Origin: Pseudoalteromonas piratica
GTDB lineage: Bacteria > Pseudomonadota > Gammaproteobacteria > Enterobacterales > Alteromonadaceae
Length of the DNA stretch: 64,000 bases
Direction of reading: 5' to 3'
NCBI RefSeq assembly: GCF_000788395.1
Contig: NZ_CP009888.1
Span: 1,756,001-1,820,000, forward strand
A program made the position numbers and the translations under genes. The notes under the pieces were generated by a model, which saw nothing but the letters and a program-made list of their open reading frames with translations, had not been told where the DNA came from and made no database searches. This document shows, piece by piece, positions 1 through 64,000 of the stretch. Position 1 is the first letter of the stretch. The number at the start of each line of letters is the position of its first letter.

Positions 1-350
1 TGAACGAAAATGTTTTTCTCTTTTTTACCCGACAGTTCACAATGGATCTCTTCGGGAGGGCGCAAACTATCAATAATACTCGTTACTCCAAGATACACTA
101 AGTACAAAGCGCCAACCCAAAGTACGGTTTGATAGGCTATTTCTGATGTTTTTAAAATTACACTCAAGCCTGCAACGGCTAAAATTGTGTGTACTACGCC
201 CGCTGTTGCAAAGCCAAAGGCAGTTTGCATACCGGCAGTTTTACCTTTTGCAAAAGTTTGCGCCATCAAAAAAGCGTTAGACGGGCCGGGTGAAACGGCT
301 AGCAAAAAACTAAGAGTGACAAACGATAATAGCGATTCAAAATTAATCAT
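1..350 (-). CDS. LysE/RhtB family amino-acid exporter, 3' end outside window
   Basis: Inner-membrane exporter of the LysE/RhtB family, which exports amino acids or related small metabolites. About 116 N-terminal residues are visible, from the ATG at 350 leftwards with no stop before base 1. The start MINFESLLSF leads into the family hallmark SPGPSNAFLMAQTFAKGK near residues 20-37, then a second hydrophobic helix and WVGALYLVYLG near residues 80-90, as in RhtB/LeuE-type proteins. The Bcr/CflA gene upstream ends only 8 bp before this start, so the two are probably co-transcribed as an efflux pair. No strong ribosome binding site is visible. The substrate cannot be read from the sequence. Confidence 0.85.
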   Translation of the reverse strand, partial: MINFESLLSFVTLSFLLAVSPGPSNAFLMAQTFAKGKTAGMQTAFGFATAGVVHTILAVAGLSVILKTSEIAYQTVLWVGALYLVYLGVTSIIDSLRPPEEIHCELSGKKEKNIFV

Positions 351-358
351 AACGAGTT

Positions 359-1516
359 TTAACTGTAAGCGGCCAGAGGTTCATTATCATGCTGTTTCAA
401 GCGAATTAGAAAAGGCAAAACACTTAATAAATGGCATGCAATAATATAGGGAATAGCAATAGGTAAATACTGAGTTAGGCTAACAATTAGGCCTGCTCCA
501 CTCATTTGCATCATCCCCAGTAATGCCGATGCTTTACCTGCATTTTGTTTAAAAGGTGCTAAAGCATTACCTGCTGCAGCGCCCATTGAAAAGGCAAAAC
601 CAATTGAACCGATAAAGATGGCAATCATAAAACTTGTGACATTCGTGAATGCCAGCTGAAATGCTATCACTAAGCAACCTGCAGAGATCATTAATAGTAG
701 GCCAATCATAAGTGCCAATGAGGTGGCTTTTTTGATTAATTGCGGTGCGAGAAAGCTGCCTATTATGCTCACCGTTGCGTTAATGCCAAACCAAAAGGTA
801 AAACTTTTTTCATCCAGTCCTTGTTGCGTCATTAAATAGTTGGGAGCTTGGGCAACAAATGCCAAAATTGCACTCATAGACAACATACATATGGTGGCAT
901 TAAATAAAAAAGTAGGGTGAGAGAAAATTTGCCAGTACGATACTTTTGCTTGATGCTTTCCTTGTGGGGTATTAGAAGCCTTTTTTGGAATTGCAAAAAT
1001 CAGTATTAGTAAACTTACCAGCGCAAAACTAGCTAAAAAGTAGAAGTTACTTTGCCAACCAAATTGTACTGTAAGCCATGCGCCTAAAATTGGCGCTAAT
1101 GCAGGGATAAAACAGACAATGCCATTTAAGTAAGAGATTACTTGCGCACTTTTATTCGCATTATAGTTGTCCCGCACTAAAGCAAAAGTACTGACAAAGG
1201 TTGCTGCAGCGCCCACACCTTGAATAATTCGAGCGATGATTAATAAAGATACGGTTTCAGCAGATGCAGCGAATAGTGCACCAATGAAGTAGGTGACCAC
1301 ACCGAAGATGGCGATTTTTCTACGGCCAAATCGATCGCTTAGAGGGCCTAAAATTAATTGTGCCAAGCCAACGCATACCATAAATGCGGTAATACTCGTT
1401 TGGATATGAGTAATTGAACTACTCAGTTCTGTGGCCATGAGGGGCATGGCAGGTAGATAAAGATCGATTGCTAAAGGGCAAAAGATAACAAGCAATACAA
1501 GGGCGAGTTTCAGCAT
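359..1516 (-). CDS. Bcr/CflA family multidrug efflux MFS transporter
   Basis: Major facilitator superfamily proton-coupled exporter of the Bcr/CflA (DHA1) branch, about 385 residues with twelve predicted hydrophobic segments. Near the N-terminus it has the motif DLYLPAMP typical of Bcr/CflA, then LGPLSDRFGRRKI (MFS motif A) and GAAATFVSTFALVRD (motif C region). The frame is open upstream to 1573, but I place the start at the ATG at 1516, because MLKLALVLLV begins the first membrane helix directly as in the family. The extra upstream stretch also overlaps an 8-bp inverted repeat at 1570-1598 in the gap after the cyclophilin gene. Family substrates include bicyclomycin and chloramphenicol; the substrate here is unknown. 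Confidence 0.88.
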   Translation of the reverse strand: MLKLALVLLVIFCPLAIDLYLPAMPLMATELSSSITHIQTSITAFMVCVGLAQLILGPLSDRFGRRKIAIFGVVTYFIGALFAASAETVSLLIIARIIQGVGAAATFVSTFALVRDNYNANKSAQVISYLNGIVCFIPALAPILGAWLTVQFGWQSNFYFLASFALVSLLILIFAIPKKASNTPQGKHQAKVSYWQIFSHPTFLFNATICMLSMSAILAFVAQAPNYLMTQQGLDEKSFTFWFGINATVSIIGSFLAPQLIKKATSLALMIGLLLMISAGCLVIAFQLAFTNVTSFMIAIFIGSIGFAFSMGAAAGNALAPFKQNAGKASALLGMMQMSGAGLIVSLTQYLPIAIPYIIACHLLSVLPFLIRLKQHDNEPLAAYS

Positions 1517-1609
1517 AGTTACAACACATTTTTCAGGGGAGAGAATTGTATACGTTCTGCTGGGGAGATCCAAGCCTATAACCGATGTTAAGGCTTGGCT
1601 GTCATTAAG

Positions 1610-2257
1610 TTACTCTACCAAAATTTTAGCTGAGAGAATCTCTAATTTTTGTTTTGGCTGACCGCTTCGGCTGCCATTTTCATTAAATAAATCAAGGGTT
1701 TTTTCGTCGCTCACTAGTTTACCAAACACAGTATGTCTGCCATTAAGGTGAGGCGTAGCACGAAAAGTAATAAAAAATTGACTGCCGTCGGTGTTAGGGC
1801 CGGCATTTGCCATGCTCAATAAGCCTTTTTGATCATGCGGTACCAGTGGTTCAAATTCCCCCGCGTAGCGATAGCCTGGAAAGCCACGGCCATTGCCTAG
1901 AGGGTCGCCACCTTGAGCCATAAAGTCATTGATTACACGATGGAAAATCAATGAGTCATAAAACCCTAGGGTGGTGAGATAAATGGTACTTGATGCATGC
2001 ATAGGTGCTGTTTTATGGAAAAGCTCAAATTTCATTTCACCAAGCGTAGTTTGAAGCACCCAATAGTAAGTAGCGTCTTCTGCAAATGTTAACTTGGGCG
2101 GCATTGTTAGTTTGGTACGCCACCCCTCAGTTTGCTTATCTACTTTTTGTTCTGTGATAAATTGCTCAACTTGTTTAATGGCAGGGTCTTGAAACCAACA
2201 AGCCGATAACAATAATGCCGCTGAAACGGATAACAGTGAATTTCGTAACATGTTCAT
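1610..2257 (-). CDS. Cyclophilin-type peptidyl-prolyl isomerase lipoprotein
   Basis: Peptidyl-prolyl cis-trans isomerase of the cyclophilin family, predicted to be a lipoprotein acting in the periplasm. A short signal peptide ends in a lipobox around LLLSAC (Cys20). The cyclophilin core is clear: FHRVINDFMAQGGDP, then GPNTDGSQFFITF and HLNGRHTVFGKLV, which hold the catalytic Arg and the substrate-pocket residues of bacterial PpiA/PpiB. It follows the bactofilin gene with no gap, so the two are translationally close and probably one operon with the M23 gene. The lipid anchor separates it from soluble PpiA and PpiB. A link to envelope assembly is inferred from its neighbours. Confidence 0.9.
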   Translation of the reverse strand: MNMLRNSLLSVSAALLLSACWFQDPAIKQVEQFITEQKVDKQTEGWRTKLTMPPKLTFAEDATYYWVLQTTLGEMKFELFHKTAPMHASSTIYLTTLGFYDSLIFHRVINDFMAQGGDPLGNGRGFPGYRYAGEFEPLVPHDQKGLLSMANAGPNTDGSQFFITFRATPHLNGRHTVFGKLVSDEKTLDLFNENGSRSGQPKQKLEILSAKILVE

Positions 2258-2644
2258 TTAAGCAGATTTCTTTTCTTTTTTATTTTCTTTTTCTGATATA
2301 GGTGCAACGGGCTTAGTTGTTTGTGTCATCGAACCTTGAATCGATGCACCTTCTTGAATGCTGATGGTGTCGTGGAAGATATCACCAACTACCGTTGCAG
2401 ACTGTTCTAAAACGACCTTTTTAGCTTTAATTGTGCCTTTCACAGTGCCTTTTACAATCACTTCTTGGGCATTAATATCGCCTTCAACACGGCCATCGCT
2501 TCCGATAGTTAAACTTTGTACATTTACTTCGCCATTAATGCACCCTTCAAGTTGTATGGTGCCTGCGTTATTAATTTGCCCGGTGATTTCAACGTCTGAA
2601 GAGATAATAGAAGGGAAAGGGCTTTTTTTCTTGTTAGAGAACAT
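2258..2644 (-). CDS. Bactofilin (polymer-forming cytoskeletal protein)
   Basis: Small bactofilin of about 128 residues. Bactofilins (formerly DUF583) polymerise without nucleotide into filaments that position cell-wall enzymes. After a basic leader (FSNKKKSPFPS) there is a repeated hydrophobic/Gly pattern such as EGCINGEVNVQSLTIGSDGRVEGDINAQEVIVKGTVKGTIKAKKVVLEQ-type turns, expected for a right-handed beta-helix, then a Lys/Glu-rich tail. The frame extends to a TTG at 2650, but the ATG at 2644 is preferred. It overlaps the end of the M23 peptidase gene by 11 bp, and bactofilin/M23 pairs are a common arrangement. The peptidase is therefore its likely partner. Confidence 0.9.
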   Translation of the reverse strand: MFSNKKKSPFPSIISSDVEITGQINNAGTIQLEGCINGEVNVQSLTIGSDGRVEGDINAQEVIVKGTVKGTIKAKKVVLEQSATVVGDIFHDTISIQEGASIQGSMTQTTKPVAPISEKENKKEKKSA

Positions 2645-3881
2645 TCTCAAATGCCTTAGTTAGTTTTAACGGGTTGATATACTTGTTGTTGTGTAAAATT
2701 TCGTAATGTAAATGGGTACTTGTACTGCGTCCTGAGCTACCCATTAGCCCGATAACTTGGTCTCTTTGTACTTGCTGTCCACGCTTTACATTTATTTTTG
2801 CTAAATGGCCGTAACGTGTAACGAATCCATTTTTATGTTCTATTTCGATAAAGTTGCCAAACCCACCGTTTCGGCCTGCGCGCTTGACGATGCCATTTGC
2901 GGGTGCAAATATTTTTGTTTTATGCCAACCAGCCATATCAATGCCGCGATGCATTGCACGGCGTTTTGAAATAGGATCGGTACGAAGGCCGTAGGCACTT
3001 GAAACATAAAAATCTTTTGCAGGCAGAGTAGTTGGTAATAGCGCAAGGTTGCCGTTTAGTTGGTTCAATAATACGATTTTATCTAGCAAGCTTTGCTGCT
3101 TGATTGTCAAAACTGAGGTGTCGATGGCGTTAAATGGCCCGCCTTGAGCAGTCGTGTCTAACGTTTGCTGAATGATGAAACCTTTATCAACACCCGCTTT
3201 TTCCAAAGCTTGATGTAAACTCGCTGTACGTTCGTCAACAATTTGCGATAGCATTGCAAAGTTGGCATCGAGTTGCTGATTTTCTTTTTCAATATCACTT
3301 TCGATGCTTTCAGCCTCAGTTTGTTTTTCTTCCGTCTTAGGCTTAGCAGTGGTAGGCCTTGTGTCAGCCTTATCCGTTTTTTCAGCTGATTCGGTTGTCT
3401 CTTTTTGAGTAGTTTGCTCGCCTTTGTCAGCATCATCCGCTGCAATGACAGGTTCAGCTTCGACACTATCTGCTTTTACTTTTGGCTCAGCGGCTGGAGT
3501 ATTTGTAGTGTCTTTCGTCACTTCAGCTTGTTTTGCTTGGAATTCTGCTTGTTGTGCTTCAGGTAATGACTCCAACATATTCGTCATCAGCTGAGATTTT
3601 TCATCAATTTGAGAAATTCGGTTTGATAGTTCGCTGTGTTTTTCGCGATAAGATAAATGAAGGGCATCAAGCTCGGTTTGCTTTTGCTCGATAATTTGGT
3701 CTTGTGTTGCGATCACTTTATTGAGCTCAACATATTGATAACTACCAGCGCCTGCAACAACACATACAGTCACACCAATAGCAAATAAGCTTACTTGTAG
3801 CCAACTAGGTAATGTAATGTATTTAACATCACCATTTTGGCGGACCAATAACTGTTTATCTGGAAAAAGTGCTTTTAACAT
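2634..3881 (-). CDS. Membrane-anchored M23 (LytM) family peptidase
   Basis: Peptidoglycan endopeptidase or LytM-type activator, 415 residues. A transmembrane helix near residues 26-46 is followed by a coiled-coil region (about 50-100), a low-complexity Glu/Lys/Thr-rich linker (about 115-205), a further helical segment, and a C-terminal M23 domain (about 285-410). The zinc ligands are intact: His311 and Asp315 in HRGID and the HLH pair at 390-392, so it is probably an active enzyme rather than an EnvC/NlpD-like degenerate activator. It overlaps the bactofilin gene, which fits bactofilin-directed local cell-wall cutting that sets cell shape. That role is inferred from the gene pair. Confidence 0.9.
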   Translation of the reverse strand: MLKALFPDKQLLVRQNGDVKYITLPSWLQVSLFAIGVTVCVVAGAGSYQYVELNKVIATQDQIIEQKQTELDALHLSYREKHSELSNRISQIDEKSQLMTNMLESLPEAQQAEFQAKQAEVTKDTTNTPAAEPKVKADSVEAEPVIAADDADKGEQTTQKETTESAEKTDKADTRPTTAKPKTEEKQTEAESIESDIEKENQQLDANFAMLSQIVDERTASLHQALEKAGVDKGFIIQQTLDTTAQGGPFNAIDTSVLTIKQQSLLDKIVLLNQLNGNLALLPTTLPAKDFYVSSAYGLRTDPISKRRAMHRGIDMAGWHKTKIFAPANGIVKRAGRNGGFGNFIEIEHKNGFVTRYGHLAKINVKRGQQVQRDQVIGLMGSSGRSTSTHLHYEILHNNKYINPLKLTKAFENVL

Positions 3882-4015
3882 TATGACAACCGATGTAGTT
3901 AAGTGTACTGCCGTGAATTATTATTTTTTGAGCAGGCAGGTTAACCGGTACAAGATACCAAGATAGTTTAAAAAATCCAGAGAAATTTTTGAAATGGTAC
4001 TTAAGGGGGAGTATA

Positions 4016-4038
4016 AGGTGGCAAATTGCTTGCCACCT
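4016..4038 (-). terminator. Hairpin after fumarylacetoacetase gene
   Basis: A 9-bp inverted repeat (AGGTGGCAA / TTGCCACCT, loop of five bases) lies just beyond the fumarylacetoacetase stop. It lacks a clear T-tract in the minus direction, so it may be a weak terminator or an RNA 3'-end stabiliser. Confidence 0.45.
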
Positions 4039-4053
4039 AAACAGCTAAGAAGC

Positions 4054-5367
4054 TTACTTAGCAGGTAATACCGTGCCTTCTACACGACCAAAACCAATAC
4101 GGTTAAAGCCGTCTGCCTCACACCAACCACGCATAATAACTTTGTCACCGTCTTCTAGGAACTTACGCTCTTCGCCGTTGTTAAGTTTAATGCTTTCTTT
4201 GCCGCCACGAGATAACTCAAGCATTGAACCTGCTTCTTCGTGTTCTGGGCCTGATTGTGTGCCTGAACCTAACATATCACCTGGTACAAAGTTACAACCA
4301 TTCACTGTATGGTGCGTTACCATTTGCGCGACTGTCCAATAGCTGTGTTTAAAGCTTGACTCTGAAAGCTTGCTCGCCTCCATGCCTTCGTTGCGCATTT
4401 TCTCCGTTTCAAGTAACACGTCCATTTGAATGTCAATTGCACCTGCTTCACGGTTATGTGATGACTCTAGGTATTCAAGTGGCTGAGGATCGTTTTCATC
4501 ACGATGCCATTGTGTACGGTATGGTGCAAGTGCTTCCGTGGTTACAATCCAAGGAGAAACAGTCGATGCGAAGTTTTTCGCAAGGAATGGGCCGAGAGGC
4601 TGGTATTCCCACGCTTGTAAATCACGTGCAGACCAATCATTAAATAGACAGAAACCAAATACGTGATCTTCTGCATCATTAATGTTAATGGCGTCACCTA
4701 ATTCATTGCCTTTACCAAGGTAGATACCCACTTCTAATTCGTAATCCATGCGTTTTGCAGGGCCAAATGATGGTACATCTGCATCAGGAGCCTTTGTTTG
4801 ACCTTTTGGACGCGGAAAAGCTTGCCCTGATACGCCGATTGATGATGCACGGCCATGGTAACCAATTGGTACCCATTTGTAGTTCGGTAATAATGGGTTG
4901 TCTGGGCGGAATAAGCTTCCTACTGCTGTTGCGTGGTAAATTGACGTATAAAAGTCCGTATAGTCACCAATATGACATGGCAGAGCGTATTCAACATCGG
5001 CTTGTGCAATAAGTGCTGATTCAAGCGCTGACTGATGCGCAGAGCCTTCAGCAAGAGCATCACTTAACGCAAGACGAAGGGCTGACCAATAGGCTTTACC
5101 CATACCCATAAATTCGTTCAGTGCTGGTGCATTGGCAGCCGTTGCCGCTTCAAGTGCTAATCCAGTTAATACACCAGATGCAACCACAGCGTCTAAATCA
5201 AGCACCTGATCACCAATGGCGACACCGCCACGAAACTCTTGATTGCTGTTTGCTTTGCGGAAAATTGCAAAAGGTAAATTTTGAATAGGAAAATCAGTAC
5301 CGCTCACATTAGCAGACGCCACCCAACTTTTAAGGTTAACGTCATGTGTTTTGTTAATTGCGCTCAT
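4054..5367 (-). CDS. fahA: Fumarylacetoacetase
   Basis: Last enzyme of tyrosine/homogentisate catabolism; it hydrolyses fumarylacetoacetate to fumarate and acetoacetate in the cytoplasm (EC 3.7.1.2). The 437 residues match the family length. An N-terminal SH3-like domain opens with SWVASANVSGTDFPIQNLPF. The catalytic domain has DYTDFYTSIYHA (Asp138 and the general base His145), metal ligands Glu210 and Glu212 in MDYELEVG, and Asp244 in FNDWSARD. The start ATG has AAGGG upstream. It lies 133 bp downstream of HPPD with a terminator-like hairpin between, so it may be transcribed partly on its own. The intermediate genes hmgA and maiA are not in this window. Confidence 0.95.
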   Translation of the reverse strand: MSAINKTHDVNLKSWVASANVSGTDFPIQNLPFAIFRKANSNQEFRGGVAIGDQVLDLDAVVASGVLTGLALEAATAANAPALNEFMGMGKAYWSALRLALSDALAEGSAHQSALESALIAQADVEYALPCHIGDYTDFYTSIYHATAVGSLFRPDNPLLPNYKWVPIGYHGRASSIGVSGQAFPRPKGQTKAPDADVPSFGPAKRMDYELEVGIYLGKGNELGDAININDAEDHVFGFCLFNDWSARDLQAWEYQPLGPFLAKNFASTVSPWIVTTEALAPYRTQWHRDENDPQPLEYLESSHNREAGAIDIQMDVLLETEKMRNEGMEASKLSESSFKHSYWTVAQMVTHHTVNGCNFVPGDMLGSGTQSGPEHEEAGSMLELSRGGKESIKLNNGEERKFLEDGDKVIMRGWCEADGFNRIGFGRVEGTVLPAK

Positions 5368-5436
5368 ATTGCACCCTTATAATTGTAACTGTTTACTTAT
5401 ATTGCTACGCAACAGTTATTTTTAAAGACTTTAAGT

Positions 5437-5469
5437 GGAAAAAGCAGCATATAAAATTACATGCTGCTT
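5437..5469 (-). terminator. Rho-independent terminator after HPPD
   Basis: A 9-bp stem (AAGCAGCAT at 5442-5450, ATGCTGCTT at 5461-5469, 10-base loop) is followed in the minus direction by a run of five T. It lies between HPPD and fumarylacetoacetase and should end or attenuate HPPD transcription. Confidence 0.65.
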
Positions 5470-5500
5470 GTTGGGCTTAACTTGACTGTGTATTTATTAC

Positions 5501-6547
5501 TTAAATTACACCACGACGCTCTTGGTCGCGCTCAATTGATTCAAACAGTGCTTGGAAGTTACCTTCACCAAAACCACCGTCATCAACACGTTGGATCATT
5601 TCAATAAAGATAGGACCAAATAAGTTCTTAGTGAAGATTTGCAGTAAGTAGCAATCTTCGCTTTGGCTATCTACTAAGATTTGGTGTTCTCTAATTTTGT
5701 CTTTGTCTTCTTTAACCCAAGGAACACGGTCAAAGATTGTATCGTAGTAGTGGTCAACAATATCAAGTGTTGCAATGTTCGTTTGGTCTAACTTATCTAA
5801 TGAACCAACTAGATCATTTGTTAAGAACGCTAAGTGCTGAACACCTGGGCCGTTGTATTCATCTAGGTATTCATCAATTTGGTTGTTGTTATCGTCTTTA
5901 CCTTCATTGATTGGAATAGAGAATGTGCCACACGGTGATTTAAGTGCATAAGAAAGTAGCGCTGTTTTTTGACCTTTAATGTCGAAGTAACGTACCTCTT
6001 CAAAGCCAAATACGTCTTTGTAGAAGTTAGCCCAAGTTTCCATTGTGCCTTTGTAAACATTGTTAGTTAGGTGGTCAATGCGAAGGAAGCCTTTATCTTC
6101 AACAATGTTTTGCTCCGCTAAATCTTCAAAGTCATTTGCGTAAATAGAACCTTTGTCGCCAAATACGTCAATGAAGTAGATTAAGCTGTCGCCGATACCA
6201 TAGATTGCTGGGTATGGTAGGTCTTTATTTGCTGAATCAGTCGCTGGTTTTGCGCCGCGCTCTACAGCAACATCAAATGCTTTTTGTGCATCTGCTACAC
6301 GCCAACCCATAGAACAAATTGCAGGGCCATGTGATTTAGCAAACTCAGCAGAGAAGCCATCACGCTCATTGTTTAGTAAAAAATGAATATCATGTTGGTT
6401 GTAATAAGTAATATCTTTACCTTTAAACTTCTTTAGCTTTGAAAAGCCAAAGTCAGCAAAGATTTTGTCCATATAGTCTGCATCTGGTGTTGCGTACTCT
6501 GTGAATTCAATACCTAATAAACCGAGTGGGTTATTTGCAGTAGTCAT
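5501..6547 (-). CDS. hppD: 4-hydroxyphenylpyruvate dioxygenase
   Basis: Fe(II)-dependent dioxygenase that converts 4-hydroxyphenylpyruvate to homogentisate (EC 1.13.11.27), the committing step of tyrosine degradation and the source of pyomelanin when the next step is blocked. The 348 residues form two vicinal-oxygen-chelate halves. The iron triad is present: His159 (FLRIDH), His238 (GPGVQH) and Glu316 (GPIFIE). The conserved C-terminal FTKNLFGPIFIEMIQR and GFGEGNF, which close the active site, are intact. A 400-bp upstream region carries two TyrR-box-like sites, and a TyrR homologue lies 22 kb away at 28744. Regulation by TyrR is inferred. Confidence 0.96.
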   Translation of the reverse strand: MTTANNPLGLLGIEFTEYATPDADYMDKIFADFGFSKLKKFKGKDITYYNQHDIHFLLNNERDGFSAEFAKSHGPAICSMGWRVADAQKAFDVAVERGAKPATDSANKDLPYPAIYGIGDSLIYFIDVFGDKGSIYANDFEDLAEQNIVEDKGFLRIDHLTNNVYKGTMETWANFYKDVFGFEEVRYFDIKGQKTALLSYALKSPCGTFSIPINEGKDDNNNQIDEYLDEYNGPGVQHLAFLTNDLVGSLDKLDQTNIATLDIVDHYYDTIFDRVPWVKEDKDKIREHQILVDSQSEDCYLLQIFTKNLFGPIFIEMIQRVDDGGFGEGNFQALFESIERDQERRGVI

Positions 6548-6681
6548 TTTTAGTCCCCTAAAGAGTGAGAGATGGCTTAGTTAGTTGGAGTGGCCAACTC
6601 TTTAAACACGAATTGGGTAGATAATTATCCAAAATAAAGCCAAGGGAAAGAGGGGAGGAGCTTTTGCTTAGAGGTCTATTT

Positions 6682-6699
6682 TGTAAACTTTTAAATACA
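6682..6699. promoter_or_regulatory. TyrR-box-like site (weak) upstream of HPPD
   Basis: TGTAAACTTTTAAATACA matches the TyrR consensus TGTAAA-N6-TTTACA at ten of twelve defined positions and keeps the invariant G-N14-C spacing. It lies about 135 bp upstream of the HPPD start. The consensus is established for E. coli TyrR; use of this site is inferred. Confidence 0.45.
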
Positions 6700-6862
6700 A
6701 AATTAGGGGTTTCAAGGGAAGTTTAACCTAATAATGAATAATAAAAACGAAAAGCAGCAAAATACCGAGAACAAAATTTTGATTTTTGCGGCTTAAATAA
6801 GCAAATCATAAAAATAACGTAGAGATTTTCTCTATATGATGAGTTTAAAAATTGAGCTTTTT

Positions 6863-6880
6863 TGTACTGTTATATTTACA
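6863..6880. promoter_or_regulatory. TyrR-box-like site (strong half) upstream of HPPD
   Basis: TGTACTGTTATATTTACA has a perfect right arm TTTACA, four of six bases in the left arm, and the invariant G-N14-C spacing. It lies about 316 bp upstream of the HPPD start. That is far for a promoter-proximal repressor but usable for looping or cooperative TyrR binding with the site at 6682. Confidence 0.45.
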
Positions 6881-6904
6881 AAATTAAACGAATGATAACG
6901 CTGC

Positions 6905-6930
6905 AATAAAAAAGGGGGCAAAATGCCCCG
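6905..6930 (-). terminator. Rho-independent terminator after phosphoesterase gene
   Basis: GGGGCA / TGCCCC stem (6915-6929, three-base loop) followed by a T-rich run in the minus direction. It sits 18 bp past the stop of the metallophosphoesterase gene. Confidence 0.85.
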
Positions 6931-6947
6931 AATAATTTAGTGCGATG

Positions 6948-9662
6948 TTACTTTGTTTTGAAGAACTTCTGGCGCTGCAATAACCAAGGATTTAACGCCA
7001 TCGTTGCAACACTTTCACTATGGCGTTCGACTTTTTCATTTAATAATCGTGTTTGCTGAGTAAAACGCATTGTTTTACTGGGTCCACCGAGAGATGCAAT
7101 TTCATCTGCATCAAGGCTGCGTCCAGCAAAAAGTAACGCGTTTAAAAAGCCTGGTTCAGTCTCATAAGTATCATCGGTCAGTAGCAATAAGGTATCACTC
7201 AATGCCCAGCGTTCACCAATTTCGCCCTCATCTTTTTCACCCGCCAGTTCGCCATTGATAAATACTTTTAACACGCCGTTTTGTGGCGCGGCATAAAAGA
7301 CAATGGCAACGCGATACCAAGTATTCGCCTCTAAATTACCAAAAAAGCCACTGTCTCGCGTTGTGATGCCAACCCCATTGGTATCTCTATCAACAAATAG
7401 ATCAGCATCATTATTGTTGAGCGGATCAGTTTGTAAAAGTCCTCTAAACTCATTAATACTGCTCTCTGGCCACATGATATCCATAACAAGGGTATAATCC
7501 GACACTTTACTACTGAAATAAAAGTCGCCATTTGCAGGTGCGTTATGTGTAAGTGAAAGCCCTTGCGATGGACTGTGACGCCCAAAAGCGAGTACCCCTG
7601 ATGAGCCATCAGGTAAAGGCGTGATGTCAGCGTTACTTGTGGTCGTAAAAGGGCTGCGCTCTGGTCCCCAGTTATTGACCAGAGGGTCAAAATAATTTAA
7701 CTCAGCAGGCCCTAAATCCGATGCAAATGGAGAGTCTAAGTCATCAAAATTCCAAATAGTAATATTGTCATCTCGCAGACAGCTATTGAGTGGCTGGTTA
7801 GTATCGATATGAACACATTGGCTGGTGCGGTGGCGGGCATATTGATCAAGTGCCCACCAAGACTCTGATAATTCAACAGGTGCAGGTAGAGTGTTTCCAG
7901 AGAAAAACTGACTGCCATTAAAAGCAGGGCCTTTTTGCAGTGCAACGCGATAGGTTTTATCGTTATCGATTGATTTATCTGTCGCCAGTTTAAATACCCA
8001 AGTAGGCTGCGCTAAACGCATTTGGTTTAATTCACTGCCTGTTACTGATACTTGATAAAGCGCGTTAAAGCCAGGAGTATCGGAAGGTTGTCTTTCAACA
8101 TAGTAAGTTTCATGAAACTTTTCTTGAGTCAGCTTGCCAGGTGTCCAGCGGTTTTGTACTTGAATTGGATCAAATAATGCGGCGTCGACACTGTGCGTAA
8201 AAAAGGTGGCGTTTGCTAAAATTTCAGCTGTTTCGGCTTCGTCAGGGTAATTTTCAGAAAAGGCAATGGCTGTATTAGCATCTGGCGCGTAACGCCCCAT
8301 TATTTGGTCTACACGCTCAACCATTTGCTGATCAATACTACTAATTGTGCTCGTTAGATGTGTTTTGTAGTCATACTCAATTAGGGTTTTGGTGTTTGTA
8401 TCTATTGTGAGTGATAAGTCAGTTAACCCCTGGGCAAAAAAGTTTGGTTGTATTACTAATGCATTATTATCAAGTGCTTGAATACTTTCACCACCATGAG
8501 TATGGCCACCCAAGACCAAATTAACACCCGAGATGTTTTCAGCAATACGGGTATCGCCACCTACGCCCATGTGGCTTAACATCACCATAAAATCAACATC
8601 TTCACGATAAGTATTAACAATACTTTGCGCAACGGATGTCCAATCCCAATTCATGCTAAAGTCAGGGATAAAATCCGGAATAGGGGCAGTTTGTAGCGGT
8701 TCATCTAATTCATTCCATGGCACTGAGGTCATGCCAAAAAAGCCGACTTTCAAACAGCCGACTTGCACAGCAGCAAAATCAACTGCCGCAAAGCCATTCT
8801 CATCATTGCCAACATAGCGGGTATTACTGGCTAAAACAATGGCATGATCATCGTTTGCATAATCCAATAGTTGTGCTGGTCCCCAGGCATAGTCGTGGTT
8901 GCCCACTACGCGCACATCGAACTCCATTGCTTTGATTGCATCAACTGTGGCCAGCCCTTTTGAAATTTGTTCAGCAACCGTGCCTTTTTCGTAGTCATCG
9001 CCACCGTTGGTAAACAAAGTATAGGGTTGCTCTGCTTTTGCCTGTTGGTAGTAACCTTTGATACGACTAAACAGCTGCTCTTTGTAACCAAACCGAGAAT
9101 GTAAATCGGCAACATGGATAAAGCGCAAAGTTTGAGAAGGTGAACTCGTATCACAAGCTGGGCCAATTGTTTTACTGATTACTAACTCACGTTTAGGCTC
9201 AAAAATAACGGCATATTGACCCAGTTGAATAAGGTCCGCTTTGACACTTGCGGCACTTACACTACTGGTGACAGGATTCCACACGCCATTGTCTAATCGC
9301 GCGATATAGACTTTACCCTGTTGAAAGTCAGTTAAATCTACAAACACTTCCATTTGAATTGGGTTGTTGAGTGTTTTATCAGTTGGGGCAAGTGTGTAAG
9401 TATTAGAGATGATTTGGTAATCATCATTGGTTAAACCACTCGATGAAGAGCTGACTTTCAAGGTGAAGTCACTGTCGGAAACGCCAGCGGGAATGCGAAG
9501 GCTCATCAAGCCGTTATCAAAGTTGGCATTTAAGCTCATCGTTGGGCTTATAATTCCACCTTGTTCTAGATCGGGAACGAACACTTTTTCAGTTTCGCCA
9601 CCACCACAAGCGCTAAGTGCTAGCGATAACAGAACAAAACTCAGTAACTTGAAACTTTTCAC
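6948..9662 (-). CDS. 5'-nucleotidase-type metallophosphoesterase lipoprotein with LamG-like domain
   Basis: Predicted surface or periplasmic lipoprotein of 904 residues (lipobox LALSAC, Cys19) that hydrolyses phosphate esters such as nucleotides. The order is: signal, a beta-rich N-terminal module (about 40-155), a metallophosphoesterase domain with metal ligands in HVADLH (183-188), NGGDD (219-223), GNHD (254-257), SHMG and GGHTHG (385-390), a 5'-nucleotidase C-terminal-like region (about 440-640), and a concanavalin/LamG-like domain (about 690-860) with the typical WYRVAIVFY and FINGELAGE strands. The start is GTG with GGGTG upstream. The LamG tail is unusual for this family and suggests carbohydrate or matrix binding. 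It stands alone between two terminators. Confidence 0.85.
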   Translation of the reverse strand: MKSFKLLSFVLLSLALSACGGGETEKVFVPDLEQGGIISPTMSLNANFDNGLMSLRIPAGVSDSDFTLKVSSSSSGLTNDDYQIISNTYTLAPTDKTLNNPIQMEVFVDLTDFQQGKVYIARLDNGVWNPVTSSVSAASVKADLIQLGQYAVIFEPKRELVISKTIGPACDTSSPSQTLRFIHVADLHSRFGYKEQLFSRIKGYYQQAKAEQPYTLFTNGGDDYEKGTVAEQISKGLATVDAIKAMEFDVRVVGNHDYAWGPAQLLDYANDDHAIVLASNTRYVGNDENGFAAVDFAAVQVGCLKVGFFGMTSVPWNELDEPLQTAPIPDFIPDFSMNWDWTSVAQSIVNTYREDVDFMVMLSHMGVGGDTRIAENISGVNLVLGGHTHGGESIQALDNNALVIQPNFFAQGLTDLSLTIDTNTKTLIEYDYKTHLTSTISSIDQQMVERVDQIMGRYAPDANTAIAFSENYPDEAETAEILANATFFTHSVDAALFDPIQVQNRWTPGKLTQEKFHETYYVERQPSDTPGFNALYQVSVTGSELNQMRLAQPTWVFKLATDKSIDNDKTYRVALQKGPAFNGSQFFSGNTLPAPVELSESWWALDQYARHRTSQCVHIDTNQPLNSCLRDDNITIWNFDDLDSPFASDLGPAELNYFDPLVNNWGPERSPFTTTSNADITPLPDGSSGVLAFGRHSPSQGLSLTHNAPANGDFYFSSKVSDYTLVMDIMWPESSINEFRGLLQTDPLNNNDADLFVDRDTNGVGITTRDSGFFGNLEANTWYRVAIVFYAAPQNGVLKVFINGELAGEKDEGEIGERWALSDTLLLLTDDTYETEPGFLNALLFAGRSLDADEIASLGGPSKTMRFTQQTRLLNEKVERHSESVATMALNPWLLQRQKFFKTK

Positions 9663-9739
9663 AATTCACCCAAAAGAATTAATTTGAGCATGAAAATACC
9701 ATATCTGATGGTTAGGCATCAATTACACTTGATGACATA

Positions 9740-9771
9740 AAAAAAGGGCTTATAGCAATCTATAAGCCCTT
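9740..9771 (-). terminator. Rho-independent terminator after POT transporter
   Basis: Perfect 12-bp stem AAGGGCTTATAG / CTATAAGCCCTT (9744-9755 and 9760-9771, loop CAAT), followed by seven T in the minus direction, 20 bp past the transporter stop. Confidence 0.92.
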
Positions 9772-9790
9772 TTATGAAAATTGATAAGTA

Positions 9791-11239
9791 TTAGCGTGTT
9801 GCTGTTACTTCTAATTCTTCTTCAAGTACTTCTTCTTCAGTGTGGTTGTGATCTTCTGCACCGTGCATCCAATCAACTAATTTGTCTGCCATAAAGTAAA
9901 GTAGAACACCTGAAGCAATCGCAGTAATAAAGATACCACCGAAGATAGACATTGCATTTGCAAGTTGCTCTTCTTTAGTTGTTTCGCCGTGGCCAATGAA
10001 TGAACCAACGATACCACCAACTTTGTTAGCAATTGCAATAAATAGGAACCAAGCACCCATCATTAATGATGCAATACGCAGTGGAGCAAGTTTAGTCACC
10101 ATAGATAAACCAATTGGCGATAAACATAATTCACCCATAGTGTGGAAGAAGTATGCACCAACTAACCACCACATACTTGATTTGTTTGTAGGGTCGCCGT
10201 CCATTTCCATAACTGCACCCATCATAAATACAAAACCAATACCCAATAAGATAAGGCCAAGTGCAAATTTAACTGGTGAGTTAGGCTCTTTGTTACCAAG
10301 ACGGATCCAGATAGACGCAATTACAGGCGCAAATACAACGATGAAAATTGCATTTAATGATTGGAACCACGTGGTTGGTACTTCAAAGCTACCGATATTA
10401 CGGTCTGTGTATTCGTTAGTGAAAATATTCATTAGGCCGCCAGCTTGTTCAAAGCCTGCCCAGAAAACAACAGTGAATAGACCAAGTACCATGATTACTT
10501 TAATACGGTCACGTTCAACAGCCGTTAGTGGCTCTTTACGAACTTCAGTTTGCTTTTCTTTCTCAAGTTTAGCTGCTGGTACAGTACCAATGTTGCCAAG
10601 AAGTTTTTGTGCAAATAAGAATTGAATGATAAGTGAAAGTACCATACCGATACCTGCACAGATGAAGCCAGCTTGATAGTTTCCGTCATAATGCGCAACT
10701 ACTGAGCCTACAACGATACCTGACAGTGCGGCACCTACGTTGATACCCATGTAGAAAATTGTGAATGCGCCGTCACGTCGGTTATCACCTTCTTCATAAA
10801 GGTCACCAACCATGGTTGAAATATTTGGCTTAAATAAACCGTTACCAGCAATTAATAAACCTAAACCTACGTAGAAAGCTTCGGTTTCCATACCTGGTAC
10901 CCATGCGTGCGGTGTACCTAGCATAAATTGACCTGCGGCCATTAAGAAACCACCAATGTAAATTGCTTTACGTTGGCCTAAATATTGGTCTGCTAACCAA
11001 CCACCAATTAATGGCGTAAGGTATACTAGACCAGTAAATGTACCGTACATCGAAAGTGCATCGGCTTGGGTCCAACCCATACCGTTACCGCCTTCAGAAT
11101 ATACTTGGTCAACAAGATAAAGTACTAAGATTGCGCGCATTGCATAGTAGCTAAAGCGCTCCCAAAGTTCTGTAGTGAATAGCAGGAATAGGCCTTTCGG
11201 GTGGCCTAACATTTCACCTGCTTTAGGGACTGAATTCAT
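9791..11239 (-). CDS. POT/PTR family proton-dependent di/tripeptide transporter
   Basis: Proton-coupled oligopeptide transporter of the inner membrane, 482 residues, taking up di- and tripeptides. The POT signature ExxERFxYYxxR is seen as ELWERFSYYAMR near residues 24-35; it holds the proton-coupling residues. Fourteen hydrophobic segments and the second motif FYMGINVGAALSGIV (about 166-180) match DtpA-like proteins. The tail is acidic (EEEVLEEELEV). The ATG has AGGAAG upstream. The gene is monocistronic, with a strong terminator and a 17-bp palindrome about 90 bp upstream that could be an operator. Peptide uptake fits a protein-degrading marine lifestyle. Confidence 0.93.
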   Translation of the reverse strand: MNSVPKAGEMLGHPKGLFLLFTTELWERFSYYAMRAILVLYLVDQVYSEGGNGMGWTQADALSMYGTFTGLVYLTPLIGGWLADQYLGQRKAIYIGGFLMAAGQFMLGTPHAWVPGMETEAFYVGLGLLIAGNGLFKPNISTMVGDLYEEGDNRRDGAFTIFYMGINVGAALSGIVVGSVVAHYDGNYQAGFICAGIGMVLSLIIQFLFAQKLLGNIGTVPAAKLEKEKQTEVRKEPLTAVERDRIKVIMVLGLFTVVFWAGFEQAGGLMNIFTNEYTDRNIGSFEVPTTWFQSLNAIFIVVFAPVIASIWIRLGNKEPNSPVKFALGLILLGIGFVFMMGAVMEMDGDPTNKSSMWWLVGAYFFHTMGELCLSPIGLSMVTKLAPLRIASLMMGAWFLFIAIANKVGGIVGSFIGHGETTKEEQLANAMSIFGGIFITAIASGVLLYFMADKLVDWMHGAEDHNHTEEEVLEEELEVTATR

Positions 11240-11268
11240 CGTATGCTTCCTAATTCAAATTATTGTTA

Positions 11269-11347
11269 TGGCCAATATTATTATTGTTGTTACTACCTTT
11301 CGGTCTGAACGGGTGGCCAATATGTGTGTTTGGGTAACAGTTACCCA
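11269..11347. promoter_or_regulatory. Palindrome and direct repeat upstream of POT transporter
   Basis: A perfect 17-bp palindrome TGGGTAACAGTTACCCA lies at 11331-11347. Two copies of TGGCCAATAT occur at 11269-11278 and 11314-11323, 45 bp apart. Both lie between the transporter start and the Ap4A phosphorylase gene. The palindrome looks like an operator for a dimeric regulator; I do not recognise the factor. Confidence 0.4.
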
Positions 11348-11503
11348 GAAGGCAGATTTGTGTTAATAAACATACTGAACGAGGGGTAAAATAAGGTTAT
11401 TAATACAAACTGCATCCGGCCAGTATACCTAGAGAGTTTTTTAAACAAAAGCCCTTATCTAACAGATTTGACCTGTTTGTATGCAATTTCGTCGATTAAT
11501 TAT

Positions 11504-12271
11504 TCACTCAGATACGAGGCCTTTTAAAAAATCAATGAAGCCATAGTGTTTTAGCCAGTTTAGTTTTGTTTCGTCTTTTACTAAAAAATGTCCACAAAAA
11601 TTTAGCCCATTAGCAAATATCGATTCAATGTGTGGGGTCTTACGGGGGACTAACCAGAACAAATCTTTGTGCAGGATTAAATTGTATGCAGCGGTTTCAT
11701 GCTCACTGTGATGCAACTTAAATTCAGTGAGGGCCTGTTGGTAATACTCATTGCAGAGCTCTGCGGTAAGAAAGCCAAAACGCACAAAGCTAATTGATTC
11801 AAGCTGTTTCGCAATGGCAGACACAGTATCAGAGTGTGCAAGGCGAATTAACTGCATATGGCGGTGCCCTTGGCTGGCACCCGCAGTAGGCCCTGCATTA
11901 TAAAACCCTACATCATGAGGTGAATTTAAGTGCGCTAACCAAGCTGAAAAATCCACGGCACAAAGCGGGCTTTGCTGTGAGACAAAATCGTTACTACACA
12001 AAAGTGCGTGGGGTTTTAATACAGGAAATTTATTTAACAGTAGTTTGTGTGAAGGGGGGCATGCTTTAACAAACATGGCATCTTCATGAGGTAAAAATGG
12101 ATTACTTTTTTGCGTTGTCTGATGGGGCTTATTCACTTTTTTCGCAACACGAAGATGTACTGTGAAATGAATATCGTTATCTAAAAATGATTGGCTTTGT
12201 GTCGAGAGAGGCTGGAGTGTTTTATTTTTTAATGCGATTTCTATTTGCTGTTCAACTGCTTGCCAATACAT
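11504..12271 (-). CDS. Ap4A phosphorylase / ATP adenylyltransferase-like HIT protein
   Basis: Cytoplasmic HIT-superfamily nucleotidyltransferase resembling diadenosine tetraphosphate phosphorylase (APA2-type), which would split Ap4A into ATP and ADP. After an N-terminal region with TVHLRVAKK there is a NKFPVLKPHALLCS core, then AGPTAGASQGHRHMQLI near residues 150-166, where the HxHxQ-type catalytic histidines lie. About 255 residues. The frame runs to 12355, but that would overlap the divergent ABC gene. The ATG at 12271 (MYWQAVEQ) has AGGATG upstream and leaves a 40-bp divergent gap. The reaction is inferred from family resemblance. Confidence 0.8.
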   Translation of the reverse strand: MYWQAVEQQIEIALKNKTLQPLSTQSQSFLDNDIHFTVHLRVAKKVNKPHQTTQKSNPFLPHEDAMFVKACPPSHKLLLNKFPVLKPHALLCSNDFVSQQSPLCAVDFSAWLAHLNSPHDVGFYNAGPTAGASQGHRHMQLIRLAHSDTVSAIAKQLESISFVRFGFLTAELCNEYYQQALTEFKLHHSEHETAAYNLILHKDLFWLVPRKTPHIESIFANGLNFCGHFLVKDETKLNWLKHYGFIDFLKGLVSE

Positions 12272-12311
12272 AATACATCCTATATTTGATCTTAATGAGC
12301 ACGAGTGAGTT

Positions 12312-14084
12312 ATGCGCCGCGGTTTTTCTGTGCCAAATGAAAATGATAGTTTCAATATACGCGTCTTTAAACAAGTTGTACCTTATTTATTAGAATTTCG
12401 CACGCGTATTATTGTCGCCTTTGGCTGTTTGGTACTTGCTAAGCTTGCCAGTGTTTACCTGCCTTTTGTACTTAAATACACCGTTGATACCTTAGATCAA
12501 CAACAGAGTGTGGTGCTACTTGGTACGATAGGTTTAATTGCCGCCTATGGTGTGTTGCGACTTGCCAATGTGGTGTTGTCAGAGTTACGCGACATGTTGT
12601 TTGGTCGGGTGACTGAACGTGCCATGCGTCGTATTAGCATGAAAGTCTTTAGCCATTTACAACACCTCGACCTTAAATTTCATTTAGACCGCAAAACCGG
12701 AGGCCTTGCCCGTGATATTGAACGAGGCGTATCAGGCATTAGCTTTGTCATGCGTTTCTTTGTTTTCAATATTGGACCAACGTTAATTGAGTTGATGTTG
12801 GTGATTGGTATTTTAACTTCCAAATATGGTGCCAAATATGGGTTAGTGATTGCTGCGTCTGTGGTGGTTTATATCACGTTCACTGTTTATGTAACTAATT
12901 GGCGATTAAAGTTTATCCGTGAAGCCAATATGGCTGACAATCGCTCAAATACTCGCGCCGTTGATAGCCTGTTAAATTTTGAAACGGTCAAATATTTCAA
13001 TAACGAAGATCACGAAATAAAAGAATACGATGTAGAGCTTGCCGCATGGGAGAAAGCACGTCGCAAAAATCGCTTATCATTATTTGCGTTAAATGGTGGG
13101 CAAGCACTGGTTATTGCAACAGCCATGACATCCATGCTGTTATTTGCTGCATTAGATGTTGAAGCAGGGGCGATGACGCTCGGTGATTTTGTATTGGTTA
13201 ATGCCTTTATGATGCAAATATTTATGCCACTCAACTTTTTGGGGTTTGTCTATCGTGAAATCAAAGGCTCGCTTACCAATATTGAAAATATGTTTGATCT
13301 GCTGAAAGTAGAGACATCCGTTTCACGTAATGCTGATGGCAAAAGGCTTGATGTAAGCCATGGTGCGATAGCATTTGAAAATGTAACCTTTGGATATGCT
13401 AAAGAGCGCACAATTCTAAACAACTTATCTCTCAACATTAAAGCGGGTAGCAAAGTGGCTATTGTAGGACCAAGTGGTTCCGGTAAAAGTACACTGACTA
13501 AGTTACTGTGTCGTTTTTATGATGTGACAAATGGCGAGATAAAAATTGATGAGCAACCCATCTCTCAGCTTGAACTTGACTCATTGCGCAAAGTAATTGC
13601 AGTGGTACCGCAAGATACTGTGCTATTTAACGCCAGTATTTTTGATAACATTCATTATGGTAATTTAGCTGCAACTAAGGAGCAGGTTATTGCTGCAAGC
13701 GAAGCTGCCAATCTCAAAACCTTTGTTGAGTCACTTAAAGAGGGTTTTGATACCCATGTTGGTGAACGAGGATTAAAACTCTCAGGTGGTGAAAAACAAC
13801 GCGTTGCGATTGCGAGAGCATTATTGAAAGACTCGCCCATTATGATCTTTGATGAGGCTACCTCAGCACTTGATAGCCATAACGAAGAAGCCATTATGCG
13901 TACCATTAAGCAAGTAGCGCGTCATCATACCGCTATTATGATTGCCCATCGCTTATCAACTGTCACCGATGCCGATCATATTTTCTACTTGGAACAAGGT
14001 CAGCTGGTGGAAGAGGGCACACACCAGCAGTTACTGGAAAAAAATGGTCATTATGCAGCACTTTGGCGCAGTCAAAGTCAATGA
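12312..14084 (+). CDS. Atm1/HMT1-type ABC exporter (fused permease-ATPase)
   Basis: Inner-membrane half-transporter of 590 residues belonging to the ABCB7/Atm1 group, which exports glutathione-linked or metal-related compounds. The membrane domain (about 20-320) contains FHLDRKTGGLARDIERG (about 123-139) and NFETVKYFNNEDHE (about 222-235), both typical of Atm1-type proteins. The nucleotide-binding domain has Walker A GPSGSGKST (386-394), the LSGGEKQRVAIARAL signature and Walker B IMIFDEATSALD followed by the H-loop IAHRLST. It forms a homodimer. It is divergent from the Ap4A phosphorylase gene and converges on bcsC with a shared terminator. Involvement in heavy-metal detoxification is inferred from the family. 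Confidence 0.92.
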   Translation: MRRGFSVPNENDSFNIRVFKQVVPYLLEFRTRIIVAFGCLVLAKLASVYLPFVLKYTVDTLDQQQSVVLLGTIGLIAAYGVLRLANVVLSELRDMLFGRVTERAMRRISMKVFSHLQHLDLKFHLDRKTGGLARDIERGVSGISFVMRFFVFNIGPTLIELMLVIGILTSKYGAKYGLVIAASVVVYITFTVYVTNWRLKFIREANMADNRSNTRAVDSLLNFETVKYFNNEDHEIKEYDVELAAWEKARRKNRLSLFALNGGQALVIATAMTSMLLFAALDVEAGAMTLGDFVLVNAFMMQIFMPLNFLGFVYREIKGSLTNIENMFDLLKVETSVSRNADGKRLDVSHGAIAFENVTFGYAKERTILNNLSLNIKAGSKVAIVGPSGSGKSTLTKLLCRFYDVTNGEIKIDEQPISQLELDSLRKVIAVVPQDTVLFNASIFDNIHYGNLAATKEQVIAASEAANLKTFVESLKEGFDTHVGERGLKLSGGEKQRVAIARALLKDSPIMIFDEATSALDSHNEEAIMRTIKQVARHHTAIMIAHRLSTVTDADHIFYLEQGQLVEEGTHQQLLEKNGHYAALWRSQSQ

Positions 14085-14128
14085 TAAGCAAATAAAAAGG
14101 CAGCGAAAGCTGCCTTTTTATTTGCTTA
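14085..14128. terminator. Bidirectional terminator between ABC exporter and bcsC
   Basis: Perfect 20-bp inverted repeat (14085-14104 and 14109-14128) around a GAAA tetraloop. The core is AAAAAGGCAGC / GCTGCCTTTTT. It begins right after the ABC stop codon and ends two bases before the bcsC stop, so it serves both convergent units. Confidence 0.95.
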
Positions 14129-14129
14129 A

Positions 14130-17100
14130 TTAATAGTTGGCGTAAGGCACAATTAACCTTGGTACCAATGGTAATTCACCGTACATAGGGTTAAATAGAT
14201 ATTTCACGTAGATCTGTCCGTAATTTGGCTCATAAAAATCAGCGCGGTCAATATTAAAGCTCGCACCAATTAACCACTGTGGCTGTATGCGATATTCAAC
14301 CAATCCTTCAATACCCCATGAAAAGCCACTACTTTTATCAGCTGCAAATACTGGGTCGATGCCTGTTTCAATTGCTTTTAACTCTGCAATCGCTTGTAAC
14401 TCAGGGTTATTGGGATAGAAATCGATGGCATCCGTGGTAGTGCGTGAATAACCACCATTTACTTTTAGGCGATAAACTAAATCATCTTGGAAGCGGCCAT
14501 CTACTGTGACAGGTACAGAGACCCCCATGTATTTTTGCGGGCTATAGTAACCACCGTGGCCGTAGGTTTCTTCAGAAAGATTATGCTTATAGCCCCAATA
14601 CAACAAGTTAGTGCCGACAGACAGTTCAAAATCAGGCTGTTGGATAAAGCGATAATAGGCACCTGTCATGGCTCGCTTGCGGTCATTATCAAGTACATTC
14701 TGACCTTCATAATACTGATAATCGAGTGTTGCCCAAAAGCCCCATTCAAGTCCGAGGTCATGATAAAGCCCAAGGGTTAGGCCATTACTCGTAACACCGC
14801 CCCATATGTCATTTTGATTGACATCTTCCAGACCTGCATACGAAAGCACACTGTTAGTCAGTGCTCGGCGCTCAACTTCAATGTCATAGCTAAAATCACC
14901 AAGACTATTTTGATAGAGCAAGCCACCCACTATATTCGAGATTAAAAAACCTTGAGGCGTTGTGCCTATATCCACGCGCCAGTTTTCATTTTGCCAGCCA
15001 AAGCCAAGGGCAATGCCTTGATCGCGAGGAGTGATACTGAATAATGAGCAGGTGTCATAACAAAGTGCGCCCGTACCATAGCGGCTTGCCGAAAAACGTT
15101 CAGTAAAGTTTGTTTGCTGTGCCGAAATACTCACCGCATCGGCCTTTGCAAAAAGTTGCCCGTCCATAAAAGGAAAGTAGCCTTCAAACAAAGCTGCACC
15201 AAGGCCCAATTCATGATCGTTTTGCGTGCTTGTTTGACCACTGAAATCCCCAGCAATTGCAAGGTGGCCATCAGTACGGTTTTGAATTTTGGCAATACCG
15301 GAACGGGCAGAGCGCATATACCAAGTATCCGTTTCTTTGTCTTGCGTGAGCTCATGCAGTATTTTTTTATCGGTTGTGTCTAGGTTTTGACTTGTTAGCA
15401 CTTGGCGATAGTACTCAATAGCGAGATCGCTTTGGCCAAATTTATCCGCTACTTGACCTGCAAGATTAAGTAATTCAGCATCCGCTGGTGACAGAGCTAG
15501 TAAATCTTTTTTGTACCTTAACGCATTGCTTTCATCGTTGAAATCTAACAAAAGTGCCATTAAGCGGCGTTGATTGTAGTTTTCATCGGCAGCTAAGCGA
15601 TAAACAAGGTGCCGTACCACTTTTTCGCCGAGTGTATGCTTATTACTGAATAATGCCTTTTGCGCTACTTGATACTCAGTTTCAAATTCAAGCTCACCAT
15701 ATTTGTGAGCATTTTCATAAAGTAAATCAACCTGTTCGAATTCACCTTTATTAAGTGCAAACTGCAAAAGTCGTGAATTAGCTGGAATACTTGAAGGGTT
15801 GTTACTTAAATACGATGTTAAAATCAGTTCTTCACGTTCAGGTTGCTTTTTAACCTGATAGCGCACTTTTAAATTTTCAATTTCGCGTTTTTCACTTTGC
15901 GTACTGGCTGGCGCCATATGTAAATTAGCAAACCAGTTGTCTAATGCGACTGTGTCATCTGAGTTGAGTAACCACTCACTGTAGAGCTGGTACCAGTAAA
16001 AATCGAGTTTTGGTGTGCTATCTAGGGCAGTGCGCAACTGTTTTGTTGCGCGGTTATGCATACCAAGCTTGTGCCATTGGGCTGCAATTTGCGCATTTTG
16101 CAAATTGCTTAACTCGTTTTGGTTCTCAATTTCTTGCAATAGCGCTAGGGCTGACGCTTTTTGTTCGGTTTCAATTAGCAAGTCAACTTGTTCGAATTGT
16201 TCACCGAGCGCAAGTGTTTCTTTTAATTCTTTAATTTGCGGTGTGTAATCTTTCACACGGATATAAGATAGGCTTTGTAAGCCTGCGCGGTAATCGCCGA
16301 GAGAACGCATATAAAGGGCATGTGTATAGCGTATTTCAGGATTCATCGGGAAACGCCACAGCGCTTGGTTATAGACTTTCTTACTGGCGTCTATATCGCC
16401 TAACTTACGCCACTCAAAGGCAAGATCATAATAAAGCCAGCCATTGGTCGGAGAGGTTTTTATCGCTTTTTCAAGCAATGCGATGGCTGCTTCTGGTTCA
16501 CCTCGGCTCGATAAATCATCGGCCTGCTCACGATAGATAGATGTTTTCGCAGCATTGATTTCTGCGGCAACCGCTTGACGTTGTTTTTTTGTCAAACTGG
16601 ATTCAAAGCGCTCTAACGAAGCAATACTTTGTTGCTCTTCCACAATGCCGAGGAGTAAAGATAAGGCATAACTGTTGTTAGGATCATTGCGTAACACTGT
16701 TTGCAAGTATTTGATTGCTTGCTGGGTATTCCCTTTTGCTTTGGCAATTTGGGATGAATAGATAAGTACAGTGTTGGTATCTTCGTTAAGCTTTAAGGCA
16801 CTGGCAAGAAGCGTTTCAGCTTCAGTCAGCTCAAGGGCGTCAATTGCAGTACGTGCTTGTGCGATTAGTCCCCAAAATTTTGAGGTATTGAGTAAACCAA
16901 GCCAAATCGACTTATCACTGCTATCAGCCAATGAGGCTGCTTTTCTAAAGTATTGTTGTGCATCAGTATGCTTACCTTGTGCCATTAAAGCGCGCCCTAA
17001 GTCACCAACAATATCAGCATCCTGTGGACGACCTGCAGCAGCTTTTCGCAGCAATTTTTCTGCCAGCGCATAATTTTCGTTGGCCATATGACGTTTGCCA

Positions 17101-17942
17101 CGTTGCCAAGCTTGGTAATTTGGATCGGCTTCAAGTTTTAATTGCGCAACAAGTTTTTCGCTGAATACATCGTATTGTAATTTGCCTAAATCGCTATTTG
17201 GGTAGAGGCTGAAGAAATAACTATATTGTGAGCGTGTAAAAGTGCTGATAGGCATATCTTCTAGCGCATTTAACCATACTCGTTCAACTTCGATACGCAT
17301 TTGCGAGTGTGTTGCATACTTTCGTAAGATGGCGAGAGATTTTCGGTCAGTTGGTTTGCGTTTTAAAATATGGCGAGCATATGCGACTTCAAATTCTGCC
17401 GTATTAGGGTAACGCTGAGTTAACTTTGTGAAGAGTTTTTTTGCTCGCTGCCAGCTGTCAGGATCTGCTGATAGCATATTGGCGTATTCGAATTTAAAAC
17501 GTGCTGTTGGGATCTCGCTTCGAAACAAAGCTTTAAACTGTTTTGCAGCTTCCTTGTATTGACCTGCACGGGCAAGCAGTCGAATGGCTTGTAATTTTTC
17601 TTTGCCTTCAGGCGAATGAATATATGCAATACTGTCTAGTCGTTGAATATAAGGATAAAAGGGCTCTTCCTTTTTAAACGCTTTTAACTCCTCTACAGCC
17701 TTTTCAACTTCGCCTTGTTCAAAGTAATAGCGGATCCAGGCCGCTCTGATATCAAGACTGCCAGGCTCAACTTGTTCTAGACGCGCAAGGCTATCAATCA
17801 CTAGCTGTGGTTTTTGTTGCGCTTCGCCGAGTTCAACTTGCTCTAAAAGCCAACTAATAGGTTGTGCATCTAGCCCATCGCTGGCATGCACTTGTGTTGT
17901 AAGTAAACAACTAACTAATAGTGCCGAGGCTCTTAGTTGCAT
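14130..17942 (-). CDS. bcsC: Cellulose synthase outer-membrane export channel BcsC
   Basis: Exports the cellulose chain across the periplasm and outer membrane. About 1270 residues: signal peptide (MQLRASALLV to VHA, about 1-21), a long alpha-helical TPR superhelix (about 25-860) with repeats such as DADIVGDLGRALMAQGKHTDAQQYFRKAA, and a C-terminal beta-barrel (about 930-1270) ending YLFNPMYGELPLVPRLIVPYANY-type, aromatic at the last residue. The frame opens at 17954, but the ATG at 17942 is chosen because GGAG lies 6-7 bp ahead of it; that GGAG sits inside the would-be longer start. It overlaps bcsZ by 10 bp, so translation is probably coupled. It is last in the bcsRQABZC operon. Confidence 0.95.
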   Translation of the reverse strand: MQLRASALLVSCLLTTQVHASDGLDAQPISWLLEQVELGEAQQKPQLVIDSLARLEQVEPGSLDIRAAWIRYYFEQGEVEKAVEELKAFKKEEPFYPYIQRLDSIAYIHSPEGKEKLQAIRLLARAGQYKEAAKQFKALFRSEIPTARFKFEYANMLSADPDSWQRAKKLFTKLTQRYPNTAEFEVAYARHILKRKPTDRKSLAILRKYATHSQMRIEVERVWLNALEDMPISTFTRSQYSYFFSLYPNSDLGKLQYDVFSEKLVAQLKLEADPNYQAWQRGKRHMANENYALAEKLLRKAAAGRPQDADIVGDLGRALMAQGKHTDAQQYFRKAASLADSSDKSIWLGLLNTSKFWGLIAQARTAIDALELTEAETLLASALKLNEDTNTVLIYSSQIAKAKGNTQQAIKYLQTVLRNDPNNSYALSLLLGIVEEQQSIASLERFESSLTKKQRQAVAAEINAAKTSIYREQADDLSSRGEPEAAIALLEKAIKTSPTNGWLYYDLAFEWRKLGDIDASKKVYNQALWRFPMNPEIRYTHALYMRSLGDYRAGLQSLSYIRVKDYTPQIKELKETLALGEQFEQVDLLIETEQKASALALLQEIENQNELSNLQNAQIAAQWHKLGMHNRATKQLRTALDSTPKLDFYWYQLYSEWLLNSDDTVALDNWFANLHMAPASTQSEKREIENLKVRYQVKKQPEREELILTSYLSNNPSSIPANSRLLQFALNKGEFEQVDLLYENAHKYGELEFETEYQVAQKALFSNKHTLGEKVVRHLVYRLAADENYNQRRLMALLLDFNDESNALRYKKDLLALSPADAELLNLAGQVADKFGQSDLAIEYYRQVLTSQNLDTTDKKILHELTQDKETDTWYMRSARSGIAKIQNRTDGHLAIAGDFSGQTSTQNDHELGLGAALFEGYFPFMDGQLFAKADAVSISAQQTNFTERFSASRYGTGALCYDTCSLFSITPRDQGIALGFGWQNENWRVDIGTTPQGFLISNIVGGLLYQNSLGDFSYDIEVERRALTNSVLSYAGLEDVNQNDIWGGVTSNGLTLGLYHDLGLEWGFWATLDYQYYEGQNVLDNDRKRAMTGAYYRFIQQPDFELSVGTNLLYWGYKHNLSEETYGHGGYYSPQKYMGVSVPVTVDGRFQDDLVYRLKVNGGYSRTTTDAIDFYPNNPELQAIAELKAIETGIDPVFAADKSSGFSWGIEGLVEYRIQPQWLIGASFNIDRADFYEPNYGQIYVKYLFNPMYGELPLVPRLIVPYANY

Positions 17943-19051
17943 TCGGTGCTCCATGCAGGTACTAATGAACCGTCATTTAGCAGTTCAAATCGCGCATTTG
18001 TTGCAGCAGTACCAAATAACGTTAATACACTGCTGTAGTAGTTATTGCGCAGCTCATAATCAATATTGGCATTGATTTTTTGATTTATCATGCTGGCAGT
18101 TACGCGGTCACCAAATGATTTCATAAAGGGTAGTATCGCTGCTTGGAAGCCAAGAGGTCCAGTTTTATTAGTGCGGCCAGTTTTAGCATAAGTGTTTAGC
18201 GGCACTGCGCGATTGGTACTTACTTTTCGTGCCATCGGGTCGAATTTGAACAGTAACTGCTCTTTATAGCTCGCATCATCGGCTAACAGGCCTACCCAAA
18301 GGTAACTGCGAATGGCATTGAAGTTACCTTCATCATTATGTTTCTTAGTAAAATGAAAGCCTTTTTTCGGATTGTAAAGCACCCAATCTGGGCTAAAGCC
18401 TTTTGGCGCACTTTCAGAAAGCACAACAAGTGAAGAATTCAGTACTTCTTGCCAAGGCTGACTTGGGTAGAGTTCTATAAAACGCTGGAAGATAAAAGGA
18501 GGTAGATAGCTTGGGTTTAATCGCCAAGTGCTATCGTCAACTTTAAAGCCATAAGGGGCTGGTAATACGGTTAAGCCAAGTCCAGGTAAAAACTCGGTTT
18601 CTTCTTTAAGAATACGCTTTGCCATTACCGCGGCCAAAACGGCATAGCGACGCTCATTCCACAAACGACTTGCTTCCGCGAGTGCGTAGGCAATCCATAA
18701 ATCGGAATCTGACGCAGGATTTGAGTCTAAAATACTGTAGCTGGTCGGTGTCTTTCGGCCCCAAAGCCACGCAGGTAGGCGTGCGCTCAAATCGCCCTCG
18801 GCAAGATGACGTTCTGTCCAGTTTAATAGCTTATCAAAGGTTTCTTGGTCGTTTGCAACGAGCGCGAAAAACATTCCGTAGGACTGGCCTTCACTGGTTG
18901 TAATGTTTTTCTCTGAGCCTAAGTCAATGACACGCCCATCTTTAGAAATAAAGTTGTTTTTAAAGGTTTGCCATTCAGGCCACACCAAGCAACTTTCAGC
19001 TTTCAACCATGTTGGCATCAGAAGAATGAGCAATAGTATTAACTTTTTCAT
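17933..19051 (-). CDS. bcsZ: Periplasmic endo-1,4-beta-glucanase BcsZ (GH8)
   Basis: Glycoside hydrolase family 8 cellulase that trims misplaced cellulose in the periplasm and is needed for proper secretion. 372 residues. The signal peptide is MKKLILLLILLMPTWLKA. The proton donor is Glu54 in TTSEGQSYGM, and DSDLWIAYALAEASRLW (about 112-128) is the substrate-binding Asp region of GH8. GGAAG precedes the ATG. It lies 3 bp after bcsB and overlaps bcsC, all in one operon. The length matches E. coli BcsZ. Confidence 0.96.
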   Translation of the reverse strand: MKKLILLLILLMPTWLKAESCLVWPEWQTFKNNFISKDGRVIDLGSEKNITTSEGQSYGMFFALVANDQETFDKLLNWTERHLAEGDLSARLPAWLWGRKTPTSYSILDSNPASDSDLWIAYALAEASRLWNERRYAVLAAVMAKRILKEETEFLPGLGLTVLPAPYGFKVDDSTWRLNPSYLPPFIFQRFIELYPSQPWQEVLNSSLVVLSESAPKGFSPDWVLYNPKKGFHFTKKHNDEGNFNAIRSYLWVGLLADDASYKEQLLFKFDPMARKVSTNRAVPLNTYAKTGRTNKTGPLGFQAAILPFMKSFGDRVTASMINQKINANIDYELRNNYYSSVLTLFGTAATNARFELLNDGSLVPAWSTECN

Positions 19052-19054
19052 AAT

Positions 19055-21367
19055 TTAGTCTTCCTTATCGCCAACACGTTTACGCGCTAATGTATTGAGT
19101 ACACGCCATAAAATAACAGATAAAATGAGTAATGTAATAATGGTCATAAATGCTAATAGTAACGGGTGGTCAGATAAATGGAACCAGATTAACGTGTGTA
19201 ACGGCAGTGACCCCACATAATAACGTTCACCAAGGTGTGATTGATGCACTTTATACGGGTTGATGATGGTTGCAGTACCTTGCACTTCAATTAATTTTGC
19301 ACCGTCAATTAAAGTATCATTGATTAAGTGAAGGTCGTTACTGCTTGCCGCCATGATGGTTACAACACTGCGCTCATCGTTGAATGGCGATTGAAAACCT
19401 GCGATAGCAGCAAGCGAGCCATAGCTCTCTAATGAAACATGGGTGGCCGCATCTTCATTGCTTTTAGCATACTTATAAGGCTGTGTTTCATATATAGCTT
19501 GTTTAATTTCACGCAGTGACTGATTAATAAGCACAGACATATGTTCGCTTTGCGAAAAGCTTTCTGCGCCTGTTTGAGAACCAATTAATAGAATGTCTTT
19601 GTCATCAAAGTCTATGTCAGCGCCATTGTCAGTTAGAATGGTTGCTTTCAGAGATGGGTAACCAGTGGTTTGCCCTAAATGACCGGTTGCGGTCAGTAAT
19701 GTTTCTACCTCATCGCGATTTGGTGATGCTGGAAGCACAATCAGAGTTTCACTTAAATCTGCATATTTAGTAAAAGGAAAGCCACCTTGTGCATAAGCAT
19801 GTAAGTTAGGCATGGCGATATAGTGATGATACCCCGAAACATCGATGGTTGAGTTTTCATCAATGGCACCAATTGTTCCCTCTGGCGCGGTCGTTTGGCA
19901 GAAACCTTCTTTTTCAGTAGAGAATAAGAATTCAAAAGCAACATCATTTTTGATATCTACTTTAAAGCCGGGAACAGTAAAATAACGCTCTTTGTCCGTA
20001 TCATCTGTTGATAACAATGGGATGCGAATATCTTCATCAACAAGGGTTGAATATTCATCTGGGTCAAGTTTGTAACCCTGCACATATTCTTCGTTAATTG
20101 ACATATTTAACCGAGACACACCTTTGTCCGTTGGGGGGGTGTAACGGTATTTGAGTTCAATGGGTAACCCATCTGTGTACCAAGTAAATAGATCAGGAGC
20201 GACGCGCACGTCTAATTTAACTGGTGGTGCACTGTAACCTATAGCTTGTAATTGATTTTTGTATTCAACTAATTCACCAAAGCGAACAGGGCGATCTGAG
20301 CGGATCCAGCGCGGCGCATCATAGGCTTTGCGTGGTTCAATAAACTCCACTTTATTAATTTTAGCCGTACGTCCAGTCATCATTGGCAAACCTAAGGCGA
20401 GGCCTTCGGCAGCTACTTTTAAATCGTCACTATTGCGTCCGAGAACAAGTAATAATTTTTGATAGCGATGCTCTGGGTTGGCAATCACCTCAACAACAGG
20501 CCCTTCCACATCAGGGTAGTCAGCTAGAAAGTCAGGACGATTATCGTTTGTCGCAAAAACTACGCTGTGTGAGCTTGGTAGCTCATTGTAATTAACAGGA
20601 AATGTTGCACCGCGCCAGTTTGCTTTTGCACCAAACCATGAACTTAAAATACTGGCAGCATGCAGGGTTGTATTATCAGGCGTTTGATTAAATACAAACG
20701 GTAAATTTAACTGGGAATAATCACGTTCATCAAAAAATGGTTCTGGGAATTGCGCCAATAAGCTTTCAAAAGGTAATTGCTGCTCAGTAAACGTAATACG
20801 GCTGGTACGGCTAATGTCGGCCCAAATACTCGAATGGAATGGGTCTTCACATTCGCGTGTATAGTGACCAATTAATTCAAAACGTAAGGTATTAAAATCT
20901 TCAACAAACTTTGGTTCAAGTTTAATACTGTGTCTTTGCATGCCTTGGTTAACAGTTTCATGGCTTGCATCAACCACTGGAATCGTCGCCATTACCTCTT
21001 CATTCAGGTAGACCTTAATATGTGATAGTTCACGGATTAATGCAGGTGAACTGGTAAAGGCAAAATCGAGGCTTAGATCCGTAATGATATGGTCAACACG
21101 GTTGGTAAAATCAACGGTTCGGCTGGCTTGTACCCCGCGCAGACGCATATCTGGGCGGTTTAACTGTTCAAACGTATAGGATAAGGTGCTGCGCGGACCC
21201 GCTTCAGGGTAACCGTCTTTGTAAATTTCTTTGTTCTCAGCAATTTTTATTGCACTTTGAGCAAAGTTACCAGATAGACTATTATCGCTCGTGGTTGCAG
21301 AGCCACTCACGCTGTGAAGCGTGCAGAGCGCTAATATGCTTCCTGCTATTTTAGTTAGCACTTTCAT
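19055..21367 (-). CDS. bcsB: Cellulose synthase regulatory/periplasmic subunit BcsB
   Basis: Periplasmic partner of BcsA that completes the synthase and guides the glucan chain through the periplasm. 770 residues. An N-terminal signal (ending about SGSATTS) is followed by alternating carbohydrate-binding and flavodoxin-like domains; examples are LRGVQASRTVDFTNRVDHIITDLSLDF and HYTRECEDPFHSSIWADIS (about 165-183), a strongly conserved BcsB segment. A C-terminal transmembrane anchor (about 735-757) inserts beside BcsA. It overlaps the end of bcsA by 17 bp. The length agrees with E. coli BcsB (about 780). Confidence 0.95.
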   Translation of the reverse strand: MKVLTKIAGSILALCTLHSVSGSATTSDNSLSGNFAQSAIKIAENKEIYKDGYPEAGPRSTLSYTFEQLNRPDMRLRGVQASRTVDFTNRVDHIITDLSLDFAFTSSPALIRELSHIKVYLNEEVMATIPVVDASHETVNQGMQRHSIKLEPKFVEDFNTLRFELIGHYTRECEDPFHSSIWADISRTSRITFTEQQLPFESLLAQFPEPFFDERDYSQLNLPFVFNQTPDNTTLHAASILSSWFGAKANWRGATFPVNYNELPSSHSVVFATNDNRPDFLADYPDVEGPVVEVIANPEHRYQKLLLVLGRNSDDLKVAAEGLALGLPMMTGRTAKINKVEFIEPRKAYDAPRWIRSDRPVRFGELVEYKNQLQAIGYSAPPVKLDVRVAPDLFTWYTDGLPIELKYRYTPPTDKGVSRLNMSINEEYVQGYKLDPDEYSTLVDEDIRIPLLSTDDTDKERYFTVPGFKVDIKNDVAFEFLFSTEKEGFCQTTAPEGTIGAIDENSTIDVSGYHHYIAMPNLHAYAQGGFPFTKYADLSETLIVLPASPNRDEVETLLTATGHLGQTTGYPSLKATILTDNGADIDFDDKDILLIGSQTGAESFSQSEHMSVLINQSLREIKQAIYETQPYKYAKSNEDAATHVSLESYGSLAAIAGFQSPFNDERSVVTIMAASSNDLHLINDTLIDGAKLIEVQGTATIINPYKVHQSHLGERYYVGSLPLHTLIWFHLSDHPLLLAFMTIITLLILSVILWRVLNTLARKRVGDKED

Positions 21368-23978
21368 AATTTAAATTTCCCAGCTTTGGCTTTCGCGGCA
21401 TAAACGAACCAACCAAATTTAAAATATTACCAATTTTAGTTATGTATTTCTTCGCATTGTCAGGTGCATGTAAAATTAAACTTTTAAAACCACGCACACT
21501 GGTTTCTCGCACATGTTTAAAACTTTCAGAGGGTAGATCATGTGTGAAATTTTCTTGCCAAGTTAGCCATGCATCGGCACGGCTAAACGTTGATTCAATG
21601 TAGTTTTTTTCTTGTTCAAGAGTAAGGTTGTTAAGCGTCAAACCAGCACGGTTTTTGCGGCCATTGATGACTTTACATGGAAACGAAAATTGGCGACGTC
21701 CGCGAGACATTATTAATTCGATATCGCTTTCAATTTTCAGTAGATCCTCCGCTGGCAATTGTACACCTACACCTACATCACTAAAGTCAGTTACTCGCAC
21801 TTTGTATGTTTTACCTTGGCTATCACGCACTGCCGCAGGAAAATCAGCTGCAATACGATGAGAGCGACGGACTTGCTTTGCTTCAGCTGCAACAGCAATG
21901 GCAGCACCTAAAATCATAAAATTATAAAGTGCCCACGCCATACTAATCAGTAATACGCCGATTTGAACAGGGTCACCAAAGAAAAGACGAAATACACCAA
22001 CGACTAGACCGATTAAGTTAATTGTTGCTAAAAATAAATAAGGCTTTGAGATTTCCCAATCGTAGAAATCTTTGTCGGTTAATCCACCTTTTTCTGTTAC
22101 GTTAAACTTACCTTTGTTAGGTGCAAATAATGCGACAGTAGTCGGTTTTAAAATGTACCAGGCAAGAACAGCCTCATACACTTCCCCCCAAAATGAATAA
22201 CGCCATTTACCTTGGATTCGGGAGTTCGTTATTTTTACCTGCATCAAGGTCGGCACCACATACAATAAAATCGCTAAAAAAGGTGCATATATGATGTAGG
22301 CATCAAAATAGATAAGCGCGAGCGGTGCCGTTAAGAAAACAATACGGGGAATGCCTGAGAAAAAGTGCATCGCAGCATTGAGATAGCAAAAACGCTGACT
22401 TAATGACAAGCCTCTTCCAAGTAGGGGATTATCAACTCTGAATATTTGCGCCATGCCTCGTGCCCATCGTATTCGTTGGCCAACGTGGGTGGATAAACTG
22501 TCTGTTGCAAGGCCAGCAGCTTGCGGAATATTGATATATGCAGTGCGATACCCTTTACGCTGCATTTTAAGTGCGGTGTGGGCATCTTCAGTTACGGTTT
22601 CAAAAGCGAATCCACCAATTTCCTCAATTGCACTACGGCGAATAACAGCGCAAGAGCCACAGAAGAAGGTCGCATCCCAAAGATCATTTCCGTCTTGGAT
22701 TAGGCCATAAAACAGCATGTTTTCATTTGGAATTTGTGCAAAATTACCGAGGTTCTTTTCAAACGGGTCGGCTGAGAAAAAATGGTGGGGTGTTTGCACC
22801 AAACACATTTTAGGGTCTTCAACAAATTGGCCAATTGTCATCTGTAAGAAAGATCGAACAGGGACGTGGTCACAGTCGAATATGGCAATTAGATCGCCAT
22901 CAGTGTAACGCATAGCATGGTTTAAGTTACCCGCTTTCGCGTGGAAATTAGTAGGACGAACAATATAACCGACACCGATTTCGGCAGCAAATTGCTTGAA
23001 CTCATCACGTTTACCATCATCGAGAATGTAGACATTCAATTTATCTTCAGGCCAATCTAATGCGAGGGCAGAAATAGTCGTCGGTTTAACTACGCTCAAA
23101 GGTTCGTTATAGGTTGGAATATAGACATCAACTGTCGGCCAAGTGCTGGTATCTTTGGGTAATTTAACGGGTTTTCGTTTTAGCGGTCTAATAGTTTGAA
23201 AGAAACCGAGGATAAGTATAAACCACGCATAGGTTTCGGCTGCAAGCAAACCAAACCCGAGGAATAATGCGATTGGGTCACCCCAGTTAAGTGTTTCATT
23301 AAAACGCCACCAAATATAACGAGTAGAAGTCGTGACAGACAGCGTTATCATAACAATGGTCGGTAAGGGGCCTTTGATACCGCGAAGGGAATACGCGATA
23401 AATAAGATTAAGCTCATAAAGATGGCTTGTGCTTCGAGTGAGAAGGGTACCGTGATAAAAATAGCAAGTAAAAAAAGCACGCCTGCGAGCAGTATCTTGG
23501 TAATGTGAGGCTTTTCCCAAAAATCTGCATTGGTTAATTTCTGCAAACCCGTTTGCGAGTTTTCATTAATTTCTTTATTAAGTGATTGACGAACTCTTAA
23601 CGTAAACCATTTATCAAATTGATTTGCCCACTCTATAAATAGCGGCAAAATTTTGAAAATAGAGTACTTGGCTTGTTTCTCTTGGTTGTCTTTTTGGCCA
23701 CGCTTAAATTTTACTAGCGTCAGGAATATCAGCTGTATGATAAAACGAAGTGGGTCACCTAGGCGAAAGCGATTTGGCTTTAACTGAGGAAAGTAACGAT
23801 AAAAAGCGTTATCAAAATCTATCCGCTCTAACTTAATTAAAGCAAAGAAAAGGAAGTAAATAACGGTTAACAGCCCCGACATAAACACACTATAACTGTT
23901 ATCGACGAAAAAATAGTCATAACGTGATTTGATAAGTTTAAAGCCGCTGGTTTGGCGTGTTGAATTGTTCTCGCTCAT
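21351..23978 (-). CDS. bcsA: Cellulose synthase catalytic subunit BcsA with PilZ domain
   Basis: Processive GT2 glycosyltransferase making beta-1,4-glucan from UDP-glucose at the inner membrane, activated by c-di-GMP (EC 2.4.1.12). 875 residues. Membrane helices flank a cytosolic GT domain (about 265-520) with DDG (320-322), DCD (368-370), TED (463-465, catalytic base) and QRIRW (501-505). The PilZ domain (about 700-800) has the c-di-GMP motif Arg704-xxx-Arg708 (RRSHR) and DFSDVG (Asp731, Ser733, Gly736). All key residues are intact. The ATG overlaps the bcsQ stop (ATGA), as is usual. The N-terminal extension before the GT domain resembles enterobacterial BcsA. Confidence 0.97.
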   Translation of the reverse strand: MSENNSTRQTSGFKLIKSRYDYFFVDNSYSVFMSGLLTVIYFLFFALIKLERIDFDNAFYRYFPQLKPNRFRLGDPLRFIIQLIFLTLVKFKRGQKDNQEKQAKYSIFKILPLFIEWANQFDKWFTLRVRQSLNKEINENSQTGLQKLTNADFWEKPHITKILLAGVLFLLAIFITVPFSLEAQAIFMSLILFIAYSLRGIKGPLPTIVMITLSVTTSTRYIWWRFNETLNWGDPIALFLGFGLLAAETYAWFILILGFFQTIRPLKRKPVKLPKDTSTWPTVDVYIPTYNEPLSVVKPTTISALALDWPEDKLNVYILDDGKRDEFKQFAAEIGVGYIVRPTNFHAKAGNLNHAMRYTDGDLIAIFDCDHVPVRSFLQMTIGQFVEDPKMCLVQTPHHFFSADPFEKNLGNFAQIPNENMLFYGLIQDGNDLWDATFFCGSCAVIRRSAIEEIGGFAFETVTEDAHTALKMQRKGYRTAYINIPQAAGLATDSLSTHVGQRIRWARGMAQIFRVDNPLLGRGLSLSQRFCYLNAAMHFFSGIPRIVFLTAPLALIYFDAYIIYAPFLAILLYVVPTLMQVKITNSRIQGKWRYSFWGEVYEAVLAWYILKPTTVALFAPNKGKFNVTEKGGLTDKDFYDWEISKPYLFLATINLIGLVVGVFRLFFGDPVQIGVLLISMAWALYNFMILGAAIAVAAEAKQVRRSHRIAADFPAAVRDSQGKTYKVRVTDFSDVGVGVQLPAEDLLKIESDIELIMSRGRRQFSFPCKVINGRKNRAGLTLNNLTLEQEKNYIESTFSRADAWLTWQENFTHDLPSESFKHVRETSVRGFKSLILHAPDNAKKYITKIGNILNLVGSFMPRKPKLGNLNYESAN

Positions 23979-24688
23979 GAGGACTGTGTCTGCGCGTGAC
24001 GTTTGTTATTCAACCAACTAGCGAGGGCATGAAAGTCTTCTTTCACAACACTTAGCGGGAAACAATTGATAAGTACATTTTTTGCCGCTAACGCTTCAGG
24101 TACAGCACTATCAAAATGCATAAAAAACGGCGCAAGCTGAGCTAGGTTAGCACGCCAGATTTGGTAAATATCAAGTTCAAGAGGATTGCTGGCATTAAAG
24201 CGGTTAATCAGGAAATAGGTGTTTTCACCAAAGTTGCCTTTTTTGATTTGGCTATAGCAGCTAGGGTCACAGGTTACAGTATTTATTACGATGTCGTTTT
24301 CATCGAGCGGTAACTCATCAAGCGATATATAACTCGGTACATCGAAAAATAGCCAGCTATTCACTTCTGATGACAGTCGTTTAGATTGGTTTAATAGGGT
24401 ATTTAATGAAAAACTATTTGTTGCCTCTGAACCATAAGGCACATACTTTACACTGTCTTCGTTAACAAAAGCGACGTCTGTCCATTGCGAATTACTGTCG
24501 TTTATTTTATTAGACCAACCAATTTGGTCGTGCCAGTGGTGGCCTAAGTGCAAACACAATTCATTTTTAGGGTCGAGGTCAATACAAAGCACATTATGTT
24601 TGCTTTGAGCTAATAGTGTTGCAATATTGGCAACAATTGAGGTGGTACCTGTACCGCCTTTAATGCCCCTAAAAAAAACTCGATTCAT
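23975..24688 (-). CDS. bcsQ: Cellulose synthesis ATPase BcsQ (MinD/ParA-like)
   Basis: SIMIBI-class P-loop protein that, with BcsR, stabilises and localises the cellulose secretion complex. 237 residues. The Walker A region is KGGTGTTS (residues 10-17), with Thr where ParA proteins have the second Lys; E. coli BcsQ has the same kind of GGxGTTS motif, so this is a family trait. CIDLDPKNELCLHLGHHW follows (about 35-52), then LFFDVPSY as the switch region. It sits between the tiny bcsR and bcsA and overlaps bcsA by 4 bp. Confidence 0.92.
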   Translation of the reverse strand: MNRVFFRGIKGGTGTTSIVANIATLLAQSKHNVLCIDLDPKNELCLHLGHHWHDQIGWSNKINDSNSQWTDVAFVNEDSVKYVPYGSEATNSFSLNTLLNQSKRLSSEVNSWLFFDVPSYISLDELPLDENDIVINTVTCDPSCYSQIKKGNFGENTYFLINRFNASNPLELDIYQIWRANLAQLAPFFMHFDSAVPEALAAKNVLINCFPLSVVKEDFHALASWLNNKRHAQTQSS

Positions 24689-24718
24689 ACAAATAAATGC
24701 TGTGCTCTAATGGAATTG

Positions 24719-24895
24719 TTAAGTTTCTTCGATTTCACTTAAAAGATCGTATTTAGCGATAATTTTGCTTTCTTTCTGCTTTTCGGTAATTTCAACATAA
24801 TCCGCGACAGCGATGTTGCTTTTAGATTCTAGTTTAGAAATATCATGCGCGTTGTAAGCATTTTCAATCTTTTGTGCGTTTTGATTTTCAGTCAC
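24719..24895 (-). CDS. bcsR: BcsR-like small regulatory subunit, GTG start
   Basis: Small gene of 58 codons: GTG at 24895, TAA at 24719, with AGAGG about 8 bp ahead of the GTG. The product begins TENQNAQKIENAYNAHDISK and ends AKYDLLSEIEET. Its pattern (DI..L....NIAVADYVEI, about residues 18-36, then ..II.KYDLL.EI) parallels E. coli BcsR (DI..LK....LPDIDY.DI....L..WPLLAEF). BcsR forms a complex with BcsQ that binds c-di-GMP and boosts BcsA. Position (first in the operon, 30 bp before bcsQ), size and sequence pattern agree. Similarity is modest, so the name rests partly on synteny. Confidence 0.8.
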   Translation of the reverse strand: MTENQNAQKIENAYNAHDISKLESKSNIAVADYVEITEKQKESKIIAKYDLLSEIEET

Positions 24896-25215
24896 AAAAT
24901 TAACCTCTCAGGTAAAAACAGTTCTATTATTAGACGGTTAGATTCGGTTAAACTATTACATTCTATTACGCGGAAGATAAATTCAAAATTACCTATTTCC
25001 CCTTATATCCCTTTAAATTCATAAGCTTCTTCAAGCAGGTGTAATTGTAATTAACTTAAACAAATAAGGATTTAGCCGTTTTCTCAAACATGGCGCTGGA
25101 CTTAGCTAAATGATTGTATATAGAATCATATTTTGAGCTAAATAGAAAGTATTACTTTTTTATATCTAAGCGTTATGTGGTAATAAGACGCTTATACTGC
25201 AAAACTGGGCTAAAT
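24896..25215. promoter_or_regulatory. Divergent bcsR/bcsE promoter region
   Basis: About 320 AT-rich bases between the two divergent cellulose operons, which must hold both promoters. An interrupted dyad TTAGCTAAATGATT ... AATCAT ... AGCTAA spans 25102-25141 on the bcsE side and could be an operator or the 5' hairpin of the bcsE mRNA. I recognise no specific regulator site and no extra gene. Confidence 0.5.
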
Positions 25216-26805
25216 GTGCATAAATTAAACTTTTTAGGTATTCAAAACGAGCAAGCTGAGATCACTAAATCTGCAACATATGTAATGTTTGCTAACAGTG
25301 AAGAGTTTGGTATTGAATTGGCCTTACGCTCGCTCGACGGGCAACATAATAATTTCGTTATTTCACAAGAGCCAGGGCGCTTTTTGACAAAGACGGATGG
25401 ACAGTCCCAAGCACGTTGTCAGGCATTTACCTTAGACCATACCTTTTTTGTCGACAATCAACTAAACGCTATTAGCCAAATATTTGAAGAACTAAGTTTT
25501 TATTCTGGTTTTCGAAACAGCCACATAATAGTGCATTTTTCAGAAACGCTTGCCGCTCGCTTTGATGAGAACTTTGTTAAAAAATTATTGAAAAAAACAA
25601 AACGATTGAGTGATAAATACAAGACCAGTTTAGTGTTTTTAATGACTGGGAAAAGTGCACTTGAAAAGCTGACCCATTTTGTTAAGTACAGTGCGTTACT
25701 TGATGGGGTTGCCCATTTAAATAGTCACTTAATGAATCACGCGCTGATTTTTGATTTTTGGCGGCATTCACATGGCGTATGCTCAAAAGTTAAATACCAG
25801 TTATCCTTTGATGACAGTCCTTCGGCTCAGCTTGAGCAACAACAAGATGAAGAAAATGCCTTTTATCAGCAAAACCTTGAACAGGTGTTTATTGCAAAAG
25901 AATTGTTGCCTAGTGAGACTAAACTGCCACCTAATTACCATGTGTGCGATGACAACCAAAGCGTTTTAGAAAAGGCTAAAACAAATAAAGGCGCAACCGT
26001 TGTTCTTTATGCTTCAAGAGATGTCGAAAAAGCACAACTAGCAGCCCAGTGTTACAAATTACGTGAGCTATGTGGCCCCTGGTTAAAAATTGTTATCAAA
26101 AACAAAGATGGTGTATTACGACATCATGATGAATGTGTGTTTTTAACCTTAGGTGTCAACCTTATTTTGCATACAACGACTGATATTTCACGCCTGATGT
26201 CACAAGTGCAGGCGTTACAAGGCGTTAAATTCGCACGGGTATTACCAAAAGATTATAAAGCTGTATTGGCACATGCCAATGGTGTTGAAGAAAAAGGGTA
26301 TTTAACCCCAACGCATTTTACTGACGCGGTTAAAAAGCAGAGAGCGTCGAGCTTGTCCACAGGGGTAAGTGGTGTTTTAGTGGTTTTGGACCTAATTAAA
26401 GGCTTAGACCCTATTGATGCATTAAGACTTTTTTCTGTTAAACGAAATGGCGATTTTTATACTGCTAACCGAAATCAGGTGTTGTTGTATCTGCATGGTT
26501 GCCGAGAGAACGATGTCACAAATGCGTTAGAGCGTTTATTTCGATTAGCTATTAGTGAGTTCTTTACTGCACACTCCATTTATTCGCAAGACTTGTACAT
26601 TGAAGATATTTGCAGAAATTTAAAGCGTGATGATGAAAATAAAGAGTTGGAAGATTATTCTATTGGCTTGTTGGAGTCTGCAGTGGAAGAACAAGTGCCC
26701 ACTATGAGTACATCCGGCAGAACATCCTCTATCAACGATATTTCACGTTTACCAACTAGAAAGCCTTGTACTCCTTATACCTTAACCTTAGTGGATTCAG
26801 AGTAA
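25216..26805 (+). CDS. bcsE: c-di-GMP-binding cellulose regulator BcsE
   Basis: Cytosolic c-di-GMP receptor required for full cellulose output; it couples BcsF/BcsG to the synthase. About 529 residues from the GTG at 25216. The frame is open back to a TTG at 25114, but VHKLNFLGIQNEQ aligns with the N-terminus of E. coli BcsE, while the preceding 34 residues are basic/aromatic and have no counterpart. Domains: REC-like N-terminal half, NTPase-like middle (GATVVLYASRDVEKAQLAAQCYKLRELCG) and a C-terminal GIL domain with the c-di-GMP motif RNGD (about residues 410-413), matching Arg415-xx-Asp418 of E. coli. The ribosome binding site before the GTG is weak. The stop codon abuts the bcsF start. Confidence 0.9.
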   Translation: MHKLNFLGIQNEQAEITKSATYVMFANSEEFGIELALRSLDGQHNNFVISQEPGRFLTKTDGQSQARCQAFTLDHTFFVDNQLNAISQIFEELSFYSGFRNSHIIVHFSETLAARFDENFVKKLLKKTKRLSDKYKTSLVFLMTGKSALEKLTHFVKYSALLDGVAHLNSHLMNHALIFDFWRHSHGVCSKVKYQLSFDDSPSAQLEQQQDEENAFYQQNLEQVFIAKELLPSETKLPPNYHVCDDNQSVLEKAKTNKGATVVLYASRDVEKAQLAAQCYKLRELCGPWLKIVIKNKDGVLRHHDECVFLTLGVNLILHTTTDISRLMSQVQALQGVKFARVLPKDYKAVLAHANGVEEKGYLTPTHFTDAVKKQRASSLSTGVSGVLVVLDLIKGLDPIDALRLFSVKRNGDFYTANRNQVLLYLHGCRENDVTNALERLFRLAISEFFTAHSIYSQDLYIEDICRNLKRDDENKELEDYSIGLLESAVEEQVPTMSTSGRTSSINDISRLPTRKPCTPYTLTLVDSE

Positions 26806-26970
26806 ATGTATTTAACTTATATTATTATTGCGTTCCTGCTCGGGGTGGTTATTGGTATGGTACTCACTCAATACCTTAAAGAGCTTAAACACACTGTTAG
26901 CAAATTTTATAAAACGTGGACGTTTAAACACAAAGCAATTCATCCCTACAAGCCACAGGATAAAGACTAA
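26806..26970 (+). CDS. bcsF: BcsF-like small membrane protein
   Basis: 54-codon gene beginning directly after the bcsE stop and ending 3 bp before bcsG. The product is MYLTYIIIAFLLGVVIGMVL (one transmembrane helix), then a basic cytoplasmic tail (about 28-54: YLKELKHTVSKFYK to YKPQDKD). E. coli BcsF is a single-pass protein of similar size that recruits BcsE to the membrane and interacts with BcsG. Position, size and topology support the name; primary-sequence identity with E. coli is low. Confidence 0.82.
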   Translation: MYLTYIIIAFLLGVVIGMVLTQYLKELKHTVSKFYKTWTFKHKAIHPYKPQDKD

Positions 26971-26973
26971 TTT

Positions 26974-28584
26974 ATGAGCATTACACACCCCGATAAAGAT
27001 CCCTTGCGTTATGATCCATTAGGGCGATGGAATTTATACTTCTTAGTTAAATTAGGCTTGTATTTTAGTGATGTAATTAGTTTACATGTGTTAGAAAATT
27101 TGGCGTTTATCGCTTTTTTATTACTGCCCTTTAAAAATGTTATCTTACATAAGGCAAAGCATGTTAGTGCTGTTTTTGTTGCTGCGTTCTTACTGCATTA
27201 TGATTCTTATCTACCGCCCCTAGGTCGTTTACTTGAAAGTGGCGACTTACTCAGTGATTTTAGTTTCCCTTATCTTATCGAGTTATTATCACGATTCTTA
27301 TCGTGGCAATTTGTCGCGATGGCATTGGTATTGTTGATTGTATATATCTATTTGGTGAGCTGGGTGCGTTTTACAACAGTCAGCATCGCAGGGATATTGT
27401 ATATTGGCCTAGTTCAGTTTTTTGCCACGCAAACTGTGGTTAACACTGATGCCACATTGGTAAATAATGCGCGCCATGCATCGCCTTCACAATCGCAGCC
27501 CACATCAATGGATCCTGAACAAGCGATACAAACATTTTATCAACAGCAATCGCGCTTGCGTACAGAGTTTCCTGCTACAAACTTAGGTGGTGATTTTGAT
27601 ATCGTGTTACTTAATGTCTGTTCACTTGGCTGGGACGATTTAGAGCGTGTTAATCTAGCAAAACACGCGCTCTTTAATCAGTTTGACTTGTTATTTGATA
27701 ACTTCAGCTCAGCGACGTCTTACAGTGGCCCCGCAGGGATTAGATTATTAAAAGCGAGCTGTGGGCAAACCTCGCATCAAGGCCTATACAGCGATGCTAA
27801 TAATCAGTGTTATTTGTTTGAAAATTTAGCAAGCTTAGGTTTTGACAATGATTTTGCGATGAACCATAACGGTAATTTCGATAACTTCTTAGGAATGGTT
27901 GAGAGCCAAGGCCGCGTTGATGCAAAGCTTCAATCACTTTCAGGGGTAAAAATCGCCCAACGCTCGTTCGATGGCACACCGATTTTTGATGATGAGCAAG
28001 TATTAAATAAGTGGCTTAAATCACGGTTAACGTCATCTAAACCACGTGCAGCCCTTTACTACAACACCATTAGCTTACACGACGGTAATATTATTGAAGG
28101 CCGCAGTAAGTTCGGCAGTAGTTTAAAAAGCTATGGAACCCGTACTGAAATGCTGTTTAAACAGTTTGACCGATTCTTTAAACGTTTAGCACAAAGCGGT
28201 AGAAATTATATGGTGGTGATGGTGCCAGAACACGGAGCCTCATTAGCTGGAGATAAAATGCAAATCGCGGGTATGCGCGACATACCAAGCCCTGCAATTT
28301 TAGATATTCCTGTTGGCGTTAAGTTTATTGGCCCTAAAGTCAAAGCCAATAGTGCACAAAAAGTGATTTCTGACCCCTCAAGCTATCTAGCTATTTCAGA
28401 ATTAATTGCCCGTGCAACGCGCCAGAATCAATTTGAAGGTACTTTAGATCTTGCCGCACTGGTAGCTGACCTGCCAAAAACCCCTATGGTGGGAGAAAAT
28501 TCCGGCACCCGAATGCAAATGTTTAATGGCAAACCCTACATTCAATTAGATGATGGTGATTGGATGGTTTATCCAGGCTATTAA
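26974..28584 (+). CDS. bcsG: Cellulose phosphoethanolamine transferase BcsG
   Basis: Inner-membrane enzyme that transfers phosphoethanolamine from phosphatidylethanolamine to cellulose in the periplasm. 536 residues: about five N-terminal membrane helices (about 20-160), then an alkaline-phosphatase-fold domain. The active-site region is intact: Cys216 (LLNVCSLGW), the nucleophile serine in ATSYSGPA (Ser251 by alignment with E. coli Ser278) and the Zn-binding VPEHG motif (about 410). GQTSHQGLY and GLRDIPSPA-like segments also match BcsG (here GMRDIPSPA). Its presence says the secreted polymer is probably pEtN-cellulose. Co-transcribed with bcsEF. Confidence 0.94.
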   Translation: MSITHPDKDPLRYDPLGRWNLYFLVKLGLYFSDVISLHVLENLAFIAFLLLPFKNVILHKAKHVSAVFVAAFLLHYDSYLPPLGRLLESGDLLSDFSFPYLIELLSRFLSWQFVAMALVLLIVYIYLVSWVRFTTVSIAGILYIGLVQFFATQTVVNTDATLVNNARHASPSQSQPTSMDPEQAIQTFYQQQSRLRTEFPATNLGGDFDIVLLNVCSLGWDDLERVNLAKHALFNQFDLLFDNFSSATSYSGPAGIRLLKASCGQTSHQGLYSDANNQCYLFENLASLGFDNDFAMNHNGNFDNFLGMVESQGRVDAKLQSLSGVKIAQRSFDGTPIFDDEQVLNKWLKSRLTSSKPRAALYYNTISLHDGNIIEGRSKFGSSLKSYGTRTEMLFKQFDRFFKRLAQSGRNYMVVMVPEHGASLAGDKMQIAGMRDIPSPAILDIPVGVKFIGPKVKANSAQKVISDPSSYLAISELIARATRQNQFEGTLDLAALVADLPKTPMVGENSGTRMQMFNGKPYIQLDDGDWMVYPGY

Positions 28585-28596
28585 GGGAATTTGAAT

Positions 28597-28618
28597 AGGG
28601 AGCGAATGCTCCCTTTTT
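28597..28618 (+). terminator. Rho-independent terminator after bcsG
   Basis: AGGGAGC / AGCTCCCT-type hairpin (28597-28603 and 28608-28614, loop GAAT), followed by five T, 13 bp past the bcsG stop. It closes the bcsEFG operon before tyrR. Confidence 0.9.
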
Positions 28619-28654
28619 CATATCTGAAAAATTAGTTATTGATTATAGCTATTT

Positions 28655-28672
28655 TGTTCATTTATGTTTACA
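28655..28672. promoter_or_regulatory. TyrR-box-like site upstream of tyrR
   Basis: TGTTCATTTATGTTTACA has a perfect TTTACA right arm, four of six matches in the left arm and the invariant G-N14-C spacing of TyrR boxes. It lies 72 bp upstream of the tyrR start, where autorepression would act, as known for E. coli tyrR. Confidence 0.5.
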
Positions 28673-28743
28673 AATTTGCTTTCAATCTGTTGTTTTTCCA
28701 GTATTATCAACTTCAACGTGCTTAAGCTGGTAATGGGGAAATT

Positions 28744-30291
28744 ATGCGCTTAGAAATACACTGTGCGGACCGAATAGGTATCGCTCAGGAAATACTCAAT
28801 ATTTTGGTGAGTTATCAAGTTGATTTAAAAGGCATTGAAGTTGATTCGGTTAATTGCCGAATGTATGTGTCATTTCCACCAATTGAGTTTGAACAATTTC
28901 AAAAAATTATGCCTGAAATTCGTCTGATTCAAGGTGTTGAAGATGTTAGAACAACGGCATTTTTACCTTCTGAACGAGAGCATAATGAATTAACAACATT
29001 ACTAAGCGCACTGCCTGATGGTGTGATTTCAATCGATGTTAAAGGCATTATCCGACAGTGTAATGATTCTGCTTGCCGAGATTTAAATACCACACCCGAG
29101 GATGTTATCGGGCAACACATTAATACACAGTTAAAAGGGTTTAACTTTTCGCGTTGGCTTGAAAGTGATGAAGTCCTGGCGCAAACCACGCGCGTTGAAG
29201 TGAGTGGCGAAGATTTCATTGCTGATATTTTACCTATCTCAGTACCTGACTCTGAAAATGGTTTCACCTTTGTTGGCGCGGTTGTCAACATCAAATCGCA
29301 GAGTCGTTTAGGCGAACAAGTAAGTGCCTTTAGGCGTCAAGGAAACGAAAGTTTTGCAACAATTCATACCCACAGCAGTGCAATGCGCAAAGTGGTTCGT
29401 GAAGCGCGCAAAATGGCGCAACTTGAAGCACCTATTCTAATTACAGGTGAAACAGGAACAGGTAAAGAGCTACTCGCTAAAGCGTGTCACTATGCTTCTA
29501 ATAGGGCAAACAAGCCATTTGTCACACTTTCATGTGCGTCATTGCCAGATGATGCTGCAGAACCTGAACTATTTGGTTGTGCATTACCAAATGCAGAGAG
29601 CCGAGGAGTGTTAGAACAAGCCGATGGTGGTACAGTTTTCCTCGATGAAGTAGGTGAAATGTCGCCACAATTACAAACGAAACTATTACGCTTTTTACAA
29701 GATGGTACGTTCAGGCGTGTAGGCAGTGAGAATGAAGTCAAAGTAAATGTGCGTATTCTTGCTGCCACCCAAAAGGATATTCCTGGAATGGTACAAGAAG
29801 GGCGTTTTAGAGAAGATTTGTATTATCGTATTAATGTATTGAGTTTAGAGCTTTCACCACTTCGCGATCGCAAAGCGGATATTGTGCCGCTGACTGAGCA
29901 CTTTATTAGTCGATATTCACATCAACTTGGTCGCAAAGCGCCTGCATTAGACGAAACTATTGCGTCATTTTTACAGCAATACCCTTGGCCTGGCAATGTA
30001 CGCCAATTGGAAAATTCCTTATATCGTGCCATTTCATTATTAGATGATGAGCAGTTAAGCATTGAGCACTTACAGTTACCGAGTTTCACTAATGACTTAG
30101 GGTATCTTGAGTCTGATTTTGAGGGCACACTTGACCAAGCCGTTAAGCGTTTTGAGTCAACGTTGTTAAGAAAGCTTTATCCTGCGTATCCAAGCTCAAG
30201 ACAGCTAGCGAAACGTTTAGGGTTAAGTCACACTGCAATTGCCAATAAATTACGTGAATACGGCATTAATCGTAAAACCATTAAAGTATAA
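28744..30291 (+). CDS. tyrR: Aromatic amino acid regulator TyrR
   Basis: Transcription regulator of aromatic amino-acid metabolism and transport (PhhR in Pseudomonas). 515 residues: N-terminal ACT domain (1-70), PAS domain (about 80-150), AAA+ domain with Walker A GETGTGKE (235-242) and Walker B TVFLDEVGEM (about 297-306), and a Fis-like HTH (about 475-508, SSRQLAKRLGLSHTAIANKLREYG). The sigma-54-contacting GAFTGA loop is replaced by FGCALPNAES; E. coli TyrR also lacks it and works with sigma-70, so this is normal for the family. GGGGA lies ahead of the ATG. It likely controls HPPD at 5501 and itself through the candidate boxes. Confidence 0.95.
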   Translation: MRLEIHCADRIGIAQEILNILVSYQVDLKGIEVDSVNCRMYVSFPPIEFEQFQKIMPEIRLIQGVEDVRTTAFLPSEREHNELTTLLSALPDGVISIDVKGIIRQCNDSACRDLNTTPEDVIGQHINTQLKGFNFSRWLESDEVLAQTTRVEVSGEDFIADILPISVPDSENGFTFVGAVVNIKSQSRLGEQVSAFRRQGNESFATIHTHSSAMRKVVREARKMAQLEAPILITGETGTGKELLAKACHYASNRANKPFVTLSCASLPDDAAEPELFGCALPNAESRGVLEQADGGTVFLDEVGEMSPQLQTKLLRFLQDGTFRRVGSENEVKVNVRILAATQKDIPGMVQEGRFREDLYYRINVLSLELSPLRDRKADIVPLTEHFISRYSHQLGRKAPALDETIASFLQQYPWPGNVRQLENSLYRAISLLDDEQLSIEHLQLPSFTNDLGYLESDFEGTLDQAVKRFESTLLRKLYPAYPSSRQLAKRLGLSHTAIANKLREYGINRKTIKV

Positions 30292-30292
30292 A

Positions 30293-30317
30293 AAAACGCT
30301 AGCGAGTCTAGCGTTTT
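30293..30317. terminator. Bidirectional terminator between tyrR and the next gene
   Basis: AAAACGCTAG / CTAGCGTTTT 10-bp stem with a five-base loop. It starts two bases after the tyrR stop, and its right arm contains the stop codon of the convergent gene. Confidence 0.88.
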
Positions 30318-30793
30318 CTCCCTTTATCCTTGGTAATACCGCTGGGAAGAATGTAATTAATGCCGTCTTTATTAAACACAAATTTGATAGTTGGGTTACC
30401 CGTTTTTAGAAAATAGTTGTACTGGTCTACCCACAGAATGTAATCACCTCTAACAGGATAATCGAGCCTTTCTTTTACAAGTTTGATGGTGTGCGGGCCA
30501 ATTTGCCATTCAAATTCAGAAATAAACCCTTTGGCAAACTCTTGTACAAAAACGGCTTGGTCATCACCGGCAAGGGTAATCGCCAAAGAATAAGAATCGG
30601 GTAGCTGATCCATCGGGTATTGTTGTGAGCCAATGGTAAATTGCTTGTTCTTTTTATCCCACTTAAAACCAAAGTCAAATTCTTTCTTCATACCAGATGG
30701 GTAGGTAACGGTACCACTTCCTGGTAATTCAAAGCTCGCCTGACAAACGAAGCTGATGCAGCTTAATAACAAAATGAGTAAGTACGACTTCAT
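30308..30793 (-). CDS. Secreted protein of unknown function
   Basis: I do not recognise this 161-residue protein. It has a signal peptide (MKSYLLILLLSCISFVCQA) and a beta-rich, charged mature part with no cysteines, beginning ASFELPGSGTVTYPSGMKKEFDFGFKWDKK and ending KDKGRKR. No catalytic motif is visible. Predicted periplasmic. The frame extends to a GTG at 30799, but the ATG at 30793 is preferred because AAGG lies 5-6 bp upstream of it. It is convergent with tyrR, with its stop inside the shared terminator, and probably monocistronic. Confidence 0.75.
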   Translation of the reverse strand: MKSYLLILLLSCISFVCQASFELPGSGTVTYPSGMKKEFDFGFKWDKKNKQFTIGSQQYPMDQLPDSYSLAITLAGDDQAVFVQEFAKGFISEFEWQIGPHTIKLVKERLDYPVRGDYILWVDQYNYFLKTGNPTIKFVFNKDGINYILPSGITKDKGRKR

Positions 30794-30877
30794 AAACACC
30801 TTAAAAGTATCGTTTTGTGCTTGAGTTTATTATTAAACCTGAGAAAATGATGTTTTCTGGTATGACCACTCAAGACT

Positions 30878-31411
30878 ATGAACTTATATTTTAGATTACT
30901 ATTACTTTTTTATCGGATAAAGCGAAATAAACTTTACCAACCATTGCTTGAAGAGGTTGAAATAAACTACCGCGCTTTGCCTAGCGATTGCGATATTAAC
31001 CTGCATTTGACTAATTCACGTTACCTTGCCTTTATGGACCTTGCCCGTACTTGGATGACAGAACGCCTAGGATTATTTCCTGTTGTCATGAAAAACCGCT
31101 GGTTTCCAATCGTAAATGCAACTGCCATTACCTACATTCGCGACATTAAACCGCTTCAAGAGTTCACTGTTGCTACGCAGTTAGTCGGTTGGGATCATAA
31201 GTATTTTTATATTAAACAAACCTTTAAATCTGAGCGCGGGTTACATGCTGTGGCCTATGTGCGCGGTGTGTTTAAGAAAAAAGGTGGCATTGTAACGGTA
31301 GAAGAATTACTTGAGGCGGCTGGTTTTGATGGAGAAGCACCTGAGTTACACGAAGAAATAGTGCATTGGAAAGAAATGCTGGAGTGTAAAAAACAGCGCG
31401 ACCATATTTAA
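30878..31411 (+). CDS. Hotdog-fold acyl-CoA thioesterase
   Basis: Probable acyl-CoA or 4-hydroxybenzoyl-CoA-type thioesterase, 177 residues. A short N-terminal hydrophobic/basic segment (FRLLLLFYRIKRNKLYQPL) precedes the hotdog core with DCDINLHLTNSRYLAFMDLARTWMTERLG (about 47-75); the Asp-x-Asn-x-H-x-xN-xxY pattern is the one seen in the family, with the acidic and Asn residues at the helix start. INATAITYIRDIKPLQEFTV-type strands follow (about 88-110). The substrate is not determined by sequence. It is divergent from the secreted unknown and closed by its own terminator. Confidence 0.82.
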   Translation: MNLYFRLLLLFYRIKRNKLYQPLLEEVEINYRALPSDCDINLHLTNSRYLAFMDLARTWMTERLGLFPVVMKNRWFPIVNATAITYIRDIKPLQEFTVATQLVGWDHKYFYIKQTFKSERGLHAVAYVRGVFKKKGGIVTVEELLEAAGFDGEAPELHEEIVHWKEMLECKKQRDHI

Positions 31412-31426
31412 TTAATCTTTAAAAAG

Positions 31427-31449
31427 AAAAGCCCCAGTTTGGGGCTTTT
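31427..31449. terminator. Bidirectional terminator after the thioesterase
   Basis: AAAAGCCCC / GGGGCTTTT stem with an AGTTT loop, between the convergent thioesterase and TonB receptor genes. Confidence 0.88.
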
Positions 31450-31463
31450 TGCTTTTAGTTTAA

Positions 31464-34076
31464 TTAAAACTTATAGCTTGCTTGAACATAGGCAAATCGA
31501 CCTTGTCCACTGTGAACGTTAACAACGAAGCCCATAAAGTCATGATAGGCAAATGGTGGTTCTTCGTTGGTTAGGTTGGTAGCACCCACTGTTAGCACTA
31601 AATCTTCTAAACCAAAATAGTTAACTGACGCATCGAGCGTAGTCATTGCATCCACATCTTTATTTAGATTTAAAGAGGCTTTTTGTTCGAATGAATCGAT
31701 ATAGTTCAGTGCGGCTGTTGCGCTAAAGTCATCTTTAACCCAATCAACAGATGTAGTCCAACGCATTTGAGGTTGTTCAAAACCACCTTCTTTGGTGCCT
31801 TTGTAATCTTCAAAATTCAGAACATAGTTAAGCACATAGCCAAATTTAAACTGGCCAACTTTAGTATCCAAGTTATAACGAACGTCTAAGTCGATACCTG
31901 ATGTTTGTAAATCGCCAATATTTTGGTAAGAGTCATTAATTTGAATCACTTCACCGGGATCATTTGGAATAGTAGTTGGACGACGTTCAACAATATTAGG
32001 ATCTAAACCGTGCATATCCATTACAAATTGCGTATCAGCATCAATGATATCAGTAATATCATAATCATAATAATCGATTGAGAAATTCAGGTTTTCTGTA
32101 ATATTATAGATTAAGCCTAGGTTATAACTTTCTGATTCTTCTGGCTGTAAATCGGGGTTACCTTCAAAAATTGCAGTATATTCTTGTAGACTACAAGAAT
32201 TATCCGCACCATTTGTTAACTCACATCTTTTTGTATCGATCAAATTCGGCGACTCATCAGTTCGGCCTAAACCGAGTTGGTGCAATGATGGTGCTCTAAA
32301 TGCGGTGCCCCAAGAACCACGTAGGCTCACATCATCCATTGGAGACCAGAAGAAAGACACTTTAGGGTTTGTGGTATCACCAAAGTCACTGTAGTCCTCG
32401 TATCGTGCAGCAAGTTGCACTTCTAGTGAATCTAGTACTGGGATCGACATTTCACCGAAAACAGACATGTTATCACGTGAGCCATTAGCTTGTGTCGCTT
32501 CGGTACCAAATACCTCGCCACGCAAGAATTGATCATCAGGGTTATCACTAATTGACTCTTCGCGATATTCACCACCGAATGCCAGCATTAAATCGCCGTG
32601 TTCCATTTCAAAAATTGAACCAGAGGCTTTGAAATCAAGCGATTTCATCGTTGATTTACCAATACGTGTTGTGGTTGTTTCAACATAGTCTAAAACTTGT
32701 TGGCCATTTGTTGATGGTTCGAACGGGTCATACGCACCCGAATCAATCGCTTCTTGCATACGTCTTTTATTAGGGAAACCATCCACACCGCGCTCAGTTG
32801 AACTACTTTTAATATAACTGTATGCCGCTTCCCAGTTCCAATCTTTGAATTCACCTTGAATACCGATAATTGCACGGTGATAGTTCGAATCTACACGCTT
32901 TTCACGGTTACCGATGTCTACAGTACGACGGCGCATTGTTAGGTCTTGGCCATGGAATTTATGATCTGGCATATTGGCAAATGGGTGGTTAATGTTATCG
33001 CCCGCCATCGTTAACTCATTAAAGCTAGGGCTACCTGCACCACGAACGGTCGACTTTGAATTTTGACCATTTAACTCCGCAAATGCGCGAAGATTATCTT
33101 GGATTTCATATTTACCTAAATAATTCCAACTGAAGCGCTCAGCAGCTGGGATCATTGTCATATGAGGGGCATAATCGTAACGACAATTACTACCTATTTG
33201 ATTTCCGTTTCCATCATTTATTGGAGTAATTTGATCTTCTGGGCAGGTATCAACACCGAAAGTATCAGCTATTCGTCCACTGCCGTCAGCATACATTATA
33301 GAACCGGTGATACCTGAAGTACTTCTAAAATCTTCAGCTAAAGGATCGCCTGTTCTTAATGCTTGGTTAGCGGTTCTTGAATAGTCTCTGTCGGCATACA
33401 ACACTTCTTCACGGTTGAAGTACTCTAAAATAAAGGTATGGCTTGAGTTATCAGTTTGATTACCAAACACTAAGTTAACGCTTTGCTCATCACCGCCACC
33501 ATCGGCAGTCGTACCGAATTTTGCTGACACTTCAGCACCTTCAACATCATCGCGTAAAATAATGTTAATTACACCAGCAACGGCGTCAGAACCATACGTT
33601 GCTGAGGCACCATCTTTTAAGATATCGACACGTTTAATTGCAGATAATGGAATATTGTTAATATCAACAAATGATGTATCAATTCCTTTCGCAAAAGGTG
33701 ACACCGAAACGCGTCGGCCATTAATCAAAATAAGTGTTGAATCAGCACCTAAGCCACGTAATGATACTGACGAACCACCATTTGCTGTGTCATCACTGCT
33801 GTTTGCTTGGGTTGAGAAAGTACCTTGACCGGAAATAGGTAATTTAGTGAATAAGCTGATTAAATCTGTAACCCCTGATTTTTGAATGTCCTCAGCTGTT
33901 AGAGTAGCAACAGGTGAGGGACCTTCAAGGTCGGTACGCTTAATGTGAGAGCCTGTGATTTCGATGCGTTCAACTTGTTTTTCTTCATCAGCTTTTGCAA
34001 TAAAAGTAGAGAAAAGTAATGAAGATGAAATAACTGAAGCGAGAGTACTTAACTTGAACTTTGTAGCGCTGTTCAT
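31464..34076 (-). CDS. TonB-dependent outer-membrane receptor, substrate unknown
   Basis: Outer-membrane 22-stranded receptor of 870 residues, energised by TonB. Signal peptide to about SFIAKA-type (ends near residue 29), a TonB-box-like VERIEITGSHIKR (35-47), a plug domain with SVSLRGLGADSTLILINGRRV (about 103-123) and SDAVAGVINIILRDD (about 162-176), and a barrel ending with an aromatic terminus YVQASYKF. The VExIEITGSxIKR start is common in large Alteromonadales and Xanthomonadales receptors for peptides or plant/algal carbohydrates rather than siderophores. No substrate enzymes lie next to it, and no Fur box was seen in the 265-bp upstream region. Monocistronic. Confidence 0.93.
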   Translation of the reverse strand: MNSATKFKLSTLASVISSSLLFSTFIAKADEEKQVERIEITGSHIKRTDLEGPSPVATLTAEDIQKSGVTDLISLFTKLPISGQGTFSTQANSSDDTANGGSSVSLRGLGADSTLILINGRRVSVSPFAKGIDTSFVDINNIPLSAIKRVDILKDGASATYGSDAVAGVINIILRDDVEGAEVSAKFGTTADGGGDEQSVNLVFGNQTDNSSHTFILEYFNREEVLYADRDYSRTANQALRTGDPLAEDFRSTSGITGSIMYADGSGRIADTFGVDTCPEDQITPINDGNGNQIGSNCRYDYAPHMTMIPAAERFSWNYLGKYEIQDNLRAFAELNGQNSKSTVRGAGSPSFNELTMAGDNINHPFANMPDHKFHGQDLTMRRRTVDIGNREKRVDSNYHRAIIGIQGEFKDWNWEAAYSYIKSSSTERGVDGFPNKRRMQEAIDSGAYDPFEPSTNGQQVLDYVETTTTRIGKSTMKSLDFKASGSIFEMEHGDLMLAFGGEYREESISDNPDDQFLRGEVFGTEATQANGSRDNMSVFGEMSIPVLDSLEVQLAARYEDYSDFGDTTNPKVSFFWSPMDDVSLRGSWGTAFRAPSLHQLGLGRTDESPNLIDTKRCELTNGADNSCSLQEYTAIFEGNPDLQPEESESYNLGLIYNITENLNFSIDYYDYDITDIIDADTQFVMDMHGLDPNIVERRPTTIPNDPGEVIQINDSYQNIGDLQTSGIDLDVRYNLDTKVGQFKFGYVLNYVLNFEDYKGTKEGGFEQPQMRWTTSVDWVKDDFSATAALNYIDSFEQKASLNLNKDVDAMTTLDASVNYFGLEDLVLTVGATNLTNEEPPFAYHDFMGFVVNVHSGQGRFAYVQASYKF

Positions 34077-34311
34077 AGTAAATTCCTTGTTTAATTATTA
34101 TTAAAATTAAGTAGTTAATTTACGTCCATTAACTAACCAACAATATTAATATCATGCAAACAAAAAATTAACAATTCAGGTTATTAATGCATCAAAGTAA
34201 TTGTAATCAAATATTTTTTACGAAATAGTTTCAGAAACGCTTGGGTAATAATTTCTTTATAGCAGCGTATTTAGTGTGAAGAGAAGGGCGGGGAATAAGC
34301 GTGTTTGAAGA

Positions 34312-34338
34312 CAAAAAAGCCACGCGATTGCGTGGCCA
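34312..34338 (-). terminator. Rho-independent terminator after smpB
   Basis: GCCACGC / GCGTGGC stem (34319-34325 and 34330-34336, loop GATT) with six T following in the minus direction, just beyond the smpB stop. Confidence 0.9.
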
Positions 34339-34341
34339 TTA

Positions 34342-34824
34342 TTAACGAGCAGCGTGTTTCATTGTTCGTTCTTTTTCACGTGCCCAATCTTTTTCTTTGC
34401 TGTCAGCACGCTTATCATGAAGCTTTTTACCTTTAGCTAGGCAAAACTCTAATTTCACCCAACATTTCTTCCAATACATTGCCGTTGCAACAAGTGAGTA
34501 GCCTTCTCGTTCTACGGCACCAATTAAACGGTCAATTTCGCGCTTTTTCAGTAGTAATTTACGCGGACGCATTGGGTCGCATACAACATGTGAAGACGCT
34601 TGAAGTAAAGGTGTGATTTGGCTCGCGTGTAAATACGCCTCGCCATTTTTAACTTGGATAAATGTCTCGGTAATGTTTACTTTGCCGGCGCGAATACTCT
34701 TCACTTCCCAGCCTTGTAGTTCCATTCCAGCTTCAAATTTATCTTGCAACAAATATTCATGACGCGCTTTTTTATTTAACGCGATGGTGTTGCTTTGTGC
34801 TTTTGGTTTTTTGTGTTTTGCCAT
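34342..34824 (-). CDS. smpB: tmRNA-binding protein SmpB
   Basis: Cytoplasmic RNA-binding partner of tmRNA in trans-translation, which rescues stalled ribosomes. 160 residues, the family's usual length. [35 protein letters not shown] (about 17-51) is the OB-fold core, and the basic C-terminal tail [28 protein letters not shown] (about 132-160) is the part that enters the mRNA channel. It is divergent from ratA, the standard gammaproteobacterial arrangement. The tmRNA gene (ssrA) was not recognised nearby. Confidence 0.97.
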
Positions 34825-34890
34825 AATGGCGTCATTATACTTATCCGTTGTGGTTTTACACTCTTTTTTGACATTCTGAGACTTCTTTTT

Positions 34891-34918
34891 TTGTTTCTTG
34901 GCTAAACCTTGGTAGAAT
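34891..34918 (+). promoter_or_regulatory. Possible sigma-70 promoter of ratA-rnfH
   Basis: TAGAAT at 34913-34918 matches the -10 consensus at five of six bases, 25 bp before the ratA start. TTGTTT 16 bp upstream is a weak -35. Proposed from motif match only. Confidence 0.3.
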
Positions 34919-34943
34919 TCGCGATGTTAATTCTGGAGAGTAT

Positions 34944-35375
34944 ATGCCGCAAATTAGTCGATCTGCGCTTGTCATGTTTAGTGCGCAGCAAATGTATGAT
35001 TTAGTTAATGATGTTTCTAAGTACCCCGAGTTCTTACCAAACTGTTCTGGGGCGAAAATACATAATCACACTGCACATTGTATGTCTGCATCGGTTGAAA
35101 TCTCGAAAGCAGGTATGCGGAAATGGTTTTCCACAGAAAATACTTTAACCGACGGACAAGCAATTGAGATGAAATTACTTGATGGCCCTTTCAAAACACT
35201 CGCTGGTGGCTGGCGATTCACTCCGTTAGATGAAAAAGCCTGTAAAGTGAGTTTAGAGCTGGACTTTGAATTTACTAACAAGCTTGTCGAGTTGGCATTT
35301 GGCAAAGTGTTTAATGAAGTTGCAAATAATATGGTGAAAGCTTTCACTCAAAGAGCAAAACAGGTGTATCAATAA
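34944..35375 (+). CDS. ratA: RatA/PasT, START-domain (Coq10-like) protein
   Basis: 143-residue SRPBCC/START-domain protein. The family is called RatA or PasT: in E. coli it was reported to block 70S ribosome association and, separately, to support respiration as a Coq10-like ubiquinone chaperone. Motifs: MPQISRSALVMFSAQQMYDLVNDVSKYPEFLPNC (about 1-34), LDGPFKTLAGGWRFTPL and the C-terminal helix FGKVFNEVANNMVKAFTQRAK, all typical. GGAGAG precedes the ATG. It overlaps rnfH by 1 bp (TAATG). Confidence 0.94.
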   Translation: MPQISRSALVMFSAQQMYDLVNDVSKYPEFLPNCSGAKIHNHTAHCMSASVEISKAGMRKWFSTENTLTDGQAIEMKLLDGPFKTLAGGWRFTPLDEKACKVSLELDFEFTNKLVELAFGKVFNEVANNMVKAFTQRAKQVYQ

Positions 35376-35704
35376 TGAAAACAATTGATATTGTTTATGC
35401 ATTGCCAGACTCTGCCACAACCATTACATTCGAAACCAATGATGAGCTTAATGTTGAAGAAGTCATTCAACAATGTGGTATTTTGCAAAAGTGTCCGGAA
35501 ATTGACTTAGCATCAACCGCTGTTGGTATTTGGAATCGAACATGTAAGCTGAATCAAATGGTGAAGGATGGCGATCGTATCGAGATTTATCGTCCGCTGA
35601 TTGCTGACCCTAAAGAGGCGCGCAGACGTCGTGCTGAAAAAGCGAAAGATGAAGGTCGAGCAAATAAAATAACAGGTGGCCGCGCAGGGCGACGTCAGTC
35701 ATAA
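35375..35704 (+). CDS. rnfH: RnfH family protein (RatB, UPF0125)
   Basis: 109-residue beta-grasp (ubiquitin-like) protein of the RnfH/UPF0125 family, second gene of the ratAB pair. VGIWNRTCKLNQMVKDGDRIEIYRPLIADPKEARRRRAEKAK (about 49-90) is the family signature, followed by a basic tail ending GGRAGRRQS. Its biochemical role is not established. The ATG shares its first base with the ratA stop. A strong terminator follows at once. Confidence 0.93.
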   Translation: MKTIDIVYALPDSATTITFETNDELNVEEVIQQCGILQKCPEIDLASTAVGIWNRTCKLNQMVKDGDRIEIYRPLIADPKEARRRRAEKAKDEGRANKITGGRAGRRQS

Positions 35705-35732
35705 AAAAGTCATGCTGTTGCATGACTTTTTT
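35703..35732. terminator. Bidirectional terminator between rnfH and bamE
   Basis: AAAAAAGTCATGC / GCATGACTTTTTT, a 13-bp stem with loop TGTT, serving the convergent rnfH and bamE genes. Confidence 0.93.
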
Positions 35733-35743
35733 TAAATTTTTGC

Positions 35744-36091
35744 TTACTGATCGAGAGGTGTATTGAAGGTTTCCGGTGTTTCATAATCACCGCTAAGTGC
35801 TTTTAATTTATCACCATCGAATTCGACAATTAGCTCTTTTCGTACTTCGTTTTTTCTTCCTGCGTTGAAAAGGTAAAGGTAATACCAAGTACTCTCATCA
35901 AACGCATCTTTTGCAATTGGTTGACCAAGAACGTATAAAACTTGTTCCCGTGACATCTCTACTCGTAATTTATCAATGTCTGTTTGCTCTAAGAAATTTC
36001 CTTGCGGAATTGGCATTCTATAAAGCCAAGACGAACATCCAGAGGTGATAACTAATACAGCACAGAGAAAAATATACTTAAACCAATTCAT
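35744..36091 (-). CDS. bamE: Outer-membrane assembly lipoprotein BamE (SmpA/OmlA)
   Basis: Lipoprotein subunit of the BAM complex that inserts beta-barrel proteins into the outer membrane. 115 residues. The signal ends in a lipobox ITSGC (Cys19). MPIPQGNFLEQTDIDKLRVEMSREQVLYVLGQP (about 26-58) is the conserved BamE core, with the NFLE-type phosphatidylglycerol-binding segment, followed by WYYLYLFNAGRK. Location beside ratAB and smpB is the conserved gammaproteobacterial order. Confidence 0.95.
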   Translation of the reverse strand: MNWFKYIFLCAVLVITSGCSSWLYRMPIPQGNFLEQTDIDKLRVEMSREQVLYVLGQPIAKDAFDESTWYYLYLFNAGRKNEVRKELIVEFDGDKLKALSGDYETPETFNTPLDQ

Positions 36092-36202
36092 TGAATTCTT
36101 TAATCCTTACTACTAATCGCATCATGATACCTCTTGCTATCAGGTTATAAAAGTGTAAATTTGACTTAAATTAATCAATGAAGTTCCCAAATCGCTGTTT
36201 TT

Positions 36203-36529
36203 ATGTCAAAAGAAGTTCACTGCACGGCACCCCAATTGATAGAAACGCCTTGGTATCTTTATATTGTTGAAAATAAATATGGTCATTGGTACACGGGCAT
36301 TACGACTGACGTGGCTCGCCGCTTTGCGCAACACAATGCTGGTAAAGGAGCAAAAGCCTTAATCGGCAAGGGACCTTTAACACTTATTTTTCAGACTCTC
36401 GTTGGTACACGAAGTGAAGCCAGTCAATTAGAGTATCGCGTGAAAAAGCTAACTAAGCAGCAAAAGATTAATTGGGTAAAGAGCGGCTTAGAAGGTGCGG
36501 ATTTGCATCCAATGTTGAAATCACTTTAG
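36203..36529 (+). CDS. GIY-YIG nuclease-like protein (UPF0213/YhbQ type)
   Basis: 108-residue single-domain GIY-YIG protein. [37 protein letters not shown] (about 17-53) shows the two signature tyrosines, the catalytic Arg and the His/Asn of UPF0213 proteins; [20 protein letters not shown] carries the metal-binding Glu. Family members have shown weak DNA nuclease activity; the cellular role is unknown. Its last 62 bp overlap the 3' end of the convergent M28 peptidase gene. Confidence 0.9.
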
Positions 36530-37388
36530 CAATATTTCTTAAATTAGCATCAAAAAATGAGTGATCTAAATTTTCATAGGTGTCTTGCACTGTATGGTAA
36601 TTATCATGTTCACCAACACCAAAGTACATAATCGGAATTTTCTTTTGGTAAAACACGCGATGATCTCCCGCATCAATAATACGGCGGCGTTGGTTTTTCA
36701 CTGAGCTATTATAAAATCCATTTCCTTTGGTAAATTTTATACGACTATTTTGGTGCCAGTTTGCGTCTCTTAGAGAGTCAACAAGTGCCATCGAAGGTGT
36801 ATTATAAAGCGCGAACAAACGCTTTCGTTTACTTACGCCTAACATGTCTAAATTGATATTGATTAACACTTTGTTAAGCGAAACGGGGGGATTTTGAATA
36901 AACGCACGTGCACCGAAAAGTCCTGCTTCTTCCGCATCGGTTGCGAGAAATATGTAATTAAGTTGTCTGTTGGGGCTTTTAGTTATTAACTCTGCGAGTG
37001 TTAACAACGCTGATACTCCCGAGGCATTATCATCAGCACCATTGTAAATACGACTTCCTTTGCTGCCTAAGTGATCATAATGGGCGGTTATCACAACGAA
37101 TGGCTGCTCAGGATTAATAGGGGTCGATGCCAACACATTGTGACCAATGCCATTGCTAAAAAAGCCACTTTTGTATTCAAATGACGAAATAAAGTGTTCG
37201 CTGAAGGGTAACAATCCTGTGTGTTCGAATTGCTGGGCAATGTAGTTAGCCGCAATAGTGGCGTGCTGAGTTGCTGTTTTCCTGCCGTAAAGTTTGTCAT
37301 GGCTTAAAAACACCAGATGGGAATGTGCCGTAAGTTGTGACTTTGGGGTGAGCGAAAGTGTTAACGCGATTAAAGCGATGTTTATCAT
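36468..37388 (-). CDS. M28 family zinc aminopeptidase
   Basis: Zinc peptidase of 306 residues with a cleavable or anchoring N-terminal hydrophobic segment ([11 protein letters not shown]), so probably periplasmic. The two-zinc site is complete: His103 and Asp105 region (TAHYDHLG), Asp119 (GADDNASG), Glu153/Glu154 (DAEEAG), Asp181 (NLDMLG) and a C-terminal His in [11 protein letters not shown] (about 260). The ATG overlaps the stop of the upstream TPR lipoprotein gene (ATGA), indicating translational coupling. Its 3' end overlaps the GIY-YIG gene by 62 bp on the other strand. Substrates are unknown; peptide trimming is the family function. Confidence 0.9.
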
Positions 37389-38545
37389 TGCACTAATTGC
37401 GCACTGAGTGACATGATTTTACCGCGGTAACGCTGTTTTTCACTATCAAAATAAGCATGTTTTTCTGCTTCTTCTAACTCACTTAGCGCCCCACTAATAT
37501 CGCCGATATAAAAATAGGCTTTAGCAAGGCCAAAATGACTTTCATGCAGCGTACGATCTAGTCGAATTGATTTTTTAAATAGTTTAATCGCCCGTTCAAA
37601 GTCCTTTTGATAGAGCGCTTCATTCCCTTTGGCAATGGCATAATAAGGGTTTTGACTGCGTTTGTGCTCAAGTGCAGTACGAATCGCAGCCGCCTTTGAT
37701 TCTCTGCCAGTTAAGTCATAAAGGCGTGCCAAATTTCCTTTGGCAGTATTATTGTTATTATCTAATAACAAGGCGTGGTTGTAGGCCAACTCTGCCTGTT
37801 CTAATTGGTTATTAATGCGATACAGAACGCCAAGGTTTCCAAAACTAGAGCTGTATTGTGGCGCACTTTCAATTGCTGCACTGAAATAAGAATAGGCAAG
37901 ATCGTATTCACGGTTGATCATTGCTGCAGCACCTTTATTGTTGTAAAACATCGCGAGAATAACGTCTTCACTAATTATCTGGGTGCGGAACTTTTGTCTA
38001 AAACTACTTGGATTAAAATCAACGATTAAGTCTCCAACTGTGTCGTAGACAGTGGAAGTGAGCGCAACATTACTCGCACTTGGTCGCTTAAGGCGTAAAT
38101 TTACGTGCCCCGTTAATAAACTATAACCATTTTCACTTGCCCAATACTCAGGAATAAATACCTGTTGAAAACGAGACTCGAGGCCAAAATGTTTTGCCAT
38201 ACTGTGCGCCATAATTGACAGCGATAAACAGTTTGCATCTTTACTATTGAATGTTTCTTCAGCAGTAAGGGTTGCACCGGTGAGGTAGTTTAAACTTTGG
38301 TTTTCCGGAGCAAAAATATATTTTATTAAGGATCGTGTTGTCAGGCGTTTATCTAAAGAGCGAGATATTTCTGCTTCCATTTTGGCAATCGAGTTTTCGG
38401 ATAAGGCAAAGACATCGTTTTTTGATTCAATGGTAACAGGAGTAAAGGAGTGGTCAGTCAGCAGCTGAGCGGGAGGTTTTACTGTATCTGGTGTAGAGTT
38501 ACACCCAGCTAAACAAATTATTACCAAGCAAAAGAAGACACGCAT
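37385..38545 (-). CDS. Transglutaminase-like/TPR lipoprotein
   Basis: Predicted lipoprotein of 386 residues (lipobox CLAGC, Cys15). The N-terminal half resembles a bacterial transglutaminase-like cysteine-protease fold: Cys106 in SKDANCLSLSIMAH, His147 in TGHVNL and an Asp in LIVDFNPSSF (about 174) form a plausible Cys-His-Asp triad. The C-terminal half has TPR repeats, e.g. SSSFGNLGVLYRINNQLEQAELAYNHALLLD and NPYYAIAKGNEALYQKDFERAIKLFKKSIRLD. Translationally coupled to the M28 peptidase, which suggests a joint periplasmic peptide or protein-processing job. Whether the triad is active is not known. Confidence 0.8.
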   Translation of the reverse strand: MRVFFCLVIICLAGCNSTPDTVKPPAQLLTDHSFTPVTIESKNDVFALSENSIAKMEAEISRSLDKRLTTRSLIKYIFAPENQSLNYLTGATLTAEETFNSKDANCLSLSIMAHSMAKHFGLESRFQQVFIPEYWASENGYSLLTGHVNLRLKRPSASNVALTSTVYDTVGDLIVDFNPSSFRQKFRTQIISEDVILAMFYNNKGAAAMINREYDLAYSYFSAAIESAPQYSSSFGNLGVLYRINNQLEQAELAYNHALLLDNNNNTAKGNLARLYDLTGRESKAAAIRTALEHKRSQNPYYAIAKGNEALYQKDFERAIKLFKKSIRLDRTLHESHFGLAKAYFYIGDISGALSELEEAEKHAYFDSEKQRYRGKIMSLSAQLVQ

Positions 38546-38625
38546 AGGACCTCCAAAACCACTAACCTATTGATTAAAGATAGTAAAGTTTTGCACTCTT
38601 TGCTTGGTAAAATTGTTACAGTTTA

Positions 38626-39525
38626 TTACTTAAACAATGCTTCGAGCTGTGGCTGTGATGGGGCAAACCAATAGGCGCTATTAACAGCTTTTGAGAAATC
38701 AATTAATTTGTCATAAATACCATCATCGGTTAGACCAAACATACGCTCAAGTTGAATTTGAAAGCGTTGTTGTTCACAGGCAAACCCTAAAAAGTAAAGC
38801 CCTTTTTCGTTGGCGTTACCAAATGGCACACTACGGCGATAGAGTTTCATCGCAACATTATCTACTTTGACATCTGTACGGCTCACATGTGAGTTTTCAG
38901 GCATATCATCACCTTCTAACTCGATGGAATCAGGTTTAGTACGGCCAATTACTTTCTCTTGCATTTGCGTTGGCATTTTTGCGAATTCACTTAAGTCATG
39001 AACCCATTTTTGGGTTAAAACAAAACTGCCGCCAGCATGTGAGTGTGTGCTTGGCAAAAGCGCAGCTTCCGCTTTTGCTGCTAAATCTTTAGGGTTAGCA
39101 CTGCCATCAACGAATCCAGTGAGATCTCGATTGTCTTTGTAGCGGAACCCAGGGCACTCAAGGGCTAATATCGCAACCTCAGCAAGCTGGATTTGACACT
39201 GTTGCATCGCATCAAACACATTATCTACCTCATTATCATATAACCAAATAAGTAGATCATGTTGGGTAGCTGGTGCAGTATGACCAAACGGGCCCGAGAG
39301 GGTAGCAAAATCGTCAAAGGTGAGTGAATCAGCTTTACTATCTAGGTGCTGCCAAAGACGTTTACCAAATGCAACAACATAACTGCAGTCAATGGTTTGA
39401 GTGATGGTTTTAAGCGCGTCGGTTAATTGGGATAGCGTATCAGCATCGCGGTTTGTAATGACATACTCTAAGAAATAGCTGTGTCGATTAGTTTCATTAA
39501 AAATGCCTGGCTGCGCATGTTCCAT
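38626..39525 (-). CDS. Dyp-type heme peroxidase
   Basis: Dye-decolorising peroxidase of the YfeX-like class, 299 residues, cytoplasmic (no signal peptide). The family motif GXXDG is GFVDGSANP (about 151-159, with the catalytic Asp), and the heme-ligating His lies in ENSHVSRTDVKV (about 211-222). RRSVPFGN and GLYFLGFACEQQRFQIQLERMFG match the C-terminal half of the family. AAGGGG precedes the ATG. Physiological substrate unknown. A MITE ends 37 bp upstream of its start, so its promoter is at least partly supplied by, or displaced by, that insertion. Confidence 0.93.
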   Translation of the reverse strand: MEHAQPGIFNETNRHSYFLEYVITNRDADTLSQLTDALKTITQTIDCSYVVAFGKRLWQHLDSKADSLTFDDFATLSGPFGHTAPATQHDLLIWLYDNEVDNVFDAMQQCQIQLAEVAILALECPGFRYKDNRDLTGFVDGSANPKDLAAKAEAALLPSTHSHAGGSFVLTQKWVHDLSEFAKMPTQMQEKVIGRTKPDSIELEGDDMPENSHVSRTDVKVDNVAMKLYRRSVPFGNANEKGLYFLGFACEQQRFQIQLERMFGLTDDGIYDKLIDFSKAVNSAYWFAPSQPQLEALFK

Positions 39526-39562
39526 ATCTAATACCCCTTATTTTGTTTTGGCTACATTAACC

Positions 39563-39784
39563 TAGGGTCTGTTGATCTTTCAAGTTCGTTTTTGCAGCAG
39601 TTTGACTAGTTTTTTTGAGCGCACTTTTCTCATTGTTGCCTACATGGGTGTAGGTAAGGGGCGTTAGCAGGACGCGGAAGCTTTGCTCGATATTCGCTTA
39701 GATTGCTAGGCCACACATCAAGCGACGCGATAAAAGCACGCTCAAAGAGAACAAAAAGAGAACAGCAAAGATCAATAGACCCTA
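39563..39784. mobile_element. 218-bp MITE with 16-bp inverted ends and TA flanks
   Basis: The segment 39565-39782 starts with GGGTCTGTTGATCTTT and ends with AAAGATCAATAGACCC, which are inverted copies with one mismatch. Each end abuts a TA dinucleotide (39563-39564 and 39783-39784), as left by Tc1/mariner-IS630-type transposition. Inside are no ORF, a CCTACA/TGTAGG hairpin (39639-39654) and sub-terminal partial complementarity (TTTGAGCG... against ...CGCTCAAA). It accounts for nearly all the 312-bp gap between ilvC and the Dyp peroxidase. A parent transposase is not in this window. Confidence 0.75.
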
Positions 39785-39794
39785 AAACCAAGAC

Positions 39795-39818
39795 AAAAAA
39801 AAGCCCGCTTAGGCGGGC
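39795..39818 (-). terminator. Rho-independent terminator after ilvC
   Basis: GCCCGC / GCGGGC stem (39803-39808 and 39813-39818, loop TTAG) followed by eight T in the minus direction. The MITE ends only 10 bp beyond it. Confidence 0.9.
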
Positions 39819-39837
39819 AGTTTACTCAGGGTTTATC

Positions 39838-41313
39838 TTAAACTATTGGCTTCATAGCTGACATATAACCACGCAGCGTTTCACCAATGACTTCAACTGG
39901 GTGAGTGCGAAGTGCTTTATTCACCTCAATTAAACGCGCGTTATCAACACGGTTATCCTCAGTTGCTAGACCTTTACCGATAACATCAGTGTTTACAGTA
40001 CCCATAAAGTCTTTCAATAATGGTAAACATGCATGGTTGTACAAGTAACAACCGTATTCTGCCGTATCTGAGATTGTTGCGTTCATCTCATACAACTTCT
40101 TACGCGCAATTGTATTTGCGATTAACGGCGTTTCATGCAGTGATTCATAGTATGCAGATTCTTCTTTAATACCTGCCGCTGTCATGGTTTCAAAAGCAAG
40201 TTCTACCCCAGCCTTAACCATAGCAACCATTAGAATGCCTTTATCGAAGAACTCCTGTTCAGTGATTTCGTCACTGGTGTTTACTTGTTGTTCAAAGGCG
40301 GTTTCGCCTGTTTCTTTACGCCAACCTAATAGCTTTGCGTCATCTTCAGCCCAATCCGCCATCATACCTGACGAGAATTCACCACTCATGATGTCGTCCA
40401 TGTGCTTGTTATAAAGTGGACGCATAATCACTTTTAGCTCTTCAGATAAATCAAACGCTTTAATTTTTGCAGGGTTTGATAAACGGTCTAGCATGTTGGT
40501 TACACCACCATACTTAAGTGCTTCTGTGATTACTTCCCAGCCATACTGAAGTAGTTTTGACGCATATGCCGCATCGATACCTTGCTCAACCATTTTGTCA
40601 AAGCACAGTAGAGAGCCAGTTTGTAGCATGCCACAAAGAATAGTTTGCTCACCCATAAGGTCTGATTTTACTTCTGCAACAAAAGAAGAAAGTAACACGC
40701 CAGCACGATGACCACCGGTGCCTGCCGCATATGCCTTAGCTTGTGCAAGGCCTTTGCCTTCAGGATCGTTTTCTGGATGAACAGCGATAAGTGTCGGAAC
40801 ACCAAAGCCACGCTTGTATTCTTCACGAACTTCAGTACCAGGGCACTTAGGAGCAACCATGATAACGGTAATGTCTTCACGAACTTGCATGCCTTCTTCA
40901 ACAATATTAAAACCGTGTGAGTAAGCAAGCGTTGCACCTTGTTTCATTAGTGGCATAACCGCTTTAACTACGCTGGTGTGTTGCTTATCTGGTGTTAAGT
41001 TAAGTACTAAATCGGCATCTGGGATAAGTTCTTCGTATGTACCTACAACAAAGCCATTGTCTGTTGCGTTGATATAAGATTGACGTTTTTCAGCAATTGC
41101 TGACTCGCGTAATGCGTAAGATACATCTAAACCTGAATCACGTAAGTTTAAGCCTTGGTTAAGGCCTTGTGCGCCACAGCCCACTACAACTAGTTTTTTA
41201 CCGACTAACGCATCAACCCCATCGTTAAACTCTGATGGATCCATAAATTCACATTGCGCTAACTGTGCAAGCTGCTCGCGTAACGGTAAGCCGTTAAAAT
41301 AATTCGTTGCCAT
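39838..41313 (-). CDS. ilvC: Ketol-acid reductoisomerase (class II, long form)
   Basis: NADPH- and Mg-dependent enzyme of branched-chain amino-acid synthesis (EC 1.1.1.86). 491 residues, identical in length to the E. coli class II enzyme, with a duplicated C-terminal knotted domain. The Rossmann motif is [23 protein letters not shown] (about 37-59), followed by SYALRESA, where the Arg/Ser residues bind NADPH phosphate. [31 protein letters not shown] (about 153-183) is the substrate-binding segment. AGGA lies ahead of the ATG. It is divergent from ilvY, as in E. coli, so IlvY activation by acetolactate/acetohydroxybutyrate is likely. Confidence 0.97.
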
Positions 41314-41441
41314 GTCTAATTCCTAATAATCAATTGTGCGCTGCGTTTTGCAGCATTGAATTAACCTTAAAAGAATTTATTAATTGCGTAAAATGATATA
41401 TTTGAATTATTGTATTACAAAAAATGAAATAAAGGGTTGAT

Positions 41442-42332
41442 GTGGATATAAAACGCCTGCAATTGTTCTTGTTATTGGCTGAGCAACTTCATTTTGCAAA
41501 AGCGAGTGAGCTTGCCAATGTCAGTGCACCAACTTTAAGCCGCAATATTAAACAGTTAGAAGATGAAGTCGGGGCAATCCTTTTTAATCGCAATAAACGC
41601 AGTGTCTCCTTAACTAAACAAGGAGAATCTTTTTTACGTTATGCGCGCACAACGGTCACTGAGTGGCAAATGTTTCGTTCTTCTTTAAACGAAGCGGGTG
41701 AAGCCTTATCAGGTGAAGTGCAACTGTTTAGTTCCGTTACGGCCACCTATAGTTTTTTATATGACTTACTGAAAAAGGTGAGGTTGGCTCACCCTCATAT
41801 AGAAGTGAAGTTAAATACAGGGGATCCCGCCCTTGCTATCGAACGCGTTATGAAAGGGTTTGAAGATATGGCCATTGCGGCAAGACCTGATAAATTACAC
41901 GAAAGTTTGGCTTTTTATTCACTCGGGTCCTCACCACTTGTGTTTATTGCGCCCAATGATGATGGGCCTTTAGGCTCAATGATCAATGATGCAATCAATG
42001 CTCGTGCAGATATACCTTGGCAAAAATTACCGTTTATCGTGCCTGATCAGGGGCTTAGTCGGAAGCGTTTAGCAGATTGGTGGCATAAAAATGGCATTAA
42101 TCCACTGATTTATTCTAAAGTTGCTGGCAACGAGGCGGCTGTTTCGATGGTAAGTTTAGGATTTGGTGTGGCACTTATTCCGAAAGTTGTTGTCGATAAT
42201 AGTCCAATTAAAGATAAAGTACAGATTTTGGCAATGCCCGATCCTGTGCCAGCTTTTGATGTTGGCTTAGTTACAAAAAAAGCACATTTACAGCAGCCAA
42301 TCATGAATGCTATATGGCAATTGCTTAAGTAG
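41442..42332 (+). CDS. ilvY: LysR-type activator of ilvC, IlvY
   Basis: LysR-family regulator of 296 residues: HTH at the N-terminus (LHFAKASELANVSAPTLSRNIKQLEDEVGAILFNRNKRSVSLTKQG, about 16-61) and an inducer-binding domain (about 90-290). Start is GTG at 41442 with AAGGG 7 bp upstream; the nearby ATG is out of frame. Divergent orientation to ilvC across a 128-bp gap, with no other target nearby, is the conserved IlvY arrangement. I could not pick out the operator pair with confidence in that gap. Confidence 0.92.
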   Translation: MDIKRLQLFLLLAEQLHFAKASELANVSAPTLSRNIKQLEDEVGAILFNRNKRSVSLTKQGESFLRYARTTVTEWQMFRSSLNEAGEALSGEVQLFSSVTATYSFLYDLLKKVRLAHPHIEVKLNTGDPALAIERVMKGFEDMAIAARPDKLHESLAFYSLGSSPLVFIAPNDDGPLGSMINDAINARADIPWQKLPFIVPDQGLSRKRLADWWHKNGINPLIYSKVAGNEAAVSMVSLGFGVALIPKVVVDNSPIKDKVQILAMPDPVPAFDVGLVTKKAHLQQPIMNAIWQLLK

Positions 42333-42365
42333 CTAGGAATAAAGTACTATAAGTTGACTAGATTT

Positions 42366-42412
42366 TGTCAGGACGTGTAAGTAATTGTAATTTTTGTTGC
42401 AGGATTTACATG
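42366..42412. promoter_or_regulatory. Phased TGTA repeats / RstA-box-like site upstream of cassette 1
   Basis: TGTC at 42366, TGTA at 42376 and TGTA at 42386 repeat every 10 bp. Read on the minus strand, 42376-42389 is TACAATTACTTACA, matching the E. coli RstA box TACATNTNGTTACA at ten of twelve defined positions. TTTACATG at 42405-42412 also occurs, in the same orientation to the gene, upstream of cassette 2. The consensus is from memory of published E. coli work; function here is inferred. Confidence 0.4.
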
Positions 42413-42452
42413 ACTTGGTAAAGTGCGCGTGTTTTCTCGGAGATAGGTAATA

Positions 42453-43262
42453 TTGAAGCACCTTATTTACATTGCGATAGTGTGTTTTAGCTTATGTTCA
42501 AATGCTAGACAAACGAATGAACTGATTAACCCAGGGCAACTGCGCTTGGGAATAGCATTTGGCATGGGCACAATTACCAACCCATTACATGATGGCGATA
42601 ACTTTCCATTAGTGCTAATACCTGATATTGCATACTATGGCGAGCGGTTTTATTTCGATAACGGCCAATTAGGCTTCACATTTTTAGAAAAAAATCGCCA
42701 TGTAGTGAGTGTTGTTTCCGAGTTTAACCCCGAAAATCGCTTTTTTGTTACTTGGCACCCTGCCAACGTATTTATTAATAGAAACGCTTTCACGGAACCA
42801 GCATCACGAGACAGGATATCCATTTCTGAAATAAATCGTCCCGACTGGGCATTGGATGGGGGGGTTAATTATCAGTATATCGCAGAATCATGGCGTTTTT
42901 CTGCCGATGTTCTGCATGATATTAGCGGAGTTCATTCAGGTCATCGTGTGGCATTAAGCCTTGCCAAGGGCTGGTATTTTGATTCAGGGGTTTTGAGTGT
43001 GCGTTTGGGGCTAGATTATTTATCTCACAAACTCGCAGATTATTATTATGGTATTCAGGCCGACGATAACGTTGATCTAATTTTTGAGCAAGATGCCGCA
43101 TTTTTGCCGGCACTTGAACTCAGTTGGCAAATGCCTATTAATGAGCGTTTTGGTTTGCTTGCAAAAATAAAATACCACAATCTTGGTTCTTTAAGTGATA
43201 GTCCTTTATTTTCGAGTGATGAGAGCGTGACAATATTTACTGGGGTGACTCATGTTTTTTAA
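42453..43262 (+). CDS. MipA/OmpV family outer-membrane protein (cassette 1)
   Basis: Predicted small outer-membrane beta-barrel of 269 residues. TTG start with GGAGATAGG just upstream; signal peptide IYIAIVCFSLCSNA. The body shows MipA/OmpV features: GIAFGMGTITNPLHDGDNFPLVLIPDIAYYGERFYFDNGQLGF (about 30-72), DVLHDISGVHSGHRVALSLAKGW (about 152-174), LGLDYLSHKLADYYYGI (about 186-202) and a terminal aromatic residue (GVTHVF). E. coli MipA links the murein hydrolase MltA to PBP1B. Its stop overlaps the DUF3019 gene by 11 bp, and the cassette continues into an RstA/RstB-like pair. A paralogue is at 62045. Confidence 0.85.
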   Translation: MKHLIYIAIVCFSLCSNARQTNELINPGQLRLGIAFGMGTITNPLHDGDNFPLVLIPDIAYYGERFYFDNGQLGFTFLEKNRHVVSVVSEFNPENRFFVTWHPANVFINRNAFTEPASRDRISISEINRPDWALDGGVNYQYIAESWRFSADVLHDISGVHSGHRVALSLAKGWYFDSGVLSVRLGLDYLSHKLADYYYGIQADDNVDLIFEQDAAFLPALELSWQMPINERFGLLAKIKYHNLGSLSDSPLFSSDESVTIFTGVTHVF

Positions 43263-43635
43263 ATATTGTATGCTGGTAGTATGTTTATTGAGTACCTGTT
43301 TTGTTTCTGCGGCTGAAAATACAGTGTTTCAGTTAACCCCAGCGGTATGCATGGTGCAAAACAGTGATGATGTTTGTCAGATTAAACTTAATTTTGAGTG
43401 GGAAATAGAAACACCTGCCAATGTGTGTATTTTGCGTGACCAAACCCCACTAAAATGTTGGCAAGATGCAACAAATGGTAATTTTAGTTATAAAGCGGAC
43501 GTTCAGTTTGGCACGGTATACTCCTTAGTGAATCGTAAAAGCGGTGAAAAAATTGCAACGGCTAAAGTCAAAGTGCAAAGCAGTAATAGCAAATTTCAAC
43601 GTAAACGACTTCGTACCCCATGGAGTTTTTTCTAG
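43252..43635 (+). CDS. DUF3019 secreted protein (cassette 1)
   Basis: 127-residue DUF3019 protein with a signal peptide (MLVVCLLSTCFVSAA). Four cysteines in the mature part (VCMVQNSDDVC, NVCILRD and LKCWQD) could form two disulfides, giving a small beta-sandwich-like domain. It ends with a basic/aromatic tail (FQRKRLRTPWSFF). Function unknown. It lies between an outer-membrane MipA-like gene (11-bp overlap) and a response regulator (9-bp gap), so a periplasmic signalling or sensing role is an inference from context. A paralogue at 61630 shares the layout, cysteine pattern and tail. Confidence 0.82.
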   Translation: MFFKYCMLVVCLLSTCFVSAAENTVFQLTPAVCMVQNSDDVCQIKLNFEWEIETPANVCILRDQTPLKCWQDATNGNFSYKADVQFGTVYSLVNRKSGEKIATAKVKVQSSNSKFQRKRLRTPWSFF

Positions 43636-43644
43636 GAGATACTA

Positions 43645-44331
43645 ATGGCACACATTTTATTAGTAGAAGATGATTTAGCCTTACAACAACTAACAAAAGA
43701 TTACCTCGAGCATAATGGTATGACGGTCGATGTTTTGAGTAATGGCGCTGATGTGATGGCGGCACTTGAAACAAATATGCCTGACTTAATGATTTTAGAT
43801 GTGATGTTGCCCGGTAAAGATGGCTTTAGCGTGTGCCGAGAAGTGCGTGACCGCTATCAGTTACCTATTCTGATGCTAACTGCGAAGGGTGAAGACTTTG
43901 ATCAAGTTATCGGTTTAGAACTTGGTGCCGATGATTACGTTATCAAACCTGCAGAACCACGTGTTTTACTGGCACGTATTTCAGCATTACTGCGTCGTGG
44001 CGCGGTAGAAAAAAGTACTGATGAATTGCGTTTTGGCACACTGACTATTGATAAAAATAGTCGAATCGTCAAATTGATGGGCAATGAGGTCAGTCTGACC
44101 TCTCATGAATTTGAATTATTATGGCTGCTGTCTAACAGTGCTGGTCAAGTATTAAGTCGCGACTTTGTACATGAAAAAATGATTGGTCGTGAATATGATG
44201 GGCTTGATAGAACCGTTGATGTACGCGTTTCACGACTGCGTAAAAAGCTGGGTGACAACAGTGACAAACCATATCGAATTAAAACGGTTTGGGGACAAGG
44301 ATATTTATTTGTGTCAGATGCTTGGGGTTAG
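43645..44331 (+). CDS. RstA-type response regulator (cassette 1)
   Basis: OmpR/PhoB-family DNA-binding response regulator of 228 residues. Receiver domain with acidic pocket LLVEDD (5-10) and phospho-acceptor Asp52 (LMILDVMLPGKDG). Instead of the usual KPF it has VIKPAEPRVLLARI, and the C-terminal winged helix ends REYDGLDRTVDVRVSRLRKKLGD ... YRIKTVWGQGYLFVSDAW. That closely parallels E. coli RstA (SYDGLDRSVDVAISRLRKKL ... GYLFAPHAW). AGGAG precedes the ATG. It probably regulates its own operon through the TGTA/TACA repeats at 42366. Partner kinase is next. Confidence 0.92.
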   Translation: MAHILLVEDDLALQQLTKDYLEHNGMTVDVLSNGADVMAALETNMPDLMILDVMLPGKDGFSVCREVRDRYQLPILMLTAKGEDFDQVIGLELGADDYVIKPAEPRVLLARISALLRRGAVEKSTDELRFGTLTIDKNSRIVKLMGNEVSLTSHEFELLWLLSNSAGQVLSRDFVHEKMIGREYDGLDRTVDVRVSRLRKKLGDNSDKPYRIKTVWGQGYLFVSDAWG

Positions 44332-44353
44332 TTATAACTCCCTAGGAGATTAG

Positions 44354-45604
44354 ATGGGCAAGTTATTTCTTAGCCTCTATGCCTACATAATCATATCTAT
44401 TTTTATTTTAAGTGGCGCGCTTGAAAAGCTATGGCCGGAACCAACGGGCATTGAAGCGTTGCCGCTTGCGCCGCAAGTGAGTGCATCAATTTCAGCATTA
44501 GCTGATACACCTCAAGGTATTGATAAGTTGAAACGAATTTATCAAAACCAAGTCATTCCTACCGACCAAATTGCATTTTTACCTGAACAATTAACCAATT
44601 TGCAGAAGGGGCAGGCGGTTCCCGTGTTTGATGGACCAAAGCAAGTGATTTGGTATCTTCAATTGAACCCTCAACACCTGCTTAAAATTGGCCCTTATCG
44701 CTTTGACAGTAATAGCTACGATTCAATTTGGCCATTTATCATCATGCTAATGGTAATCGGAGTTCCCGTTGCGGCATGGAGTTATTGGCTGTGGCGCGAT
44801 TTTAATCAGCTTGAGCATGCATGTAATAACATCAATGCACCTGAAGATTTGCAATTAAACGGTAATGATAAATCAGCGCTGTTGCCAATTAAGCAAACTT
44901 TAATTGCAATGAAAGAGCGCATCAAGCACCTACTTGATAGCCAACGTGACCTGACATCATCGGTTTCACATGAATTTAGAACGCCGCTAGCAAGGCTTAA
45001 ATTTGCCATCGCTATGCTAGATGATTTGCATAGTAATGAAAAAAGTAAACCGTATTTAGAGAGCATGCAGTCAGATATTCAGGAGCTTGAATCTTTGGTG
45101 ACTGAAATGCTGGAATTCGCCAAGTTAGAGCGGGAAAAACCAACACTTAACTTAGAACACTATGATGTGGTTGAGCAAGTCACTGTACTTGCAAATAAAC
45201 TGGGGTTTGGCAGTGATATCAATATAAAGATCGAGGCAAAACCAACACTTCTGATTACGGCAGATGCACATTTTATTGGCAGAGCAATGCAAAACTTTAT
45301 TGGTAATGCATTGAAATACGCCGAACAGCAAATTAGCATATCCATCATTCAAGAAGCAGACAGTGTTGTGTTGAAAGTTGCTGATGATGGCATTGGCATA
45401 GAGCAATCGCAATGGGACGATGTATTTAAACCGTTCACGCGCCTAGATAAAAGCCGCAATAAAAAAATCAAAGGATTTGGTTTAGGATTAGCGATTGTGC
45501 AAAAAATTATCACTTGGCATAGCGGTTGTTGTTACTTAGAAAAAAGCCCGTTAGGTGGTGCTTGCTTTGTGATGAGGCTCCCCCAAGAAAATTTAATCAA
45601 GTAA
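44354..45604 (+). CDS. RstB-type sensor histidine kinase (cassette 1)
   Basis: Inner-membrane histidine kinase of 416 residues. N-terminal helix (about 4-22), a short periplasmic sensor (about 23-122) and a second helix (about 124-147) precede the dimerisation domain with His206 in SVSHEFRTPLARLKF. The ATP-binding domain has N box FIGNALKYAEQ (about 313), G1 VADDGIGI and G2 KGFGLGLAIVQKI. All catalytic motifs are present. The small sensor (about 100 residues) is similar in size to RstB. It ends the four-gene cassette; the next gene starts 170 bp on behind a Fur box. Confidence 0.92.
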   Translation: MGKLFLSLYAYIIISIFILSGALEKLWPEPTGIEALPLAPQVSASISALADTPQGIDKLKRIYQNQVIPTDQIAFLPEQLTNLQKGQAVPVFDGPKQVIWYLQLNPQHLLKIGPYRFDSNSYDSIWPFIIMLMVIGVPVAAWSYWLWRDFNQLEHACNNINAPEDLQLNGNDKSALLPIKQTLIAMKERIKHLLDSQRDLTSSVSHEFRTPLARLKFAIAMLDDLHSNEKSKPYLESMQSDIQELESLVTEMLEFAKLEREKPTLNLEHYDVVEQVTVLANKLGFGSDINIKIEAKPTLLITADAHFIGRAMQNFIGNALKYAEQQISISIIQEADSVVLKVADDGIGIEQSQWDDVFKPFTRLDKSRNKKIKGFGLGLAIVQKIITWHSGCCYLEKSPLGGACFVMRLPQENLIK

Positions 45605-45690
45605 CCTAGGTTTTTTTGATCCAGCTTACAGTGTGGACGATTAATTATTGTTAAATTTCGATTGCGTAAATAAAACATTAAAATAAACTA

Positions 45691-45709
45691 AATGAGATTG
45701 ATTCTCATT
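45691..45709. promoter_or_regulatory. Fur box upstream of the DUF4856/imelysin/TonB operon
   Basis: AATGAGATTGATTCTCATT is a 19-bp interrupted palindrome (AATGAGA / TCTCATT). It agrees with the proteobacterial Fur pattern AATGANAATNATTNTCATT at all defined positions but one. It lies 70 bp before the DUF4856 ATG. It strongly suggests iron repression of the genes that follow. Confidence 0.8.
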
Positions 45710-45778
45710 GGATTTGAGGTTTATAATAGCGTTAGTTTAAAAATCTTCACTAATAAAAATTATTTAATAGGTCTAACA

Positions 45779-47569
45779 ATGATTAATCTTCGCAAATCTG
45801 CATTAGCATCTGCTGTACTTGCAGCGGCAATTGGTTTAACTGGTTGTGGTGGTAGTGATAGTAAAGACTCTGGTGAAACACCGGTAACGCCTCCTACAAA
45901 TCAAGCACCTACTGATATTCAAGTTTCTACATCTATGATTACTGAAGATACACTGGGTGTAGTTGTTGGTGCATTAACTGCAACTGATGATGCAACAAGC
46001 GGACATACATTCACTGTTTCTGATGAACGTTTTGAAATTGTTGATGGTGAACTTAAAGTTAAAAATCATTTAGCGATTAACTTTGAACAAGAAACAGAAG
46101 TTACTGTGAGCGTAACTGTAACTGATGCAGATGGCTTAACTTTCACAAAAGACTTAACGCTTAATGTAGCTGATGTTGATGCGGTTGCTGGCGTAAATAC
46201 CTATGAATTTAATTCAAAACTAGGTGAGGGTTCTTCAGTTTCTTACACAGGTCAAACTGCGCGTCATGCACTTTCGGCAGAAATCAAACACTACATGGGT
46301 TTAATGTCAGTTGAGTACATCGAGACTAATGGCATTATGGCTGCTGATGTAAGAGCTAAACTAGATGCACTTTGGGGTGATTATGCGGCGGTTGCAGACT
46401 CATCTATTTCTCATCTAGGCTCAGATTTATCAGCTTATAAGCAAAAGTCATTTTCTGAAATTTCAAGCACAGGCAAAGAGTTAAGTGGCAAAATTGCAGG
46501 TAATGATGCAAGCAAAATGTATCAGGATTGGTTAGTAGCTGGCACGTTCAAAGGCTGGAATGATTTCGGTACACGCGCTGCAACGCCTGAAGGCTTAGTT
46601 GAGCATTACTTTGATTTATTTATTGCTCAAATTGAAAAAGTAAACGCAGGTGAAGCATTAGTTGATGCAAATGGCGTAGCAATTGCGCATGCCTACATCA
46701 CACCTGAAGGTTTAGATTTAGTTCAACTAGTTCAAAAGCATACCTTAGGTGCACTAATGTTCTCACAAGGTGCTGATGACTACCTTGGTGAAGGTCTTGA
46801 GACAGACAATAAAGTAGCGCAGAAAGAGTCAGCAAAATACACAGCTCTTGAGCACCAATTTGATGAAGGTTTCGGCTACTTTGGCGCTGCGCGAAACTAC
46901 CTTGAATACTCAGATGAAGAAATTGCGAAAAAAGGTGGCCGTGAAGACTACCAAGGCAAAAACGACACGAACCTTGATGGTGTAATCGATCTGGCGTCAG
47001 AGTTTGTATGGGGCAACTCTTCAAATGCAGCAAAACGTGACCTTGGCGCAACGGTAACAACTGACCTAACGGCGCAGGCAATGCTTCACTTTATTGCTGG
47101 TCGTAAAATGATTACTGATAACCATGGTTCAGACCTAAGCGAGTTCTCAGCTGACGACCAAGCTAAATTCCGCGAGCATGTTTTCCAAGCTGTAAATGCG
47201 TGGGAAAAAGCAATTGCTGCAACAGTTGTTCATTACATTAACGACGTGATTGCTGATATTGAAAACATTGAAGACGGTGAATATACCTCGGCAGAATTTG
47301 CAAACTATGCAAAGCATTGGGGTGAAATGAAAGGCTTTGCTCTTAACTTCCAATTCAACCCATATTCACCGTTTGCAAATCATGAGTCGAATCCGAAGAA
47401 AGATACTGTAGGTGAAGCAAAATTTGTGGAAATGCATGACTTATTCGGCGACATGCCAGTACTTGCTGACGCTGATGCATTTGCACAGTACAAAGCACAA
47501 TTAATTGCAGCGCGCGATATTTTAGATGATGCGTTTGATTTTGAAGACGCGAACTCTGAAAACTGGTAA
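45779..47569 (+). CDS. DUF4856 lipoprotein with cadherin-like domain, iron-regulated
   Basis: Predicted surface or periplasmic lipoprotein of 596 residues. The frame opens at 45692 inside the Fur box, but the real start is the ATG at 45779, giving MINLRKSALASAV and lipobox GLTGC (Cys23). Order: Pro/Thr linker, cadherin-like beta-sandwich (about 40-130, ending LTLNVADVDA), then a DUF4856 domain beginning TYEFNSKLGEGSSVSYTGQTARHALSAEI (about 140-168). DUF4856 genes are often paired with imelysin genes, as here. Function is unknown; iron or heme capture at the surface is inferred from the Fur box, the imelysin partner and the TonB receptor downstream. It is followed by an intra-operon hairpin. 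Confidence 0.8.
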   Translation: MINLRKSALASAVLAAAIGLTGCGGSDSKDSGETPVTPPTNQAPTDIQVSTSMITEDTLGVVVGALTATDDATSGHTFTVSDERFEIVDGELKVKNHLAINFEQETEVTVSVTVTDADGLTFTKDLTLNVADVDAVAGVNTYEFNSKLGEGSSVSYTGQTARHALSAEIKHYMGLMSVEYIETNGIMAADVRAKLDALWGDYAAVADSSISHLGSDLSAYKQKSFSEISSTGKELSGKIAGNDASKMYQDWLVAGTFKGWNDFGTRAATPEGLVEHYFDLFIAQIEKVNAGEALVDANGVAIAHAYITPEGLDLVQLVQKHTLGALMFSQGADDYLGEGLETDNKVAQKESAKYTALEHQFDEGFGYFGAARNYLEYSDEEIAKKGGREDYQGKNDTNLDGVIDLASEFVWGNSSNAAKRDLGATVTTDLTAQAMLHFIAGRKMITDNHGSDLSEFSADDQAKFREHVFQAVNAWEKAIAATVVHYINDVIADIENIEDGEYTSAEFANYAKHWGEMKGFALNFQFNPYSPFANHESNPKKDTVGEAKFVEMHDLFGDMPVLADADAFAQYKAQLIAARDILDDAFDFEDANSENW

Positions 47570-47591
47570 TTTAAAAAACGCTTAAATTAAT

Positions 47592-47623
47592 AAAAGGTTA
47601 GTGACTTAGGTCACTAACCTTTT
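47592..47623 (+). terminator. Strong hairpin between DUF4856 and imelysin genes
   Basis: AAAAGGTTAGTGAC / GTCACTAACCTTTT, a 14-bp perfect stem with loop TTAG. The T-run is only four bases, so it may be a partial terminator that lowers expression of the downstream imelysin and receptor genes relative to the first gene. Confidence 0.7.
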
Positions 47624-47658
47624 GCTGTATTTATTATTCGAGATTTTAGGATAAATTT

Positions 47659-48942
47659 ATGTTGATATCCGCAAAACTTAAACCGATAGCACTTGCGACC
47701 TCTTTAGTTCTCACTTTAGCTGCATGCTCTGAAGACACAACAAGTACGCAAGGCCCAAATTTCGGCGGTGGCACAACTGACCCAGGTAATGGCGGTGGTA
47801 CCAATTTTGACGAAAAAGCCTTGGTTGCCAATTTAGTTGATAATGTAATTACTCCAACATTTACAGCCTTTAACCAGCAAGCTACTGCAAATCATGCAAC
47901 GTTAAGCCAGTATTGTTCAGTTGAAAAAGCAGCTGCACTCGGCGAAGCATCAGAAGAGCAACGACTTGATGCGTTAACAAATGCGCAAACTAGTTGGCGA
48001 GATACCACAACCCTTTGGCAACATGCAGAAGTGATGCAAATGGGTCCGCTGGTTGAGAATGAAGGTGAGCTGCGTAATTTAATTTATTCATGGCCTGCGA
48101 AAAGTTTATGTGGCGTCGATCAAGATACGGCATATTTTGAAGATGGTGTAATTAATTTAGATTCAAACAGGCCTTATGATATTAAGCAGCGCACGGCAAC
48201 TCGCCGTGGCCTGGTAAGTCTCGAGCACCTCCTTTTCTCTGAACAATTAAATCACAGCTGTTCGATTGCTAATGATGCACTTGCTGATTGGAATAACAGA
48301 ACGGATAGTGAGCGTCGTATTGCACGTTGTGAATTCGCTGTTGAAGTGGCAAGTGACCTTGTTGATAACAGCCAAGTGCTTTTAGACAAATGGAATGGTG
48401 ACACGGGTTATGCAATGACGCTTAAAAATGCAGGCGAGGTTGGCAGTAGCTTCGATTCTGCTCACCAGGCGGTCAATGTAATCTCTGACGCATTATTTTA
48501 CTTAACAGAAGAAGTAAAAGATAAAAAGCTAGGGATTCCTCTTGGTTATGAGAGTAACTCATGTGGTTTAGAAGCGTGTCCTCAGGACGTTGAATCGCCA
48601 ATCGCTGCGCAGTCATTAGCTAATATCCAAGCAAATTTAGCGGCTTTTGAAAAACTCTTTACAGGCAATGGTTCGGTTGAAGGTAACACCACAGGCTTTG
48701 ATGATTTTCTTGTTGAGGAAGAAGGAGCGGACACCAAAGATGCGATGTTAACAGGCCTACAAGAATCTAATCAGGTAATTGAGTCAATTAATGGTTCACT
48801 TCAGCAAGCGCTAGTAAGTGAAAAAGAAAAAGTTGAACAGACACATGCCAAAGTAAAGGATGTGACCGATCAACTTAAACATGATTTTATAAATAAGCTT
48901 GCCCTTGAGCTACCAAAATCTTCCGCTGGTGATAATGACTAG
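47659..48942 (+). CDS. Imelysin (M75)-like lipoprotein, motif His missing
   Basis: Lipoprotein of 427 residues (lipobox TLAAC near residue 23) with an imelysin-like four-helix-bundle domain: TPTFTAFNQQATANHATLSQYC, NAQTSWRDTTTLWQHAEVMQMGP and RNLIYSWPAKSLCG, then a second bundle half with SQVLLDKWNG. Imelysins (IrpA, EfeO-M75, ICMP) are iron-uptake proteins carrying a GxHxxE motif. Here the matching position reads RRGLVSLEHLLF, so the motif is G-L-V-S-L-E with Val where His is expected. AGGA precedes the ATG. It sits between the DUF4856 lipoprotein and a FecA-like receptor in a Fur-headed unit. Probably an iron-acquisition accessory; the metal ligand set must differ. Confidence 0.8.
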   Translation: MLISAKLKPIALATSLVLTLAACSEDTTSTQGPNFGGGTTDPGNGGGTNFDEKALVANLVDNVITPTFTAFNQQATANHATLSQYCSVEKAAALGEASEEQRLDALTNAQTSWRDTTTLWQHAEVMQMGPLVENEGELRNLIYSWPAKSLCGVDQDTAYFEDGVINLDSNRPYDIKQRTATRRGLVSLEHLLFSEQLNHSCSIANDALADWNNRTDSERRIARCEFAVEVASDLVDNSQVLLDKWNGDTGYAMTLKNAGEVGSSFDSAHQAVNVISDALFYLTEEVKDKKLGIPLGYESNSCGLEACPQDVESPIAAQSLANIQANLAAFEKLFTGNGSVEGNTTGFDDFLVEEEGADTKDAMLTGLQESNQVIESINGSLQQALVSEKEKVEQTHAKVKDVTDQLKHDFINKLALELPKSSAGDND

Positions 48943-48948
48943 AGCTTT

Positions 48949-51162
48949 ATGAACATGAAAAAAACACTATTAGCATTAGCAATTGCAAGTTGCACCACAC
49001 CTGTTTTAGCTGATGAGCAAAAAGCCAATAAAGATGATATTGAGCACATAACAATAATTAGTCATGGTGATAAGCTTCGCACTGAGTCAGGCTCTGCAAC
49101 ACTGCTCTCCGAAGTCGAATTAGAAAAATATGAATACGATGATATTCACCGTATTTTGGCTAAAGTACCGGGTGTAAATATTCGTGAAGAAGATGGTTAT
49201 GGCTTACGTCCAAACATTGGTTTTCGTGGTGTAACACCAGAGCGCAGTAAAAAAGTAACTATTTTAGAAGACGGTGTGTTAATTGGCCCGGCGCCATATT
49301 CAGCCGCAGCAGCATATTATTTCCCTGTTACCACGCGTATGACGGCTGTAGAGGTCTTTAAAGGTCCTGCAGCAATTAAACATGGGCCGCAAACTGTGGC
49401 AGGCGCGCTAAATATGGTAACACGCCAAGTACCTTTTGAACTTACTGCAGGGATTGATATTGCCGCGGGCAGTGATGGTTATGCTAAAGCGCATGGTTAT
49501 TTTGGCACTGACGTCAGTAAAAATTTAGGTGTGTTAGTTGAAGCAGTACGCCTGCAAGCGGATGGCTTTAAAGAAATCGACAATGGTGGCGATTCAGGCT
49601 TTGAAAAAAATGACTTCTTATTCAAAACCAAATATTTACTTGATGGTGAACAGTTTGATCAAAGTTTTGAATTTAAGCTTTCGTATGCCGATGAAAACTC
49701 AGATGAAACCTATTTGGGTTTAACTGACGCTGATTTTAAAGCGAACCCTTACCGTCGCTATGCTGCATCACAGCCTGCCAATATGGATACTGAGCATTCG
49801 CAGTTTATGTTTACTCATAATGTAACAAATGATGTGTTTTCAATGACCACACGTTTGTATCGTAACGATTATGAGCGTGCATGGCGTAAGCTTGGAAAAT
49901 TAACAGGCTCAAATGCAAGTTTATCAGATATTATGACCGATCCGCTATATTACGAACGTGAATACAACGTGATATCGGGCCAGCAAAATTCTGTTGAAGC
50001 AGGCTCTAATGCCATGTTTTTGGTGATGGGCACCAATGATCGTGAATACTATTCGCAAGGTCTTCAAATTGATGCAGATTATAATTTCTCACTATTGAAT
50101 CTTGATCATCAATTATCAGTGGGCGTGCGTTACCACGAAGATGAAATTGAGCGTAAGCACTTCGAAGAAAAATATGCAATGACGGACGGTTTTGCAGTGA
50201 GAACCGAAGAAGCGAAAGTATTTACAACGCAAAACATTGAAAGTACAGAAGCTTTATCTATTTACATTGAAGACACGGTTAAGTTCGGTGACTTAACGGT
50301 ATCTGCGGGTGTGCGCGGTGAAGACATGGATATGTTCTATACCGACACGGTTGATAAAGATGATTGGCAACGTAAATCGACAACCATTTGGTTACCGGGT
50401 GTCAGTGGGTTTTATCAACTGACCGAAAATGCAGGTGTTCTTTTTGGTGTGCACCAAGGCTTTGTACCAAGCAGCCCAAAACAAGACTCAGAGATTGAAG
50501 TTGAAAAGAGCATTAATTACGAATTTGGTGGCCGTTTTAATGATGGGGCAACTAACTTTGAAATTGTTAGCTTTTTTAATGACTACAGCAACTTAAAAGA
50601 AAGTTGCTCACAATCAAGCTGCGGCATTGATGAGGAACTTGACCAAGAGTTTAACGGTGGCGAAGTGAATGTGTATGGTGTGGAAGCGCAACTTGCGCAA
50701 AGCTATCCAATCAGCACGCAATTCGATATGCCGTATAGCTTTACTTATACCTATACAAAATCTGAGTTTCAAAATGATTTAAATTCTGACTTTGTGCAAT
50801 GGGGTAAAGTTGAAGCGGGAGATTCACTTCCTTACCTTCCTGATCATCAACTGAACTTTGAAATTGGCCTTGCTGCAAATAATTGGGAAACCAATCTTAA
50901 TTTCAAATATGTCAGTGAAATGAAAGAAGTTGCAGGTGAAGTTGTTGATAAACCAGTTGGCGTTAATACTCTAGAGGGTGTTAAGACTGACGCTAGTCTC
51001 ATTATTGACCTTTCAGCGAGCTACGATCTTGGCGAATACGGCCGTATCTATGGTAAAGTTGATAACTTAACTGATGAAGCTTATATTGTCAGCCGTCGCC
51101 CATATGGTGCAAGACCAAGCAAACCAAGACAGTTTGTAATTGGATATAAATACCAATTCTAA
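48949..51162 (+). CDS. FecA-like TonB-dependent siderophore receptor
   Basis: Outer-membrane TonB-dependent receptor of 737 residues: signal peptide (MKKTLLALAIASCTTPVLA), plug with PGVNIREEDGYGLRPNIGFRGVTPERSKKVTILEDGVLIGPAPYSAAAAYYFP-type signature (about 72-125) that resembles FecA (ferric dicitrate) and related receptors, and a barrel ending FVIGYKYQF. No FecI/FecR pair or N-terminal signalling domain is present, so control is probably by Fur alone. Starts 6 bp after the imelysin stop. Likely imports a ferric complex delivered or captured by the two lipoproteins; ligand unknown. Confidence 0.92.
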   Translation: MNMKKTLLALAIASCTTPVLADEQKANKDDIEHITIISHGDKLRTESGSATLLSEVELEKYEYDDIHRILAKVPGVNIREEDGYGLRPNIGFRGVTPERSKKVTILEDGVLIGPAPYSAAAAYYFPVTTRMTAVEVFKGPAAIKHGPQTVAGALNMVTRQVPFELTAGIDIAAGSDGYAKAHGYFGTDVSKNLGVLVEAVRLQADGFKEIDNGGDSGFEKNDFLFKTKYLLDGEQFDQSFEFKLSYADENSDETYLGLTDADFKANPYRRYAASQPANMDTEHSQFMFTHNVTNDVFSMTTRLYRNDYERAWRKLGKLTGSNASLSDIMTDPLYYEREYNVISGQQNSVEAGSNAMFLVMGTNDREYYSQGLQIDADYNFSLLNLDHQLSVGVRYHEDEIERKHFEEKYAMTDGFAVRTEEAKVFTTQNIESTEALSIYIEDTVKFGDLTVSAGVRGEDMDMFYTDTVDKDDWQRKSTTIWLPGVSGFYQLTENAGVLFGVHQGFVPSSPKQDSEIEVEKSINYEFGGRFNDGATNFEIVSFFNDYSNLKESCSQSSCGIDEELDQEFNGGEVNVYGVEAQLAQSYPISTQFDMPYSFTYTYTKSEFQNDLNSDFVQWGKVEAGDSLPYLPDHQLNFEIGLAANNWETNLNFKYVSEMKEVAGEVVDKPVGVNTLEGVKTDASLIIDLSASYDLGEYGRIYGKVDNLTDEAYIVSRRPYGARPSKPRQFVIGYKYQF

Positions 51163-51181
51163 CTTTTTTGACATTGCGATT

Positions 51182-51204
51182 AAGGGGCATTTTGCCCCTT
51201 TTTT
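51182..51204 (+). terminator. Rho-independent terminator after the FecA-like gene
   Basis: AAGGGGCA / TGCCCCTT stem with a TTT loop and a T-run. It separates the receptor from the downstream hydroxylase gene, whose ribosome binding site begins within a few bases. Confidence 0.88.
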
Positions 51205-51216
51205 GTAGGAACTGTT

Positions 51217-52221
51217 GTGTTAGAACTACTTACTAAAAGTTTAAGCGAATTACCGAGTTATTTTAGTGATGCTAACAAGCGCATTTTTTATATTTATTTA
51301 TTAAGTGCGGTGGCTTTGGCATTACCCGTATATTTCGCCGCTTCCACTAAACGAAGCCCTGTTGGCTTTCTAAAGTTTCTTTTTCCTAAATCTGTTTGGC
51401 TTGCTAAGAGTGCTAAGCAAGATTACGCCCTTTGGGTTGCGAACAAACTGTTAAAAGCATTATTATTTGGTCCAATTGTATTGACCATGGCACCGATTGC
51501 TATTGCATTAAGTGATTTGTTGGAATGGTCATTTGGTCATATCGAGCCAATAGCACTTGCGAAATGGCAAATCATTACCTTTTTTACATTTTTACTTTTT
51601 ATAATCGACGATTTTACGCGTTTTTTACTGCATTACGCGCTACATAAAGTCCCATTTTTATGGGAGTTTCACAAAGTACACCACAGTGCCAAAGTACTTA
51701 CACCGTTTACCATTTATCGTTCGCACCCTGTTGAGAGTTATTTATACGCGTGTCGTATGGCAATCGTGCAGGGCACTGCAGTCGGAATAGGGTATTACTT
51801 GTTTGCCGATGCCATTAGCATGTTTGATGTGCTTGGCGCCAATGTATTTGTCTTTTTGTTTAATTTATTTGGTTCCAATTTACGTCACTCACATATTTGG
51901 TTGTCTTGGGGTGATAAGCTAGAGGGGATATTTATTAGCCCAGCACAGCATCAAATTCATCATAGTGATAATCCCCAACACTTTGATACTAATCTTGGCT
52001 CAGCACTTGCGATTTGGGACAGAATGACTGGGACCCTAATTAAGGCATCTGAAGTGGGTAAAATTTCGATAGGTGTTGGCCAATATGATTGTGGTCATGA
52101 CTCACTTTTTGCAATTTATACAAAACCGTTTATTGAATCAGCCAAATCATTAAATCTCAGCGTCAAAAAAGGCGTAACTAAATTACGCCTCAATAAACAT
52201 ACGGATAAAACGCGCGGCTAA
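51217..52221 (+). CDS. Fatty acid hydroxylase / sterol desaturase family protein
   Basis: Integral-membrane di-iron oxygenase-family protein of 334 residues. The eight-histidine pattern is present: HYALH (about 139-143), FHKVHHS (about 152-158), the later HSH, and QHQIHHSDNPQHFD (about 247-260). Several membrane helices surround it. Start is GTG with TAGGA 7 bp upstream. The terminator just ahead makes it a separate or read-through unit behind the iron cluster. It needs iron itself, so co-location may be regulatory or incidental. The lipid substrate is unknown. Confidence 0.87.
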   Translation: MLELLTKSLSELPSYFSDANKRIFYIYLLSAVALALPVYFAASTKRSPVGFLKFLFPKSVWLAKSAKQDYALWVANKLLKALLFGPIVLTMAPIAIALSDLLEWSFGHIEPIALAKWQIITFFTFLLFIIDDFTRFLLHYALHKVPFLWEFHKVHHSAKVLTPFTIYRSHPVESYLYACRMAIVQGTAVGIGYYLFADAISMFDVLGANVFVFLFNLFGSNLRHSHIWLSWGDKLEGIFISPAQHQIHHSDNPQHFDTNLGSALAIWDRMTGTLIKASEVGKISIGVGQYDCGHDSLFAIYTKPFIESAKSLNLSVKKGVTKLRLNKHTDKTRG

Positions 52222-52232
52222 TGCGCGTTTTT
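52207..52232. terminator. Terminator between hydroxylase and pepD
   Basis: AAAACGCGC / GCGCGTTTT stem with a seven-base loop, spanning the hydroxylase stop codon; it can act in both directions between convergent genes. Confidence 0.75.
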
Positions 52233-52235
52233 GTT

Positions 52236-53690
52236 TTATGCTTTGTTTGGGATATTACCAAGCACTTCAACTAATAGGTTAAAGAAAGGCTCAACCGTGT
52301 CGATTTTCACCTTTTCATCTGGCGAATGAGGGAATCGAATCGTTGGGCCAAATGACACCATATCCCAATGCGGATAGGCATCTTTAAATAAACCACACTC
52401 AAGACCCGCGTGGATCACCATAATTTTAGGCAATGAGCCAAACATGCCTTGATACGTTTCTCGTAAAATATCTTTAATCTGTGAGTCGTCTTTTGGCTCC
52501 CAACCAGGATAAGCGCCAGTGAAGGTAACGCTTGCACCAGCAAGCGTAAAGGTCGATGCAATCATATTTTGTGTATTTGTGCGCGCGCTATCAATTAATG
52601 AACGTACAAGACATTTAACACTAATATGATTGTCTTTGGTTAATACCACACCCAGGTTAGTTGAGGTTTCAACGATGCCCTCAATGGTATCGCTCATGCG
52701 AATTACACCATTAACACAGCCATTAATGCTGTTAATTACCGCAGTTTGTGACACTTTAGCAAGTTGCTTTTCAGGCAGTTCAACATCATTAATAGAAATT
52801 AAAATATTAGGCTCTATCTTACTTAACTCGGCAAGGAATAAGCGATTAATATTGTTTAATGCTGTGTTTAGGGCTGCTTTATCTTGGTGATCAATGATTA
52901 GGGTGACTTCAGCTTCGCGGGGGATTGCATTTCTAAGCGATCCACCTTGAATACTTGCAATTGAATAGTCAATATCTAGTAAGCTTAACATTCTAACAAG
53001 CAACTTATTGGCATTGCCGCGACCAAGGTGAATATCAACACCAGAATGACCACCTTTTAAGCCATTAAGAGATACGTTAATTGCCGCTTTAGTTGCATCT
53101 GTGGTTTCCCACTCAACGGGTAATTCAATGTTTACATCAATACCACCTGCACAACCCATGTAAACTTCGCCTTCGTCTTCTGAGTCGGTATTAAGTAAAA
53201 TTTCACCATCAAGCCAGCCTGCTTCTAAACCAAAAGCGCCAGTCATACCGGCTTCTTCGTCTATAGTAACTAATACTTCAAGCGGACCATGTTTAATGTC
53301 TGCACTTTGCAGTACAGCTAAACTGGCGGCAAGGCCAATACCGTTATCTGCTCCTAGGGTTGTACCATTGGCAGTTACCCATTCGCCGTCAACGTAGGCT
53401 TCAATAGGGTCGTTTACAAAATCATGTTGTTTATCGTTATTTTTTTGCGGCACCATATCCATATGCGCTTGTAAAATAACACCTTTGCGATTTTCCATTC
53501 CTGTTGTCGCTGGCTTTTTAATGATTAAATTTCCAACCTTGTCTTCTTTAACATCAAGACCAAGGTCAGTGGCAAATTGTTGGATCCATGCTGATATTTT
53601 TTGTTCGTGTTTACTCGGGTGAGGAATACTGCATATTTTTTCGAAAATTTGCCACAGCGGTTGTGGCGATAATTGAGAGAGTTGCATCAC
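52236..53690 (-). CDS. pepD: Aminoacyl-histidine dipeptidase PepD
   Basis: Cytoplasmic Zn-dependent M20 dipeptidase (Xaa-His dipeptidase, EC 3.4.13.18 type). 484 residues against 485 in E. coli. Metal ligands and catalytic residues are visible: HMDMVPQ (His/Asp, about 76-82), TLGADNGIGLAA (bridging Asp, about 115-126), TIDEEAGMTGAF (catalytic Glu and ligand, about 147-158), NTDSED (about 173) and VIHAGLECGLF near the C-terminus. A lid/dimerisation domain sits in the middle. The DUF3820 gene ends 15 bp upstream, suggesting one operon. It would process dipeptides such as those imported by the POT transporter. Confidence 0.95.
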   Translation of the reverse strand: MMQLSQLSPQPLWQIFEKICSIPHPSKHEQKISAWIQQFATDLGLDVKEDKVGNLIIKKPATTGMENRKGVILQAHMDMVPQKNNDKQHDFVNDPIEAYVDGEWVTANGTTLGADNGIGLAASLAVLQSADIKHGPLEVLVTIDEEAGMTGAFGLEAGWLDGEILLNTDSEDEGEVYMGCAGGIDVNIELPVEWETTDATKAAINVSLNGLKGGHSGVDIHLGRGNANKLLVRMLSLLDIDYSIASIQGGSLRNAIPREAEVTLIIDHQDKAALNTALNNINRLFLAELSKIEPNILISINDVELPEKQLAKVSQTAVINSINGCVNGVIRMSDTIEGIVETSTNLGVVLTKDNHISVKCLVRSLIDSARTNTQNMIASTFTLAGASVTFTGAYPGWEPKDDSQIKDILRETYQGMFGSLPKIMVIHAGLECGLFKDAYPHWDMVSFGPTIRFPHSPDEKVKIDTVEPFFNLLVEVLGNIPNKA

Positions 53691-53705
53691 TGTGTTTCCT
53701 TGTTG

Positions 53706-53921
53706 TTACTTGAGCAATGGCATTAACACTTTTTCAAGGCCATTACGTTTTACTTCATATATTAATGCGAGTTGCTGACCAAGCTTTCCTTCAGGAAAAC
53801 CTTTTTGTTTGAACCACACTAAGTAAGGTTCTGGGAGTTTTAAGAGAGGACAGCCAGCATATTTACCAAATGGCATTGGCTGATTGATAGCGTCTAACAA
53901 CGCTTGTTTGTCTGCAAGCAT
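53706..53921 (-). CDS. DUF3820 small protein
   Basis: 71-residue DUF3820 protein. The family core is MPFGKYAGCPLLKLPEPYLVWFKQKGFPEGKLGQQLALIYEVKRNGLE (about 16-63), an exonuclease-X-like zinc-finger-related small fold lacking catalytic residues. Family members are sometimes annotated as quorum-sensing-regulated virulence factors, but their function is not established. It lies 15 bp ahead of pepD in the same direction, so probably one operon. Confidence 0.85.
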   Translation of the reverse strand: MLADKQALLDAINQPMPFGKYAGCPLLKLPEPYLVWFKQKGFPEGKLGQQLALIYEVKRNGLEKVLMPLLK

Positions 53922-53960
53922 ACATAAAGTAGTGTTGTGAATGTCAGAGCCAAGTATACC

Positions 53961-54212
53961 CTAGTGAATCTGAGTTTTGATCTGTTTTGATGGCGTAAAG
54001 CCTTTTTCACGCAACAAAATACTCAGTTGGTCGACTGGTAAATGGTGTTGGGGGCTTTTGCGAAGCGCATGATCCTGCGGCACAGCGTATTTGTCGAGAA
54101 GTAGGGTGTAGAAAGTAAGCTTGGCAAAATCGGCGTCTAGGTACTCCAATTCATCACTAATGTACTCTAGTAAGTCAGAGGAGAATGCTTTGTTTTTATT
54201 TTTTTGATGCAT
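53961..54212 (-). CDS. Small conserved-looking protein of unknown function
   Basis: 83-residue soluble protein that I do not recognise. It is rich in charged residues, with an acidic helix (SSDLLEYISDELEYLDADFAKLTFYTLLL) and a basic C-terminus (GFTPSKQIKTQIH). No membrane segment, signal or metal motif. It lies 39 bp upstream of the DUF3820 gene on the same strand and may be the first gene of the pepD unit. No good ribosome binding site is visible, so the start and reality of the gene are moderately uncertain. Confidence 0.6.
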   Translation of the reverse strand: MHQKNKNKAFSSDLLEYISDELEYLDADFAKLTFYTLLLDKYAVPQDHALRKSPQHHLPVDQLSILLREKGFTPSKQIKTQIH

Positions 54213-54306
54213 AGCTAGGTCGTTCAGGGTACATTTGTCTAAATTTTACCCCGAATAACCTAGTGTTGTGTTTCAAAAATGTAAACGAACGTAATAGTTA
54301 CCTTAA

Positions 54307-55896
54307 TTACCTTTGTGAATTCGGTATAGAAAATACTTTTTCTTTTACGTGCTCTGCAAAACCGCTACCCGCTTCTAGATAGAAGTTAAACGTTGAGTGT
54401 ACACCCATATCTTCAAGCTCTTTTTGTTGATCGGGGTAATTGGCAATAGCTGTTACTTGCCCGGTAAAGCCCGATGCTTTTAGGCGCTCCAAAGCAAATA
54501 TATTCTGAGCATGTTTGGGCATTGCAAGCATTACCATTTCTACTTCAGAGTGATTGATTCGATTCCAAAAGTCGGGGTCAGTTGCATCGGCAAGAATGGC
54601 AAATCGACCGCGATTAGTATGTCTTTCTACCGTTTCAGGGTTGATATCCACACCTGCAACAGAGTTCGGATACGTTTGTGCAATGGTTTCATATGCACCC
54701 GTTCCGACACGGCCCATACCAAAAATAAGAATTTTTGTTTGATTTAAATTCACTGGCATTTCTTCAGCGAGGCGTTTTTCAGACTCAAACTTTAATAAGT
54801 AGTTTTCGAATTTGACATACAACTCATTTGATTTTTTGTTAAGTGGAGACGCCGCAATAAATGTAATTGATACCGCAATAGCCACTACTGCTAGCCATTC
54901 ACCGGTGAGCCAGCCACTCGATACCGCTAAGGCACAAACAATTAAACCAAATTCACTGTAATTTGATAGCGAAAATGCACCGAGTAGGGATGTGCGCGCG
55001 CGCAAATGAAATGCATTGGTTAGAACGTAATACAGTAGGATCTTAAGTGGTAACACCAGGATTAAAATGGTGGCGACCATCAGCGCATGTAACGTTAGCT
55101 CTGCATTGAGACCAATTGTTAAAAAGAAGCCGACTAAGAAGAGATCCTTAAAACTTAATAAGGCTTTTGAAAGTTCACCTGCTTTTTTGTGAGGCGCTAA
55201 AATCATACCAATAATCAATGCACCTAAATCACCTTTTAAACCCGCAAATTCAAATGCATGGTAACCAACCACAAGTGCAAAGAAAAAGCCGAAAAGAGGC
55301 AGTACTTCACCGTGTTTTGAACGGCCAAGCATCCAATAAAACGCAGGCCTTACAAGAGGGAGTGCGCAAACAAGTGCAATTGCCCAGTAGTTTGGGATCT
55401 TACCTGTGCTGATAGCTAGAAAAACAACGGCGAAGATATCCTGCATGACTAGAATACCAATGGCTACTTTTCCGTGCAAACTGCTCATTTCACCGCGTTC
55501 TTCTAATACCTTTACAGCGAAAACAGTTGATGAGAAGCTTAGTGCAAACGCTAATATTGCGGCCGATTGCGTTGATAGCTCCGAAAATAGGGGTAATTTT
55601 AGCCAGCTTAGTCCAAGCAGGGATCCCCAGAATAATAAACTACACAGCACAATATGTAATGTGGCAGGCCCCCACACTTGGGCTTTTACTAAGTTGCCAA
55701 TTTTAAGTTTTAAACCAATGCTAAAGAGCAATAGCGTAACCCCAAGGTTTGCCATTTGCTCAAGTAAAGCGGTACTTTGATAGCCCGCGATGTTTAAAAT
55801 AAAGCCTGCGCATAAGAAACCGATCAAGGGTGGTAACTTAAACTGTAAAATAACAAAGCCACAGATGAAGGCGGTTGCGTAAAACAATAATTCCAT
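54307..55896 (-). CDS. Kef/YbaL-type CPA2 cation:proton antiporter with TrkA-N domain
   Basis: Inner-membrane K+/H+ antiporter-like protein of 529 residues: a CPA2 membrane domain of about twelve helices (1-370) starting ELLFYATAFICGFVILQFKLPPLIGFLCAGFIL, and a cytosolic Rossmann TrkA-N/RCK domain (about 385-510) with IFGMGRVGTGAYE (about 391-403) and the acidic residue VAGVDINPE that binds the nucleotide ribose. Domain order is as in E. coli YbaL and KefB/C. No TrkA-C domain is evident. Likely role: potassium or pH homeostasis. Monocistronic. Confidence 0.9.
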   Translation of the reverse strand: MELLFYATAFICGFVILQFKLPPLIGFLCAGFILNIAGYQSTALLEQMANLGVTLLLFSIGLKLKIGNLVKAQVWGPATLHIVLCSLLFWGSLLGLSWLKLPLFSELSTQSAAILAFALSFSSTVFAVKVLEERGEMSSLHGKVAIGILVMQDIFAVVFLAISTGKIPNYWAIALVCALPLVRPAFYWMLGRSKHGEVLPLFGFFFALVVGYHAFEFAGLKGDLGALIIGMILAPHKKAGELSKALLSFKDLFLVGFFLTIGLNAELTLHALMVATILILVLPLKILLYYVLTNAFHLRARTSLLGAFSLSNYSEFGLIVCALAVSSGWLTGEWLAVVAIAVSITFIAASPLNKKSNELYVKFENYLLKFESEKRLAEEMPVNLNQTKILIFGMGRVGTGAYETIAQTYPNSVAGVDINPETVERHTNRGRFAILADATDPDFWNRINHSEVEMVMLAMPKHAQNIFALERLKASGFTGQVTAIANYPDQQKELEDMGVHSTFNFYLEAGSGFAEHVKEKVFSIPNSQR

Positions 55897-55952
55897 GGGA
55901 TATTTTTTTAATTCTCAGTTAACCAGAGTGTAACTAAAAACAGTGTAGCGCG

Positions 55953-56642
55953 CTATGCATTCTCGTCCAGTCTCTGCTTATAAGCCTTTAGTTGTTGATC
56001 CCACGCAAAACACCAGCTTTCAATTAACTGTGTTAGATGGCTTAATGAGAGCTTTTCACTACTATTTTCTATTTGTAAACCTTGTCCGCCAAGCACTGAA
56101 GTGGCAAGCAACTTATCGTTTAAGCCATTTTTAATTTTCGTTTCAAGGCGTATTTCGACATCACGGTCTCGTCCACCCAAGGATAAATTTACCGCAGAGA
56201 TAACAGCACGAAATGGGATTACTTCAAGTGGAGATAAATCTTCCAACGAAATCTTTACTGCCGTGATAGCGGGTTCAATCACCATTACATTCTCACCTTT
56301 TACAGGAGAGATAGGAAAATATTGTGAAACAATATATTTCATTCGCATATCTAAATAACGTTGTAACTTTGTCGCAGCCTGATGATCAATTTGCTCGTGA
56401 TGCTGCAGCTGTGGGTAGTAAATTACAGGGGCAATGTAGACCGATTCAGGTTCGAAAGGGGCCAGTTTTCGAGAGATATCTCGAGATACCCAGCGCTGAT
56501 GATATCCAGTATTTTCATCCGCTAAGGTGGTCAGGTTACTATAACTGGCTAAGTAGCCATTTTTAATGTCTTTTGTAGTTAGAGAACAACCCGTTAACAG
56601 TAAAAGAACAGCACTTTTTATAAACAGTTTTGATGAATACAT
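55953..56642 (-). CDS. DUF3313 lipoprotein
   Basis: Predicted lipoprotein of about 229 residues (lipobox LLTGC, Cys19 from the chosen start). The frame extends to 56675, but MYSSKLFIKSAVLLLLTGC at 56642 gives a proper lipoprotein signal. The mature protein resembles DUF3313: FLASYSNLTTL-like opening, PESVYIAPVIYYP (about 63-75), EPAITAVKISLEDLSP and RDRDVEIRLETKIKNGLNDKLLATSVLGGQG. Function unknown; such proteins are envelope-located. It stands alone, divergent from the Spo0M-like gene. Confidence 0.75.
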   Translation of the reverse strand: MYSSKLFIKSAVLLLLTGCSLTTKDIKNGYLASYSNLTTLADENTGYHQRWVSRDISRKLAPFEPESVYIAPVIYYPQLQHHEQIDHQAATKLQRYLDMRMKYIVSQYFPISPVKGENVMVIEPAITAVKISLEDLSPLEVIPFRAVISAVNLSLGGRDRDVEIRLETKIKNGLNDKLLATSVLGGQGLQIENSSEKLSLSHLTQLIESWCFAWDQQLKAYKQRLDENA

Positions 56643-56779
56643 AATCAATCTAGGAGTGAACAAAAATCGCATCATAGCAATGCAAACTTAATCAGCTCTT
56701 AACAACGAAAATTTTAACTGACAAGCATGAAAAATTATGGTTAATATGCATTATAAGTATAAAGAACAAGGTGAGTTAT

Positions 56780-57523
56780 ATGTTCAAAAAAGTTCTCGCA
56801 TCTATCGGTATTGGTGCGGCAAAAGTGGATACTGTGCTACATACTGAGCATTTACAGCCAGGGCAAAAGTTTTCAGCAGAAGTAATTATTACTGCGGGTG
56901 ATGTAGAGCAAGATATTTCAGGGTTAGAACTCGCCCTAATGACCAAGGTAAAGGTTGAATCGGACGAGGGTGATTACTTTGCGGATCATGTGCTAGAGAA
57001 GTGGTCGATTGTTGATCAGCGTACCTTAACCCCAGGGGAAGAATTGCGTATCCCGTTTGAAGCACGCCTTCATTCTGAGACACCGATTACGCAAATCTCC
57101 CAGGGTTTAAATCAGAGTGTGGTGTGGATTGCAACTGGGTTAAACATTGATTTTGCCCTTGATGCGACTGATCGTGACCCAGTTTATGTATATCCTAACG
57201 AGGCCGTGAAAGCGTTTATGCAGGCAATGGAAAAGCTAGGTTACAAACTAGTTAAAAGTGATGTTGAAAAAGGCTACCTGCGTACCTCAAACTTCAATTC
57301 AACTTCTGGGTGCTATCAAGAGTTAGAATATAAACCGGCTGGTTTGAAAGTATTTGGTCCGAAAGAGGTGGAGCTTTCATTTGTACCAGAAGCGCACAAA
57401 ACGCATGTATTGATTGAAATTGATCGCATGTTTGGCTCTGATGGTTATGTTGACCTAACAATTGAGCACGATCAGGTAAATTTAAGCCAAATTTGCGATC
57501 AGCTAGAGCATATTTTTGGTTAA
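56780..57523 (+). CDS. Spo0M-like sporulation-control family protein
   Basis: Soluble arrestin-like protein of 247 residues in the Spo0M family. Spo0M affects sporulation in Bacillus; in non-sporulating gammaproteobacteria the role is unknown. MFKKVLASIGIGAAKVDTVLH (1-21) and the DGYVDLTIEHDQV C-terminal part are typical. An open GTG lies 9 bp upstream, but AAGGTGAG there is the ribosome binding site for the ATG at 56780. Followed by its own terminator. Confidence 0.88.
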   Translation: MFKKVLASIGIGAAKVDTVLHTEHLQPGQKFSAEVIITAGDVEQDISGLELALMTKVKVESDEGDYFADHVLEKWSIVDQRTLTPGEELRIPFEARLHSETPITQISQGLNQSVVWIATGLNIDFALDATDRDPVYVYPNEAVKAFMQAMEKLGYKLVKSDVEKGYLRTSNFNSTSGCYQELEYKPAGLKVFGPKEVELSFVPEAHKTHVLIEIDRMFGSDGYVDLTIEHDQVNLSQICDQLEHIFG

Positions 57524-57537
57524 TTAGTTTAAGAATT

Positions 57538-57563
57538 GAAAAGGGGCTCTTGCCCCTTTTTTT
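57538..57563 (+). terminator. Rho-independent terminator after the Spo0M-like gene
   Basis: AAGGGGC / GCCCCTT stem (57541-57547 and 57552-57558, loop TCTT) with a long T-run. Confidence 0.9.
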
Positions 57564-57576
57564 GTGAGTAAATAAT

Positions 57577-58029
57577 ATGACGAAATTTTACAGTAAATCG
57601 TTTAATGAACTGTCGGCACTCGAGTTATACAACTTAATGAAGCTCAGAGTGGATGTATTTGTCGTTGAGCAAAATTGTCCGTATGAAGAGCTTGATGGAT
57701 TAGACACAGCACAACAAACACAACATATTTTAGGCTATGACAACAATGAACTTGTGGCCTATGCACGTTGTTTAGCACCCAATACAAGTTATGAAAACAG
57801 TGCTGCAATTGGTCGTGTACTGGTTAAACAGTCTCATCGCGGAAAAGGTTTAGCACAGGCTGTTGTGTCCCTTGCTAAAGATATTTGTGTTAGTCATTGG
57901 CCTGATAATGGCATTGAGATTTCAGCGCAGTGCTACTTAACTGACTTTTATGAGGCTCAAGGCTTTAAAATTGTTGGGGAACAATATTTAGAAGATGGTA
58001 TTCCACATATTCATATGATTGCTGTTTAG
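57577..58029 (+). CDS. elaA: ElaA-type GNAT acetyltransferase
   Basis: Cytoplasmic N-acetyltransferase of the ElaA family, 150 residues. LYNLMKLRVDVFVVEQNCPYEELDGLD (about 17-43) is the ElaA signature, AAIGRVLVKQSHRGKGLAQAVV (about 74-95) holds the acetyl-CoA-binding R/QxxGxG/A loop (HRGKGLA), and AQCYLTDFYEAQGFKIVG follows as in the family. Substrate not established. Closely preceded by the terminator of the previous gene and converges on the NSS transporter. Confidence 0.92.
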   Translation: MTKFYSKSFNELSALELYNLMKLRVDVFVVEQNCPYEELDGLDTAQQTQHILGYDNNELVAYARCLAPNTSYENSAAIGRVLVKQSHRGKGLAQAVVSLAKDICVSHWPDNGIEISAQCYLTDFYEAQGFKIVGEQYLEDGIPHIHMIAV

Positions 58030-58065
58030 TTATGCGAAACCTTTAATTTACTAAGATATAAACAT

Positions 58066-58093
58066 AAAAAGCCGATGCACGTCATCGGCTTTT
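58066..58093. terminator. Bidirectional terminator between elaA and NSS transporter
   Basis: AAAAGCCGATG / CATCGGCTTTT, an 11-bp stem with a five-base loop, between the convergent genes. Confidence 0.9.
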
Positions 58094-58101
58094 CTTTGTG
58101 T

Positions 58102-59451
58102 TTAGATAAATGAATGAATAAACACCGCTGCAATTGCCAATGGGCAGACAAACTTAGTATACCAAGGCCAAATTTTCCAAAATAGCGTTGATTCAACCTG
58201 TTCATTACCCTGTTTAATTTCTTCAATCAGAGAGTTACGTTGCCAAATCCAACCTGCAAATACACAGCACAGCATCGCAATGATTGGTTGGCCATATTCT
58301 GTTGCTAACGTTGCAACAAAATCAAGCATGGTACCAATGTTAAAGATAATCACGAAACTAATGGCGAGAATACCGATTCCTGTCCATGTTGTTGCTGTTT
58401 TACGCTCAATATTATGGCGTTCTACTAAGAAAGAAACAGGGCCTTCTAACATCGAAATTGAAGATGTTAGTGCGGCAATCGACATTAAAATAAAGAAAGC
58501 TAAGCCAACAAATACACCTAGTTGCCCCATTGAATCGAACAAGCTAGGTAATACTTGGAAGACGAGAGTAGGGCCAGCGAGCAAGCTACCATCTTCCGCG
58601 AAAATTTGAACACCTTGTTCTAATGCAACATACATTGCTGGAATAACAAGCAAACCAGCTAAAAACGCAATCGATACATCGATAAAGGTCACTTGCGCAC
58701 CGATAGTTACCATGTTCTCTTTTTTAGAGATATAGGAGCCGTAAATAACCATGACACTTGTACCCAGTGACAATGAGAAGAATGCTTGACCAAGTGCGCT
58801 TATGAGTAAGTCTGGATCAAGAACACGTGAAATATCAGGGTTCAGATAGGCTTCTAAGCCTTTATCAGCGCCATCAAGTGTTAATACGTAAATTATAAGT
58901 AGGATTAGCAGGCCAATCATTGCGGGCATTAAACGTTTTGACCATTTTTCTATACCGTCTTCAACGCCATTACGAATAATAATGACCGTTAAAAACATAA
59001 ACACAGCACAGAAGAAGATATTACGTGCAATGCTGTCACTTACAGCCCATTCAGCAACACTTGTAGCGCCAATAATAGTGGCGCCAGACTCAACGGCATA
59101 AGATGTCATCCAGCCTGCTAAAATACCATAAAAGCTTAAAATTAGGGCAGCACATACAATCCCGCCAAAACCCACAATAAACGCAAACCTTTTTTGCATT
59201 TGCGTGCGAGATATCTTTTCTAATGAAGTCACCGCATTTGCTTGGCCGTAGCGTCCAATCAGGATCTCAGCCATAAAAGCAGGGTAGGCTAAACAAAACG
59301 CTAATATTAAATAAACTAAAACAAATGCTGCACCACCATTTGTTGCAGTTTGTGTTGGGAATCCCCAAATGTTGCCAAGACCTACCGCGCTACCTGCGGC
59401 AGCCATAATAAAACCGAGTCGAGAGGTAAACTCTCCACGTGAAGCACCCAT
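58102..59451 (-). CDS. Neurotransmitter:sodium symporter family transporter
   Basis: Na+-dependent inner-membrane transporter of the NSS/SNF family (LeuT-like), 449 residues with about eleven membrane helices. FTSRLGFIMAAAGSAVGLGNIWGFPTQTATNGGAAFVLVYL (about 8-48) is the helix-1 signature with the sodium-site residues and unwound GLGNIWGFP. Bacterial homologues import amino acids such as tyrosine, tryptophan or leucine; the substrate cannot be assigned. Helix count and length fit the eleven-helix bacterial form (Tyt1/MhsT-like). Monocistronic. Confidence 0.92.
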   Translation of the reverse strand: MGASRGEFTSRLGFIMAAAGSAVGLGNIWGFPTQTATNGGAAFVLVYLILAFCLAYPAFMAEILIGRYGQANAVTSLEKISRTQMQKRFAFIVGFGGIVCAALILSFYGILAGWMTSYAVESGATIIGATSVAEWAVSDSIARNIFFCAVFMFLTVIIIRNGVEDGIEKWSKRLMPAMIGLLILLIIYVLTLDGADKGLEAYLNPDISRVLDPDLLISALGQAFFSLSLGTSVMVIYGSYISKKENMVTIGAQVTFIDVSIAFLAGLLVIPAMYVALEQGVQIFAEDGSLLAGPTLVFQVLPSLFDSMGQLGVFVGLAFFILMSIAALTSSISMLEGPVSFLVERHNIERKTATTWTGIGILAISFVIIFNIGTMLDFVATLATEYGQPIIAMLCCVFAGWIWQRNSLIEEIKQGNEQVESTLFWKIWPWYTKFVCPLAIAAVFIHSFI

Positions 59452-59617
59452 ATATTTTTCTCGTTATTAATTTGCCGCCCAATCTACTGTAAATTGAAAT
59501 AAATTAATAGAGTGACTTTGCTTGATTTGGATCAATTGATTTAAAAAAATGTAAACCTGGCGTTAGCATCATTAAGCGTGTGAAATAATTAAATTCATCA
59601 GCTAACTCTTGGCAATC

Positions 59618-60928
59618 TTACCAAGTGCCTGTTTTGTTTTTTAAATGACAGCGATGAGGCAGGCGTAAAGTAAACTTTGCACCCCCTAGTGACTTAGAGC
59701 GCGACACTTTAATTTCACCAAAATGCCAAGCTATCACTTTTGCTACAATTGCCAGTCCTAAGCCAAAATTTTTGGCTGCGCGGTTACGGTGACTTTCTTG
59801 CTGAAAAAAGGGTTTCAATACGTTATCGAGGTTTTCTTCATCAATGCCTGGACCGTCATCTTCAATCTCTATATAGGTATCGCTGTGTGTTTGAGTGGTG
59901 CTGATAGTAATACGTGTTTTGGCAAAATCAGTCGCGTTACTAAGTAAATTCACAATAGCGCGTGCTAACCAGTGAGGGTCAACATACAGTAGATAATCTT
60001 CTGCTTTTATATCTAATTTGATTGATTGTGCTTGTAGTTTGGGTGCTACTTGATGGACACAGTTCTCAAATAACTCTGAACTGGAGATCGATGTTGGTGA
60101 AATCTGATATGATTTTTGCTCTAAGGTTGCATACTCTAAATAACGATTAAGCATCGACTCCATCTGATCCAAATCACCTTCCATTCGCGCCAGATAATGC
60201 TTAATTTTTTCAGAGTCATGACTGTCAATTGCTGCATCTAGGCCAAATCTTAGGCAAGCAAGCGGCGTGCGAATGTCGTGAGACATACTTGATGCTAATA
60301 ACTGGTTTTCTTCAATCAATTGCTGAATTTGGTCAGCCATTCGATTGTAACTGGTTTCAAGTTCGCGGATATAACTAAGCCCAGTTAAGTTGATGCGCGC
60401 ATCCAAGTTGCCGTTGGCAAATTGGGCGGTTGCTTTGTTCAGCAGACTCAAACGTTTCGTTAATGGCGCAAGCCACCACCACATGAAGATACAGATGCCA
60501 AGATAAAAACCAACAGTTAAAAATAAATCAGTTCGATTAGCAGGCATCGGGGGCTTTTCAACGCGAAGCTGAACATGGTGATCCGCTAATGCCTCACTGG
60601 TTTGAATTAAATAAAAGCCTAATTCATCTTCAAGTGTAATCCCACCAGGGATCAGCAATTGTGAGTGAAGTTCAATTGGTAAAGCTAATTCCGCATTATC
60701 ATGATAGCTTAAACTAAAGTGGCTCGATTCAGCAAAGCGGTTCAACCACGCTTGATGTTGGTCGCTTGGGTGTTGAGCCATCTCAGACACCACACCGGCA
60801 AGTACTTGCTTCTCAAGTTTAAAATTATCTAGATTACTGGGTGGAGCACTTAATGAGTCTATCAGCCAGCCAAGGATAAAGGATGATATTAATGCACCTG
60901 TGATCAGGCTGATATAGAGTTTCTTCAT
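59618..60928 (-). CDS. RstB-type sensor histidine kinase (cassette 2)
   Basis: Inner-membrane histidine kinase of 436 residues: helix (about 5-27), periplasmic sensor (about 28-133), second helix (about 134-152), HAMP-like linker (LTKRLSLLNKATAQFANGNLDARI), dimerisation domain with His217 (SSMSHDIRTPLACLRF), then N box LLSNATDFAKT, G1 IEDDGPGIDEEN and G2 KNFGLGLAIVAKV. All catalytic motifs are intact. It starts 3 bp after the response-regulator gene and is paralogous to the kinase at 44354. Its sensor differs clearly in sequence, so the two cassettes may respond to different cues. Confidence 0.92.
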   Translation of the reverse strand: MKKLYISLITGALISSFILGWLIDSLSAPPSNLDNFKLEKQVLAGVVSEMAQHPSDQHQAWLNRFAESSHFSLSYHDNAELALPIELHSQLLIPGGITLEDELGFYLIQTSEALADHHVQLRVEKPPMPANRTDLFLTVGFYLGICIFMWWWLAPLTKRLSLLNKATAQFANGNLDARINLTGLSYIRELETSYNRMADQIQQLIEENQLLASSMSHDIRTPLACLRFGLDAAIDSHDSEKIKHYLARMEGDLDQMESMLNRYLEYATLEQKSYQISPTSISSSELFENCVHQVAPKLQAQSIKLDIKAEDYLLYVDPHWLARAIVNLLSNATDFAKTRITISTTQTHSDTYIEIEDDGPGIDEENLDNVLKPFFQQESHRNRAAKNFGLGLAIVAKVIAWHFGEIKVSRSKSLGGAKFTLRLPHRCHLKNKTGTW

Positions 60929-60931
60929 TGA

Positions 60932-61630
60932 TTACCAAGCTTGGCTAACAAATAAGTAGCCTTTCCCCCAAATGGTTTTGATTTTATTTGGGCTTTGTGG
61001 GTCATCACCAATTTTCTTGCGAAGCGCAGAAATAAGGACATCAACGCTGCGATCTAAACCATCGTATTCACGCCCTTTAGTGGCTAAAAACACACTATCG
61101 CGATCGAGAATTTGATCTGCATTTGAAGCTAAGAAAAACAATAATGAATACTCGGCATTAGACAGCGCAAGCTTTTCTTTATTCATAAATACATCGCGCG
61201 ATAGGGTATCGATTTGTAAACTGCCAATGCTGATTTCATCGGTGTTTGTATCGGAGTTACCTTGTTTTTCTCTGAGTACAGCATTAATGCGAGCCAGCAA
61301 AACACGCGGACGAACAGGTTTAATGACATAATCACTTGCGCCTACTTCAAGGCCAAGCACTTCATCTATTTCGTCACCTTTAGCTGTCATCATAATAATT
61401 GGCTGGTGGAAAAACACACGTAGATCTCGGCACACACTCATACCATCTTTACCAGGTAGCATAAGATCAAGCAGTACTAGATCAGGGTTGTGTTTTTTAA
61501 CTGCCTGTACTGCTTCGTCGCCACGTTGGCATAACACAACTTCGAAACCTTGCTCAACTAAATACTCACTCACCCATTGGGCGAGGGATGTGTCGTCTTC
61601 AACTAATAGTATTTTCTTTGCAACATCCAT
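60932..61630 (-). CDS. RstA-type response regulator (cassette 2)
   Basis: OmpR-family regulator of about 232 residues. Receiver Asp55 lies in LVLLDLMLPGKDG; the C-terminal part has KPVRPRVLLARI, GREYDGLDRSVDVLISALRKKIGD and IKTIWGKGYLFVSQAW, closely matching E. coli RstA and the regulator at 43645. The frame is open to an ATG at 61645, but GGAGG inside that extension is the ribosome binding site for the ATG at 61630, whose first base is shared with the DUF3019 stop (TAATG). It probably controls its own operon through the TACA repeats at 62932-62977. Confidence 0.92.
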   Translation of the reverse strand: MDVAKKILLVEDDTSLAQWVSEYLVEQGFEVVLCQRGDEAVQAVKKHNPDLVLLDLMLPGKDGMSVCRDLRVFFHQPIIMMTAKGDEIDEVLGLEVGASDYVIKPVRPRVLLARINAVLREKQGNSDTNTDEISIGSLQIDTLSRDVFMNKEKLALSNAEYSLLFFLASNADQILDRDSVFLATKGREYDGLDRSVDVLISALRKKIGDDPQSPNKIKTIWGKGYLFVSQAW

Positions 61631-62055
61631 TAAAACAGCCTCCATCGACGCTTTTTACGTTTATTGGTGTAAACCCAATTTACTTTCATTTCTACTTGTT
61701 CACTGACTTGGCCTGAACCAATTTCAACCAGTTCATAGCGTTTTGCATCAGGTGAGTTAAATTCGCTTTCTAATTCGCCAAATGTGCTGTTATACCAACA
61801 GCGAATGAGTTTTTGATCACTTACCGTGCGAATACAATAATCGCCGCGAACAGGTGCGTGCCATTGAAACTTCAATTTAGTGTAACAGTGCTTGCCTTGG
61901 CGAAGAGCTACACACTTCTCTGGAAAGATAGCAAGCTCAGGATTAGCAAACGGGTTATTTACCGGTAATTCAGTACTCGCAAAACTCCCGTTAGCGACAA
62001 CGAAAAGTGCTGCCAGCTTGAGCTTTATTAAGATAAACTTAAGGTTAAAATACAT
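61630..62055 (-). CDS. DUF3019 secreted protein (cassette 2)
   Basis: DUF3019 protein of about 141 residues with an N-terminal signal (FILIKLKLAALFVVANGSFAS). Cysteine pattern PEKCVALRQGKHCYTKLKFQWH ... DYCIRTVSDQKLIRCWYN mirrors the cassette 1 protein (C-V/M, C, C-I-R, C-W). The terminus is basic/aromatic (NKRKKRRWRLF). ATG at 62055 is preferred to a TTG at 62067; it overlaps mipA2 by 11 bp, the same overlap as in cassette 1. Function unknown. Confidence 0.8.
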   Translation of the reverse strand: MYFNLKFILIKLKLAALFVVANGSFASTELPVNNPFANPELAIFPEKCVALRQGKHCYTKLKFQWHAPVRGDYCIRTVSDQKLIRCWYNSTFGELESEFNSPDAKRYELVEIGSGQVSEQVEMKVNWVYTNKRKKRRWRLF

Positions 62056-62881
62056 AGCGAATGCCAACCTTAGCTCTGTGCGTGATACTGTTGCTAATCA
62101 GTGGACTGTCGCTGATTTCTTTCGAATACCAAGATGATAACCAACCACCTAAAAACACCCAATTTTCATTAATTGGGTATTCAGAATGAAATTCAAAGGT
62201 AACGCTGTAGGCAACACTTGGATCATAAATCGGCCTAGCATTTTCAATTGCTTCACTGGCATCTACACCAAAATAATACCCTGTAAACTCGGATGAATAG
62301 ATATTGAGACCAGAGCCAACGCGAAACTCCCAATTTCGATAATCTTGAATGGTACTAATAAAACCACTGGCCCACAGGCTTTTGTGTGCGCCGGAAATGT
62401 CTTGCAATAATTCAAAAGATACTTGGTGTGTTTTCTGCTTTCGAGTGAGTCTAAAGCCAGCATTAAAATCACTTTCTCTTTCTCTTATTCCCTGAAGTTC
62501 AAACACTAAATCGTTATTATAGTAAGTGCCCGTTTGATCAAATCCTTCATGAGCATTGATAGCAAATAAATCGAGACTCCAATCATATTTATCTACTAGG
62601 TTGTAACCCACTGTAAGCCCACCAGATAACTGAGAATTATCAACGTCGAAATAAAATTTATCGTAATTGATGGCAATATTGATATTTAGTTCGAGCCCAT
62701 CTTGGTAATCCACACCCTGAAGGTAATGCTTATCGATGTAGTAACCTGCACCAAAACTCCAATCCCAAGTAAAGCCATCACTTGCTTCAAGCGTATTGTC
62801 GGCATAAAGACGGTTACTGGCCTGGCTTGGTGCGGAAACAAGAATGGCGATAAAAAGTAGTGTGATTGTGAGTTTGTTCAT
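62045..62881 (-). CDS. MipA/OmpV family outer-membrane protein (cassette 2)
   Basis: Outer-membrane barrel protein of 278 residues with signal peptide ILVSAPSQA. Family features match cassette 1: SFGAGYYIDKHYLQGVDYQDGLELNINIAINYDKFYFD, FELLQDISGAHKSLWASGF (about 150-168, cf. VLHDISGVHSGH), FRVGSGLNIYSSEFTGYYFGVDASEA and a final RYVF with terminal aromatic. The mature sequences are clearly divergent, so this is an old duplication or separate acquisition. The start has no strong ribosome binding site. It heads the cassette and is divergent from a serine hydrolase gene across a 185-bp region with RstA-box-like repeats. Confidence 0.84.
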   Translation of the reverse strand: MNKLTITLLFIAILVSAPSQASNRLYADNTLEASDGFTWDWSFGAGYYIDKHYLQGVDYQDGLELNINIAINYDKFYFDVDNSQLSGGLTVGYNLVDKYDWSLDLFAINAHEGFDQTGTYYNNDLVFELQGIRERESDFNAGFRLTRKQKTHQVSFELLQDISGAHKSLWASGFISTIQDYRNWEFRVGSGLNIYSSEFTGYYFGVDASEAIENARPIYDPSVAYSVTFEFHSEYPINENWVFLGGWLSSWYSKEISDSPLISNSITHRAKVGIRYVF

Positions 62882-62931
62882 TATTTTTTTAAAAGGGATA
62901 CTGAGTGCTAGCTACTAAAATACGTATTATA

Positions 62932-62977
62932 TGTATAAATGTGTAGTGCACATGTAAAAAAATGTAGTGTAAGTGTG
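62932..62977. promoter_or_regulatory. Phased TGTA/TACA repeat array between cassette 2 and serine hydrolase
   Basis: TGTA occurs at 62932, 62942, 62953 and 62963, with TGTG at 62974: a 10-11 bp helical repeat. On the minus strand, 62953-62966 reads TACATTTTTTTACA, which fits the E. coli RstA box TACATNTNGTTACA with one mismatch. It sits about 50-95 bp ahead of mipA2 and about 90-135 bp ahead of the serine hydrolase, so one array could serve both. Confidence 0.5.
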
Positions 62978-63066
62978 CAATTAAAAATAAATTAACAATT
63001 TTTCCTGCATCAATTCGTGTTGCTTGTTAAACTATGTGCGTAATTATTCCGAGAATAGCGATATAT

Positions 63067-64000
63067 ATGCGGTTTTTGTTTTTCTCATTCCTCTTGAGTG
63101 TACATTCTTTCACCTTTGCTGACAGCCTTGATAATGCTGGGCAGAGTGTTGATTTTGAAAAATTTGTTAAAAGCTATAAGCAATCCATGGTCAAAAAGCT
63201 GCGCAAAAAAGGCATTCCAGGTGCTGCGCTTTCTGTTGTCAAAGTCGATGGGGGAGAGTTTGCTTATGGCTATGGTAAAACAAAGCGTGTAGGTGGAAAT
63301 CCTGTTGATAGCAATACGCGCTTTCGCTTAGCGTCTGTATCAAAAACATTTGCAGGGTCTTTAGCCGCCAAGTTAGCGACGCAAGGGCAGCTTCAGTTGG
63401 ATGATACTGTCACTAAGTACTTGCCTGACTTTCATTTCCATAGCCGCGACAAAAAATTACGCGTATCACATCTGCTAAGCCATAGTAGCGGCTTAGTACC
63501 CAATGCCTATGATAATTTGATTGAGTCACGTATGGCGTATGACAAAATTAAGGCTAAACTGGCTGACGTTGAGCCAATTTGCTCACCGGGCAGATGTTAT
63601 GGTTATCAAAATGTCATGTTTAGTTTAATTGGCGATGTCATTGAGCAATCAACAAGCATGGACTACGACACTTGGGTTAATGAATTTTTGTTTAAACCAC
63701 TCAATATGAAAAACGCGAGCTTAGGCATGAAGGCAATGGTTAAAGATGACAATTATGCACATCCTCATGTGAGAGCTCGAAAGCGTTGGTATACCACTAA
63801 ATTAAAACCTAATTACTATAAAGTTGCGCCAGCTGCCGGCGTTAATGCCAGTGCCAGTGATATGGTGCAGTGGTTAAAAGCGCAGTTAGGTGAGTATCCG
63901 AGCGTATTATCGAAAGAATCGTTAGCGCTACAGGCAACACCTCATATTAATACTAAAAAAGAGTTAAAACGACGAGTTTGGCGATCAAATCTTAAAAAGG
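63067..64000 (+). CDS. Serine beta-lactamase-like hydrolase, 3' end outside window
   Basis: Beta-lactamase/PBP-fold serine hydrolase (class C/esterase EstB/DD-peptidase-like superfamily), about 311 residues visible from the ATG at 63067, no stop before the edge. Signal peptide MRFLFFSFLLSVHSFTFA. Nucleophile motif SVSK (about residues 97-100, in RLASVSKTFAG), second motif Tyr-x-Asn in YGYQNVMF (about 179-181), and the SHLLSHSSGL segment (about 136-145) typical of the family. The KTG-like third motif lies past the window. It probably acts on peptidoglycan peptides or esters in the periplasm. Divergent from the MipA/DUF3019/RstAB cassette. Confidence 0.88.
   Translation, partial: MRFLFFSFLLSVHSFTFADSLDNAGQSVDFEKFVKSYKQSMVKKLRKKGIPGAALSVVKVDGGEFAYGYGKTKRVGGNPVDSNTRFRLASVSKTFAGSLAAKLATQGQLQLDDTVTKYLPDFHFHSRDKKLRVSHLLSHSSGLVPNAYDNLIESRMAYDKIKAKLADVEPICSPGRCYGYQNVMFSLIGDVIEQSTSMDYDTWVNEFLFKPLNMKNASLGMKAMVKDDNYAHPHVRARKRWYTTKLKPNYYKVAPAAGVNASASDMVQWLKAQLGEYPSVLSKESLALQATPHINTKKELKRRVWRSNLKK

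Follow-up and report, generated by a model that had tools for sequence, protein, structure and literature searches.

In RcsF sensing, a lipoprotein connects the outer membrane to an inner-membrane sensor. NlpE–CpxA shares the idea of an outer-membrane protein, in NlpE again a lipoprotein, and a periplasmic partner that report to an inner-membrane sensor (PMC10936184, available part). The closest known system to the locus studied here is MipB–MipA/ParRS of Pseudomonas aeruginosa, where a MipA-family barrel and its partner on the periplasmic side likewise share one region with a two-component pair. In the accessible text of that report (PMC10936184), the mipBA operon is under ParR control, and co-sensing from the outer membrane to the kinase is proposed. 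MipB is a beta-lactamase-fold lipoprotein, whereas the partner here belongs to PF11456 (DUF3019) and is modelled as a beta sandwich; mipBA forms a separate operon beside parRS, compared with a single four-gene cassette here; and polymyxin binding was measured for the P. aeruginosa MipA system (PMC10936184, same portion). In Vibrio cholerae an OmpV/MipA gene also lies beside an RstAB-like pair, but in the order carRS, ompV, virK. There, ompV is reported among CarR ChIP-seq targets, and ompV of V. mimicus is reportedly transcribed alone (available parts of PMC13413815 and PMC9178039). E. coli and Klebsiella RstA/RstB offer the closest solved DNA-binding domain and the same TACA-N6-TACA box, published with the consensus TACANNNNNNTACA (PMC4117788, available part).

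The window, a 64,000-nucleotide stretch of the Pseudoalteromonas piratica genome, contains two cassettes with the order mipA (PF06629), DUF3019 (PF11456), RstA-type response regulator, RstB-type sensor histidine kinase. Both were recovered with the coordinates, order and strand of the preliminary description. Copy 1 (plus strand) comprises mipA (42453–43262, TTG start after GGAGAT, 105.7 bits), DUF3019 (43252–43635, 82.3 bits), the regulator (43645–44331) and the kinase (44354–45604). Copy 2 (minus strand) comprises mipA (62045–62881, 108.2 bits), DUF3019 (61630–62055, 75.3 bits), a regulator joined to the DUF3019 stop by a TAATG overlap (60932–61630; longest start 61645) and a kinase with HAMP (59618–60928). 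All four scores for the first two genes exceed the Pfam gathering scores (24.2 for PF06629 and 25 for PF11456). A PF00144 gene sits divergent to copy-2 mipA. The mipA/DUF3019 overlap is 11 bp in both copies, as had been noted (ATGTTTTTTAA in copy 1, ATGTATTTTAA in copy 2). The -VF end common to both barrels, once listed as a separate resemblance, is no independent coincidence, because ATGTNTTTTAA in the mipA frame reads V-F-stop. The two-component proteins are RstA/RstB-like, and the best match of the regulators' DNA-binding domains among solved structures is to RstA domains. They nevertheless score under the NCBIfam equivalog cut-offs (regulators 242 and 254 bits against 330 for RstA, NF007977; kinases 218 and 211 bits against 478 for RstB, NF007898), and for this reason we call the pair RstA/RstB-like, not RstA/RstB. 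We know of no MipA–DUF3019 partner for RstA/RstB of E. coli or Klebsiella.

The gene order extends well beyond the window. In a sample of one order, 92 of 103 located DUF3019 genes stood in the exact order mipA–DUF3019–regulator–kinase, as did 6 of 7 from the rest of the class and 22 of 22 loci hand-picked from extra genera. One further order-sample match, at a contig edge (G535:C40), had no frame and was set aside, so that 103 of 104 matches remained; L050, a DUF3019–regulator read-through frame, was counted among the 92 and excluded from alignments. DUF3019 occurs in many marine bacteria and in at least 25 genera within a single order. It is thus seldom found apart from MipA and two-component genes, and the fixed four-gene module set out in the preliminary description is well supported. 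The reading we favor, with a rough probability of 0.45, is that each cassette is a self-regulated envelope module in which MipA and DUF3019 are partners, sensing for the linked RstB-type kinase.

MipA was found in 194 of 295 order genomes and DUF3019 in 65. None of 24 DUF3019-free MipA genes (20 hand-picked among the listed matches, one per genome, and 4 of the window's genome) had a same-strand RstA/RstB-like pair in the cassette arrangement. One (L353) adjoins a divergent two-component cluster (kinase 4e-10, regulators 1e-13 and 2e-53), and another (L359) lies ~1.8 kb from a kinase-like frame. With a cassette-type pair in 0 of 24 sampled loci, two-component linkage was not seen as a general MipA trait in this sample of the order. 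This contrasts with the statement in the available part of PMC10936184 that most of its MipA loci adjoin a two-component system, which is based on another set of 50 homologs. DUF3019 might still serve MipA directly, as a folding or stability factor for the barrel, with the two-component pair merely controlling expression. An 11-bp junction of the same kind (ATGT...TAR) is shared by all 75 named copy-2-class loci, which would suit such a role; spacing in the copy-1 class is variable, with frequent short gaps. The tandem mipA–DUF3019–mipA–DUF3019 of L121 and the order regulator–kinase–mipA–DUF3019 of L146 indicate that mipA–DUF3019 moves as a unit, again in keeping with a folding factor. MipA without DUF3019 is common, however, and DUF3019 without adjacent mipA occurs; we regard this role as very improbable.

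Identity between the window copies is 27.5% for MipA, 28.2% for DUF3019, 52.4% for the regulator and 33.0% for the kinase. The class of the DUF3019 tail (W-R versus other) changes three times on each of the DUF3019, mipA, regulator and kinase trees, compared with a mean of ~39 and a minimum of 33 changes for shuffled labels. By these trees the window copies belong to two old classes common to all four genes, and recent duplication was rejected as the twins' origin. Distance and mirror-tree partial correlations let no single partner stand out.

No described function for DUF3019 was found in the literature searched, and no solved structure matched its sequence at E up to 10. All 131 aligned DUF3019 proteins keep the four cysteines shared by the window copies, and the basic tail (...RKRLRTPWSFF in copy 1, ...KRKKRRWRLF in copy 2) likewise proved general, the last 14 residues having a mean net charge of +4.8 versus -0.2 in other stretches. 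The predicted structure combines a beta sandwich, possibly Ig-like, with a disordered cationic tail. DUF3019 is probably a secreted, disulfide-bonded periplasmic protein, perhaps with an Ig-like fold, whose cationic aromatic tail would be free. The word "undescribed" in the preliminary description is fair for DUF3019; a search of the text of PMC10936184 for 'DUF', Shewanella and Pseudoalteromonas returned no occurrence. It does not extend to MipA, for which co-sensing next to a two-component system has already been published (PMC10936184, available part). The AlphaFold2 model of copy-2 MipA has 12 strands (pLDDT 91), and nearly all of 50 Foldseek matches listed are outer-membrane barrels, including OmpG, NanC and Tsx, with low TM-scores (TMq 0.18–0.52 among the matches listed). 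Copy-2 MipA is accordingly modelled as an outer-membrane beta barrel. MipA carries a mean net charge of -13 and the sensor segments of the kinases are acidic too (median -7; 120/123 kinases measured), so charge cannot show which of the two the DUF3019 tail would bind.

A candidate TACANNNNNNTACA box precedes mipA in both window copies. The RstA-box-like direct repeat TACAATTACTTACA lies upstream of copy-1 mipA (42376–42389, minus strand). Copy-2 mipA is preceded by TACATTTTTTTACA (62953–62966, minus strand), in a region shared with a divergent gene at 63034, and by a second TACA-N6-TACA repeat (62932–62945, minus strand). Across 128 mipA upstream regions, 55 contain the exact TACA-N6-TACA, both window copies included, whereas 100 Markov-shuffled sets of the 128 regions gave a mean of 2.6 and a maximum of 6. 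Control stretches contained it in 3/128, 0/128 and 4/124 cases, and the enrichment is limited to a spacing of 6 between the repeats. The module thus probably regulates itself via this putative RstA box. The exact box is absent from the other 73 regions (53 of 78 outside the copy-2 tail class and 20 of 50 within it).

Natural variants depart from the full cassette. One Pseudoalteromonas clade (27 of the 75 named copy-2-class loci) carries mipA–DUF3019 with neither the kinase pair nor the exact box, which implies that mipA–DUF3019 has a use without a local kinase. Loss of the kinase pair is one change on the tree of 74 of these 75 loci. The exact box occurs in 0 of 27 kinase-less versus 39 of 48 kinase-bearing loci (Fisher p 5e-13, a value without independent weight because box and kinase loss are one event on the tree). 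Thirteen loci in four genera have DUF3019 without mipA directly upstream: 12 retain both regulator and kinase, and one the regulator alone. The four such genes found in the order sample lack an exact box in the 400 bp that precede them. Since the pair persists without a kinase and DUF3019 persists without upstream mipA, DUF3019 does not appear to be simply a go-between for MipA and kinase. Accordingly, we propose to weaken the initial suggestion of a linear relay that starts at the outer membrane and reaches the kinase by way of DUF3019.

The kinase-less clade could also mean that MipA–DUF3019 is output and not sensor: the kinase would sense damage alone, and the pair would be an induced protection that, for example, soaks up cationic peptides. 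A similar role has been proposed for OmpV in V. mimicus, the regulator's candidate box is often found upstream of mipA, and elsewhere MipA/OmpV genes are polymyxin-induced or controlled by CarR or BesRS (PMC13413815, PMC9178039 and PMC9426598, available parts). Yet there is no need for an output to accompany its regulator in almost all genomes, and the sampled DUF3019-free MipA genes do not do so; loci that lack mipA, moreover, still have DUF3019 beside the regulator and kinase. We take an output role to be a genuine possibility, although we lean against it. The 12 DUF3019–regulator–kinase loci could instead mean that DUF3019 is an accessory of the RstB-type kinase, for example one that inhibits it in the periplasm, and that MipA is only co-regulated. 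CpxP acts on CpxA in this manner, and an acidic sensor segment would match a basic DUF3019 tail. The 27 loci with DUF3019 and mipA but no local kinase speak against it, and the overlap of the DUF3019 gene is with mipA. In genus g273, all 10 DUF3019 proteins without mipA have polar ends (WGNP, WGSQ, WGTQ, WGTP) and all 37 with mipA a hydrophobic one, a further point against, but the tail end is still hydrophobic in the other 3 of 4 mipA-less lineages. An accessory of this kind seems unlikely. Tail charge was considered as a mark of MipA dependence, being +1 to +3 in the 4 mipA-less order-sample proteins versus a mean of +4.8 (range 2–7) in 119 full cassettes. It is a weak one, given the similarly low charge (+1 to +5) of g273 proteins with mipA and the hydrophobic ends in three mipA-less lineages.

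In the favored reading of MipA and DUF3019 as sensing partners, the two would be made together by translational coupling, and the cassette's own RstA-type regulator would bind TACA-N6-TACA upstream of mipA and adjust the amount of the whole set. MipA–DUF3019 would most likely detect a membrane-active cationic compound and feed the signal to the RstB-type kinase, a transfer modelled on the MipA–MipB to ParS proposal in P. aeruginosa (PMC10936184, available part). This reading is supported by the exact gene order, the lack of such a pair near the 24 DUF3019-free MipA genes, the mobility of the mipA–DUF3019 unit, the box enrichment, the agreement of four trees on tail class, the RstA-like DNA-binding domains, the charge of MipA and the MipA–MipB/ParRS precedent (PMC10936184, same part). 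It is weakened by the kinase-less clade, the mipA-less loci, the regions without an exact box, the acidity that MipA and the kinase sensor segments have in common, and the unspecific distance correlations. A built-in ligand mimic is a rather unlikely mechanism: the DUF3019 tail would sit inside the acidic barrel of MipA, entering from the periplasm, until cationic antimicrobials displaced it, and freed DUF3019 would switch the RstB-type kinase, whose regulator would reset MipA and DUF3019 via the RstA box. The module looks like a self-adjusting system that senses or resists cell-surface damage. Once linked to it, DUF3019 is no longer just an anonymous family but a candidate part of envelope sensing that can be tested. 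The module is also a compact setting for asking whether a kinase can receive the signal of an outer-membrane barrel through a partner in the periplasm, which is undecided for MipA–MipB/ParS. Loci that lack the kinase, lack mipA or carry the pair twice are ready-made comparisons.

Genome-wide, the regulon pattern TACANNTNNTTACA gave 18 sites versus 11 for its reversed control, too few above chance to name any regulator target beyond the two cassettes. No relatives were found on viral contigs; two Pseudoalteromonas records of >1.2 Mb in the plasmid collection carry them.

The window (positions 1756001–1820000 of a 4.8-Mb genome) carries two cassettes with the gene order mipA, DUF3019, RstA-type regulator and RstB-type kinase. 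Copy 1 lies on the forward strand (42453–43262, 43252–43635, 43645–44331 and 44354–45604, respectively) and copy 2 on the reverse strand (62881–62045, 62055–61630, 61630–60932 and 60928–59618). They are convergent, with ~14 kb between the copy-1 end and the copy-2 end. The preliminary description had reported two same-order cassettes sharing an 11-bp mipA/DUF3019 overlap, and both gene maps bear this out. Junctions past DUF3019 are spaced by 9 bp and then 22 bp in copy 1, and comprise a TAATG overlap followed by a 3-bp gap in copy 2. The genome encodes two DUF3019 and six MipA genes in total, and the copy-1 DUF3019 shares 70% identity with that of a Pseudoalteromonas relative. A run of genes for DUF4856, an imelysin (PF09375), a TonB-dependent receptor and a fatty-acid hydroxylase occupies 45692–52221 between the cassettes, and is perhaps an iron-uptake set.

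DUF3019 (PF11456) was present in 60/60 genus genomes sampled, 65/295 order genomes (25/99 genera), 9/369 class genomes and 18/398 phylum genomes, all 18 of which fall within the class. The twin-cassette layout is widespread in the genus: at least 33 of the 60 genomes carry two DUF3019 genes facing each other, 9.7–21 kb apart. Neighbourhoods of up to 6 kb each side were compared for the 104 order-sample matches, the window's two among them, of which 103 were placed. The proposal of a fixed gene set around DUF3019 was upheld, with 92/103 loci in the exact MipA–DUF3019–regulator–kinase order. Four have an extra gene between DUF3019 and regulator, and three retain mipA with no regulator directly downstream (L084, an orphan mipA–DUF3019 pair; L118, where the regulator gene is absent; and L121, the first of a doubled mipA–DUF3019 pair). 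The remaining four are without mipA, and one of these has no kinase either. Elsewhere in the class, seven loci were compared: six have the exact gene order and one is regulator–kinase–mipA–DUF3019. The exact order also held for 22/22 extra genus loci, picked by hand from the genus sample mostly for twin cassettes. Flanking genes vary from one genome to the next: within 3.5 kb, the most frequent flanking cluster occurs in 14/84. The four genes therefore constitute the conserved unit.

MipA genes lacking DUF3019 served as a control. No RstA- or RstB-like gene was found in the ~12.6 kb around each of the four such genes in the window's genome. At 20 further loci, picked by hand among the matches listed, an RstA/RstB-like pair in cassette arrangement within ~3.5 kb was seen in 0/20 cases (0/24 overall). 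A divergent two-component cluster adjoins mipA at one control locus (L353), and a kinase-like frame lies ~1.8 kb from mipA at another (L359).

Judged from sequence, mipA and DUF3019 are an overlapping pair, doubled as a unit, with the kinase pair as its predicted usual controller. The pair could be an effector, simply made on the kinase's order, or could act as co-sensor and effector both. A near-obligate kinase-pair link, found only for MipA proteins with DUF3019, exceeds the needs of an output. Because of this link and the precedent of MipB–MipA/ParS, for which co-sensing is proposed (PMC10936184), we lean towards mipA–DUF3019 being a co-sensor that would report to the kinase. No description of the module was found among the open-access papers listed for DUF3019, MipA/OmpV with two-component systems, VirK/ompV/carRS, the RstA box, or MipA with Shewanella, histidine kinase and polymyxin.

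The four shared cysteines and basic/aromatic tail first noted in the two copies recur across 131 DUF3019 sequences. Every sequence keeps the four cysteines and one proline; the tail tryptophan occurs in 94% and the last phenylalanine in 83%, and mean tail charge is +4.8. The AlphaFold2 model is a beta sandwich (residues 41–110, pLDDT 85–92; tail ~60), whose structural matches are mostly Ig/FN3-like with modest scores. A hydrophobic N-terminus and the cysteines suggest that DUF3019 is secreted; no standard lipobox was seen by eye in either copy.

The two copies belong to two old classes told apart by the DUF3019 tail, W-R (copy 2) against other (copy 1 and variants). On trees built from 123 complete cassettes, tail class changes three times for each of DUF3019, MipA, regulator and kinase, compared with at least 33 changes upon label shuffling. 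The four genes have thus remained largely together since the class split.

The 300 bp upstream and first 60 bp of mipA were scanned at 128 loci. The direct repeat TACA-N6-TACA was present in 55/128 stretches (45/83 genomes); 100 Markov-shuffled sets averaged 2.6 loci, with a maximum of 6. Spacing 6 alone stood out, the remaining spacings from 0 to 17 yielding 0–13 loci, and equal-length control stretches gave 3/128 (inside mipA), 0/128 (around the DUF3019 start) and 4/124 (after the kinase). This repeat is the classic RstA box, TACANNNNNNTACA in excerpts of PMC4117788, and 49/69 sites lie 51–120 bp before the predicted mipA start. W-R class loci carry it in 30/50 cases, each with at least one site read with the cassette; the other loci (copy-1 class and variants) carry it in 25/78, of which 22 read against the cassette. 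The evidence for autoregulation is therefore strong in the copy-2 class and thinner in the copy-1 class. Among solved structures, RstA domains are the best match to both regulators' DNA-binding domains. The base-reading RstA residues Arg200, Ser201, Val204 and Arg208 (excerpts of PMC4117788) were placed on the alignment by our own mapping of the published numbering; three of four are kept in copy 1 (Thr replacing Ser201) and in copy 2 (Ala replacing Arg208).

A separate scan yielded 75 named copy-2-class loci. Complete cassettes account for 48 (46 by position plus two shifted loci seen complete), and 27, all Pseudoalteromonas, contain mipA–DUF3019 alone, a state that represents one change on the tree (74 of 75 loci). 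The exact box occurs in 39/48 complete versus 0/27 mipA–DUF3019-only loci. The lack of the kinase pair and that of the box both fit a box serving the linked regulator, but record one event. DUF3019 without mipA directly upstream was found at 13 loci in four genera, 12 with regulator and kinase and one (L067) with regulator only. In genus g273, all ten such DUF3019 genes keep the tail tryptophan and have polar ends, and the 37 with mipA have hydrophobic ends; hydrophobic ends are retained in the other three mipA-less lineages. At L118 (genome G519) the kinase directly follows mipA–DUF3019, leaving no room for a regulator; L115 and L125, from the same genus, are full cassettes. DUF3019 and regulator form one 426-aa open frame at L050:5761–7041, with no stop after DUF3019. 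This fusion is topologically odd; the assembly is fragmented, and a sequencing error may account for it.

A PF00144 beta-lactamase-family gene lies divergent from copy-2 mipA (63034–63999, cut by the window end; full at L264:4035–5219, 394 aa) and shares with mipA the upstream stretch that carries the RstA-like box. In 11/84 sampled genomes a PF00144 gene occupies an upstream, divergent position. Another PF00144 gene, encoding a protein with a lipoprotein-like N-terminus, sits between DUF3019 and regulator of an otherwise normal cassette (L266:4082–5257, the same region as L075). P. aeruginosa MipB is likewise described as having a beta-lactamase fold (PMC10936184), and the two cassette-adjoining genes recall MipB, perhaps not by chance. 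A second small outer-membrane-barrel-like protein, ending SYRF/SKRF, is encoded between DUF3019 and regulator at three loci (L119:5084–5818, L123:5147–5839 and L124:4995–5702); that of L119 has no Pfam match. In these three genomes DUF3019 ends FFRIF or FWRVF.
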